Below are positions 1-42,378 of a stretch of DNA of 42,378 nt, in pieces; the first letter of the stretch is position 1, and every line of letters starts with the position of its first letter. A program made the translations under genes and the position numbers. A model generated the notes under the pieces. It was not told the DNA's origin and made no database searches. It was given only the letters and a program-made list of their open reading frames with translations. The stretch is from Microcaldota archaeon (GTDB lineage: Archaea; Micrarchaeota; Micrarchaeia; Burarchaeales; Fermentimicrarchaeaceae), in NCBI GenBank assembly GCA_013425335.1, contig JACCLG010000024.1:1-42378 (forward strand), read 5' to 3'.

Positions 1-73
1 CCTTAATTCTGTATAGAATATTGCCTCAAAGGTTTATAAAACATCTCGGAACCAGCGGCTGGCGTCTCTAGAA

Positions 74-1231
74 ATGACAAATAAATTTAATACCCGCCCC
101 CCCAATCTTAGACATGCTGGAGGCGTGCGCTTGAAAATAACCATGCTGTCACCTTTCTCATCAAAAGGAGCCACAACTGGCCGATTGTACGAACTTGCAA
201 AGAACATGGACTCCGCAACTAGAATAATAATCCCCAAGAGCGACAAGTACGGCCGTTCCAAGGAGGACGAGCTTTTCCTGTTCACACTTGAGAAAAAATC
301 CTTCCTTCTTCTCCCGCTTCATGTGTATAAGACTCTGAAATACCTTCGAGGGGAGAAGCCGCAGGTTGTTTACTTTGCGAAGCCCCATCTCTTCACTTTT
401 CTGCCCGCATTGCTCTACAAAATAATGCAGCCAGACTGCAGCTTGGTTTTTGACTGTGATGAATGGGACCCCGCGACGCTCAGAGATAATGAGGAGAACT
501 TCTACAAGGTTTGGCTGACTGATTTTCTTGCCTATCTCTCAATTAGACTCTCCGATTATGTGGTGTACTCAAATACATGGATAAGAGAGGAAAAAATCCC
601 AAGGAAGTACTGGGGGAAGTGTTTCTACCTCTCAAACGGAGTTGATACAAAAGAATTCAGAGTGAGAGAGCACAAAAGAGGCAAGGAGTTCTCACTCATG
701 TTCGTTGGTCTGCTCCACAAAATAAAACACATACTCCCAATAATTGATGCCGTGGAGATTGCCGCAAAGCAAATATCTGAGCTGAAATGTTACATAGTCG
801 GGGATGGACCTAAACGGAAGGAGCTTGAGGAAATAATTGTATCAAAAGGACTGAGCAGATTTTTTGTTTTTAAGGGAACAGTAGCTCACGAGAAGCTCCC
901 AGAACTGCTCCCCACGACGGATTTGCTCATCGCCCCCTTCTCGGATATTGAGGGTGTTCGTTACCAAAGTAATATAAAAATATTCGAATACATGGCGGTG
1001 GGAATTCCCATAATAGCAACTGATGTGGGGGATATAAAAAGAATTCTGGGAGGGGGAAAAGCTGGTTATGTTGTCTCTCCAGGTAACCCTAAGGCAATAG
1101 CGGAGAAGATTATTTACATACGCCAAAATCCCGTAAAATCAAAGGCATGTGCGTCCCTGGCAAGAAAGCTTGCAGTTGATACGTATGATTGGAAGGTTCT
1201 CGCGCAGAAGTTAGAAAATTTCCTAGGCTGA
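74..1231 (+). CDS. GT4-family glycosyltransferase
   Basis: 385 aa ORF; C-terminal GT4-like block (LMFVGLLHKIKHILPIIDA... KIFEYMAVGIPIIATDVGDIKRIL). The true start may be internal, near the ttgaaaataaccatg. Confidence 0.85.
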   Translation: MTNKFNTRPPNLRHAGGVRLKITMLSPFSSKGATTGRLYELAKNMDSATRIIIPKSDKYGRSKEDELFLFTLEKKSFLLLPLHVYKTLKYLRGEKPQVVYFAKPHLFTFLPALLYKIMQPDCSLVFDCDEWDPATLRDNEENFYKVWLTDFLAYLSIRLSDYVVYSNTWIREEKIPRKYWGKCFYLSNGVDTKEFRVREHKRGKEFSLMFVGLLHKIKHILPIIDAVEIAAKQISELKCYIVGDGPKRKELEEIIVSKGLSRFFVFKGTVAHEKLPELLPTTDLLIAPFSDIEGVRYQSNIKIFEYMAVGIPIIATDVGDIKRILGGGKAGYVVSPGNPKAIAEKIIYIRQNPVKSKACASLARKLAVDTYDWKVLAQKLENFLG

Positions 1232-1235
1232 TATA

Positions 1236-2318
1236 ATGAGAGTCTGCCTCCTCAACCCATTTCCGCTCTCCTTTAGAGGAGGGACGGAATCGGTGCTATC
1301 CTCCCTCAACTCAGAACTTGGGAGAAGAGGTATTGAAACAGAGGTGATATCACTTTCAGAGAGTGAGATGGGGCGGATACCTAAATTCGCAAGAGTTTTA
1401 ATATCAGTTATTCTTCTTAGGAAGCTGCAAAGCTCGCAGAACCGTTTTGATGTGATACACGCGAATGCCTGGTCAGCATGCGTGTTGAGGTTCATAAGAA
1501 CGAAGCCCTCCCTCGCTACAGCTCATGGAACTGTAAGAGGGCTGCTAAATCTTACTGGCGATGTTGCACCGTTTGCCTCCCGTGCCTACAGCTCTTTCTT
1601 CACTGAGAGTCTTGAGAGAAGCGGTTTCAGCAGCGCTCAGAAAGTTGCTGCAGTCTCGCATTCATGCATGCGGGAGCTCATCGATTATTACAGAATACCC
1701 GAAGATAAGATAGAAGTTGTTCATAACGGTTTGGATATGAGAAAAATTCATAGAGTGAATACCCATATCAGAGAGAAGTTTGAATGCGACCACCTCCTCT
1801 TTTTCATTGGAAGGCTTGCGAAGCAGAAGGGTGTAGAATACCTCATAAAAGCACTCCCTATGTTGGAAGAATATGATATTAAGCTTGTGATAGCAGGGAC
1901 AGGTCCAGAGGAAACGCATCTCAGGCAGCTTGTCTCCGAACTGAAGCTAGAGCCTAGGGTAGCATTCGCTGGAGCGGTGGATGAAAGGAAAAAGCTTGAA
2001 CTAATGTCTGCAAGTGATGTGTTCATCTGTCCATCACTCTGGGAGTCTTTCGGCATGATATTGCTCGAAGCCATGGCATGCAAGCTACCGGTTGTTACAA
2101 CTCGAGTTGCCAGCATACCTGAAGTTGTTGGTGATTGCGGAGTCCTTGTAGAACCTAGAAATTCAAGAGAACTTTCTGATGGGGTGCGGAAGTTGCTGGA
2201 TGACAAGAAAGCTGCCAAAAAACTTGCGCAGAAAGCATACTGCAGGCTGACTAAGAATTTCACAGTTGAACGAATGGCAGATGGGTATATAAAATTATAC
2301 AAAGAATTAACCTCCTAA
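1236..2318 (+). CDS. GT4-family glycosyltransferase
   Basis: 360 aa; FFIGRLAKQKGVEYLIKA and CPSLWESFGMILLEAMACKLPVVTTRVASIPEVV are typical GT-B/GT4 motifs. Confidence 0.9.
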   Translation: MRVCLLNPFPLSFRGGTESVLSSLNSELGRRGIETEVISLSESEMGRIPKFARVLISVILLRKLQSSQNRFDVIHANAWSACVLRFIRTKPSLATAHGTVRGLLNLTGDVAPFASRAYSSFFTESLERSGFSSAQKVAAVSHSCMRELIDYYRIPEDKIEVVHNGLDMRKIHRVNTHIREKFECDHLLFFIGRLAKQKGVEYLIKALPMLEEYDIKLVIAGTGPEETHLRQLVSELKLEPRVAFAGAVDERKKLELMSASDVFICPSLWESFGMILLEAMACKLPVVTTRVASIPEVVGDCGVLVEPRNSRELSDGVRKLLDDKKAAKKLAQKAYCRLTKNFTVERMADGYIKLYKELTS

Positions 2319-2329
2319 TCAGTGGTAAG

Positions 2330-2887
2330 ATGAAAATCCTCGATTTCGGCTGCGGCAACAAGAAAGGCGCAGGATGCCCCTACGCAGGCGACATCATCGG
2401 GGTGGATATAGACAAAATCAGCCAAGCCGACGTAATCTGGGATTTGGAGAAATTTCCCTACCCATTCAAGGACAACGAGTTCGATGCCGTCTATTCCCAC
2501 CACTGCCTGGAGCATCTGGAAGATACCCTCAAGGTGATGGAGGAGCTGTGCAGGATAACCAAGCCGCACGGAAGGATCACCATACTCGTGCCTTACGGTG
2601 CAAGCTCATTCGCGCTTAACAACCCAACCCACAAGAAGTTCTTCTCGGTCGAGGCAATATACGGGATAGCGAACTTCATCCCAAAGGTAAAGGTGCTGAA
2701 GGCGGAATACCACTACATTTACACTGCGTTCCCGGAATTGCAGAGCTGGAAAGGGAAGCTGCTCAGGAAGATGTTCAAGCCGGTGGACTGGCTCATAAAC
2801 AGCCATCAGAACATATACGGCAGGATAGGGAGGCATTTTCTGGGAGATGCAGATGAAGTCGAGTGGGAATTAGAGCGTGTTAAATAA
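2330..2887 (+). CDS. class I SAM-dependent methyltransferase
   Basis: MKILDFGCGNKKGA motif I and DAVYSHHCLEHLED, 185 aa. Confidence 0.85.
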   Translation: MKILDFGCGNKKGAGCPYAGDIIGVDIDKISQADVIWDLEKFPYPFKDNEFDAVYSHHCLEHLEDTLKVMEELCRITKPHGRITILVPYGASSFALNNPTHKKFFSVEAIYGIANFIPKVKVLKAEYHYIYTAFPELQSWKGKLLRKMFKPVDWLINSHQNIYGRIGRHFLGDADEVEWELERVK

Positions 2888-2889
2888 TC

Positions 2890-4005
2890 TCATTCTAGTG
2901 CTCTCTCGTATGCTTTGCAGAGCCCATTCCCGTATCTATCCCAGGTATACCCACTGATATGCTTCCTTGCGTTCTTGCCCATCCTTTTAACCTCGCTTGG
3001 GTTATCATAGAAATAAAGAATTTTCTCCTTTATCGCTTCAACATCGCGTATTGGGATTACAAAACCATCCTTCCCATCCCTCACCAGAGAACCTGAGTTA
3101 TAGGTGGTGATTACTGGTACTCCGCATGCCATTGCTTCATAGTTCACAAGAGCACTCCCTTCCTCTACTGATGGAAAGACGAAAATTGATGCAGAGTTAT
3201 AAAGCGCAGTGAGGTCATCAGCCCATCTTATAAATTTTATGTTCGGCATTTTGTATTTTTCAACTATGCCACTCATCTCACTCTGAACCCTTCCTTTCAC
3301 CATCAACTCCGCATTTTTCAGGCTCAGCTCAGAAAACGCCTCCAGAAGATACTGCAGGCCCTTCCTTAGAATAACCTGACCGACAAAAAGAACTCTGAAA
3401 ACATCATCCTTCTTAACACTGGGTCTGAATCTTTCAGTATCTATTCCAAAAGGAATCTCAACAAGCTTCTCTTTATCAAACCCACGCTCCAGGAAGCTGT
3501 TTAGGGCGAATTCAGAAGGAACCAAGACATAATTGCATTCCGAGTACTCCTGCAGGCATCTCCTTATCAGCCGCCTGTTAAGCGGCTCCGAAGGCACGCC
3601 AAACTTTTTATACTCCTCCCCGACCAGCTCGTTGTATCTCAGAATATGCGAAGATGCCCTTTCAATAAAAGTTCTTGCCCCGAGCCCCTTTGCCCTTCTC
3701 ATGGAAAAGAGTGCGTGGTTGTTCCATCCATGGAATATGTCGCATTCCGAAACCTGGAATGAGGCAAGTCTGTCATATAGATTGTCGATGATGTACGGAA
3801 AGCGGGAGCTTGCCCTGCTGAAAAATTTGCCAAATGGAAATACTGCTGAAACCCTGCTCGCTTCTATATCATTGCTCTCATTTGACCAGCAAATAACCTT
3901 CTTTAGCTTTCCCCTCTTCTGAATCTCAAACGCAGTTCTATTGGAAAGAGAACCCAGCGCGCCGGCTCCACCCAATCTAACTCCTACAGAGTATACAACC
4001 TTCAT
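2890..4005 (-). CDS. GT4-family glycosyltransferase
   Basis: RVLFVGQVILRKGLQYLLEAF and FVFPSVEEGSALVNYEAMACGVPVITT; start placed at MKVVYSVGVRLGG, overlapping the end of the upstream SDR gene. Confidence 0.87.
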   Translation of the reverse strand: MKVVYSVGVRLGGAGALGSLSNRTAFEIQKRGKLKKVICWSNESNDIEASRVSAVFPFGKFFSRASSRFPYIIDNLYDRLASFQVSECDIFHGWNNHALFSMRRAKGLGARTFIERASSHILRYNELVGEEYKKFGVPSEPLNRRLIRRCLQEYSECNYVLVPSEFALNSFLERGFDKEKLVEIPFGIDTERFRPSVKKDDVFRVLFVGQVILRKGLQYLLEAFSELSLKNAELMVKGRVQSEMSGIVEKYKMPNIKFIRWADDLTALYNSASIFVFPSVEEGSALVNYEAMACGVPVITTYNSGSLVRDGKDGFVIPIRDVEAIKEKILYFYDNPSEVKRMGKNARKHISGYTWDRYGNGLCKAYERALE

Positions 4006-4982
4006 ATTTTCCCGCTCTTTTTCCTCCAATATTCCATCACATCCTTCAGAGTCTTTTCTATTGTATACTCAGGTTTCCAGCCAGTAGCATCATTGAATTT
4101 CTTGGCATCACCCTGCAAAAGCGGGACATCTGAAGGTCTCATCCTCCTCTTGTCATGCACTACCTTAATCGTCTTGCTCCTGGAGGATAGTTTAATCAGC
4201 CCTCCAAGTATGGATTCCATGCTATGCGTGACTCCCGATGCTATATTGTACACCTCTCCAGCTTGGCACTTGTTCACCAGAAGCCAGTAGGCTCTGCATA
4301 CATCCCTAACATCTATATAATCCCTGAAAGCACTCAAATTGCCGACTTCAATCTGCTCTCTTTTGTCGCTTTCTATCTCGGCAATCTGTTTCGCAAACGT
4401 CGCAAAGCTCATGCTATCATCGCTGTTAACTCCAATGATATTGAAGCATCTTGATAGGTATACGTTCATTCCATAAGAGCGGAAGTACTGCCAACCAACC
4501 ATCTCCTGCGCTACCTTGGAAGCTGCATATGGGGATAGTGGCCTGAGCGGGTTTGTCTCCTTAACAGGCAGCTCCTCTGGGTATATCAACCCGTACTCCT
4601 CTGAACTGCCCGATATATGGACCTTCGCATTTGAGCCGATTGCCCTCACCGCATTCAGGACATTTATCGTCCCCTCCACATTCACCTTAAAATATTCCTT
4701 GGGGGAATCGAATGAGTAAGGAACTCTGGTGAGAGCACCAAGATGGAAGATTATGCCTGGTTTCACATTGTGAATCAGGTAGAATACCTCCGAGAAGTTT
4801 GTCAGGTCGCAGCCAAGCACATTTACCTCGCGCTTGACTCTCTTCTGCAATTCGTATATCAGCTCCTGGTTGCCTGTTTTGCTAAAAACCGTTCCGTAAA
4901 CTTCGCCGAGTTCGTTCTTGATTATGTACTCAGCAAGGTTGTTGCCAACGAACCCCCCCATCCCGGTTATCAAGACCCTCAT
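4002..4982 (-). CDS. NAD(P)-dependent sugar dehydratase/epimerase (GDP-mannose 4,6-dehydratase-like SDR)
   Basis: MRVLITGMGGFVGNNLAEY Rossmann motif, SGSSEEYG, YAASK catalytic motif. Confidence 0.85.
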   Translation of the reverse strand: MRVLITGMGGFVGNNLAEYIIKNELGEVYGTVFSKTGNQELIYELQKRVKREVNVLGCDLTNFSEVFYLIHNVKPGIIFHLGALTRVPYSFDSPKEYFKVNVEGTINVLNAVRAIGSNAKVHISGSSEEYGLIYPEELPVKETNPLRPLSPYAASKVAQEMVGWQYFRSYGMNVYLSRCFNIIGVNSDDSMSFATFAKQIAEIESDKREQIEVGNLSAFRDYIDVRDVCRAYWLLVNKCQAGEVYNIASGVTHSMESILGGLIKLSSRSKTIKVVHDKRRMRPSDVPLLQGDAKKFNDATGWKPEYTIEKTLKDVMEYWRKKSGKI

Positions 4983-5097
4983 ATTTTTTCACCTTTTGAA
5001 TGGCTTCAATTTAGATAGCGTCTGAACATAAACCAATCACTATTTATACCGCACAATATTAAAATACTCTGCAATTGAGTACGGCTGAGGCGGTTGG

Positions 5098-6111
5098 ATG
5101 AAGGTTGCTTTCTTAACATACCAGTATCCTCCAAAGTCTTTCTGGGGGGGTTCGTTCTACGCTTTCAGGCTTACGCATGCACTTGAGGATCTGGGGGTCG
5201 ATTTACTCCGAATTGGTCCATCCCATATGCGGGATGACGGGGTAAAACTTGCAGCAACAAATTTTTTACATTTTGCCTGGAGGGCTAGAAAATACACTGG
5301 AAACGCAGATTTAGTGCATGGCAATATACTGGCGGACGTGTTTGTAACTCGCAAGCCCTGCATTACAACGATGCACCACCCCCAGAAATACGACTACCAG
5401 AATAACTCCCTGCGAAAAAAAGTGTACGAAAACCTGGAGAAGCGCTGTTTCAGGAAAGCTCGTAAAGTGATAACCGATAGCAGCATTTCTCTTAAAGAAT
5501 TCCGGGAAATCTACGGAGACGGTAAAATCCACTCGGTCCCCCTCGGTGTTGACCAGGTAAAAAAGACGGAGTTTGGGGACCCGCGCAAAGTTCTGTGCGC
5601 AACCGGTCTGAGTGCGAGAAAAGGGGTGGAGTTCGTTTTGCATGCAGCAAAAGAGCTGGGAGATGCGGAGTTCTACATAACTGGAAACGGGAGGGAGAAA
5701 CGGCGCCTTGAGTCTCTTGCAGCGGCAATGAGGCTGCGCAATATACATCTTCTAGGGATTGTAAAACAGGAGAAGCTTGAACTTCTCTACTCTGAATGCG
5801 GCGTATGCATCATTCCGTCAATCTATGAAGGATTCGGACTGCCAATCCTTGAAGGTATGGCTCACAAAAAGGTCGTCATAGCCACAAGTACAGGAATTGC
5901 GCCCGAGGTAATTGAAAATGGAAGCAACGGCTTTATAATTGAGGACAGGAACCCCAGGCTTGTATCCTCGCTGATTCTGAAGCTCATAGACGATGAGAAG
6001 CTCTTCAGACGGATTGCCCAGAGAGCCCTTTCCACAAGCAAAAAATTCAGCTGGAAGAAAACAGCCAGGGAAACAATACGCATATACAAGACGGTTCTGG
6101 AGCATGAATGA
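5098..6111 (+). CDS. GT4-family glycosyltransferase
   Basis: VLCATGLSARKGVEFVLHAAKEL and IPSIYEGFGLPILEGMAHKKVVIATSTGIAPEVI. Confidence 0.9.
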   Translation: MKVAFLTYQYPPKSFWGGSFYAFRLTHALEDLGVDLLRIGPSHMRDDGVKLAATNFLHFAWRARKYTGNADLVHGNILADVFVTRKPCITTMHHPQKYDYQNNSLRKKVYENLEKRCFRKARKVITDSSISLKEFREIYGDGKIHSVPLGVDQVKKTEFGDPRKVLCATGLSARKGVEFVLHAAKELGDAEFYITGNGREKRRLESLAAAMRLRNIHLLGIVKQEKLELLYSECGVCIIPSIYEGFGLPILEGMAHKKVVIATSTGIAPEVIENGSNGFIIEDRNPRLVSSLILKLIDDEKLFRRIAQRALSTSKKFSWKKTARETIRIYKTVLEHE

Positions 6112-6112
6112 G

Positions 6113-6289
6113 CTACTTCACTGCCTTTGCCATCAATTCCTGTGACAGGAATCTACCAAGGAACCTCTCTATGCCCACCCTAACTTTTGGGAAGAGGTCA
6201 AGTATAAAAAATATCTGGTTCTGGTAATACCCGCTGCTGCTCTTAGTCTTGTACTCGTCATAACCTTCGTAATATTTTGTCCGGGGCAT
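6113..6289 (-). pseudogene. 58-aa ORF, possibly the C-terminal remnant of a larger protein
   Basis: Hand translation of minus strand: MPRTKYYEGYDEYKTKSSSGYYQNQIFFILDLFPKVRVGIERFLGRFLSQELMAKAVK*. Below the ORF-track length cut-off; looks like a C-terminal tail without its catalytic domain. Confidence 0.3.
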
Positions 6290-6296
6290 AACACAC

Positions 6297-7178
6297 CTAC
6301 AACAGCGAATAAATACCAGAGTAAATAACTCCGATTGTCTTAATAATGGCTACCCGTACATGCCAGGAGCCGCATTTTCTTTTGTATTCAAATGAAGTCT
6401 TAAGAAACAATAGTGGTGATAAAACTATCTTAAGCAGCAAAACTACTTTGTTCTCCCGTCCGTATTTTGCCCTGAAATACGCTCCCCCCAATCCTCTAGT
6501 CCTTGCCTGCGCAAGAAAACCTTTGAGGTCGTATTCACGGTTGTGTACCACCTCAACTGGAGTATAAAGCAGTTTATTCCCTTTCCCGACGATCCTTATC
6601 TTCAGGTCTACATCTTCCCCCGCCGCCCATGGAAAATTCTCATCGAATCCACCAACCTCCTCCAAAACAGATTTTCTGTAGGACATGTTTGCAGTCCCAC
6701 CCACCACCCCTTCCTCCCCACTTATTTTTTCCTCCATGTCCACCCCATAAGTGCAAACAGCTTCAACCCACTCAAGCTGCGCGAATAGGCTGCGTTTTAG
6801 CTCATCATCTCTCGGTTTTAGGTACCCCCCGACTCCAGCTACTTCAGGAAACCTCCCATACGCGTCAGCGAGTCTGGCAAGCCAGTCTGGCGGGACTAGG
6901 CAGTCATCATCCGTGAATGCTACAATCTCATTCTTTGATTTCCTTATGCCTAGATTTCTGGCCACCGCTGGTCCGCCTTGTCTCTCTTTGAAATATCTCA
7001 ACATGTTAGATTTTTTAGCAAGAGCAGCTACTCTCTTCCCCGTATCATCGGTCGAACCATCATCAACGACAATCACTTCATAGTTTTTGAATTTCTGTTT
7101 CAACAGAGACTCCAAGGTAGCCATAAGCCTTTCAGCCCTGTTGTGGGTCGGCACAACAACACTTATGCCTTGTTTCAT
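6297..7178 (-). CDS. GT2-family glycosyltransferase
   Basis: MKQGISVVVPTHNRAERL, EVIVVDDGSTDDT, AFTDDDC: GT-A/GT2 motifs. Confidence 0.9.
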   Translation of the reverse strand: MKQGISVVVPTHNRAERLMATLESLLKQKFKNYEVIVVDDGSTDDTGKRVAALAKKSNMLRYFKERQGGPAVARNLGIRKSKNEIVAFTDDDCLVPPDWLARLADAYGRFPEVAGVGGYLKPRDDELKRSLFAQLEWVEAVCTYGVDMEEKISGEEGVVGGTANMSYRKSVLEEVGGFDENFPWAAGEDVDLKIRIVGKGNKLLYTPVEVVHNREYDLKGFLAQARTRGLGGAYFRAKYGRENKVVLLLKIVLSPLLFLKTSFEYKRKCGSWHVRVAIIKTIGVIYSGIYSLL

Positions 7179-7265
7179 ATGAATACCCCGCGAAATCAAT
7201 CTTAGAATATACCTATTATTTGAGCATAACAACTCTGCCCCCCCGTAGCTATGCTCAACTCTACC

Positions 7266-8000
7266 TCAACACCTCCTCGCAGTAATGATTAAAGTCATAT
7301 CTTCTGGGTTATCATGAGAATTATCAAGCAATGTTATCGGATATAGAAATGCGAATAATAATGCCCTGAGCAGCATGTTATACCTGATTCTGCCGTGTTT
7401 CCTGACCCTCTGCTCCAGCAGGATGGCTTGCTGGGTTACTCCCCCTACGCACGACGAGCTCTGCAACACTTTGAATCCAGCCTCCTTGACCTTTTCCTCC
7501 AGTTCTTTTTTTGTATATCCCCGCCTTACATGCCTGCCGTCTTCTGTTTCTGAAACCGTATCTGCTGGTTCTTTTGCGATCTGGGAGTTTATATTTATCG
7601 TGCTGACGACCAGCAACCCATCTTTCCTGATTGCTGCGTGCATGTTTCGAAGCAGTTTGCGGTCATCAATAATATGCTCGATTACCTCCATGCACACCGC
7701 ACAGTCGAATTTCTCCTTTAGCATGCCTAAGTTGCTTATGTCCATCTGCCTGAAATTCAATTCTTTCTTCCCAAGATGCGCCTTCCTTGCGCTTCCTATC
7801 GCTTCTGCCCTCCTGTCTATTCCCAGAACATTATTGCCTTGCCTATAAAGCAGGTACGGGATATAGCCGTTATCCCCGCATCCCACGTCAAGCACCGATT
7901 TGTGTTCTATCCCCTTTAGGTAAACTGTTCGCTTTCTGATGGTCAAGTCGAACCCCATGAATCTTAAATCATCCAGTATGAATTTTTTCAGGGTTTTCAT
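7266..8000 (-). CDS. class I SAM-dependent methyltransferase
   Basis: HKSVLDVGCGDNGYIPYLL motif I; FDCAVCMEVIEHIIDDRKLL. Confidence 0.85.
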   Translation of the reverse strand: MKTLKKFILDDLRFMGFDLTIRKRTVYLKGIEHKSVLDVGCGDNGYIPYLLYRQGNNVLGIDRRAEAIGSARKAHLGKKELNFRQMDISNLGMLKEKFDCAVCMEVIEHIIDDRKLLRNMHAAIRKDGLLVVSTININSQIAKEPADTVSETEDGRHVRRGYTKKELEEKVKEAGFKVLQSSSCVGGVTQQAILLEQRVRKHGRIRYNMLLRALLFAFLYPITLLDNSHDNPEDMTLIITARRC

Positions 8001-8139
8001 TTTAAGGCCCCCAGTTTCCAGTGCAGTTCATCTGGGCCAATCCAATGGCGGAAAATCTTTTCGTAGAGATACTGCACGTTTGGATTCAAGTTGATAAGCA
8101 TCCTTTCCTGCTCTCACAGCTGAGGTCAAGTATCCTCAT
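7997..8139 (-). pseudogene. internally deleted and frameshifted class I methyltransferase remnant
   Basis: Minus strand starts MRILDLSCESRKG (motif-I-like, then out of frame) and resumes in another frame as LINLNPNVQYLYEKIFRHWIGPDELHWKLGALK*. The two halves resemble the N terminus (MKILDFGCGNKKG) and C terminus (LINSHQNIYGRIGRHFLGDADEVEWELERVK) of the 2330-2887 protein. Confidence 0.55.
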
Positions 8140-8198
8140 GGTTTAGCCTTCTTTTCATATTTCGATATCAGCCGCAATACCGCTCTAAAAAATAACTT

Positions 8199-8924
8199 TT
8201 ATTTCGGTGGAGGAAGTATCCCTTCAATCATCCTGTTTGCCTTCCTGTACGCCTCAATTGTTCCTATATCCAGCCAGTACCTGAGGTTGTAAGCCAAGCC
8301 CGCCAGCTCACCTTCCTGAACAAGCTTGGGGAAGAGTGAACTCTCCATCTTGACTTTGCTGTAAGGTATTCTGCTTATCACTTCAGGCTCTATCACATAA
8401 TAACCGGCATTTGCAAGGTTTGATGGCGCTTTGCCCCTTTGAGGCTTTTCAATGAACTCACTTACAATGCCTCTTTCCAATTTTGCAACTCCGAACCTAC
8501 TCACTTCATCCCAAGGAACCTTGAAAAGCGCGACGGTTGCACTCTTTCCCATTTTCCTGTGGAATTTCACAAGCCTATCAATGTTAATTCTCGTCACATT
8601 ATCCCCGTATGCCACAACAACTGGCTCCCTTATTCCTTTCTCAACAGATATCACCTTGATGTCGCCTGCAGTTTCCCAGCAGAGCGTGCTGACAGTTTCT
8701 ATGACAACATCATCCCTCGGAGTGTGGGCCAGGTAGCTGCTTATCATGTTCTGCATGTGCGACACTCCCACATATATTGTGTCTATCTCCTTGCAGGTCA
8801 GCAAATTATCTATAACAAAATCAATAACAGGCTTGCCACCTACTGGAAGAAGCGGTTTTGGTATGCCGTATGTCAGCGGTCTAAGTCTAATTCCCTTCCC
8901 TGCAGCAAGTATAATTGCTTTCAA
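8199..8924 (-). CDS. sugar-phosphate nucleotidyltransferase
   Basis: MKAIILAAGKGIRLRPLTYGIPKPLLPVGGKPVIDFVI signature. Confidence 0.9.
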   Translation of the reverse strand: MKAIILAAGKGIRLRPLTYGIPKPLLPVGGKPVIDFVIDNLLTCKEIDTIYVGVSHMQNMISSYLAHTPRDDVVIETVSTLCWETAGDIKVISVEKGIREPVVVAYGDNVTRINIDRLVKFHRKMGKSATVALFKVPWDEVSRFGVAKLERGIVSEFIEKPQRGKAPSNLANAGYYVIEPEVISRIPYSKVKMESSLFPKLVQEGELAGLAYNLRYWLDIGTIEAYRKANRMIEGILPPPK

Positions 8925-9901
8925 TCTACCACCTTCCTATACCAGGCAACAGTCCGCTCAAGCCCTTCCTCCAAATTCACCTTGGGCTCCCAGCCGAGCA
9001 GCTTTTTCGCCTTGCTTATTGCGGGCACCCTTCTCCGTATATCCTCATAGCTTTTCCCATAAAAGCTCTCGTAGGGGATGAACTGCGGCTTCATGCCTTT
9101 TCCGCACGCGCGGATTATCATCTCCGCAAGACTGAGTATTGTTGTTTCAGCATCCGTCCCTATATTTATTACCTCGCCAACAGCCTTCTTCTCCTCCATG
9201 GCACGCAGCGTGCCTCCAACTGTATCGCTTATGTAGGTAAAGCACCTTGTCTGCTTCCCATCGCCGTGCACCTGCGGCGGCTTGTTCCTCAAAATTCTGT
9301 TTATGAATATTGGTATCACTCCGCTATACTCGCTTCCATCGGCTCTCGGGCCGTAAGAGTTGAAGTAGCGCAGTATGACAACAGGAAGTGCATATCTTTT
9401 GTAATAGCCGAAGCACAGGTGTTCATCAAATGCCTTGCTCGTGCTGTAGCACCATCTGTCTATTGCTGTGGGGCCGAGCAGCCTGTCCCCGTCCTCGCTC
9501 AGCGGCAGCTCCCCGCTCTTTCCGTACACTTCGCTTGTTGATGCGAAAACCACTTTTGCATCTATCCTCCTAGCAACCTCCAGCACGTTCTCCATTCCGC
9601 TTGAGTTCACCAGCAGGACTTTCAGCGGGTTTTCAACATAATGCTTAACCCCAACAACAGCGGCTTCATGCACTATCATATCGCATTTTCCGGCGGCTTT
9701 CTTCACAGTTTCAAAATCCGCAGCATTCCCCTTTATGAATTTGAACCCCTTTTTCTTCATGTTGTGCTTTATGTTGGCAATCTTCCCAGTGCTCAGGTTA
9801 TCCAGAACAGTCACCCTGTTACCCTCAACGAGAGAATCAACTAGGTGTGAGCCGATGTAGCCTGCTCCGCCAGTTACAAGTATGTCCCTGCCTTTTATCA
9901 T
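8921..9901 (-). CDS. NAD-dependent nucleotide-sugar epimerase/dehydratase (UDP-glucose 4-epimerase-like)
   Basis: MIKGRDILVTGGAGYIGSHLVDSL, FASTSEVYG, YSTSK; start inferred from an ATGA overlap with the upstream dehydrogenase. Confidence 0.87.
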   Translation of the reverse strand: MIKGRDILVTGGAGYIGSHLVDSLVEGNRVTVLDNLSTGKIANIKHNMKKKGFKFIKGNAADFETVKKAAGKCDMIVHEAAVVGVKHYVENPLKVLLVNSSGMENVLEVARRIDAKVVFASTSEVYGKSGELPLSEDGDRLLGPTAIDRWCYSTSKAFDEHLCFGYYKRYALPVVILRYFNSYGPRADGSEYSGVIPIFINRILRNKPPQVHGDGKQTRCFTYISDTVGGTLRAMEEKKAVGEVINIGTDAETTILSLAEMIIRACGKGMKPQFIPYESFYGKSYEDIRRRVPAISKAKKLLGWEPKVNLEEGLERTVAWYRKVVD

Positions 9902-11223
9902 TCTCCCAGCCCTATTCCCAGGTATCTGAAGCCTGCGCTCTCCAGTTTCTCTGGATTCCAAATTCTCCTTGTATCAACAATGCTCCTCCCCCTCATTTTC
10001 TTGAGCATCTCAGGTTTGATTTTTTTGAACTCATCCCATTCTGTGACAACTATGCAGCAGTCCGCTCCAGCAAGACAGTCAGCTGCGGATTCTGCGTACT
10101 CTATTGCATCTTTGAGTATTTTCTTTGCATTGTTCTCTGCAACTGGGTCATAGGCAACTACTGCTGCGCCCTCGCCCAGCAATTTCTTTATGATTCTCAC
10201 AGAAGGAGCCTCCCTCATGTCGTCTGTGTTTGGCTTGAAGGAGAGCCCCAGAATCGCAATCCTCTTTCCCCGCAGCCCCCCAAGGCTTCTTCTTGCCAAA
10301 TCCACAACATGGAGAGCCTGCTCCTCATTGACTGTCATAACTGTCTGGAGTATCTTCGGCTCGTACCCCAGCTCCCTTGAGAAGCTCAGTATTGCGTTGA
10401 CATCCTTTGGGAAGCAGCTTCCCCCAAATCCCGGCCCTGCCTCAAGGAAAAGCGGCCCCACCCTCCTGTCGAGCCCCACCCCTCTTGCGACCTCATAGAC
10501 GTCAACACCATTCAGCTTCTCGCATATGTTGGCAATCTCGTTTATGAATGAAACCTTTGTTGCCAGTATGGAGTTGCTCACATACTTCACCATCTCAGCC
10601 GAAACGGTATTCATCCTCAGAATCGGAACTTTCTTCCTCCCATAAAACTTCTTGAAAAGCTTCTCCAGGACATTTCCTGCCTTCTTATCGTGCTCCCCAA
10701 TTACCACCCTGTCTGGGTTGAACGTGTCGTAGACAGCATTACCCTGCCTCAGGAATTCAGGGCACATGCACATACCGAAATCCCTGCCGGCCGTTTTTCC
10801 CGAGAGCTTCTCAATGATTTCCTTAACCCTGTTTGCAGTGCCTGGAACAACGGTGCTTCTCACAACTACAGTGTGATAGCTTTTCTTCTTCCTCAGGCTC
10901 CTCCCAATCTCCTCGGCAACAGCATAGATAAAGCTGAGGTCAATGGAACCGTCAGCGGCGCTGGGGGTGCCGACGCATATAAATGTCACCTCAGAATTCA
11001 GAATTGCCTCAGCCCTTGTGTTTGTGGCTTTCAGGGCGCCAGACTTTACAGCGTTCCTGAGCAACCCCCCCAGCTCAGGCTCAAAGAACGGAGCTTTCGC
11101 CTCATTTATCATCTTTATCTTTTTGGGGTCATTGGTGGATATCAGCACCTTGAAACCACCGTTTGCAAAGCACGCTGCCGCAACAAGCCCCACATACCCT
11201 GCCCCTACTATTGAGATTCTCAT
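9898..11223 (-). CDS. UDP-glucose/GDP-mannose 6-dehydrogenase family
   Basis: MRISIVGAGYVGLVAAACFANGG, GPGFGGSCFPKDVNAI catalytic Cys motif, AILGLSFKPNTDDMREAPS. Confidence 0.93.
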   Translation of the reverse strand: MRISIVGAGYVGLVAAACFANGGFKVLISTNDPKKIKMINEAKAPFFEPELGGLLRNAVKSGALKATNTRAEAILNSEVTFICVGTPSAADGSIDLSFIYAVAEEIGRSLRKKKSYHTVVVRSTVVPGTANRVKEIIEKLSGKTAGRDFGMCMCPEFLRQGNAVYDTFNPDRVVIGEHDKKAGNVLEKLFKKFYGRKKVPILRMNTVSAEMVKYVSNSILATKVSFINEIANICEKLNGVDVYEVARGVGLDRRVGPLFLEAGPGFGGSCFPKDVNAILSFSRELGYEPKILQTVMTVNEEQALHVVDLARRSLGGLRGKRIAILGLSFKPNTDDMREAPSVRIIKKLLGEGAAVVAYDPVAENNAKKILKDAIEYAESAADCLAGADCCIVVTEWDEFKKIKPEMLKKMRGRSIVDTRRIWNPEKLESAGFRYLGIGLGE

Positions 11224-11277
11224 CAAACCTATTATTTAGGGAAAATAAATTAAATACTACCTGCCAAAAGGAGAAGC

Positions 11278-12225
11278 ATGATACTAATAACAGGCGGAAC
11301 CGGCTTTATAGGGAGCAACCTCGCAAACTATTTTGTTTCAAGAGGACATGATGTGACTGTTTTTGACAACCTCTCGTCAGGGAGAATTGAGAATATAACC
11401 CCTCATCTCAGCCTAAGAAACTTCAATTTTGTAAAAGGCGATATCCGTGACAAGGAGTTCATCAACTCCTCCATGAAAGGTGTTGAGGAGGTATACCACC
11501 TGGCAGCGGACCCCAGCGTCAAGGACAGTGCAACAAACCCCGAGGGCAGCTTTAGAATAAATGTGGATGGAACGTTTAACGTCCTTGAGGCAGCAAGGAA
11601 AAACGACGTCAAGAAAATCGTCTTCACCTCCAGCTCCACTGTTTACGGAGAAACTAAGGTGCTGCCAACCCCAGAAGACCATCCGGAAATTCCCATAAGC
11701 AACTATGCAGCTTCAAAGGTTGCAGACGAGGTATACATCTCATCATATGCCTACACCTATGGAATAAAGGGGGTAGTTCTAAGGCTTGCGAACATTTTTG
11801 GACCTCCTTCAACCCACGGAGTGATGTATGACTTCTACAAGAAGCTTCAGGCAAACCCCAAAAAGCTTGAAATTCTCGGCGACGGCAAGCAGAGCAAATC
11901 CTACCTATATATTTCTGACTGCATAGATGCAATAGCGCTGGCCTCAAGGAAGCAGAAAAAAGTTTACGACTACTTCAACGTGGGGAGCACAGAGATGACC
12001 ACTGTCAATGAGGTTGCAAAGAGCATGTGCTCCGTGCTCGGCGTACGGCCTAAATTTGTATACACTGGCGGGAAGAGGGGCTGGACCGGCGATGTGGTGA
12101 AGATGCTGCTCAGCTCCAAGAAGATAGAGAAGCTGGGCTGGAAGAAAAAGGTCAGCATGAGGGAAGGGGTAAAGCGTTATATTGAATGGCTTAACAAGGT
12201 GAGCGGGAAATTCCACACGCTTTAG
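11278..12225 (+). CDS. NAD-dependent nucleotide-sugar epimerase (GalE-like SDR)
   Basis: MILITGGTGFIGSNLANYF, FTSSSTVYGETK, YAASK; the last ~11 codons (NKVSGKFHTL*) lie inside a dispersed repeat. Confidence 0.9.
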   Translation: MILITGGTGFIGSNLANYFVSRGHDVTVFDNLSSGRIENITPHLSLRNFNFVKGDIRDKEFINSSMKGVEEVYHLAADPSVKDSATNPEGSFRINVDGTFNVLEAARKNDVKKIVFTSSSTVYGETKVLPTPEDHPEIPISNYAASKVADEVYISSYAYTYGIKGVVLRLANIFGPPSTHGVMYDFYKKLQANPKKLEILGDGKQSKSYLYISDCIDAIALASRKQKKVYDYFNVGSTEMTTVNEVAKSMCSVLGVRPKFVYTGGKRGWTGDVVKMLLSSKKIEKLGWKKKVSMREGVKRYIEWLNKVSGKFHTL

Positions 12226-12243
12226 GGGTGGGAGCATGTCACT
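12191..12243 (+). repeat. 53-bp hairpin repeat, copy 1 (IS200/IS605 right-end-like)
   Basis: ttaacaaggtgagcgggaaattccacacgctttaggggtgggagcatgtcact; same length as copy 2 with four mismatches. Confidence 0.85.
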
Positions 12244-14875
12244 CCTTTATCTTGAATATCCTGACCAAGCCTGATGCATTATTGGCTGGGTAGACCTGCT
12301 CGAATCCGTCAAGCTGGCCGAGTATGAACCCCTGGTAGAAAGTTGAATCATACATCTTGCCCTTTCTGTCATCCCAGCCACTTGTACCATCTGGCCATAC
12401 ATCTTTCGTGTACAGCATGGTATAAATATCATAGTACCTGCCGCTGATATACTGGGTGCCGCTGAAGGACGGGAATCCTTTGTTCCTCCTGCTCATGTTG
12501 CTCTCGTAGACAACATCGGCTATCTTCCTGTTTGCACCCTGCGTATCGAACAGCACGCAGTAAGAGTAATTCGAGCGCGTGTATGCCTTCACATATGGAT
12601 TAGCCGGGTCTGACGGCTGGCAGATGTCATTCACCGATATATCCCGCGGAATGTAGATTGTTTCAAACTGGTGGTCAATCTCACATCCCGATGTGCCGAG
12701 CTGATACATGTTGCCCAGCCTCTTGCCCTCGCTGAATGCGAAATCCATGTTTGTCTCATTGTTGTAAACACATGAGAGGAAGTCCAGAGCACCCCATTTG
12801 CTGATCAGATCCTGGTCAAATAAAACATATTTTGCATTATGCGCTATCATGTACTCCTTCAATGCCTGCGGAGTGTTTGAAACGAACTTATCAGCAACCT
12901 CCAGGTCCATGTCACCGTACAGATGGTCATTCCTTGTGACGCACTTCTTCTGCCCGAAATAGTTTATCCAGTGCCCGTAATCCCACCATGAAATCACTCT
13001 GTCATCTTCAGCAACATTATTCTTTATCCATTCCATGGGGTCTCTCCAGTACTGCGGTATCCTGGAGCAGAACAGGTAGGATGCTATTAATTTGCCATCG
13101 TTTGCAAGAAGATTGCAATCCCTTCCCATCTCTGTCGATGCATTTGCGAGCTGATACTTGGGGTCAAGCGTCCCGCCAACAACATCCACCACAGGCCCTC
13201 CTAAGCGAATGGTGCTGCTGGGGTATACGAAGCACTCGGAGGCAAGCACAATCAGCGCAACTACGAAAACCCCCCAAGCCGCCTCATTCCCAAACTCCTT
13301 CTTAAGGAAGTTCTTCAGCACCTTGTCCAGCTCCCCAAAAAACAGCGTGACTGCAACGGCAACCATGAATGAGACGTGAAGCAGATACTTGCTCTTGCTG
13401 AACCCCACATAGCAGATTGGGAATATCATTATGCCAAACAGAATACCCAGCTTAGACCCGCAGTATATGGAATATGCAATCGCAAGGAAGGCAAGTCCAA
13501 GTATCACATAGAGCACATCTTGGCTGCTGCCCAGAAACCCAATCGCACTTGCAAACTGCTGGGCAGTGGGCGTCTCCTCCGCAACTGTCATCATGAGCGC
13601 GCTGCCGGGACGCGCCACCGCAGCAGCATTCACAACATAACTCCAAACCCTCGGCCCTATTGGAACTGGAAAAGATGGAATGAATGTCACCAGAAGGATA
13701 ACCGCGCCTAGAAGCAGGTATCCTGCCAGGTAGTTTATCCTCTCATCCATGTTCTTAACCCTCTGGTCCATCAGGTAAAGGCCAATGGCAAACCCGAGAG
13801 CTACGGCAAAGCTCATTATATCGCTCGGTATCTCCCATCCTATGTAAACAGAATATAGAACATAGGCGAAAACCGTAAATGCCAGCACTATGGCGCTTGT
13901 TTTAATCAACTCCACGTTAGATTTTTTCTGCAGGTAATTAACCAGCGACTGCAGCCCTATATAACCCGCTGCAACCAGGTATACCAGCACATCCTGCTTT
14001 GACCCAAGCGTGGCAGCCATTGTAGCTATGCCGGCAAGAATCGCAAATCTTTTATCCTTCCTTGAAATTGCCAGCGCATATGCAGCATAGAAGAAAAATG
14101 CAGCAAAAATACCCCAGGGCTGCTGCTCGCTCTCCCCTGCGGCAAATTTTTCAACAATCATTGGTATTACGGCAATCAAAGCTGCACTTAACAGCCCGTA
14201 TTTCCTGCCGTATGCCTCGGAAATCAGTATATAAATCAGGAAGCATAGCAACGCTGCAACAAGAGGCGGGTAGGCTCCGGAAATGGTGGCGAGGATGTAG
14301 TTGTCAAACTGCTGGCTGCCCGTGATATAGCCGTGAATTGTATACCACTGCGCAGTTAGGTATGTTATCAAAGGTTGGTTTCGGTGCTGGTCTGGGTGTG
14401 GGAACCAGGCCAACTCGTCATGCAGAGGAACCGCCCCCTTCGTCAGGACGAACTGCGCTATCTGGTCGTAGTAATACGGATCAAACTCGTAGAATATGGG
14501 GCCGAGGCTCTGTATCCTTACCCAGAACGCAAACAGCATTATCACGAGCAGCAGCACCCAGGCTGCATCCCTTCTGTAATTGAATGACAGGCATATATCC
14601 AGGGCGCCCTCCCTGATGCACAGCAGCAAGCCGACGGCTGTGACAATGACCAGGTTTATAATGGCAAGCTGTGGCGAGTAAAGCACGCCAAATAAAGAGT
14701 ATATGAATAGTAGCAGTGGTGGGAACACCAAGCCGAGTATAAAGCCGAATGCGGCTATCGCCGGAAGAGGCAGCTTGGTCTTCTTAAGCAAAGCCAACGC
14801 TATGAGAAATCCCGGTATGAAGATTGAAAGGAAAACCGGAACAGCAGTCGTCAGGACCTCAATCTCTCCACTCAA
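12239..14875 (-). CDS. aglB: STT3/AglB oligosaccharyltransferase (paralogue 1)
   Basis: 878 aa multi-TM protein; ISWWDYGHWINYFGQ catalytic-domain motif; FYEFDPYYYDQIAQF N-terminal DxD-type region. Confidence 0.92.
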   Translation of the reverse strand: MSGEIEVLTTAVPVFLSIFIPGFLIALALLKKTKLPLPAIAAFGFILGLVFPPLLLFIYSLFGVLYSPQLAIINLVIVTAVGLLLCIREGALDICLSFNYRRDAAWVLLLVIMLFAFWVRIQSLGPIFYEFDPYYYDQIAQFVLTKGAVPLHDELAWFPHPDQHRNQPLITYLTAQWYTIHGYITGSQQFDNYILATISGAYPPLVAALLCFLIYILISEAYGRKYGLLSAALIAVIPMIVEKFAAGESEQQPWGIFAAFFFYAAYALAISRKDKRFAILAGIATMAATLGSKQDVLVYLVAAGYIGLQSLVNYLQKKSNVELIKTSAIVLAFTVFAYVLYSVYIGWEIPSDIMSFAVALGFAIGLYLMDQRVKNMDERINYLAGYLLLGAVILLVTFIPSFPVPIGPRVWSYVVNAAAVARPGSALMMTVAEETPTAQQFASAIGFLGSSQDVLYVILGLAFLAIAYSIYCGSKLGILFGIMIFPICYVGFSKSKYLLHVSFMVAVAVTLFFGELDKVLKNFLKKEFGNEAAWGVFVVALIVLASECFVYPSSTIRLGGPVVDVVGGTLDPKYQLANASTEMGRDCNLLANDGKLIASYLFCSRIPQYWRDPMEWIKNNVAEDDRVISWWDYGHWINYFGQKKCVTRNDHLYGDMDLEVADKFVSNTPQALKEYMIAHNAKYVLFDQDLISKWGALDFLSCVYNNETNMDFAFSEGKRLGNMYQLGTSGCEIDHQFETIYIPRDISVNDICQPSDPANPYVKAYTRSNYSYCVLFDTQGANRKIADVVYESNMSRRNKGFPSFSGTQYISGRYYDIYTMLYTKDVWPDGTSGWDDRKGKMYDSTFYQGFILGQLDGFEQVYPANNASGLVRIFKIKE

Positions 14876-14944
14876 ATCATCACTTTATAACTTTTAGTAC
14901 TATAAACATAAACATTTAAATAACTAAAATTCCGAGATGCTTCA

Positions 14945-16090
14945 ATGTACGATGTCAAGGTCATAGGCGCTGGCCCTGCAGGCTGCATAGCGGCTCGTGA
15001 GGCTGCGCGAAGAAACCTCAATGTGGCGGTATTTGAAGAACATAAAGAAGTGGGAGCGCGCCTGAAATGCTCCGGCCTGCTCTCAAAGACTGGCTTGGAC
15101 AGCCTCGGCGTTGATTACAAGAAGTCAGTAATGAACAAAATATACGGAACAAGGATATACTCCCCTGCTCTGGATGAGATGAGCATAGTATGCAGGGACG
15201 TTAAGGCATTCATCATAGACAGAAAGGAGTTCGACTCTGCATGCGCGGATGAGGCCGAGAGTCTCGGAGCAAAAATTCTGCTTGGGAGGAGGGCTTCAAG
15301 AAAAGACTTGGGCTCAAAACTCGTAATAGGCGCAGACGGCGCGCTCTCCCAGGTTGCGGCATGGTTCGATTTTCCCAAAGTGAATGAATTTGCATTCTGT
15401 TGCCAGGCGGATTTCAGCAATGCCCATATTCAGGATGCCGGTGTGGTTGATGTGTTCCTCTCCAATACTCTCTTTCCAGGCTTTTTTGGCTGGTGCATCC
15501 CGCTGAATGAGTCCGAAGCCAGAGTCGGGCTCGGAGTCTTCAGGGATATCAGAAGGAGCTACAGCCTCCCTGCAAGGCACTACTTCAATAATTTTGTAAA
15601 GAAGCATCCAGTTGTTTCAAAGATTCTTAAGAAATCAAAGCTTAGAAATGAGCTCAACGCTGTCATCCCGCTCTCTCCCAGGGAGGAAACCGCCAGGAGT
15701 GGAGTTATCCTTGTTGGAGATGCAGCTGGGCAGGTTAAAGCAACTACTGGTGGCGGCATCGTCTTTGGTGGGAACTGCGCAAAAATAGCAGGCAGGCTGG
15801 CGCCAGGCATCGTAAGGGGAGCGGATACAAGCACGTATGAAAAAACATGGAGGAGCAAATTCGGGAAGGACCTTATGCTTCACAAGAGAATCAGAGGCGT
15901 ATACAACTCCCTTGGCGATGGGCAGATAGAGAGGTACTTCAAATTTGCCAAGAGGGCTGGGGCTGAGAAGTTTCTTGCGGAGCATGGCGATATGGACAGC
16001 CCGGTTGCAATGCTGAATTCTGCAGCTGCACTGCCGCTCAAAGGCCTGTTCAGAACATTCGGCAGCATTGTACCCCGCAAGCTCTTGTGA
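14945..16090 (+). CDS. geranylgeranyl reductase family FAD-dependent oxidoreductase
   Basis: MYDVKVIGAGPAGCIAAREAARRNLNVAVFEEHKEVGARLKCSGLLS and GVILVGDAAGQVKATTGGGIVFG. Confidence 0.9.
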   Translation: MYDVKVIGAGPAGCIAAREAARRNLNVAVFEEHKEVGARLKCSGLLSKTGLDSLGVDYKKSVMNKIYGTRIYSPALDEMSIVCRDVKAFIIDRKEFDSACADEAESLGAKILLGRRASRKDLGSKLVIGADGALSQVAAWFDFPKVNEFAFCCQADFSNAHIQDAGVVDVFLSNTLFPGFFGWCIPLNESEARVGLGVFRDIRRSYSLPARHYFNNFVKKHPVVSKILKKSKLRNELNAVIPLSPREETARSGVILVGDAAGQVKATTGGGIVFGGNCAKIAGRLAPGIVRGADTSTYEKTWRSKFGKDLMLHKRIRGVYNSLGDGQIERYFKFAKRAGAEKFLAEHGDMDSPVAMLNSAAALPLKGLFRTFGSIVPRKLL

Positions 16091-16854
16091 AAAATAGGCA
16101 TCGTCCACCTAGGCAGCCACCGCAACAGATTTATAAATTCAATACGGATATTACTTACGTGGAAAACATACCTCAGCACCTCGCCGTAATCCCGGATGGG
16201 AATAGGAGATGGGCTAAGCAGCACGGATTGCCTGTCATAGAAGGCCACAGGAGAGGAATAGACAAGCTCCGTGACGTCTTGGAGTGGTGCAGGAATTTGA
16301 GCATCCCAATGGTGACCCTCTGGGGCTTCTCCATGGAGAATTTTGACAGGGACAAGGATGAGGTTCAGCTTCTCATGAAACTCTTTGAGCAGAAGATAGG
16401 CGAGATAAACAGGAAGGAAGTCCACGAGAATAGAATAAGGGTGAGGGTTTTCGGAAGAAGGGAGCTCCTCACGCCAAAAGTCAGGGAAAGGATTGAAAAA
16501 TTTGAGAAGGATACGGAGAAGTACAGCAATTATTTTGTGAACATACTCCTCGCGTACGGAGGAAGGCAGGAATTGGTGGATGCATGCAACTCCATACTCA
16601 AGGATTGCAGGGAAGGAAAGCTGCAGTCCATCACAGAGGAAGATTTTCCCAGATACCTGAGCACTGGGGGACTGCCAGACCCTGATTTGATAATACGCAC
16701 GTCAGGCGAGCAGAGGCTCTCCGGCTTCATGCCGTGGAAGAGCGCATACAGCGAGCTTTATTTCTGCCCCCAGCTCTGGCCTGACTTCTCAGAGAAGGAT
16801 TTGGAGGATGCAGTGGAAGAATACCAAAAAAGAAAAAGGAGGTTCGGCAAGTGA
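16087..16854 (+). CDS. uppS: cis-prenyltransferase (polyprenyl diphosphate synthase)
   Basis: HLAVIPDGNRRWAKQHGLP, GHRRGIDKLRDVLEWC, TLWGFSMENFDR, DLIIRTSGEQRLSGFMPWKSAYSELYF: conserved UppS regions. Confidence 0.95.
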   Translation: MKNRHRPPRQPPQQIYKFNTDITYVENIPQHLAVIPDGNRRWAKQHGLPVIEGHRRGIDKLRDVLEWCRNLSIPMVTLWGFSMENFDRDKDEVQLLMKLFEQKIGEINRKEVHENRIRVRVFGRRELLTPKVRERIEKFEKDTEKYSNYFVNILLAYGGRQELVDACNSILKDCREGKLQSITEEDFPRYLSTGGLPDPDLIIRTSGEQRLSGFMPWKSAYSELYFCPQLWPDFSEKDLEDAVEEYQKRKRRFGK

Positions 16855-17186
16855 CCTTAAAGGAGTTTGAGCTTGCGGATACAATGCTGAAGAGAATCCG
16901 GGGCCTTATGTTCAGAAGAAGCATCAAGAAACCACTTCTCTTCATAATGCCAACAGAATCAAGGGAATTCAGCACAATCCACTCCTTCTTTGTATTTTTT
17001 CCTTTTGATGCAATTTTTCTGGACTCAAAAGGTGTTGTTATTGATATGAAGAGTGGAATCAAACCATTCATGCTGAATATAACTCCAAAGAAGCCTGCCA
17101 AATACATAGTTGAGATGAAGGCTGGGGAGGCAAAAAGAAGGGGAATAAAGATTGGCTCCAGGCTTCTCAAGAACGCATATATTTAA
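16851..17186 (+). CDS. DUF192 family protein
   Basis: RIRGLMFRRSIKKPLLFIMP... IHSFFVFFPFDAIFLDSKGVVIDM; GTG start overlapping the uppS stop. Confidence 0.8.
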   Translation: MTLKEFELADTMLKRIRGLMFRRSIKKPLLFIMPTESREFSTIHSFFVFFPFDAIFLDSKGVVIDMKSGIKPFMLNITPKKPAKYIVEMKAGEAKRRGIKIGSRLLKNAYI

Positions 17187-17205
17187 AAGACGACCATTAA
17201 TCATT

Positions 17206-17937
17206 ATGCCAGTCAAAATCATTGAAACCGCCGAGTTTGACTTGAAGAAACCCATACTCGTTGAGGGATTTCCTGGCATAGGGCTCGTTGGAACAATCGC
17301 ATCAAGCTACTTGGTTGAAAAGCTCAAGATGGATTTGCTGGGCCATATCACTTCTGAGAAGTTCCCGCCCATAGCTGCTGTGCACAACAAGGTGCCGCTC
17401 CACCCGGCAAGAATATACAAATCGCAGAAGAACAACCTGCTTGTGCTATTCTCCGAGTTCATTATACCCCTGCAGAGCATTCACGAGCTGTCTGAAAGGA
17501 TATTGGACTGGTGCATCGAAAAGGATGTCAAGGAGATAATATCGCTTGGCGGCATAGTTGTCAAAGACCAGCAGGATGTTGTTTTTGGCATAGCGAGCAC
17601 TCCGAAGCTTGTGGAGCAGCTTGAGGCTAACGGGATAAAAACAATAAAGGAAGGTGCCACTACTGGAGTGAGCGGCGTGCTGCTTGCTGACTGCTACTCA
17701 AGAAAATTCCCTGCTGTTTCACTTCTGGCAGACTCCAAGCCGGAATTTCTGGACCCGAAAGCAGCCGCGCTTGTCATTGAATCCCTGAAGAAACTCATAA
17801 ACATAAAAGTCAGCACTGAAGAGCTCATAGCAGAATCTGCCAATGTAGAGGAAAGGATGAAGGAGCTCATGCTGAAAGCAAGGGATGCGCACAGCGACTA
17901 CAAGAAAGTTGAGGAGTTAGGTCCAATGTACGGTTGA
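17206..17937 (+). CDS. PAC2-family protein (proteasome assembly chaperone-like)
   Basis: KPILVEGFPGIGLVGTIASSYLVEKL and EIISLGGIVVKDQ; start set at the ATG downstream of the DUF192 stop. Confidence 0.85.
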   Translation: MPVKIIETAEFDLKKPILVEGFPGIGLVGTIASSYLVEKLKMDLLGHITSEKFPPIAAVHNKVPLHPARIYKSQKNNLLVLFSEFIIPLQSIHELSERILDWCIEKDVKEIISLGGIVVKDQQDVVFGIASTPKLVEQLEANGIKTIKEGATTGVSGVLLADCYSRKFPAVSLLADSKPEFLDPKAAALVIESLKKLINIKVSTEELIAESANVEERMKELMLKARDAHSDYKKVEELGPMYG

Positions 17938-17970
17938 TTTAAATTACTCTTTTTTCAAAACATTCTATAC

Positions 17971-18074
17971 GCGGGGGTGCCTGAGCCTGGTCTAAAGGGC
18001 AGGTGGCGTAAGCCTGCCAAACTTAAGATCCTGTGCACTTAGGTGCTACGTGGGTTCAAATCCCTCCCCCCGCA
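17971..18074 (+). tRNA. tRNA-Leu (anticodon UAA) with a 17-nt intron at 18004-18020
   Basis: Acceptor GCGGGGG/CCCCCGC plus A73; D-arm CCT...AGG with TGG; after splicing the anticodon arm is CAGGA-CTTAAGA-TCCTG (5 bp); class II variable arm GCAC-TTAG-GTGC; T-loop TTCAAAT. Intron tggcgtaagcctgccaa is bounded by a hand-folded BHB. Confidence 0.93.
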
Positions 18075-18095
18075 TTCAACTCCATAAGTGGTATC

Positions 18096-18476
18096 ATGAA
18101 AGAAGCAACTAAAACAAAACTGATTGATACCCTAGGGCTTGGGTTTGTTATCTGGCTGGTAGATTATGTAGCTTCAATAATCCTATTTTTCTTCATTCCC
18201 AAGGATATTCTCGGATGGGTCCTGTTTGTTATTTTCACTCCTCTATTGTTGTATATGTTGTATAAAAGGTTCAACAAAAGAAAAGAGAGAATTGGGCATT
18301 ACCTCCTGGTTGCGGCAGTCTGGACAATTATTGCAGTGGTGTTCGACTACTCGTTTATTGTGAAATTATTCAACGCGCAGGATTACTACAAGCTGGATGT
18401 CTATGTATACTACACAAGCACATTCCTCGCTCCTCTCTTAATCGGGGCGAAATACGGCACGGGCAGGCGACGTTAA
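18096..18476 (+). CDS. small multi-TM membrane protein of unknown function
   Basis: Start set at MKEATKTK because the track ORF start lies inside the tRNA; several hydrophobic helices. Confidence 0.6.
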   Translation: MKEATKTKLIDTLGLGFVIWLVDYVASIILFFFIPKDILGWVLFVIFTPLLLYMLYKRFNKRKERIGHYLLVAAVWTIIAVVFDYSFIVKLFNAQDYYKLDVYVYYTSTFLAPLLIGAKYGTGRRR

Positions 18477-18482
18477 TCCGCG

Positions 18483-19115
18483 TTACCAGAACTTCACAAG
18501 TATCAGCCTTATCTGGTCAGAGGTGTTCTCGCAAGCATCTGCTATGTTCTCAACAGACTGGAATAATGCATACATCAGAATTGCCTCAGCGCCAGGCCTG
18601 TTCTCCTTCAGCAGCACTTTCTTCGAATTGTAGTACTGGTCGTCCACGGCCTCTTCCACCCTCTCCACCTTATGCGCAAGCTCCATCGCACCTTCCTTGT
18701 CCCTGGAAATCATCTTGTCCATGCACTCATCAAGCTTTACTATTGCATCTTTATCATTCTCGCACATCTCCTCAAGCAGCTTCTTCTCCGAGTCCCTCAG
18801 CTTGCCTATTGCGGAGAGGTTCTTGCTTGCGGTGTATATCCAGTCGTTTATGGAGTCTGTCTCCTTTGCCAGTCTCATGAGGTCCTCCTTGTCCTGGCTT
18901 GCAAGCTCACCTTTTGCCAGCTGCGCCATTATATCCCTTCTCACATCGTCAGCCTCCTTCTCGAACATCTTTATCCTGTCAAACTTCCTGCCTCCCTTCT
19001 TCACCATATTCACAAGCTCTTCTATGGATTTTACTCCGAGATCGAACTCACTCTTGAACATCTCGAGGACATTCTCCTCCCTTCTCTCACCAAACCATTC
19101 AGATATGCTAGTCAA
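18483..19115 (-). CDS. DUF47 / PhoU-like phosphate regulator family
   Basis: 210 aa all-helical: MTSISEWFGERREENVLEMFKSEFDLGVKSIEELVNMV... FEKEADDVRRDIMAQL. Confidence 0.8.
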   Translation of the reverse strand: MTSISEWFGERREENVLEMFKSEFDLGVKSIEELVNMVKKGGRKFDRIKMFEKEADDVRRDIMAQLAKGELASQDKEDLMRLAKETDSINDWIYTASKNLSAIGKLRDSEKKLLEEMCENDKDAIVKLDECMDKMISRDKEGAMELAHKVERVEEAVDDQYYNSKKVLLKENRPGAEAILMYALFQSVENIADACENTSDQIRLILVKFW

Positions 19116-20169
19116 CTCTCAACGCCTCCTTCAGTCCCTCGTCGGGATACTTAAACAGTTTAACATCCTCGGGCTTGAAGCAAACGCAGACCTTCTCGCC
19201 CAATTCATATTCTCTTCTGCTGGGGAACCTTGATATAACCGATTCATTCCCGATTTCCACCTCTACGTATGACACTCCCCCAAGAAACCTGAAATTCTTT
19301 ACAACTCCCTCAGCCCCGCCGTCACCCACCTCAACCTTCTCAGGCCTCACAACGGCAACGTATGCACCTGGCTTTACCTTGGGAATTTTCATCTTCCAGT
19401 TGAGAAGCTTCAGTTTGCAGTATGTGCCATAATCTGTAGCTGCCGCCTCTATGAAGTTCGCGTCGCCAAGGAAGTGCGCCACGAACAGGTTAGCGGGGTT
19501 CCTGTAAATCTCCTCAGGAGAGCCAACCTGTTCAACTCTTCCTCTCCTCATAACAACAATTCTGTCCGCAACCTCCATAGCCTCCTCCTGGTTGTGGGTG
19601 ACATGTATGGCAGTGAGCTTCAAATCCTTAATCATCTTCCTCATCTCGCTTCGCAGCTCCGCGCCTATCTTGGCATCGAGGGCAGAGAGCGGCTCATCCA
19701 GGAACAGCAGGCTTGAGCCTGTTGTGAGCGCCCTTGCGACTGCCAGCCTCTGTTGCATCCCACCTGAAAGCTCAACTGGGAAGGCTTCATGCCTCGCAGC
19801 CAGCCTCACAAGATGAAGCATCTCTCTTGCATTCTTCCCGCTCTCCTCGGGGTCCTTCCCTCTCACCATGGGCCCGTAAATCGTATTGTCAAAAACATTC
19901 AGGTGCGGGAACAGAGCATAATTCTGGAAGACAAAACCGATGTTCCTATCCTCTGGAGGAAGGTCTGTGACGTCCATGCCATCTATGTAAACCTTCCCAG
20001 CGGTCGGCTCCCACATGCCGGCAATAATCTTCAGTAGCGTTGTCTTGCCGCAACCGCTTGGCCCGAGCAGCACTACGTACTCCCCATCATTTATCTCAAG
20101 GTTTATGCCCTCAAGCGCCTTAATTTTTCCAAAGGATTTTGAAACACCCACTACTTTCACGTTAGGCAT
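19108..20169 (-). CDS. ABC transporter ATP-binding protein (CysA/PotA/WtpC-type)
   Basis: Walker A GPSGCGKTT, signature LSGGMQQRLAVARAL, Walker B LLFLDEPLSALD, C-terminal regulatory extension. Confidence 0.93.
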   Translation of the reverse strand: MPNVKVVGVSKSFGKIKALEGINLEINDGEYVVLLGPSGCGKTTLLKIIAGMWEPTAGKVYIDGMDVTDLPPEDRNIGFVFQNYALFPHLNVFDNTIYGPMVRGKDPEESGKNAREMLHLVRLAARHEAFPVELSGGMQQRLAVARALTTGSSLLFLDEPLSALDAKIGAELRSEMRKMIKDLKLTAIHVTHNQEEAMEVADRIVVMRRGRVEQVGSPEEIYRNPANLFVAHFLGDANFIEAAATDYGTYCKLKLLNWKMKIPKVKPGAYVAVVRPEKVEVGDGGAEGVVKNFRFLGGVSYVEVEIGNESVISRFPSRREYELGEKVCVCFKPEDVKLFKYPDEGLKEALRVD

Positions 20170-20173
20170 TATC

Positions 20174-21709
20174 TCACTTCCTCCTCAGGAGGTATGCTGC
20201 AACGAATGAAACACAGAGCAGCAGCGCAGAAGCAAATGCCGCATCCCCGTATTGGTTTGCTTTTACAAAGTTTACTATTAGCACAGGGACTGTTTTAAAT
20301 GTTGTTGAGACTGCCATTGTGGCGCCTGTTTCGCTCAGGCTCCTCATAAACGCCATTACGGCACCGGCCAGTATGCTGGGCATTATGAGGGGGAGCGTTA
20401 TTGTTCTGAAAACCACCAGTGGTTTTGCGCCGAGCCCTCTTGCCGCATCCTCTAGGTTCTTGTCTAAATCTCTTATGGAGGCTGCCACAGGCTTAACAAT
20501 ATAGGGGTAGGAGAAGCTTATGTGCACCATCGCCAGGATGAAGAGCTCGTTCAGCTTGAAAATATTCCAGAACATGCCAAGGGAAAGCCCCAGGGCAACA
20601 GTGGGCATCACCATGACTGCATCCGTCAGGAATTCGAAAATCGGCCCCACTCCATACTTATTTCTGCCTATGAGCAGAGCCATCCCAATCCCAAAGATCA
20701 GGTTGACTACCGTGGCTGCAAGGGCTATGAGAAAAGATATGCCGATAGAATTCATTATATCCCCAAATTCTCCAGGCGCATAGGATACGAATTTGAGCAG
20801 ATAGAAGGATGGGATGAGAATTATAGAAATGAGGAACGCAAAGGCCAGTGCATTCTTATCCAGCTTGAGGTTGTTCAGTGACCTTTCAAATGATGGATAA
20901 ACTTTCCCGATTGGGATGCCAAATTTATTTGCGAGATACCTAACCAGCGCCAGGAGGATGGTTGATATTGCTATAAGTATTATGCTGAGGGATACAGCAG
21001 AAGCAATATCTCCGCTGTTCTTGTAAAGTAAAGTTTGGGCAGGTGCAGTTGCTGCGAAGAATTGCCCAGTCCCAACAGCCATCATGGTTGCCCCAGTCTC
21101 GCTGAGGCTCCTGGTGAATGCCAGCAGGGCAGCAATGAGCAAGCCAGACTGGAAAAGCGGTAGCGTGATTGTCCTGAAGGCAGTCAGCGGGGTTGCCCCC
21201 AGCGTCCTGGAAGCCATCTCATAGGTTATGTCAACCTCTTCTATTGCAGCAGAGAGGGTTCTCACAATGTAGGGGTAAGTGAAAGCCACGTGCACTGCGA
21301 GTATCATCCAGAAGCCTTTGCCGAGTAACCCAATGCCATCTCCGCCCCAGAATAAAGCTACTGAAAAGCCCAGCGCAGCTGTAGGCATTATCAAAGGCAT
21401 ATCCACTAGGAAGTTCAGGTATACCTTGAGTTTTGTTTTATACCTTGCAATAACCCAGGCAATAGGGATTCCGAATATTATGTCAAGTATCACCGTCATG
21501 AATGCTATGGAAAATGAGTTGAAGAGGGCATCCTTCATCTCCTGAGTGAGATATATTGACGGGAAGCAAACTGCGCCGGAATTAGGGCAGCCCTTTACCA
21601 CTATGTAAAGAATCGGGGCGAATACAAGCAGCAGGAAGAATAGAATGACAATTGAGTAGAAAGCCAATTCGGGGAGCTTACCTGAGGTAAGCTTCCTTTC
21701 ACCCTCCAT
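20174..21709 (-). CDS. ABC transporter permease with two fused permease domains (FbpB/ThiP-like architecture)
   Basis: Two internally homologous halves, each with an EAA-type loop (RTLGATPLTAFRTITLPL; RGLGAKPLVVFRTITLPL) and RSLSETGATM. Start at the second Met (MEGERK) preferred because of a TATA-like tgttaaata about 26 nt upstream. Confidence 0.87.
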   Translation of the reverse strand: MEGERKLTSGKLPELAFYSIVILFFLLLVFAPILYIVVKGCPNSGAVCFPSIYLTQEMKDALFNSFSIAFMTVILDIIFGIPIAWVIARYKTKLKVYLNFLVDMPLIMPTAALGFSVALFWGGDGIGLLGKGFWMILAVHVAFTYPYIVRTLSAAIEEVDITYEMASRTLGATPLTAFRTITLPLFQSGLLIAALLAFTRSLSETGATMMAVGTGQFFAATAPAQTLLYKNSGDIASAVSLSIILIAISTILLALVRYLANKFGIPIGKVYPSFERSLNNLKLDKNALAFAFLISIILIPSFYLLKFVSYAPGEFGDIMNSIGISFLIALAATVVNLIFGIGMALLIGRNKYGVGPIFEFLTDAVMVMPTVALGLSLGMFWNIFKLNELFILAMVHISFSYPYIVKPVAASIRDLDKNLEDAARGLGAKPLVVFRTITLPLIMPSILAGAVMAFMRSLSETGATMAVSTTFKTVPVLIVNFVKANQYGDAAFASALLLCVSFVAAYLLRRK

Positions 21710-21733
21710 GAATTTTTTTCTCAGCAAAAGTAT

Positions 21734-21786
21734 TTAACAATGTGAGCGGGAAACCCCACACGCTTTAGCGGTGGGAGCATGTCACT
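21734..21786 (+). repeat. 53-bp hairpin repeat, copy 2 (IS200/IS605 right-end-like)
   Basis: ttaacaatgtgagcgggaaaccccacacgctttagcggtgggagcatgtcact; best-preserved hairpin CCCAC-a-CGC-TTTA-GCG-GTGGG. Confidence 0.87.
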
Positions 21787-21807
21787 AGAGTATCGACCTC
21801 AACAGCA

Positions 21808-21836
21808 TATTTTAAATCATTCTCCGAAATACTACC
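21808..21836 (+). promoter_or_regulatory. TATA-like element for a leaderless cca transcript
   Basis: atattttaaat about 26 nt upstream of the ATG at 21837, typical archaeal leaderless spacing. Confidence 0.45.
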
Positions 21837-23204
21837 ATGGACAAGCTTCTGAGCGAGGTTCTTGAGAGGATAAAGCCCTCTCCAGAGGAGAAGGAATGGG
21901 AGCTGAGCATTGCGGAGTCTGTGAAATCAAAGCTGAGGAAAATCATCCCAAGGAATGTGGAGCTGGAGATAGTAGGCTCTGTGGCAAAGAATACAGACCT
22001 AAGGAATGACAGGGATGTAGACCTCTTCATGCTGTTCCCCAAGGATACCAGCAAAAAGGAGCTTGTGAGCAAGGGACTCCGCTACGCAAAAAGAGCAGTT
22101 TCACCCAACCCCTGGCGGATAGGCTATGCTGAACATCCTTACCTCAAGGCTGAAATTGAGGGCTGCACTGTGGAGATAGTCCCCTCATTCAAGATACTGA
22201 ATATAAACGAGAGAGCCTCGGCAGTGGACCGCTCCCCGCTTCACAAGAGGTATATACTCTCAAGGTTTGACGAGCGCAAATGCGATGAAGTGAGGCTGCT
22301 CAAGAAATTTCTCAAGAGGTTTGGAGTATACGGAGCTGAGCTGAAGGTTGAGGGATTCTCAGGATACCTCTGCGAGCTTCTCATTGTATGCTACGGCTCA
22401 TTCACAGAGCTGCTCAAGAATGCATCAAATTGGAGGAGCCCTGCAATTGACATAGAGAGATACCACACAGAGAAGGGGATGAGGGAAAAATTCAAAGCGC
22501 CTCTCATTGTGATAGACCCTGTTGACAGGAACAGGAACGTGGCTGCTGCAGTTTCCGCCATATCGCTCTCAAAGTTCATACTTGCCTCAAGGGCATTCCT
22601 AAGAAGACCGAGCAAGGGCTTCTTCTTTGCAGATGAGACGGAATTCTCCAGAAAGGAGCTTGCCAAGAAAATGAGGGGCAGGGGAACCAAGTTTGTTGCA
22701 GTTGTATTCCCAACCCCCAAGGTTGTGCCGGATATACTCTGGCCGCAGCTCAAGAAGGCAGCTGTCAGCATTGTGAGGCATCTTGAGCTTGCAGAGTTCA
22801 AGCTCTTCGGCTATGACTACTGGAGCGATGAGGATAAGAGGTGCGTCATACTGCTGGAGCTTTCCACCCATACGCTTCCCGCAGTGAGGAAGGCAGTTGG
22901 CCCTGCAATCATATACGAAAAGGATGTTGGCAGCTTCATAAGGAAGCATAAAAATGCAATTGGAGGGCCTCATGTTGAGGGCGACAAGGTTGTTGCAGTG
23001 GAACAGAGAAAGGTAACTGACGCCCTGGAGCTTGTCAAGAAAATGACAAAAAAACCGGCAAGTTACGCCATACCTTCCCACATATCCAAGTCAATGAAAA
23101 GAGCATACCTGCTTGTTGATGAGGATATTCTGAATGAGAATTTTGATGAGTTCCTGAATTCCTATCTGTCCACAAAGGAGTTCTTCATTGACAACCTCAT
23201 CTGA
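21837..23204 (+). CDS. cca: archaeal-type CCA tRNA nucleotidyltransferase
   Basis: LEIVGSVAKNTDLRNDRDVDLFMLFP nucleotidyltransferase motif; GPAIIYEKDVGSFIRKHKNAIGGPHVEGDKVV. Confidence 0.93.
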   Translation: MDKLLSEVLERIKPSPEEKEWELSIAESVKSKLRKIIPRNVELEIVGSVAKNTDLRNDRDVDLFMLFPKDTSKKELVSKGLRYAKRAVSPNPWRIGYAEHPYLKAEIEGCTVEIVPSFKILNINERASAVDRSPLHKRYILSRFDERKCDEVRLLKKFLKRFGVYGAELKVEGFSGYLCELLIVCYGSFTELLKNASNWRSPAIDIERYHTEKGMREKFKAPLIVIDPVDRNRNVAAAVSAISLSKFILASRAFLRRPSKGFFFADETEFSRKELAKKMRGRGTKFVAVVFPTPKVVPDILWPQLKKAAVSIVRHLELAEFKLFGYDYWSDEDKRCVILLELSTHTLPAVRKAVGPAIIYEKDVGSFIRKHKNAIGGPHVEGDKVVAVEQRKVTDALELVKKMTKKPASYAIPSHISKSMKRAYLLVDEDILNENFDEFLNSYLSTKEFFIDNLI

Positions 23205-23214
23205 GAATGAGAAT

Positions 23215-24417
23215 ATGGAGCTCTACTACGAGGACCCGTACCTCAAATCCTTTAGCTCAAAAGTCAGCTCTGTTTCCTACTCGAATTCACATGCTCTGAT
23301 TGCGCTTGAGAAGACAGCCTTCTTCCCAAGTGGGGGCGGGCAGAGCTTTGATACGGGCATAATCCTGGGGAAGAAAGGCTCTGCAAAAGTTGTTGAGACA
23401 AAGACGGAGAAAGGGCAGGTCATCCACATATGCGTGCTTGAGGGGAAGATAGAGCCCGGAGAAGAAGTCCAGTGCAAGATTGACTGGGAGAGAAGGTACG
23501 AGCTGATGAGAGCTCATACTGCGCAGCATATGTTCTTCCAGTGCCTATCAAGGTTCTTTCCAAACCTCTATGTCATAAAGGACAATATTGATGTCGGTAG
23601 GCACGCGCTTTTCATAAGGAGCCCGGAGCCATTAGATTTTGCAAGAATTGCCGATGCTGAGAAGCTTGCAAACCAAACTATAAAGGAAGGCAGGCGTGTC
23701 ATAGTCCGCTGGATGAAAAAGGAGGAAGCAGAGAAGGGGGATTTCAGGGTGAAGCTTGACAGGATAAAGGGCAGTGAAGTTAGAGTTGTTGAGATTGAGG
23801 GGTTTGACAAGTCAGCCTGCTCAGGTGTGCACGTAGTAAATACAAATGAGATAGGTTTTCTAACGCTTACTCGCCTCACGCATGAGGGAGATGAGTATAC
23901 TCTTGAGTTTGAGTTTGGCGAGAAAGCAAAGGAATTCCTCCTTGATATGAAGAGGATAACAATGAGCGCATCTTCGATACTGCAGACTCATCCAGAACTG
24001 CTTGAGAGAACTGTAGAGAAGCTCAAGACAGAAAATCTTGTGATGCAGGAGCAGCTCAAGGAATTGAACGAGGAAGTGCTGAGCAGACTTGAGCCTACTA
24101 TAAAAGGGAGTGTAAAAATATATTCAAAAATTTTCTCAGGCATGGATAGCAAGAAGCTCATGGACAAAGCAGGGGAATTAATAAAAGAGGAGAATACATT
24201 AGTTATAATCGGAAACCGGGGGGAGAGGGGTTTCCTCCTCATAGCAAAAAATCAGAAAATGAATGTTGACTTGAAAAAGATAGCAGGTAAGGCATTTGAA
24301 ATCATCGAAGGGAAATGGGGTGGAAAGGAGTATTTTGTGAGTGGTGCTGGAAAGGCTGAAAAGCTTGAGGAGGCAATAAAATTTATTATTGAAAATGTAG
24401 GTGGTCTGCATGACTGA
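23215..24417 (+). CDS. alaX: alanyl-tRNA editing protein AlaX (long form with a DHHA1-like C-terminal region)
   Basis: KTAFFPSGGGQSFDTG, MRAHTAQHMFF, CSGVHVVNTNEIG zinc/editing motifs. Confidence 0.88.
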   Translation: MELYYEDPYLKSFSSKVSSVSYSNSHALIALEKTAFFPSGGGQSFDTGIILGKKGSAKVVETKTEKGQVIHICVLEGKIEPGEEVQCKIDWERRYELMRAHTAQHMFFQCLSRFFPNLYVIKDNIDVGRHALFIRSPEPLDFARIADAEKLANQTIKEGRRVIVRWMKKEEAEKGDFRVKLDRIKGSEVRVVEIEGFDKSACSGVHVVNTNEIGFLTLTRLTHEGDEYTLEFEFGEKAKEFLLDMKRITMSASSILQTHPELLERTVEKLKTENLVMQEQLKELNEEVLSRLEPTIKGSVKIYSKIFSGMDSKKLMDKAGELIKEENTLVIIGNRGERGFLLIAKNQKMNVDLKKIAGKAFEIIEGKWGGKEYFVSGAGKAEKLEEAIKFIIENVGGLHD

Positions 24418-25708
24418 ATTCACCCATATAGGAAAGATATTCTCAGGAAAATATACGGGCAAGGAGGTCAATCTTAGGGGATGGATTCACAGGAAGAGGT
24501 CAAGCGGAGGAGTGCAGTTCCTAGTGCTAAGGGATTCAAGCGGCATAATGCAAATCGCAATTAAGAAGGAGAATGTTACCGAGAAGGCATATAGCGATGC
24601 AGACAAAGCCCTTCTGGAATCTGCCGTTACTGCAAGGGGAATTGTGAAGGAGGACAAGCGTGCTCCTGACGGCTATGAGCTTCAGGTAAGTGAATTCTCT
24701 GTGATAAGCTTCTCAGAGCCTTTTCCAATAACAGAGCACCAGAGCACAGAGCTGTTGCTTGATTTGAGGCACCTCTGGCTGCGCTCCCAGAAGCTCACCA
24801 ATATAATGAAGGTGAGGCAATTCCTTGTGAGCTACCTGAGGGAATACTTCTACTCCCATGACTTCTGGGAGGTTGCTCCGCCAATAATAACCCAGGCGGG
24901 CTGCGAGGGAGGCTCAACTCTCTTTGAATTCAAGTATTTCGATGATGTTGCATACCTGTCACAGAGCGCCCAGCTATACAATGAAGTGTTCATAACCGCC
25001 CTTGAAAAAATATTTGTGCTTGCCCCTTCTTTCAGGGCAGAGAAGAGCAGGACTGTCAAGCACCTTGCGGAATACTGGCACCTTGAGGCAGAGGAGGCAT
25101 TCTATCACAATGAAGAAAACATGAAGCTGCAAGAGGAGCTCGTTTCCTATGCATGCCAGAAGCTTGCAAAGAACCATGCAGACCTGCTTGAATTCTTCAA
25201 AGTCAAGCCAGAAACTCTTGAGAGAGTAAAGCCACCCTTCAAGAGAATAAGCTATGAAGATGCAATTGACTTCCTTGTCAAGAAAGGAGTGAAGAAGAAA
25301 TGGGGGGATGACTTCGGCGCTGAGGATGAGGAGATTCTCACAGCAGATCTGGAGAAGCCGATGTTCATCTACAACTATCCAAAAGAGGGAAGGGCATTCT
25401 ACATGAAGATAAACCCAGAGAACCCGAAGACTGTTCTGAATGCAGACATGCAGGCTCCCCACGGGCACGGCGAGCTTGTTGGCGGTTCTGAGAGAATATG
25501 GGAGTATGACGAGCTGATGAAGAGGATAAAAGAAGAGAAATTGGATGTGAAGAGCTACCAGTGGTATGTGGATTTGAGGAAATACGGCTCAGTGCCTCAT
25601 TCAGGTTTCGGCTTGGGAATAGAGAGGATGCTGAAATGGGTTTTAAACCTGGACCACATCAGAGATGCAATCCCATTCCCAAGGACGATAAACCGGGTAT
25701 ACCCCTAG
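24410..25708 (+). CDS. asnS: asparaginyl-tRNA synthetase (AspRS/AsnRS family)
   Basis: OB-fold GWIHRKRSSGGVQFLVLRDSSG; class II motifs FRAEKSRTVKHLAEYWHLEAE and HSGFGLGIERM; HGELVGGSERIWEYDEL. Confidence 0.87.
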   Translation: MTEFTHIGKIFSGKYTGKEVNLRGWIHRKRSSGGVQFLVLRDSSGIMQIAIKKENVTEKAYSDADKALLESAVTARGIVKEDKRAPDGYELQVSEFSVISFSEPFPITEHQSTELLLDLRHLWLRSQKLTNIMKVRQFLVSYLREYFYSHDFWEVAPPIITQAGCEGGSTLFEFKYFDDVAYLSQSAQLYNEVFITALEKIFVLAPSFRAEKSRTVKHLAEYWHLEAEEAFYHNEENMKLQEELVSYACQKLAKNHADLLEFFKVKPETLERVKPPFKRISYEDAIDFLVKKGVKKKWGDDFGAEDEEILTADLEKPMFIYNYPKEGRAFYMKINPENPKTVLNADMQAPHGHGELVGGSERIWEYDELMKRIKEEKLDVKSYQWYVDLRKYGSVPHSGFGLGIERMLKWVLNLDHIRDAIPFPRTINRVYP

Positions 25709-25716
25709 GTGAATAT

Positions 25717-26145
25717 ATGAAGAAAGTTCTTGCTTTCGGCTGCTTCGACATACTTCACATGGGCCATTACACCTACCTGAAGCACGCTAAGAAGCTTGGC
25801 GGCAAGCTCATCGTTGTTGTTGCAAGGGACTCCACAATAAGAAAATTCAAAAAGCGTGAGCCTGTGCTGGATGAGGAGTCAAGGAGAAAGCTTGTGGAAT
25901 CCCTAAAGTTTGTTGACCGTGCAGTGTTAGGAAGCGAAGGGGATAGATACGAAATAATCAAAAAAATAAAGCCCGCCGTTATTGCGCTCGGTTATGACCA
26001 GAAGCAGGACGAGAAAATCCTAAAGGAGAAGCTGATGGAAATGGGCATAAACGCAAGGGTGGTCAGAATAAGGAAGAGCTTCAATCCAAAGCTGCACAAA
26101 TCCTCAGTTCTAATTAAAAAAATGATGAAGCTAGTCAAACTCTAG
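25717..26145 (+). CDS. ribL: cytidylyltransferase-family FAD synthetase (RibL-like)
   Basis: MKKVLAFGCFDILHMGHYTYLKHAKKLGG (HxGH) and VIALGYDQKQDE; start refined to the ATG after the asnS stop. Confidence 0.82.
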   Translation: MKKVLAFGCFDILHMGHYTYLKHAKKLGGKLIVVVARDSTIRKFKKREPVLDEESRRKLVESLKFVDRAVLGSEGDRYEIIKKIKPAVIALGYDQKQDEKILKEKLMEMGINARVVRIRKSFNPKLHKSSVLIKKMMKLVKL

Positions 26146-26153
26146 GTATCTTG

Positions 26154-26840
26154 ATGAAAGTTGCAGTGCTTTTCAGTGGCGGGAAGGACAGCACTTTTGC
26201 AGTGTGGCTTGCAAGCTCAATGGGCTGGGAGATAAAAACCCTGCTTGCCATGATGCCTGAATCCGATTCCTCCTACATGTTCCACCGCCCCAACACAGAG
26301 TGGACCCCGCTGCAGGCAGAGGCAATGGAGCTTCCTCTCATAATGCAGAAAAGCTCTGGTGAGAAGTTCTCGGAGTTGAATGACCTAAAATCTCTCATTC
26401 AGAGCGTTAAGGTTGACGGAGTCGTCACGGGGGCAATCGGCAGCGAGTACCAGAAAGAGAAGGTGGATGTAATCTGCGAGGAGCTTGGCTTGCGCAGTTT
26501 CTCACCACTCTGGCATAAGGATGGGGAGATGCTCCTTAGGGATATGGCCAGCGCAGGCTTTGAGATAATCATAACATCAGTCTCAGCAGAAGGGCTGGAT
26601 GATAGCTGGCTTGGAAGGAGGATAGACGAAACCTGCATTGATGAGCTTATGAAGCTTAGCAAGATGTACGGCATATCCATAGTTGGAGAAGGCGGAGAGC
26701 TGGAGACGTTTGTCCTTGACGCCCCAATGTTCAAAAGAAAAATCAAGGTATTAAGAGCAGAGAAGATATGGGATGGCGTGAGAGGCACATTTGAGCTAAG
26801 GGATGCTAAGCTAGTTAATAAACGTCTTAGTTGCGAGTAA
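26154..26840 (+). CDS. dph6: diphthine-ammonia ligase family (Dph6/DUF71)
   Basis: MKVAVLFSGGKDSTFAVWLA PP-loop; VTGAIGSEYQKEKVDVICEELGL; SIVGEGGELETFVLDAPMF. Confidence 0.87.
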   Translation: MKVAVLFSGGKDSTFAVWLASSMGWEIKTLLAMMPESDSSYMFHRPNTEWTPLQAEAMELPLIMQKSSGEKFSELNDLKSLIQSVKVDGVVTGAIGSEYQKEKVDVICEELGLRSFSPLWHKDGEMLLRDMASAGFEIIITSVSAEGLDDSWLGRRIDETCIDELMKLSKMYGISIVGEGGELETFVLDAPMFKRKIKVLRAEKIWDGVRGTFELRDAKLVNKRLSCE

Positions 26841-28116
26841 GCCTCTCAGCAATCTTTCTCACATTTTCAAAAACTTTCTCCTCATCAATTGTCAGGATTC
26901 TCCCTTCCTCCATAACAAGCTTCCCGTCTATTATTGAGTGGGACACATTGGATGGGTTTGAGGAGTATACAATGTTTGATACATAGTTGTTCGCCGGAAG
27001 CATGTTTGAGGAATCCAGATTCATGAGGAATAAATCAGCCAGCTTCCCCTCTTCTATACTACCTGCATTGACACAAAGAGCGCTTGCTCCGTTTCTGGTT
27101 GCAAAGTCCAAAGCCTGCTGTGCGCTGAGCACCCTCGCATCCCAGAGATGCGCTTTCTGGAGCAATGCCCCGACCTTCATCGTCTCAAGCATGCTGAGGG
27201 AATTGTTTGAGACAGCGCCGTCTGTCCCAAATGTGACGCACACCCTGCTCTCAAGCATCTGCGGGATTGGTGCAACTCCTCCAGAGGCAAGCTTCATGTT
27301 GCTCACAGGATTGTATGAAACCTTGACACCCTTTTCCCCGAGCATCCTCACCTCCCTTTTCGTTATCCAAACGCAGTGCGCGGCAACAACGCGGTTGTTC
27401 AAAAATCCTATGGAATCAAGATACTCAACGGGCCTCTTGCCGTATTCCTTTATCGAATCAAAAACTTCCTTTCTTGTTTCAGAAACATGAATCTGCGTCA
27501 ACACCCCGTACTTTTGGGAAAATTCTTTCGCCTTGAGGAGAAGCTCTCCTGAGCATGTATACGGTGCGTGGGGGCTGAATGAGCAGCTTATCCTCCCATC
27601 TGCCTTGCCATGGAACTCTTTTACAAATTCCTCACCAATTTTCAGCTCCTTCTTCCTCTTTGTAGGGTCATCCAGGTCTATCATTCCATATGCAAGGTTC
27701 GCCCTAATCCCCGAATCCTTTACAGCTCTGGCAGTCTCCTCCATGAAGAAGTAGTTATCCAGAAAACATGTTGTGCCGCTTCTCATCATCTCAATGCAGC
27801 CCAGCATCGCTCCCCAGCGGACATCCCCCGCCTTCACCTTCTTCTCAGCAGGCCAGACCTTCCCAGGCCAGGCTTCCCAGAACCTCATGTCATCTGCGTA
27901 GCCCCTGAACAGAGTCATCGCAGTATGAGTGTGCGTGTTTATGAGGCCGGGAACAGCGAGCTTGCCTTTCCCGTCTATCTTGAACTCTGCTTTTTCCTTG
28001 AGCTTCTTTCCAATCTTCTCTATCCTATTCCCTTCAATTAGAATATCCACTCCTCTAAGCGTATCCCTTCTACTGTTCTGTGTTAGCGCATCAACGTCCT
28101 TTATGAGTATACTCAT
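26827..28116 (-). CDS. amidohydrolase, 5-methylthioadenosine/S-adenosylhomocysteine deaminase-like
   Basis: PGLINTHTHTAMTLFRGYADDM, SCSFSPHAPYTCS, VTFGTDGAVSNNSLSMLETM. Confidence 0.9.
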   Translation of the reverse strand: MSILIKDVDALTQNSRRDTLRGVDILIEGNRIEKIGKKLKEKAEFKIDGKGKLAVPGLINTHTHTAMTLFRGYADDMRFWEAWPGKVWPAEKKVKAGDVRWGAMLGCIEMMRSGTTCFLDNYFFMEETARAVKDSGIRANLAYGMIDLDDPTKRKKELKIGEEFVKEFHGKADGRISCSFSPHAPYTCSGELLLKAKEFSQKYGVLTQIHVSETRKEVFDSIKEYGKRPVEYLDSIGFLNNRVVAAHCVWITKREVRMLGEKGVKVSYNPVSNMKLASGGVAPIPQMLESRVCVTFGTDGAVSNNSLSMLETMKVGALLQKAHLWDARVLSAQQALDFATRNGASALCVNAGSIEEGKLADLFLMNLDSSNMLPANNYVSNIVYSSNPSNVSHSIIDGKLVMEEGRILTIDEEKVFENVRKIAERLTRN

Positions 28117-28172
28117 GCCGACACTTATGAATATTTTAAATAGCTCAGTTTTTAATATTATTCAGCGATGGG

Positions 28173-28541
28173 ATGATTAGGATAAAAAGAACAGCACTTG
28201 AGTTCATGTTCGACCTTGCAAGGAATATGTACCCCAGGGAGTTCATAGGGCTTCTGAGGGAAAATAAGAAAAAGGAGATTTATGAAGTTCTGCTTCTGCC
28301 GAGGTCAACATACGGCAGGAGCTTCTCATCTCTAGACCATTACATGGTGCCCTACACTATAAAATACGCAGGCAGCGTGCACTCTCATCCAAGTCCAAAT
28401 GCAAGGCCTTCCGCAGGCGACCTGCTCTCATTCTCAAGGACCGGAGGCGTTCATATAATTGTTGCCTACCCATTCAATGAGGGTAGCACTGGGGTATACA
28501 ATAACAAAGGGGAGACGCTGGAGTTCGAGGTGGTTGAATGA
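28173..28541 (+). CDS. standalone JAMM/MPN-domain metalloprotease
   Basis: 122 aa with upstream Glu (PREFIGLL) and HSHPSPNARPSAGD JAMM motif. Confidence 0.88.
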   Translation: MIRIKRTALEFMFDLARNMYPREFIGLLRENKKKEIYEVLLLPRSTYGRSFSSLDHYMVPYTIKYAGSVHSHPSPNARPSAGDLLSFSRTGGVHIIVAYPFNEGSTGVYNNKGETLEFEVVE

Positions 28542-29431
28542 TATACACTGCAGGACAGGTTGTGTTCGACAGAATATCAAACCTTAAGCATTTCCCAAAA
28601 CTAAACTCCACAAGCTACATACAAGAGTATCATGAGCTCTTTGGAGGTGCAGCGGGCAATGCTGCGGTTGTATGCTCAAAGCTCGGCCAGAAGGCTTCTC
28701 TTGTGTCATTCGTAGGTGAGGATTTCAGGGGCTCAGCCTACGAAAAGCACCTTAAACTCAATGGAGTCGACTTAACTAACCTGAGAATTGTGAAAGGCGG
28801 GCTCACCCCGCGGGCGTTCATGTTCAATGACTCAGGGGGAAGGCAGATGTCCTTCTTCTACTGGGGTGTTGCCGAGCAGTTCAGCAGTGCTCCAATACCT
28901 GAGCTGAGGTTTGGCAGTAATGACATAGTGCACCTCGCAAACGGCAATCCTGATTTCAACATTCGTTTTGCAAGGAAATACCCCGGAGTTTCCTTCGACC
29001 CTGGCTATGACATAGTTGCATATGGAAAGAAGGACATGGAAAGAATTCTCAAGAACACCAGGCTGCTTTCCTGCAACAACTTCGAAATGTCAAGAATACT
29101 CAAGCTTCTTGGAATGAAAAACAAGGAGGAGCTTTTCAGCTTCCCTGTTGAATGCGTTGTGATCACAAGAGGCAAGGACGGCTGCTCAGTGACAAACCGT
29201 GAAGAGAGTTTCACTGTGCCCGCTTTCAAGGCAAGATTCGTGGACCCGACAGGCGCAGGAGACGCATTCAGGGCAGCTTTCCTCTCAGCTTTGCTCAAAG
29301 GAGAGAGCTTGGAGATGTGCGCAAGGATTGCATCCTCAGTTGCTTCATTCATCGTGGAAGCATACGGGGCGCAGACAAATATCCCAACATGGAAAGAGGC
29401 GATGGAGAGACTCAATAAGCGCATCTCCTAG
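28538..29431 (+). CDS. PfkB-family carbohydrate/nucleoside kinase
   Basis: ELFGGAAGNAAVVCSKLGQKASLVSFVGEDFRG and FVDPTGAGDAFRAAFLSAL. Confidence 0.92.
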   Translation: MIYTAGQVVFDRISNLKHFPKLNSTSYIQEYHELFGGAAGNAAVVCSKLGQKASLVSFVGEDFRGSAYEKHLKLNGVDLTNLRIVKGGLTPRAFMFNDSGGRQMSFFYWGVAEQFSSAPIPELRFGSNDIVHLANGNPDFNIRFARKYPGVSFDPGYDIVAYGKKDMERILKNTRLLSCNNFEMSRILKLLGMKNKEELFSFPVECVVITRGKDGCSVTNREESFTVPAFKARFVDPTGAGDAFRAAFLSALLKGESLEMCARIASSVASFIVEAYGAQTNIPTWKEAMERLNKRIS

Positions 29432-29504
29432 TAATAATTAAGACATTTGGTCAGTGCCTAACAAATTAGAAATACTTTTAAGCACCTTTTACGATGCTAT
29501 AAGC

Positions 29505-30962
29505 ATGAAAACAAAAAATTTAATGCTCCTATTGCTTGTTAGTTTATTTTTACTTGCTGGATGCGCTCAGGTGAACCCACCGCAGGGATGCACCCAAGAA
29601 GCAAGGGTGTGCCCAGACGGCTCGGCTGTTGGACGGGTTGGTCCCAACTGCACTTTCGCACCCTGTCCCAACTGCACGTGCCCCAATGGATATATACAGG
29701 AAGCGGATGTATGCAACCCCACATGCTACTACAGCACTCCAAGATGCCTGATGCCTTCTATCCTTTGCAACAGAACACAAGGCAACGCCAGTGTTGAAGG
29801 TTCCTCAAGTGTCATAGACGCCAACAACCGATTCGCACTCGAGCTCTACTCGCAGTACAAATCCCCGGATGGCAACATATTCTTCTCTCCCTACAGCATC
29901 TCAACAGCTTTGGCAATGACCTACGAAGGCGCGAGAGGCGCAACAGCAGATGAGATGCAGTCAGTCCTTCACTTCCCAACTGATAATAATACGAGGAGGA
30001 GCGGTTTTGCAGAAATTTACAGCGAGATTAACAAGAAGAACAAGAGCTACAACCTCAGCACCGCCAATGCTCTGTGGGCTCAGAAGGATTTCCAGTTCCT
30101 TGGTGAATACTTCAGCATAGTAAAAACCTATTACGGCGGAAACGTGACAAACCTTGACTTCGCAGGAGATACTGAGAACTCCCGCCTCACAATAAACAAG
30201 TGGGTGGAAGACCAGACGAATGACAAAATTAAAAACCTGATTCCGCAAGGAGTTCTCACCCCGCTGACCCGCCTGGTTATCACAAATGCAGTCTATTTCA
30301 AAGCACGCTGGCGTATCCCATTCTTAAATAAAACACATGATGAAGATTTCAGAATAAGCCCTAGCAACACCGTAAAAGTTAAGATGATGTCTCTATATGG
30401 TGACGGCGTGCAGACATCTAGCGGGGATTACGTCCCTCTGAGATTCAATTACACAGAAACAGAAGATGCCCAAATCATAGAGCTCCCCTACGATGGCAAT
30501 GAAACATCAATGCTCATACTCCTTCCAAAGGGAGATGACCTTACAACCCTTGAGCAATTGCTCACTGCAGGCAAGTTAAATGAATGGAGAGCCATGCTAA
30601 AAGAAACGAAGTTGGACGGTGTTTACCTCCCTAAATTCAAGTTTGAGACCAAGTATTTCCTGCCCGAAACTCTAAAGCGTATGGGAATGAAAACAGCATT
30701 TGACCCAAATGAAGCGGACTTTTCCGGTATGGATGGCACAAAAAATCTGTACATCAGCCAGGTCATACACCAAGCATTTATTGATGTGAATGAAACCGGC
30801 ACAGAAGCAGCTGCAGCAACAGCCGTAGTTATGACACTGGGCATGGCACCTGGAGAACCCATCATATTCAGAGCCGACCACCCCTTCATATTCATCCTAC
30901 AGCAGAAGACTACAGGGAACATCCTCTTCCTGGGAAGGATTAGCAACCCGAATGAGTCATAG
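29505..30962 (+). CDS. secreted serpin lipoprotein with Cys-rich N-terminal segment
   Basis: Signal/lipobox MKTKNLMLLLLVSLFLLAGCAQ; Cys-rich CTQEARVCPDGSAVGRVGPNCTFAPCPNCTCPNGY; serpin core NRFALELYSQYKSPDGNIFFSPYSISTALAMTYEGARGATADEM; hinge GTEAAAATA and HPFIFILQQKTTGNILFLGRISNP. Confidence 0.93.
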   Translation: MKTKNLMLLLLVSLFLLAGCAQVNPPQGCTQEARVCPDGSAVGRVGPNCTFAPCPNCTCPNGYIQEADVCNPTCYYSTPRCLMPSILCNRTQGNASVEGSSSVIDANNRFALELYSQYKSPDGNIFFSPYSISTALAMTYEGARGATADEMQSVLHFPTDNNTRRSGFAEIYSEINKKNKSYNLSTANALWAQKDFQFLGEYFSIVKTYYGGNVTNLDFAGDTENSRLTINKWVEDQTNDKIKNLIPQGVLTPLTRLVITNAVYFKARWRIPFLNKTHDEDFRISPSNTVKVKMMSLYGDGVQTSSGDYVPLRFNYTETEDAQIIELPYDGNETSMLILLPKGDDLTTLEQLLTAGKLNEWRAMLKETKLDGVYLPKFKFETKYFLPETLKRMGMKTAFDPNEADFSGMDGTKNLYISQVIHQAFIDVNETGTEAAAATAVVMTLGMAPGEPIIFRADHPFIFILQQKTTGNILFLGRISNPNES

Positions 30963-31008
30963 ACGCAATCTTTTTATACTACCGTGCAGATTATTACTGA
31001 GAAGGAGT

Positions 31009-31605
31009 ATGCGACCAGAACATGCCTTCATTGCATTTGTACTAGTTCTTATGCTCTCAGGGTGCGCCCAGCAGAATCAGCAGGTGACGCAGGAAGAGGC
31101 GGTGAATTTCGTCGTGCAGCACATGCAGACGGATTACCCGGGAGCGCAGACCAACGTTACTGAGGTAAAGCTGCAGGACGGCAGCTGGAGGATTACCTCT
31201 GAAGTTATATACGGCGCGAATACGCCATGCCCGAACATGTCCATAGTTGTTTATGAATACCCTGCCTTTGGCTTTGTCCCGAGAGCCGAGAACAACATAA
31301 CAAACAACTGCCAGCTGCTAAGCTGCAAAGGAATAGAAAACTGCAAGATAGCCATGCCCGAAGAGGCGATTATTGCATCTCACAAGCTGAACAATGTCCC
31401 GGAGATAAACTCCTTCATAAACGAGTTTGGCTACAACAATATCAGGGTTGATGCCACCTCATACGAATCCTACTTCGAGAGCAGGACGAATGCAACCTAT
31501 CCATTCATCTGGGTGGTGAGGTGGACTTCGCCAGAAGCAAACTACTCTATAAGGCTTATTCTCAACCAGACAGGCGGCAAGGTGCTTGACAAGTTCGTTG
31601 AGTAG
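31009..31605 (+). CDS. lipoprotein of unknown function
   Basis: MRPEHAFIAFVLVLMLSGCAQQ signal/lipobox; hydrophilic body with several N-X-S/T sequons. Confidence 0.7.
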   Translation: MRPEHAFIAFVLVLMLSGCAQQNQQVTQEEAVNFVVQHMQTDYPGAQTNVTEVKLQDGSWRITSEVIYGANTPCPNMSIVVYEYPAFGFVPRAENNITNNCQLLSCKGIENCKIAMPEEAIIASHKLNNVPEINSFINEFGYNNIRVDATSYESYFESRTNATYPFIWVVRWTSPEANYSIRLILNQTGGKVLDKFVE

Positions 31606-31608
31606 GCT

Positions 31609-33372
31609 CTACTTATAATAGTAATATTCCCCTGCCTGCTTCTGCTCCCTGTCCATCACTGAGTTTGGCTTGTTCACCCTGGGCCTCAATGAATCTTTGT
31701 CCCTCCTTAGGGTGACGTCAACATCCTTCAAGAACCTGTTCATGCCCTCCCTTTTCCCTTCAGGCGCGTTTGCAACTCCCTCAACTCCGCCTCTGCCCTG
31801 GAAGACAACAAGCCTGTCGGAAATTGAATCGATGAGTATAATATCGTGGTCGACAACAAAGGCGCTCCTCTCGCTTCCCTCCATAACCTTGCCTAGAACA
31901 TTTGCGAAGATCAACCTCTGCTCCACATCCAAGAATGCAGAAGGCTCGTCAAGCAGATACAAATCCGCCTCCTGGGATATGCATATGGCTATGGCAACCC
32001 TCTGCAGCTCCCCCCCGCTGAGGTTCTTCACATTCTTCTCCATGAGCTCTGGTATGCTCAGCTTCACCTTGATCTCCCTCTCGAAAACATCCCTGTTGAG
32101 GTTGTCCGTTGCGTCTATCATCTCCCCAACGGTTCCTTTGAAGTCGGATTTTATGTACTGGGGCTTGTAGGCAATCCTGAGCCTGTGCTCCACTCCGCCT
32201 TTGTCAGGCTGCTCCACTCCCGCGAGCAGTTTCACAAAAGTCGACTTTCCAATTGCATTTGGTCCTATTGCCCCTATTACCTCGCCCTTTCTCACATCAC
32301 CCGGCAGGCCTTTCAGGGAGAAGCCTGCATAACCCTTTTCCATAGCGCCATATTCAAAGAGCACATCCCCTCCCTTCCTCTCCACGCTGCCTGCACTGAA
32401 GCTTATTTCCGTTTCCCTGAACCTCACATTCTCCTCCTTCAGGTAACCTGCAAGGTATTCGTTAATGCCGTTCCTCACTCCCTTGAGCTTGGAGACAACT
32501 CCGTATGCTCCGCTCACACCGTAGAAGACGTGAACATACTCGCTGAGGTAGTCCAGCACTGCCAGGTCGTGCTCAACAACCACCACTGCCTTGTCCTTTG
32601 CCAGCTTCTCCAAATTCCTCGCAACCTTAAGCCTCTGCTTTATATCCAGGTAACTGCTGGGCTCATCAAAGTAGTAAACATCAGCATCCTTGAGGTATGC
32701 GGCGCATATTGCCATTCTCTGCAGCTCCCCCCCGCTAAGGTTCTCAATCTTCCTGTTCAGGCACTCTCTCAAATCAACAGCATCAACTGCCTCATCAAAC
32801 TTCTTCCTCTTGTCATTCCTCTTCAGGAATTTTGAAACAGTCTCTTTGAAGACGTCAGGCAGCCTGTCAACCATCTGGGGCTTGTAGCTCACCTTCACGC
32901 CCTTACCTCTCAAAGATTCAAAATAGTTCTGCAGCTCCTGCCCCTTGAACTTGCCAATTATGTCCTCCCACTTTGCCTCCTTCTTGTAATCCCCAAGATT
33001 GGGTTTTATCCTACCGCTCAGTATTTCCAGTGCAGTGCTTTTTCCAATGCCGTTTGCCCCAATTAACCCGACGACTGCACCCTTCTTCGGCAGGGGGAGG
33101 TTGTATAACCTGAATGCATTGACCCCGTACTGGAAGATGAGCTTCCCCGCCTCATGGGGAAGGTTGATTATCTTTATGGCGTTCACGGGGCATTTCCTCA
33201 CGCATATCCCGCATCCGCTGCAGAGATTCTCTGAGATGATGGGAAAACCTTCAGCGTCTACCGTAACCGTCTCATCGCCCATTCTTACCCCAGGGCACGC
33301 CTTCTGGCACAGGTAGCCGCATTTCCCCTTATTGCACTTCTCCCTGTCCACTATTGCAATTCTCACTCCCAT
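31609..33372 (-). CDS. ABCE1/Rli1 ribosome-recycling ATPase
   Basis: N-terminal Fe-S clusters (CNKGKCGYLCQKACPG; CSGCGICVRKCPVNAI), two ABC domains (GANGIGKST, GPNAIGKST, LSGGELQR twice). Confidence 0.96.
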   Translation of the reverse strand: MGVRIAIVDREKCNKGKCGYLCQKACPGVRMGDETVTVDAEGFPIISENLCSGCGICVRKCPVNAIKIINLPHEAGKLIFQYGVNAFRLYNLPLPKKGAVVGLIGANGIGKSTALEILSGRIKPNLGDYKKEAKWEDIIGKFKGQELQNYFESLRGKGVKVSYKPQMVDRLPDVFKETVSKFLKRNDKRKKFDEAVDAVDLRECLNRKIENLSGGELQRMAICAAYLKDADVYYFDEPSSYLDIKQRLKVARNLEKLAKDKAVVVVEHDLAVLDYLSEYVHVFYGVSGAYGVVSKLKGVRNGINEYLAGYLKEENVRFRETEISFSAGSVERKGGDVLFEYGAMEKGYAGFSLKGLPGDVRKGEVIGAIGPNAIGKSTFVKLLAGVEQPDKGGVEHRLRIAYKPQYIKSDFKGTVGEMIDATDNLNRDVFEREIKVKLSIPELMEKNVKNLSGGELQRVAIAICISQEADLYLLDEPSAFLDVEQRLIFANVLGKVMEGSERSAFVVDHDIILIDSISDRLVVFQGRGGVEGVANAPEGKREGMNRFLKDVDVTLRRDKDSLRPRVNKPNSVMDREQKQAGEYYYYK

Positions 33373-33429
33373 CTGAATCAATTATATTTAGCAATTCATT
33401 TTAATATTCGTTTATTCTTAATTTATTCC
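33373..33429. promoter_or_regulatory. AT-rich divergent promoter region between ABCE1 and Pelota genes
   Basis: 57-bp spacer with TATA-like tatattta/ttttaatatt between divergent starts. Confidence 0.4.
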
Positions 33430-34467
33430 ATGAAGGTTCTGAACTTTGACAAGAAGGAAGGAAGAATGAAACTCGTACCGGAGGTGCTGGAGGACCTCTG
33501 GCATCTTGAGCGCGTGCTGGAGCCCGGGGATGCTGTTTCATCATCCTCCACAAGGGTTTTCAAGGCATCAGAGGGGGGAGAGGAGGATAGAAAGAAGGTT
33601 CGCATAGAGCTGCAGGCTGAGAAGATAGACTTCAGCAAGTCTGCCAGCAAGCTCAGAGTCACTGGAAAGATAACCGGCGGAGGGCCTGAAGAATACATAC
33701 AGCTCGGCAGGCACCACACAATAGACATCGAGTTGCAGAAGCCGGTTGAGATAACAAAACCGTGGAAGGAATACCAGTTGCAGAGAATCAAGAAGGCAAG
33801 GGAGAGCTCAAAGAAGCCCCTCATAGGAATACTAGTCATGGATGAAGGAAAGGCCCTCTTTTCTGTCATAAGGGAGTACGGAGTGGAGTTCGGTCCAGAG
33901 CTGAGGAACCATGCATCCAAAGGGGATGAAAAGTTTGAGGAGAGGAGGAGCCAGTTCTTCGGGGATATAACGAAGCAGCTCGGTGGCATGAAGGTCAACA
34001 GGATAGTAATTGCAGGCCCTGGCTTCGCCAAGGATAACCTCAAGAAATTCATCTCAGAGAGGGATGAGGAGCTTTCCAAGAAGCTTTATTTCGAGTCGTG
34101 CAGCACAGCAGAGGAGAGCGGAGTATATGAGCTGCTAAAGAAGGAGGTGCTCTCAAAAATTGCAAGCGAGCAGAAGGTTGAGGAGGAGTTCTCCCTCCTG
34201 CAGGGCTTCCTGGCAGAGCTCTCAAAGGAGAGCGGGCTTGCAGTTTATGGAGTTGAGGAGGTGCGCAAGGCAGTTGATTACAAAGCATTGGGAAAACTTC
34301 TTGTAGTTGATGAACTTCTCAGGAAAGACAAGGAGATTGAGAAGCTTCTGGAGGATGCGGAAAAAATGAAAGCAGAAATATTCCTCTTCAGCTCAGAGAG
34401 CGAGGCAGGCAAGCAGCTCACGGGCCTCTCAGGCATAGCTGGAATACTGAAGTTCAGCATACGTTAG
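33430..34467 (+). CDS. pelA: mRNA surveillance protein Pelota
   Basis: MKVLNFDKKEGRMKLVPEVLEDLWHLERVLEPGD; VIAGPGFAKDNLKKFI; SGLAVYGVEEVRKAVDYKALGKLLVVDELLR. Confidence 0.95.
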   Translation: MKVLNFDKKEGRMKLVPEVLEDLWHLERVLEPGDAVSSSSTRVFKASEGGEEDRKKVRIELQAEKIDFSKSASKLRVTGKITGGGPEEYIQLGRHHTIDIELQKPVEITKPWKEYQLQRIKKARESSKKPLIGILVMDEGKALFSVIREYGVEFGPELRNHASKGDEKFEERRSQFFGDITKQLGGMKVNRIVIAGPGFAKDNLKKFISERDEELSKKLYFESCSTAEESGVYELLKKEVLSKIASEQKVEEEFSLLQGFLAELSKESGLAVYGVEEVRKAVDYKALGKLLVVDELLRKDKEIEKLLEDAEKMKAEIFLFSSESEAGKQLTGLSGIAGILKFSIR

Positions 34468-34491
34468 AGATGCACCTGCAGAGGGAATTCA

Positions 34492-35361
34492 ATGGTGAAA
34501 TTGAGTAAAATAATGCTCTCCATATACCGGAATGGAGCTAAAATAGTTTGGGGGAGCGGGGTTGGGAGGCTCCCCGGAGTTAGACCTCTTAACAACTTCA
34601 TAATATCACATATAAAACCGGATTTTGTTGAATTGGAAGGAAATAAGCTGTTCCTAGACGCGAATGACACCCTCGGCCTTTCAATTTTTGGAACACATGA
34701 AAAAACCGAAACAGAATTTGCAAAAAAACAAATCAAAAAAGGCGATGTTGTTCTGGATATAGGCGCGAACATAGGCTACTACACCCTAATCTTCGCAAGA
34801 GCGGTTGGCAATAAAGGCAAAGTTTTTGCTTTTGAGCCCGACCCAGAGAATTTTGCCTTGCTGGAGAAAAACGTGAAGATAAACCGCTATGCGAATGTTG
34901 TGCTGGTGAAAAAAGCAGTTTCAAGCAAGACTGGAAAGCTCAAGCTTTACGCAGACAAGAACAACAAAACTGATGGCCGAATCTACGATTCGCACGATAA
35001 CCGCAGTTCGATAGACATAGATGCCGTGCGGCTGGACGACTACTTCGCGAATTACAAGGGAAACGTGGATTTCATAAAGCTGGACATCCAGGGAGCGGAA
35101 TGGGCGGCAGTCACTGGCATGGCCCGCCTGCTGAAGAGAAACAAGAAGGTAAAAATCATCACGGAATTTTGGCCCGCAGGACTTAAGAGGTTTGGAGTAG
35201 AGCCGGGTGACTACCTGAAGCTGTTTGTGAAAAACGGTTTTAGGCTGTATGAATTGAAGGAAGGCATAGAAGCAGTTAACTTCTTGAGACTTCTGGAAAA
35301 ATACACCCCGGAAAAGCAAAACTACACAAATCTATTCTGCACGAGAGAGCGGTTGGCGTGA
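34492..35361 (+). CDS. FkbM-family methyltransferase
   Basis: VVLDIGANIGYYTLIFARAVGNKGKVFAFEPDPENFALLEKNV and VDFIKLDIQGAEWAAV. Confidence 0.9.
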   Translation: MVKLSKIMLSIYRNGAKIVWGSGVGRLPGVRPLNNFIISHIKPDFVELEGNKLFLDANDTLGLSIFGTHEKTETEFAKKQIKKGDVVLDIGANIGYYTLIFARAVGNKGKVFAFEPDPENFALLEKNVKINRYANVVLVKKAVSSKTGKLKLYADKNNKTDGRIYDSHDNRSSIDIDAVRLDDYFANYKGNVDFIKLDIQGAEWAAVTGMARLLKRNKKVKIITEFWPAGLKRFGVEPGDYLKLFVKNGFRLYELKEGIEAVNFLRLLEKYTPEKQNYTNLFCTRERLA

Positions 35362-36525
35362 GTGCATAAACCTACCAACTTTGACGCTGCGGTATACCCC
35401 AATGGTTTTTTTTGCAATGCCCTTCCACCCGAACTTCTCTCTAATGTCACCAGAGTCCCTCCCCAGTTTCAAGATTAGATTTTTATCCTTCAATACACAA
35501 GTGATTCTTTCTGCCAAATCTTCTGCATCATTCGGCTTTGCTACAGCACTTTTATCCTTTACAAATTCCGGCAGACCTCCTACATCCGTAACAATCAAAG
35601 GTTTCTTGAATGGGAGAGCCAGCGCCCCGATTGCGCTTTGGGAGTCAAAGTACTTATACGGCAGCACTACAATATCCGTGGCATTAAAATAATACTCCAC
35701 TTCCGAAGGCTGGATGAACTCCAGTTTCTTAACAATATGCTTGTCCAGCCCCAGTTCGTCTATAAGCTTTTCGTAGGCATCCCATTCCCCCCACACCTGG
35801 CCTGCTATCAACAGCATGGCTTCAGGAATGTCTTCCACAACTGATTTCATGGATTTAATCAACACATCCAGCCCCTTGTAATCGCGGATGTTGCCAAAAA
35901 ATAGAACTACTTTTTTGTTATACGAAATCCCAAGATGGGCCCGCGCCTTTTTCCTGGAGATTCCTCTGATGGGGGCAGAAGTCAAAATGCCCATCGGGAT
36001 GACGTGAATCCTCTCCTTTGCTATGCCGTATGTTTCAGACAGCTTTTCTTTGTTTATCCCGGTATGCACTATGAATTCATCCCCAAGAAATAGTACTGTC
36101 TCATTGAGGAAGTTGCTCACCATGCTCCTTTCGTGCGGTACTACGTTATGCACAGTTATGACCACTTTTTTCCTTCTTATTTTTGAGATAAGCAGAACAG
36201 TAAAAAATACCGGCGCCAGCGGATACGACCACCACTGGGCATGGACCACATCTCCTTTCAGCTCCATGCCGGCTGCAATCCATGAGAACGGGTTATAATA
36301 AGTAAGGGTATTCTTCACCGTAACGTTTTCCAGTTCATCACATTCACTGTCTTTCCCCTTCACAATGCTCCCACCTGGATAGAGGAAATCTGGGTATAAT
36401 TTCTTAAACCCAATAAACTCGACTTCCACATGCCCTGAAACCGATTTTACCAGCTCCTGGCAGTAGGGGCTCATTCCCTTAATTGGTGGAAGCGTCCCTA
36501 TCATTGTCACAGCGACCTTTTCCAT
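35332..36525 (-). CDS. GT4-family glycosyltransferase
   Basis: VVLFFGNIRDYKGLDVLIKSM and ALPFKKPLIVTDVGGLPEFV. Confidence 0.88.
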   Translation of the reverse strand: MEKVAVTMIGTLPPIKGMSPYCQELVKSVSGHVEVEFIGFKKLYPDFLYPGGSIVKGKDSECDELENVTVKNTLTYYNPFSWIAAGMELKGDVVHAQWWSYPLAPVFFTVLLISKIRRKKVVITVHNVVPHERSMVSNFLNETVLFLGDEFIVHTGINKEKLSETYGIAKERIHVIPMGILTSAPIRGISRKKARAHLGISYNKKVVLFFGNIRDYKGLDVLIKSMKSVVEDIPEAMLLIAGQVWGEWDAYEKLIDELGLDKHIVKKLEFIQPSEVEYYFNATDIVVLPYKYFDSQSAIGALALPFKKPLIVTDVGGLPEFVKDKSAVAKPNDAEDLAERITCVLKDKNLILKLGRDSGDIREKFGWKGIAKKTIGVYRSVKVGRFMHSRQPLSRAE

Positions 36526-36538
36526 TAAACTGCACCGA

Positions 36539-37501
36539 TCAAGCCCGCTTCTTTTTCATCATATACAGGATTTTCTCCATAGTTCTTCTATCCGCATTAA
36601 TTGAATCTGCGATGAGGCCCATCATGACGACCTGGAATCCCACTATCATTAGTATTGCAGTCAGAATTGCAGTTGGGATGTAAGGGCTGACCAAACCTGT
36701 TGAGAGATAATGGACCAGCACCCTCAGGCCTAAAATTGAACCCAGAAGAATCATGAGAAACCCTATGCTGAGGAAAATTTTGAGTGGTTTATAATGAACA
36801 TAAGTGAGAATGATCGTTGCTCCGGCCCTCTTTGCGTAAGACCATATATTGCTTATCAGCCTGCTGCCCCCCTCCCTTGCCCTGAACTCGCAGGGCACCT
36901 GCTCTATTCTCATTCTCTTGAATGCCAGCTGTATTACTGTCTCCTGAACGTATGTGTAGTCCGAAAGAATATTCAGCTGCAGGGCAGCCTCCCTTGAAAA
37001 CGCCCTGAAGCCGCTCTGCGCATCTATTATCTCTGAGCCGACAAGCAGGCTTACGAGTTTGCTGGCCAGCTTGTTTCCAATCTTTTTGCTGACCGGCATA
37101 TGGGGAAGGTTCCAAACATCCCTGTAGCCCAGGACAACGTCCGCCTTACCTCCAACTATTGGCTTTACCAGTTTCAGAATCTCAGACTGGTTGTACTGGA
37201 AATCCGCATCTGTGTTAACAATGATGTCCGCCCCTGTTTCCAGAGCATTGTCCACTCCGTCCCTAAAAGAAACTGCCAAGCCTTTGTTCACCAGATGATG
37301 CAACACACGGTCGGCTCCGGCTTTGTGTGCTTCAGAAGCGGTTCTGTCTGTCGAGCCGTCGTCTACAACAATAACCTCAACTTTTTTGACCCCGGTTATC
37401 CTTCTGGGTATCTCACGGATAACCTTGCCTATCGTCTTCTCCTCGTTATATGCCGGTATAATAACCGCCAGTTTCATGCTAGGTATATCCCAGCTCAACA
37501 A
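36539..37501 (-). CDS. GT2-family glycosyltransferase (DPM/DPG-synthase-like, C-terminal TM segments)
   Basis: MKLAVIIPAYNEEKTIGKVIREIP, VIVVDDGSTDRT, VNTDADFQY; two C-terminal hydrophobic helices. Confidence 0.9.
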   Translation of the reverse strand: MLSWDIPSMKLAVIIPAYNEEKTIGKVIREIPRRITGVKKVEVIVVDDGSTDRTASEAHKAGADRVLHHLVNKGLAVSFRDGVDNALETGADIIVNTDADFQYNQSEILKLVKPIVGGKADVVLGYRDVWNLPHMPVSKKIGNKLASKLVSLLVGSEIIDAQSGFRAFSREAALQLNILSDYTYVQETVIQLAFKRMRIEQVPCEFRAREGGSRLISNIWSYAKRAGATIILTYVHYKPLKIFLSIGFLMILLGSILGLRVLVHYLSTGLVSPYIPTAILTAILMIVGFQVVMMGLIADSINADRRTMEKILYMMKKKRA

Positions 37502-37557
37502 TTAAAACTTAATGGCATGGGCTGCACTGCGTAAGCGGGATGTGTCACAAACAAGCG

Positions 37558-38121
37558 TCAGGCAGTTCTCGAGAGGATGACAAGCTGGTTCAGCCCAAGC
37601 TGAAATCTCTCGTAGTGCTCTATTCTAAGCCCAAGCTCTTGAGCTACTCTTCTAAAGTCTTCGTAGTCCCAATAAACTTTATGCTCCTCATATGCGCCCC
37701 TGTCAAAAATCCCAATGCTCGAGCCAAGGTTCAGAATTATATCCGCCTTGGAAGTTGGGGTAGTAATCAGAATCCTGCCATTTTTGTTTAACAATCTAGA
37801 GATCTTTGAAATAAATTCACTCGGGTTAGTGAGATGCTCTATCAATGCGCATGCAACTATGGTGTCAAACTTTCCTATCCTCAGCTTATCCCTCTCCACG
37901 TCCATCAACAGGAATTTTGCGCCTTTCCTCGCCTGCCTTCCGTCTATGCATCCCTTATTTACATCAATTCCCACGTAGTGTTTTTCTTTACCTATTGCAT
38001 CCAACAGGCTCCCACTGCCGCACCCGCAATCAAGAATCCTCTCCCCTCTGAGCCATCCCAACACCTTCCCAATTCTCCACTCTCTCAAAACAGGTGACAG
38101 TAAACCCATAGTCTCCCTCAT
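37558..38121 (-). CDS. class I SAM-dependent methyltransferase
   Basis: ERILDCGCGSGSLLDAIG; FDTIVACALIEHLTNPSEFI. Confidence 0.85.
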   Translation of the reverse strand: MRETMGLLSPVLREWRIGKVLGWLRGERILDCGCGSGSLLDAIGKEKHYVGIDVNKGCIDGRQARKGAKFLLMDVERDKLRIGKFDTIVACALIEHLTNPSEFISKISRLLNKNGRILITTPTSKADIILNLGSSIGIFDRGAYEEHKVYWDYEDFRRVAQELGLRIEHYERFQLGLNQLVILSRTA

Positions 38122-38278
38122 CTCCTTGTTACCAGCCAGTAAGGATTTTCAGTTCTTTTGGTATGACCTTCTCCATCATCCACCTATTACTTCATTCCAA
38201 ATAATCTTTAATACTATCAGACGCATTTAATATTGCATCCGGGATATTAACCTATAAACACATCTTGCATGATAGCTG

Positions 38279-40030
38279 ATGTCTATGAGCCGCTCCAAAA
38301 GAAGTTCAAAACTTCTATACGTGCTTGTTCTGCTATTCATCATCATGGTTCTCGTAAAATCCTATTTCGCATTAAAGTTCGTGAACCCGAGCATCATACC
38401 TGACGAGGCAACCTACAGCAACATGGCAAAAAATATAGGCATTGGTAAATTCACTAGTGGCGTGCCGTACGCAGCGATGCCGCCTCCGGGCTATTCCATA
38501 TTCCTCTCTGTTGCCAATGTATCCTCGAATGCGGACTTGGTCTACCATCTCATGCTGATCATCAACTGCATACTAAGTTCCTCAATAATATTCCCGGCTT
38601 TTTTCATACTAAAAAAATTTATTGATGAGGAAGAAGCGCTATACTTCTCCCTTGCAGCCTCCTGCCTTCCATCCGTGGCGGTTTACTTCCCGCTCCTTAT
38701 GAGCGAGAACCTCTTCTTGCCCCTCTTCCTATTCTCCGCCTGGTTCCTGCTCGAATCCGTCAGCAGGAAAAGCCTGCTTCTTGATTTCCTCTCAGGCTTC
38801 TCAGTATTCATGCTGGTGCTGACGCGCGCAATTGGAGTTGCGATGATCCCAGGGCTTTTGCTCGCTCTGTTCTACAAGTTCAAGCTTACAAAAGACAGAG
38901 AATACTCCGCCATCCTTAAGAGCGGATGCATCATGCTGCTTTCGTTTATCCTGCCCTTCCTGGCCTGGTACTACTACAAAATAAATGTAGTAGCCCCGCA
39001 ACTTTCCCTGCAAGAGTTCTCTGGTTCATCAAACTATACAATTGACCTATCAGGCTACAGCCTACCATTCTACATAAACGGTATAAAATCCGCTTTCAGC
39101 AGCGTGCAGTCACTGCTCGCATTTCTAAGCCTGTCAATTCATGAAGTGGACTATCTGCTTCTCGTAACCTACTTCGCATTCCTTATTTTCGCAGCATACT
39201 CTGTTTACAAGCGGGATTCCCTGGCAAAGAAGCATGAGTACTCCGTATTCGCCTCTTATACCATCGTCTCTTTCCTTGTGCTGACCTTTATAACAACGAT
39301 TCACATGTATTCCGCATTGATGAGCGGTTTGAGTTACTACACAATCTTCGGCAGATACATTGATCCTTTTGTCGTCCCGTTCTTCATAATGGGCGTAATC
39401 GGCTTCTACCAGTTCCAGAAGGAAAAAGAGCGCAAGCCTATGCACGCAGCAACCGATTCCTACCTCCTGGCGGGGACGTACATTCTTCTTTTAGCAATTT
39501 TTACATACACCATGCCCATGCCCCAAAATATACACTTCATGACGGCCAATTTGATCTCTACGCTCTACCTTGCCGCATTCAACATCCCACCATTGCTCCT
39601 TGTCGCTGCGAGCCTCCCCTTATTCCTATTCATGTTCCTCATGCAAAAGAACGACACGCTCACAAAAATTCTGGTTCTATCCATAATATTTGTTTCACTA
39701 CTGGTAACCTCATTCTCAATCCTGATGTTCTACCCAGCCCCAAATGAGACGGAGAGCAGATACTCAGTAGCAAGGTATCTACAGAAGCACGCCTCACAAG
39801 ACACATTGACTCTCTTTGACTCAGAGAATCTAGATCTCAACCAAACCTTTGTGTTCTACTCTATCTCCTTCTGGAGCAAAAGCCGCCTCATGCTGTACCC
39901 GCTAAACGACTCACGAGTTTGCCCCACCGTAAAGGCAGATTACCTCGTATCCAACAAGACTCTTGCATACCCATACGGGAATGTCACCTCGGATGGGGCG
40001 TATAATCTGTACATCGTAAACTGCAGCTAG
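38279..40030 (+). CDS. polytopic membrane protein, putative GT-C/ArnT-like glycosyltransferase
   Basis: 583 aa, many TM helices, PSIIPDEATYSNMAKNIG first-loop acidic motif typical of GT-C/GT39-like enzymes. Confidence 0.65.
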   Translation: MSMSRSKRSSKLLYVLVLLFIIMVLVKSYFALKFVNPSIIPDEATYSNMAKNIGIGKFTSGVPYAAMPPPGYSIFLSVANVSSNADLVYHLMLIINCILSSSIIFPAFFILKKFIDEEEALYFSLAASCLPSVAVYFPLLMSENLFLPLFLFSAWFLLESVSRKSLLLDFLSGFSVFMLVLTRAIGVAMIPGLLLALFYKFKLTKDREYSAILKSGCIMLLSFILPFLAWYYYKINVVAPQLSLQEFSGSSNYTIDLSGYSLPFYINGIKSAFSSVQSLLAFLSLSIHEVDYLLLVTYFAFLIFAAYSVYKRDSLAKKHEYSVFASYTIVSFLVLTFITTIHMYSALMSGLSYYTIFGRYIDPFVVPFFIMGVIGFYQFQKEKERKPMHAATDSYLLAGTYILLLAIFTYTMPMPQNIHFMTANLISTLYLAAFNIPPLLLVAASLPLFLFMFLMQKNDTLTKILVLSIIFVSLLVTSFSILMFYPAPNETESRYSVARYLQKHASQDTLTLFDSENLDLNQTFVFYSISFWSKSRLMLYPLNDSRVCPTVKADYLVSNKTLAYPYGNVTSDGAYNLYIVNCS

Positions 40031-40060
40031 AGCGACAGCAATTTAATTGTTGCACAACAA

Positions 40061-42058
40061 ATGCCTACTCGGTGTGAGATGAACAAGGAACTATTTATTG
40101 CAATCTTCCTCATACTTGTCATACTCATATTCACAACACCCACTGTCCCCTACCTGAGTGGTCTCGATAACTGGTACCAGTACAGAATTGCAGAATACGC
40201 GTTTGAACAGGGTGTCAGACCCAACTTTGATCCCCTTTCCAACATGGGTGAGAATATAGTCTATCCGCCCCTGCTGCACTACCTCCTAGCCATACCTGCC
40301 CACATTCCTGGCTTGAGCGTGATGATGATGGCGCAAATCTACCCTCCCCTGGCAGCTATTCTCACTCTCATATTCGTATTCCTTTTTGTAAGGGAAGTTT
40401 TTGATGAGAAGACTGCAATGCTCGCAGCCCTTATTCTATCCTTGCTACCCATCTTCAAACTCATTACCTCATTCGGCTACTCAGACCATGATGCACTGGA
40501 TTTCGTCTTCGTATCCTCAACAATGTTCTTTTTCGTCAGGGCAATAAGCACCAAAGCTCATGCTGCGCCAGAGCAGTTATCCACTGTCGTCAATTCAAAT
40601 GACCTTCTAATTAAGCCTAAAAGACGGTGGGAAAGTTTCATCTACTATGCGCTTGCAGGTGTTTCCTTGGGTCTGTTCTCCCTTGAATGGGGGGGCTTTC
40701 CGATGCTGGTTGTCCCGCTATGCGGTTTCATGCTTCTCTGTGCAATCCTGAACTCTAGGCTGAAACTGCTTGATAACAATATGGTAATGGGTTTCCTGCT
40801 ATTCTCTGCTGTTTCCACTGGAATTGCGTCTCTCTGGTACGGTTCAGACATATTGCCCATATTCGCGGCTGAGCTGATATCCGCAGCATTCTCCTACATT
40901 GCGGTAAGGTTTGAGGGCAATAGCAGAGTGCCGCTTGTCCTGGTTGCAATTATACTCTCCTTCATCCCGATTTTATACTTCTTTGGAGGAGACATCATAA
41001 ATGTAGGTCTTACCTATGTGGGGTTGAGGGATAGGGACGTATACCTGCAGTATGTCGCCGAGCTGCAAACCCCGCATTTCAACGATTTCTCCAACCTTTA
41101 CGGGGTACAGCTGCTCTCCTTCCTAATTGGGCTGGGCTTGTTTGTGATGTCAACAAAGGAGCTGAAGAGGCACACCCTCCTCTTCGCAGCCTGTTTTATA
41201 TTCTTCCTCTTCCTCGCCTCCTCTGCCTTGCGGTTCCTCCAGTATTTCGGCATATTTGTCTCAATTTTCTCAGCCTACCTGCTCGTAAAAATATTCGAAG
41301 TGGTAAACAAGTCGGTGAAAAAGGACGTATTCATACCTTTAATGCTCCTCTCGGCACTGCTTTTTATGCAGCCCCCAGTTCCCACCATTGTAATTTCTGG
41401 AGACTGGTACAATTCGCTCCAATGGCTGAGGAGCAACTCACATTCAACTGATGTCGTGCTCACATGGTGGGATTACTCCCCATGGGTGAATGGCGTTGCC
41501 TGGAGGAAGACGGTCGTGAACAACCAGCCTCCTGGAAGGTTTGACGACGACATGATATTCTTCGGGACAGACGACTGGAGCAAGGCGCAGAACCTGCTTG
41601 AGAAATACAACGTGAGTTATGTGATAGTCAGCGAAGGGATTCTGGATAATATAAAAACCTCGCAAAGCTTCATTAACAAGACTATCAATTTCCAGCAGTC
41701 CAGAGTTTTGAGCCAGGGAAATCTCTACCAGATGGGATTCAGCGGCAGCTTCAGAACATACTTTGACCCCACCTCCAAGCTTGCATGGGATCAGGACTAC
41801 AGCGGGGGCAAGACGTACTACAGGGAGCTAGGCGTGCTGAATGCCGGAACCTCCGAGGAGCAGCACTTCACTGCGAACCTCTCTGGAGCGCAGTTCAATG
41901 ATTATTACCTGTTTATATACTCAGACATTGCAGTAAGGATTCCCAAGGATACAAAGGACAGGGTTTTCTTCAACCTGATGTATACCAACTCAACCATACC
42001 CTACCTGAAGCTTGTGAAGGAAACTGGAGAGGTTAGAATTTATAAAGTAATAAAATGA
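40061..42058 (+). CDS. STT3/AglB oligosaccharyltransferase-like (paralogue 2)
   Basis: 665 aa; LSGLDNWYQYRIAEYAFEQG, FGYSDHDALDF, VLTWWDYSPWVNGVAWRKTVV (variant of WWDYG). Confidence 0.88.
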   Translation: MPTRCEMNKELFIAIFLILVILIFTTPTVPYLSGLDNWYQYRIAEYAFEQGVRPNFDPLSNMGENIVYPPLLHYLLAIPAHIPGLSVMMMAQIYPPLAAILTLIFVFLFVREVFDEKTAMLAALILSLLPIFKLITSFGYSDHDALDFVFVSSTMFFFVRAISTKAHAAPEQLSTVVNSNDLLIKPKRRWESFIYYALAGVSLGLFSLEWGGFPMLVVPLCGFMLLCAILNSRLKLLDNNMVMGFLLFSAVSTGIASLWYGSDILPIFAAELISAAFSYIAVRFEGNSRVPLVLVAIILSFIPILYFFGGDIINVGLTYVGLRDRDVYLQYVAELQTPHFNDFSNLYGVQLLSFLIGLGLFVMSTKELKRHTLLFAACFIFFLFLASSALRFLQYFGIFVSIFSAYLLVKIFEVVNKSVKKDVFIPLMLLSALLFMQPPVPTIVISGDWYNSLQWLRSNSHSTDVVLTWWDYSPWVNGVAWRKTVVNNQPPGRFDDDMIFFGTDDWSKAQNLLEKYNVSYVIVSEGILDNIKTSQSFINKTINFQQSRVLSQGNLYQMGFSGSFRTYFDPTSKLAWDQDYSGGKTYYRELGVLNAGTSEEQHFTANLSGAQFNDYYLFIYSDIAVRIPKDTKDRVFFNLMYTNSTIPYLKLVKETGEVRIYKVIK

Positions 42059-42213
42059 ACCCGAGCAGCGTGACGAACTGCTGAAGCTGCTCATGGAAAA
42101 CACCTGGTAACACGAACTGGCGACTTCAAACATTACGCTGCTGGGTCAGGCAGCGCGGAGAAGAAATGATAAAAAATGAAGGTTTCGGCAGTTTGATGCC
42201 TCCGAGGGAAAAT

Positions 42214-42265
42214 AGTGGCATGCTCCCACCCTAAAGCGTGTGGGATTTCCCGCTCACCTTGTTAA
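42214..42265 (-). repeat. 52-bp hairpin repeat, copy 3 (IS200/IS605 right-end-like)
   Basis: Reverse complement ttaacaaggtgagcgggaaatcccacacgctttagggtgggagcatgccact; one-base deletion relative to copies 1 and 2. Confidence 0.85.
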
Positions 42266-42378
42266 AGAAATTATTCACCACGTACCGCAAGTTAGTCTGA
42301 TAACTTTCTTCATGACCTACATATTCAACAAGTTTTGCTCTTTTTTTGATCTGGCTTTTTCTAATTTTGCACTTCTTG
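42231..42378 (-). CDS. partial ORF running off the window; identity unresolved, its 3' end is repeat copy 3
   Basis: Hand translation: ...KKCKIRKSQIKKRAKLVEYVGHEESYQTNLRYVVNNFFNKVSGKSHTL*, open to the window edge; absent from the ORF track (under 60 aa). Confidence 0.5.
   Translation of the reverse strand, partial: KKCKIRKSQIKKRAKLVEYVGHEESYQTNLRYVVNNFFNKVSGKSHTL

What the first reader, a model, noticed from the sequence alone, without database searches (positions are those of the whole stretch)
12191..12243. Repeat copy 1 supplies the stop codons of two convergent genes
The epimerase TAG (12223-12225) and the AglB TGA (12239-12241, minus strand) both fall inside the same 53-bp repeat. The epimerase tail NKVSGKFHTL is read from the repeat and has the same peptide frame as copies 2 and 3. 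This suggests the element landed between, or replaced, the two gene termini, capping the epimerase with a transposon-derived C terminus and leaving a hairpin where the transcripts converge.
Basis: partly seen in the sequence, partly recalled or inferred. Interest (0 to 1): 0.62.

Follow-up and report, generated by a model that had tools for sequence, protein, structure and literature searches.

The report
Mini-transposon capping two convergent genes
A 48-bp remnant of a TnpB-type (IS200/IS605) transposon inserted where two archaeal genes meet tail to tail, giving one gene a new protein tail and the other a new stop codon in the same place; sister copies sit at stop codons far more often than expected, which suggests an insertion mode that spares genes.

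Summary
The epimerase TAG (12223-12225) and the AglB TGA (12239-12241, minus strand) both lie in one dispersed repeat. The element proper is 48 bp (12195-12242) inserted after a TTAA target (12191-12194). It is a core-deleted "terminal-only" derivative of TnpB (IS200/IS605, IS1341-type) elements in the same Micrarchaeota genome: left half from the left end, right half from the right end, joined in the hairpin both ends share. Four congeners have the same convergent pair without the repeat; their epimerases end EWLKTAE*, EWLRITP* or EWLEATQ*, so VSGKFHTL is element-derived. AglB keeps KIKE* in its place; only the stop codon was swapped. In copy 1 the hairpin is eroded, and a terminator role is unsupported. 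The copy is not exceptional: with insertions removed in silico, 11 of 28 non-genic short copies sit exactly at a stop codon, against 27 of 359 comparable TTAR sites (p about 1e-5). Forward insertions keep the T-TAA/T-TAG stop within the target; reverse ones lose TAA but regain TGA in register from the right end (GTCAC). The kind is known (52-bp terminal-only PATEs of Haloquadratum; IS605 stem-loops at Borrelia gene ends). I found no earlier description of the stop-codon register.

The parts
12191..12194 (+). TTAA target sequence (host DNA; retained left of the element). On the minus strand it would have supplied AglB's original TAA stop codon
   Evidence: TTA[A/G] precedes nearly all copies; boundary rule from orthologous or paralogous empty sites and in-silico empty site
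12195..12242 (+). 48-bp terminal-only TnpB/IS605-type element (copy 1): LE-derived left part, shared palindrome, RE-derived right part ending GTCAC
   Evidence: LE of full-length elements, RE of TnpB elements, covariance model E=2.8e-12
12211..12232 (+). sub-terminal imperfect palindrome (hairpin with bulged A); eroded in copy 1 (inner pair G-G, outer pair T-G)
   Evidence: pair counts over 27 copies, DNA folds
11278..12225 (+). NAD-dependent epimerase/dehydratase; last residues NKVSGKFHTL and stop TAG come from the element (AAC codon is a hybrid of target and element)
   Evidence: ORF, Pfam PF01370, orthologues lacking the tail
12239..14875 (-). AglB-like oligosaccharyltransferase; stop TGA (12239-12241) and third base of last codon GAG come from the element's RE; protein end otherwise unchanged
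   Evidence: ORF, orthologues ending KIKE*/KIIE*; AglB core matches are just below the Pfam cut-off
21734..21785 (+). copy 2: TTAA target + 48-bp element, intergenic, about 50 bp upstream of the gene at 21837
   Evidence: G003 has a shorter interval with no element here and G005/G006 carry unrelated sequence
42215..42265 (-). copy 3: TTAA target + 47-bp element, capping an ORF cut by the contig end (...NNFFNKVSGKSHTL*); the same insertion is present in congener G004

Best explanation
The repeat is a core-deleted, non-autonomous 'terminal-only' derivative of the TnpB-bearing (IS200/IS605, IS1341-type) transposons of this Micrarchaeota genome. It inserted once, in this species' lineage, directly 3' of a TTAA at the tail-to-tail junction of the epimerase and aglB genes. 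The two genes ended within a few bases of each other or overlapped, as in relatives. On the minus strand the TTAA was probably AglB's own stop (GAT TAA). The insertion moved it away, but the element's right end (GTCAC, read on the minus strand as G-TGA-C) put a TGA in the same register, so AglB kept its length. On the plus strand the epimerase's last residues (reconstructed NPLS*) were displaced, and reading continues into the element to the TAG in the hairpin loop, giving NKVSGKFHTL*. More generally the family inserts 3' of TTA(A/G), which contains a stop codon in either reading direction. Its right end carries TGA in the register of the displaced TAA, so insertion exactly at a stop codon leaves the gene's end intact in both orientations. 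Such insertions are accepted and over-represented. Shown: identity, boundaries, empty sites, orthologue tails, enrichment. Inferred: the transposition chemistry, the unknown transposase, and selective survival as the reason for the enrichment.
For: Element identity: LE of full-length elements matches the left part. RE at TnpB 3' ends matches the right part, with TnpB's own stop in the same loop, EAHTL*. Five intact TnpB genes in the genome; Pfam OrfB_IS605 and Cas12f1-like_TNB. Empty sites: four congeners have the same convergent pair without the repeat. Removing the element gives EWLNPLS* (309 aa, the congeners' length) and AglB KIKD*. Family behaviour: orthologues of other hit genes stop at the same codon (ILVA*, KGML*, RIKG*, VAKG*, VLS*, FRI*). 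Stop-codon enrichment is 11 of 28 against 27 of 359, p = 1.3e-5; two further short copies also sit at stops. Structure: hairpin with covarying pair (G-C, C-G, T-A; shuffle p = 0.0002).
Against: No Y1 (TnpA) transposase in any of 8 family genomes and no serine resolvase in this genome, so the mobilising enzyme is unidentified. The target could be TTAC rather than TTAR at some sites (paralogue L267 reads TTTAC). No same-species strain with an empty site was available. The enrichment test uses a home-made gene caller and only non-genic sites as background.
Confidence: 0.88

Rival explanations
1. In-situ decay: a full-length TnpB element inserted at this junction and later lost its core by recombination between its two end palindromes, instead of a ready-made 48-bp element jumping.
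For: LE and RE share a palindrome of about 22 bp. Full-length and part-deleted versions (about 180-620 bp) coexist. Short copies fall into several LE subfamilies that match different long elements. Core deletion to 52 bp is documented in Haloquadratum (PMC3119063).
Against: Groups of near-identical short copies exist, as mobility of the short form would give. Long elements look less enriched at stop codons than short ones (2 of 17 against about 14 of 33, p = 0.05), although survivorship could explain that.
Confidence: 0.45
2. A REP-like or regulatory hairpin kept because it ends or protects the two converging transcripts.
For: It sits between convergent genes; a weak consensus terminator match at 12224-12246; hairpin covariation across the family.
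Against: Copy 1's own hairpin is eroded. Copies also lie upstream of genes, in tandem contexts and inside gene ends. Covariation is equally expected for a transposase-bound or guide-RNA hairpin. Congeners lack the repeat at this junction.
Confidence: 0.08
3. A standalone guide RNA (omega-RNA-like) unit: the RE hairpin plus adjacent sequence serves the genome's TnpB nucleases in trans.
For: The RE hairpin and right boundary are those of TnpB elements; five TnpB genes are intact.
Against: The 48-bp form lacks the tnpB 3' region upstream of the RE that characterised omega-RNAs include (established knowledge); copy 1's hairpin is eroded.
Confidence: 0.05
4. Enrichment at stop codons comes only from purifying selection against intergenic insertions that hit promoters (TATA boxes are TTAA-rich), with no role for the TGA-bearing right end.
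For: Coding density is about 90%, so gene 3' ends are among the few safe sites.
Against: In the clear reverse-gene cases the reading frame is the one in which the RE supplies TGA at once (7, against 1-2 in another frame), and orthologues end at the same codon.
Confidence: 0.4

Closest known systems
Terminal-only PATEs (palindrome-associated transposable elements) of Haloquadratum walsbyi, HqIRS46 and ISHwa23 core deletions (PMC3119063)
   Same: 52-bp elements made of the fused ends of IS605-type transposons after deletion between near-identical sub-terminal palindromes; a short target oligonucleotide kept at the left; no target duplication; numerous copies; active Y1 transposase largely missing
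   Different: A Micrarchaeota genus; sequence homology to the haloarchaeal elements not tested; target TTA(A/G); bias to stop codons, which I did not find reported for PATEs in the passages read
Free-standing IS605 stem-loops at the 3' ends of Borrelia lipoprotein genes (PMC2775950)
   Same: Solo IS605 end sequence at gene 3' ends, in one case overlapping the last 8 nt of the coding region
   Different: Only one end (left or right) present, not an LE+RE fusion; few gene families; no stop-register argument
IS608 (IS200/IS605 family, Helicobacter pylori; PMC5934647)
   Same: Inserts 3' of a short target (TTAC) that stays at the left; sub-terminal hairpins; right cleavage site (TCAA) resembles the left one, as GTCAC resembles TTAAC here
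   Different: Autonomous, with TnpA; different target and hairpin sequence
REP/REPIN elements with RAYT transposases
   Same: Short dispersed hairpins related to IS200-type transposition
   Different: No GTAG-type head and no Y1/RAYT gene found in the family

Membership tests
IS200/IS605 (IS1341-type) derived element | Ends identical to those of tnpB-bearing elements in the same genome | tested here: met
   LE match, RE match, TnpB family hits
IS200/IS605 (IS1341-type) derived element | Sub-terminal imperfect palindrome under pairing constraint | tested here: met
   8-pair stem with bulged A; pair 20-27 covaries, p = 0.0002
IS200/IS605 (IS1341-type) derived element | Insertion 3' of a short fixed target without target duplication | tested here: met
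   TTA(A/G) at nearly all left junctions; G006/G005 empty and filled site and paralogue L267 fit with no duplication, though the target base TTAR versus TTAC is not fully settled
IS200/IS605 autonomous element | HUH Y1 transposase (TnpA) available | tested here: not met
   None in 8 family genomes; present in class relatives G028 and G054 in elements with similar but not identical ends. So an autonomous IS605 is not filed; IS1341-type elements lack TnpA by definition
Terminal-only PATE | Fusion of LE and RE at the shared palindrome, no coding sequence, about 50 bp | tested here: met
   48 bp; LE left part, RE right part
Terminal-only PATE | Mobility or repeat-mediated core deletion seen between strains | tested here: inconclusive
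   Copy 1 absent in four congeners; no same-species strains held
Terminal-only PATE | Sequence homology to haloarchaeal PATEs | not tested
   Only viral contigs (pattern) and plasmids (blastn) were searched, with no match
REP/RAYT | GTAG-type head and RAYT (Y1) transposase in the genome | tested here: not met
   No such head in copies; no Y1

The most novel reading that the evidence does not exclude
Single-strand IS605-type transposons with TTA-type targets have a built-in stop-codon exchange. The target contains a stop codon (T-TAA/T-TAG forward, TAA reverse) and the right cleavage site, which must resemble the target, carries TGA in the same register. Insertion at a stop codon therefore preserves the host protein in either orientation. 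This would help explain why compact genomes collect these elements at gene ends, and would make them a steady source of new C-terminal tails when the register is missed. The published IS608 sites (TTAC/TCAA) would share the property.
Probability: 0.45. Interest if true: 0.62.

Novelty: new member of a known kind. Interest (0 to 1): 0.45.

Why it matters
It gives a well-supported case of a transposon remnant rewriting a protein C-terminus and a stop codon in a DPANN archaeon. It extends terminal-only PATE-type elements to Micrarchaeota. It also shows, with orthologues and a background test, that this family lies at stop codons about eight times more often (odds ratio) than comparable target sites. 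The proposed reason, target and right-end sequences that exchange stop codons in register, is simple and directly testable in IS608 or ISDra2. The apparent absence of any Y1 transposase in the whole family, despite lineage-specific insertions, repeats the puzzle noted in Haloquadratum.

Tried and rejected
A Y1 transposase was sought in the genome, the family and element-bearing class relatives; it was found only in G028 and G054, whose Y1 elements have similar but not identical ends. Serine resolvase: none in this genome. Viral and plasmid carriers of the element: no match. A repeated flank around copy 3 as a source of an empty site: the flank is shared only with G004, at the orthologous place and with the element. 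Copy 2's exact empty site: congener intergenic sequence too diverged. Terminator role for copy 1: weak match only, eroded hairpin. Boundary models with the target as TTAC or TTAAC were considered. TTAR is preferred because forward hits keep a native stop at the orthologous codon, but one paralogue reads TTTAC. G043 (another family) long elements showed no clear stop bias in 7 cases.

Full report
What is there. The epimerase ORF ends at 12225 and the AglB-like ORF on the other strand ends at 12239; both stops lie in the repeat 12191-12243. The epimerase matches PF01370 strongly; the AglB-like protein matches the AglB and STT3 core models just below their cut-offs. The genome is a 1.0-Mb, 55-contig assembly; its congener G003 has the same chromosome length (1,178,830) as CP058998, Candidatus Fermentimicrarchaeum limneticum.

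What the repeat is. A pattern search of the genome found 11 copies of two kinds: short ones ending GGTGGGAGCATGTCAC, and others that continue GGTGGGATGAGAGCG... into TnpB elements. The genome has five intact tnpB genes, whose 3' ends run into sequences such as GGAAGCCCACACTCTTTAGGGGTGGGAGCATGTCAC; the tnpB stop there is the TAG in the palindrome's loop. The short repeat is therefore LE fused to RE through the palindrome both ends share. Partly deleted elements of about 180-620 bp also occur. A covariance model finds 26 ends or short copies in this genome and 18, 26, 15 and 2 in its four congeners. The stem has 8 pairs and a bulged A; the variable inner pair is G-C, C-G or T-A and covaries (p = 0.0002), while copy 1 has G-G there.

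Empty sites at this locus. All four congeners have the same convergent pair without the repeat. Their epimerases end EWLKTAE*, EWLRITP*, EWLEATQ* and EWLEATQ*; AglB ends KIKE* or KIIE*. In G003, G005 and G006 the two genes overlap tail to tail. Removing 12195-12242 from the window gives EWLNPLS* (309 residues, as in congeners) and AglB ...KIKD* with a TAA stop. The insertion thus lengthened the epimerase by six residues, replaced its last residues, moved the two stops apart, and exchanged AglB's stop codon in place.

Boundaries. G006 (empty) CTGGAACAATTCTAACCTTTT against G005 (filled) CTGGAATAATTTAA[C...GTCAC]CCTTTT, and paralogue L267 GCTTTACGGAAAG against L162 GCTTTAG[C...GTCAC]GGAAAG, fix the element at about 48 bp after TTAR with no target duplication. 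Whether the last target base is R or C is not fully settled. Forward hits favour R, because TAA or TAG then coincides with the orthologues' stop codon.

The family pattern. Of 32 short copies examined, about half end a flanking long ORF. (a) Forward genes running into the element stop at the loop TAG and gain tails such as VSGKFHTL, VSEKPHTL, VSGNSHTL, SEKPHIL. (b) Forward genes whose T-TAA or T-TAG stop is the target itself keep their end (VAKG*, VLS*, FRI*). (c) Reverse genes stop at the TGA of the RE terminus (ILVA*, KGML*, RIKG*, KIKE*). Orthologues without an element stop at the same codon in (b) and (c). With the insertions removed in silico and one gene caller applied to both sets, 11 of 28 non-genic short copies are at a stop codon against 27 of 359 TTAR sites (odds ratio 8, p = 1.3e-5). 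Two further copies also fit. In two cases the 3' ends of the same gene carry elements in opposite orientation in two species.

Why stop codons. TTAA and TTAG contain a stop forward (T-TAA, T-TAG), and TAA in reverse. In reverse insertions the TAA is displaced, but GTCAC read backwards is G-TGA-C, in the same register. IS605-family right cleavage sites resemble the target (IS608: TTAC and TCAA, PMC5934647), so the property may be general; that is inference. Survival of harmless insertions in a genome with about 90% coding density is the simplest cause of the bias; active targeting is not shown.

Comparison. Haloquadratum terminal-only PATEs are 52-bp fusions of IS605-type ends made by deletion between near-identical palindromes (PMC3119063), and Borrelia has solo IS605 stem-loops at gene 3' ends, one overlapping 8 coding nucleotides (PMC2775950). 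The element is a new member of that kind. No Y1 transposase was found in the family, so the mobilising enzyme is unknown. Literature searches for insertion at stop codons found no earlier account, but most subscription papers are not in that library.

Noticed in passing
42215-42378 and L130: Copy 3 and its flank are shared with congener G004 at the orthologous place next to a second AglB-like gene (40061-42058); the first 121 bases are identical in both, against about 82% for the 880-bp flank, and both contigs end there, which suggests a repeated element at the break.
   Followed up: partly
L007, L193 (GT gene 3' end); L196, L015: The 3' ends of the same two genes carry IS605-type elements in opposite orientations in two species (short against short; short against full-length), apparently independent insertions.
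   Followed up: partly
G043 (L277-L283): A class relative in another family has closely similar TnpB-type elements of 627-1400 bp, two of them deleted to 627 bp, without a Y1 transposase.
   Followed up: partly
L162 (G000:C51) and L267 (G000:C33): Two similar ABC-transporter ATPase-like genes in one genome, one with and one without the element, give a within-genome empty site.
   Followed up: yes
whole genus (G000, G003-G006): The 4th base of the TTANC left flank correlates with the LE subfamily (TTAGC with AGAAGCGAGC, TTAAC with AAGGTGAGC), as expected if LE guide sequences pair with the target.
   Followed up: no
21640-21960: Copy 2 sits about 50 bp upstream of the gene at 21837, near its likely promoter; congeners have no element there.
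   Followed up: partly
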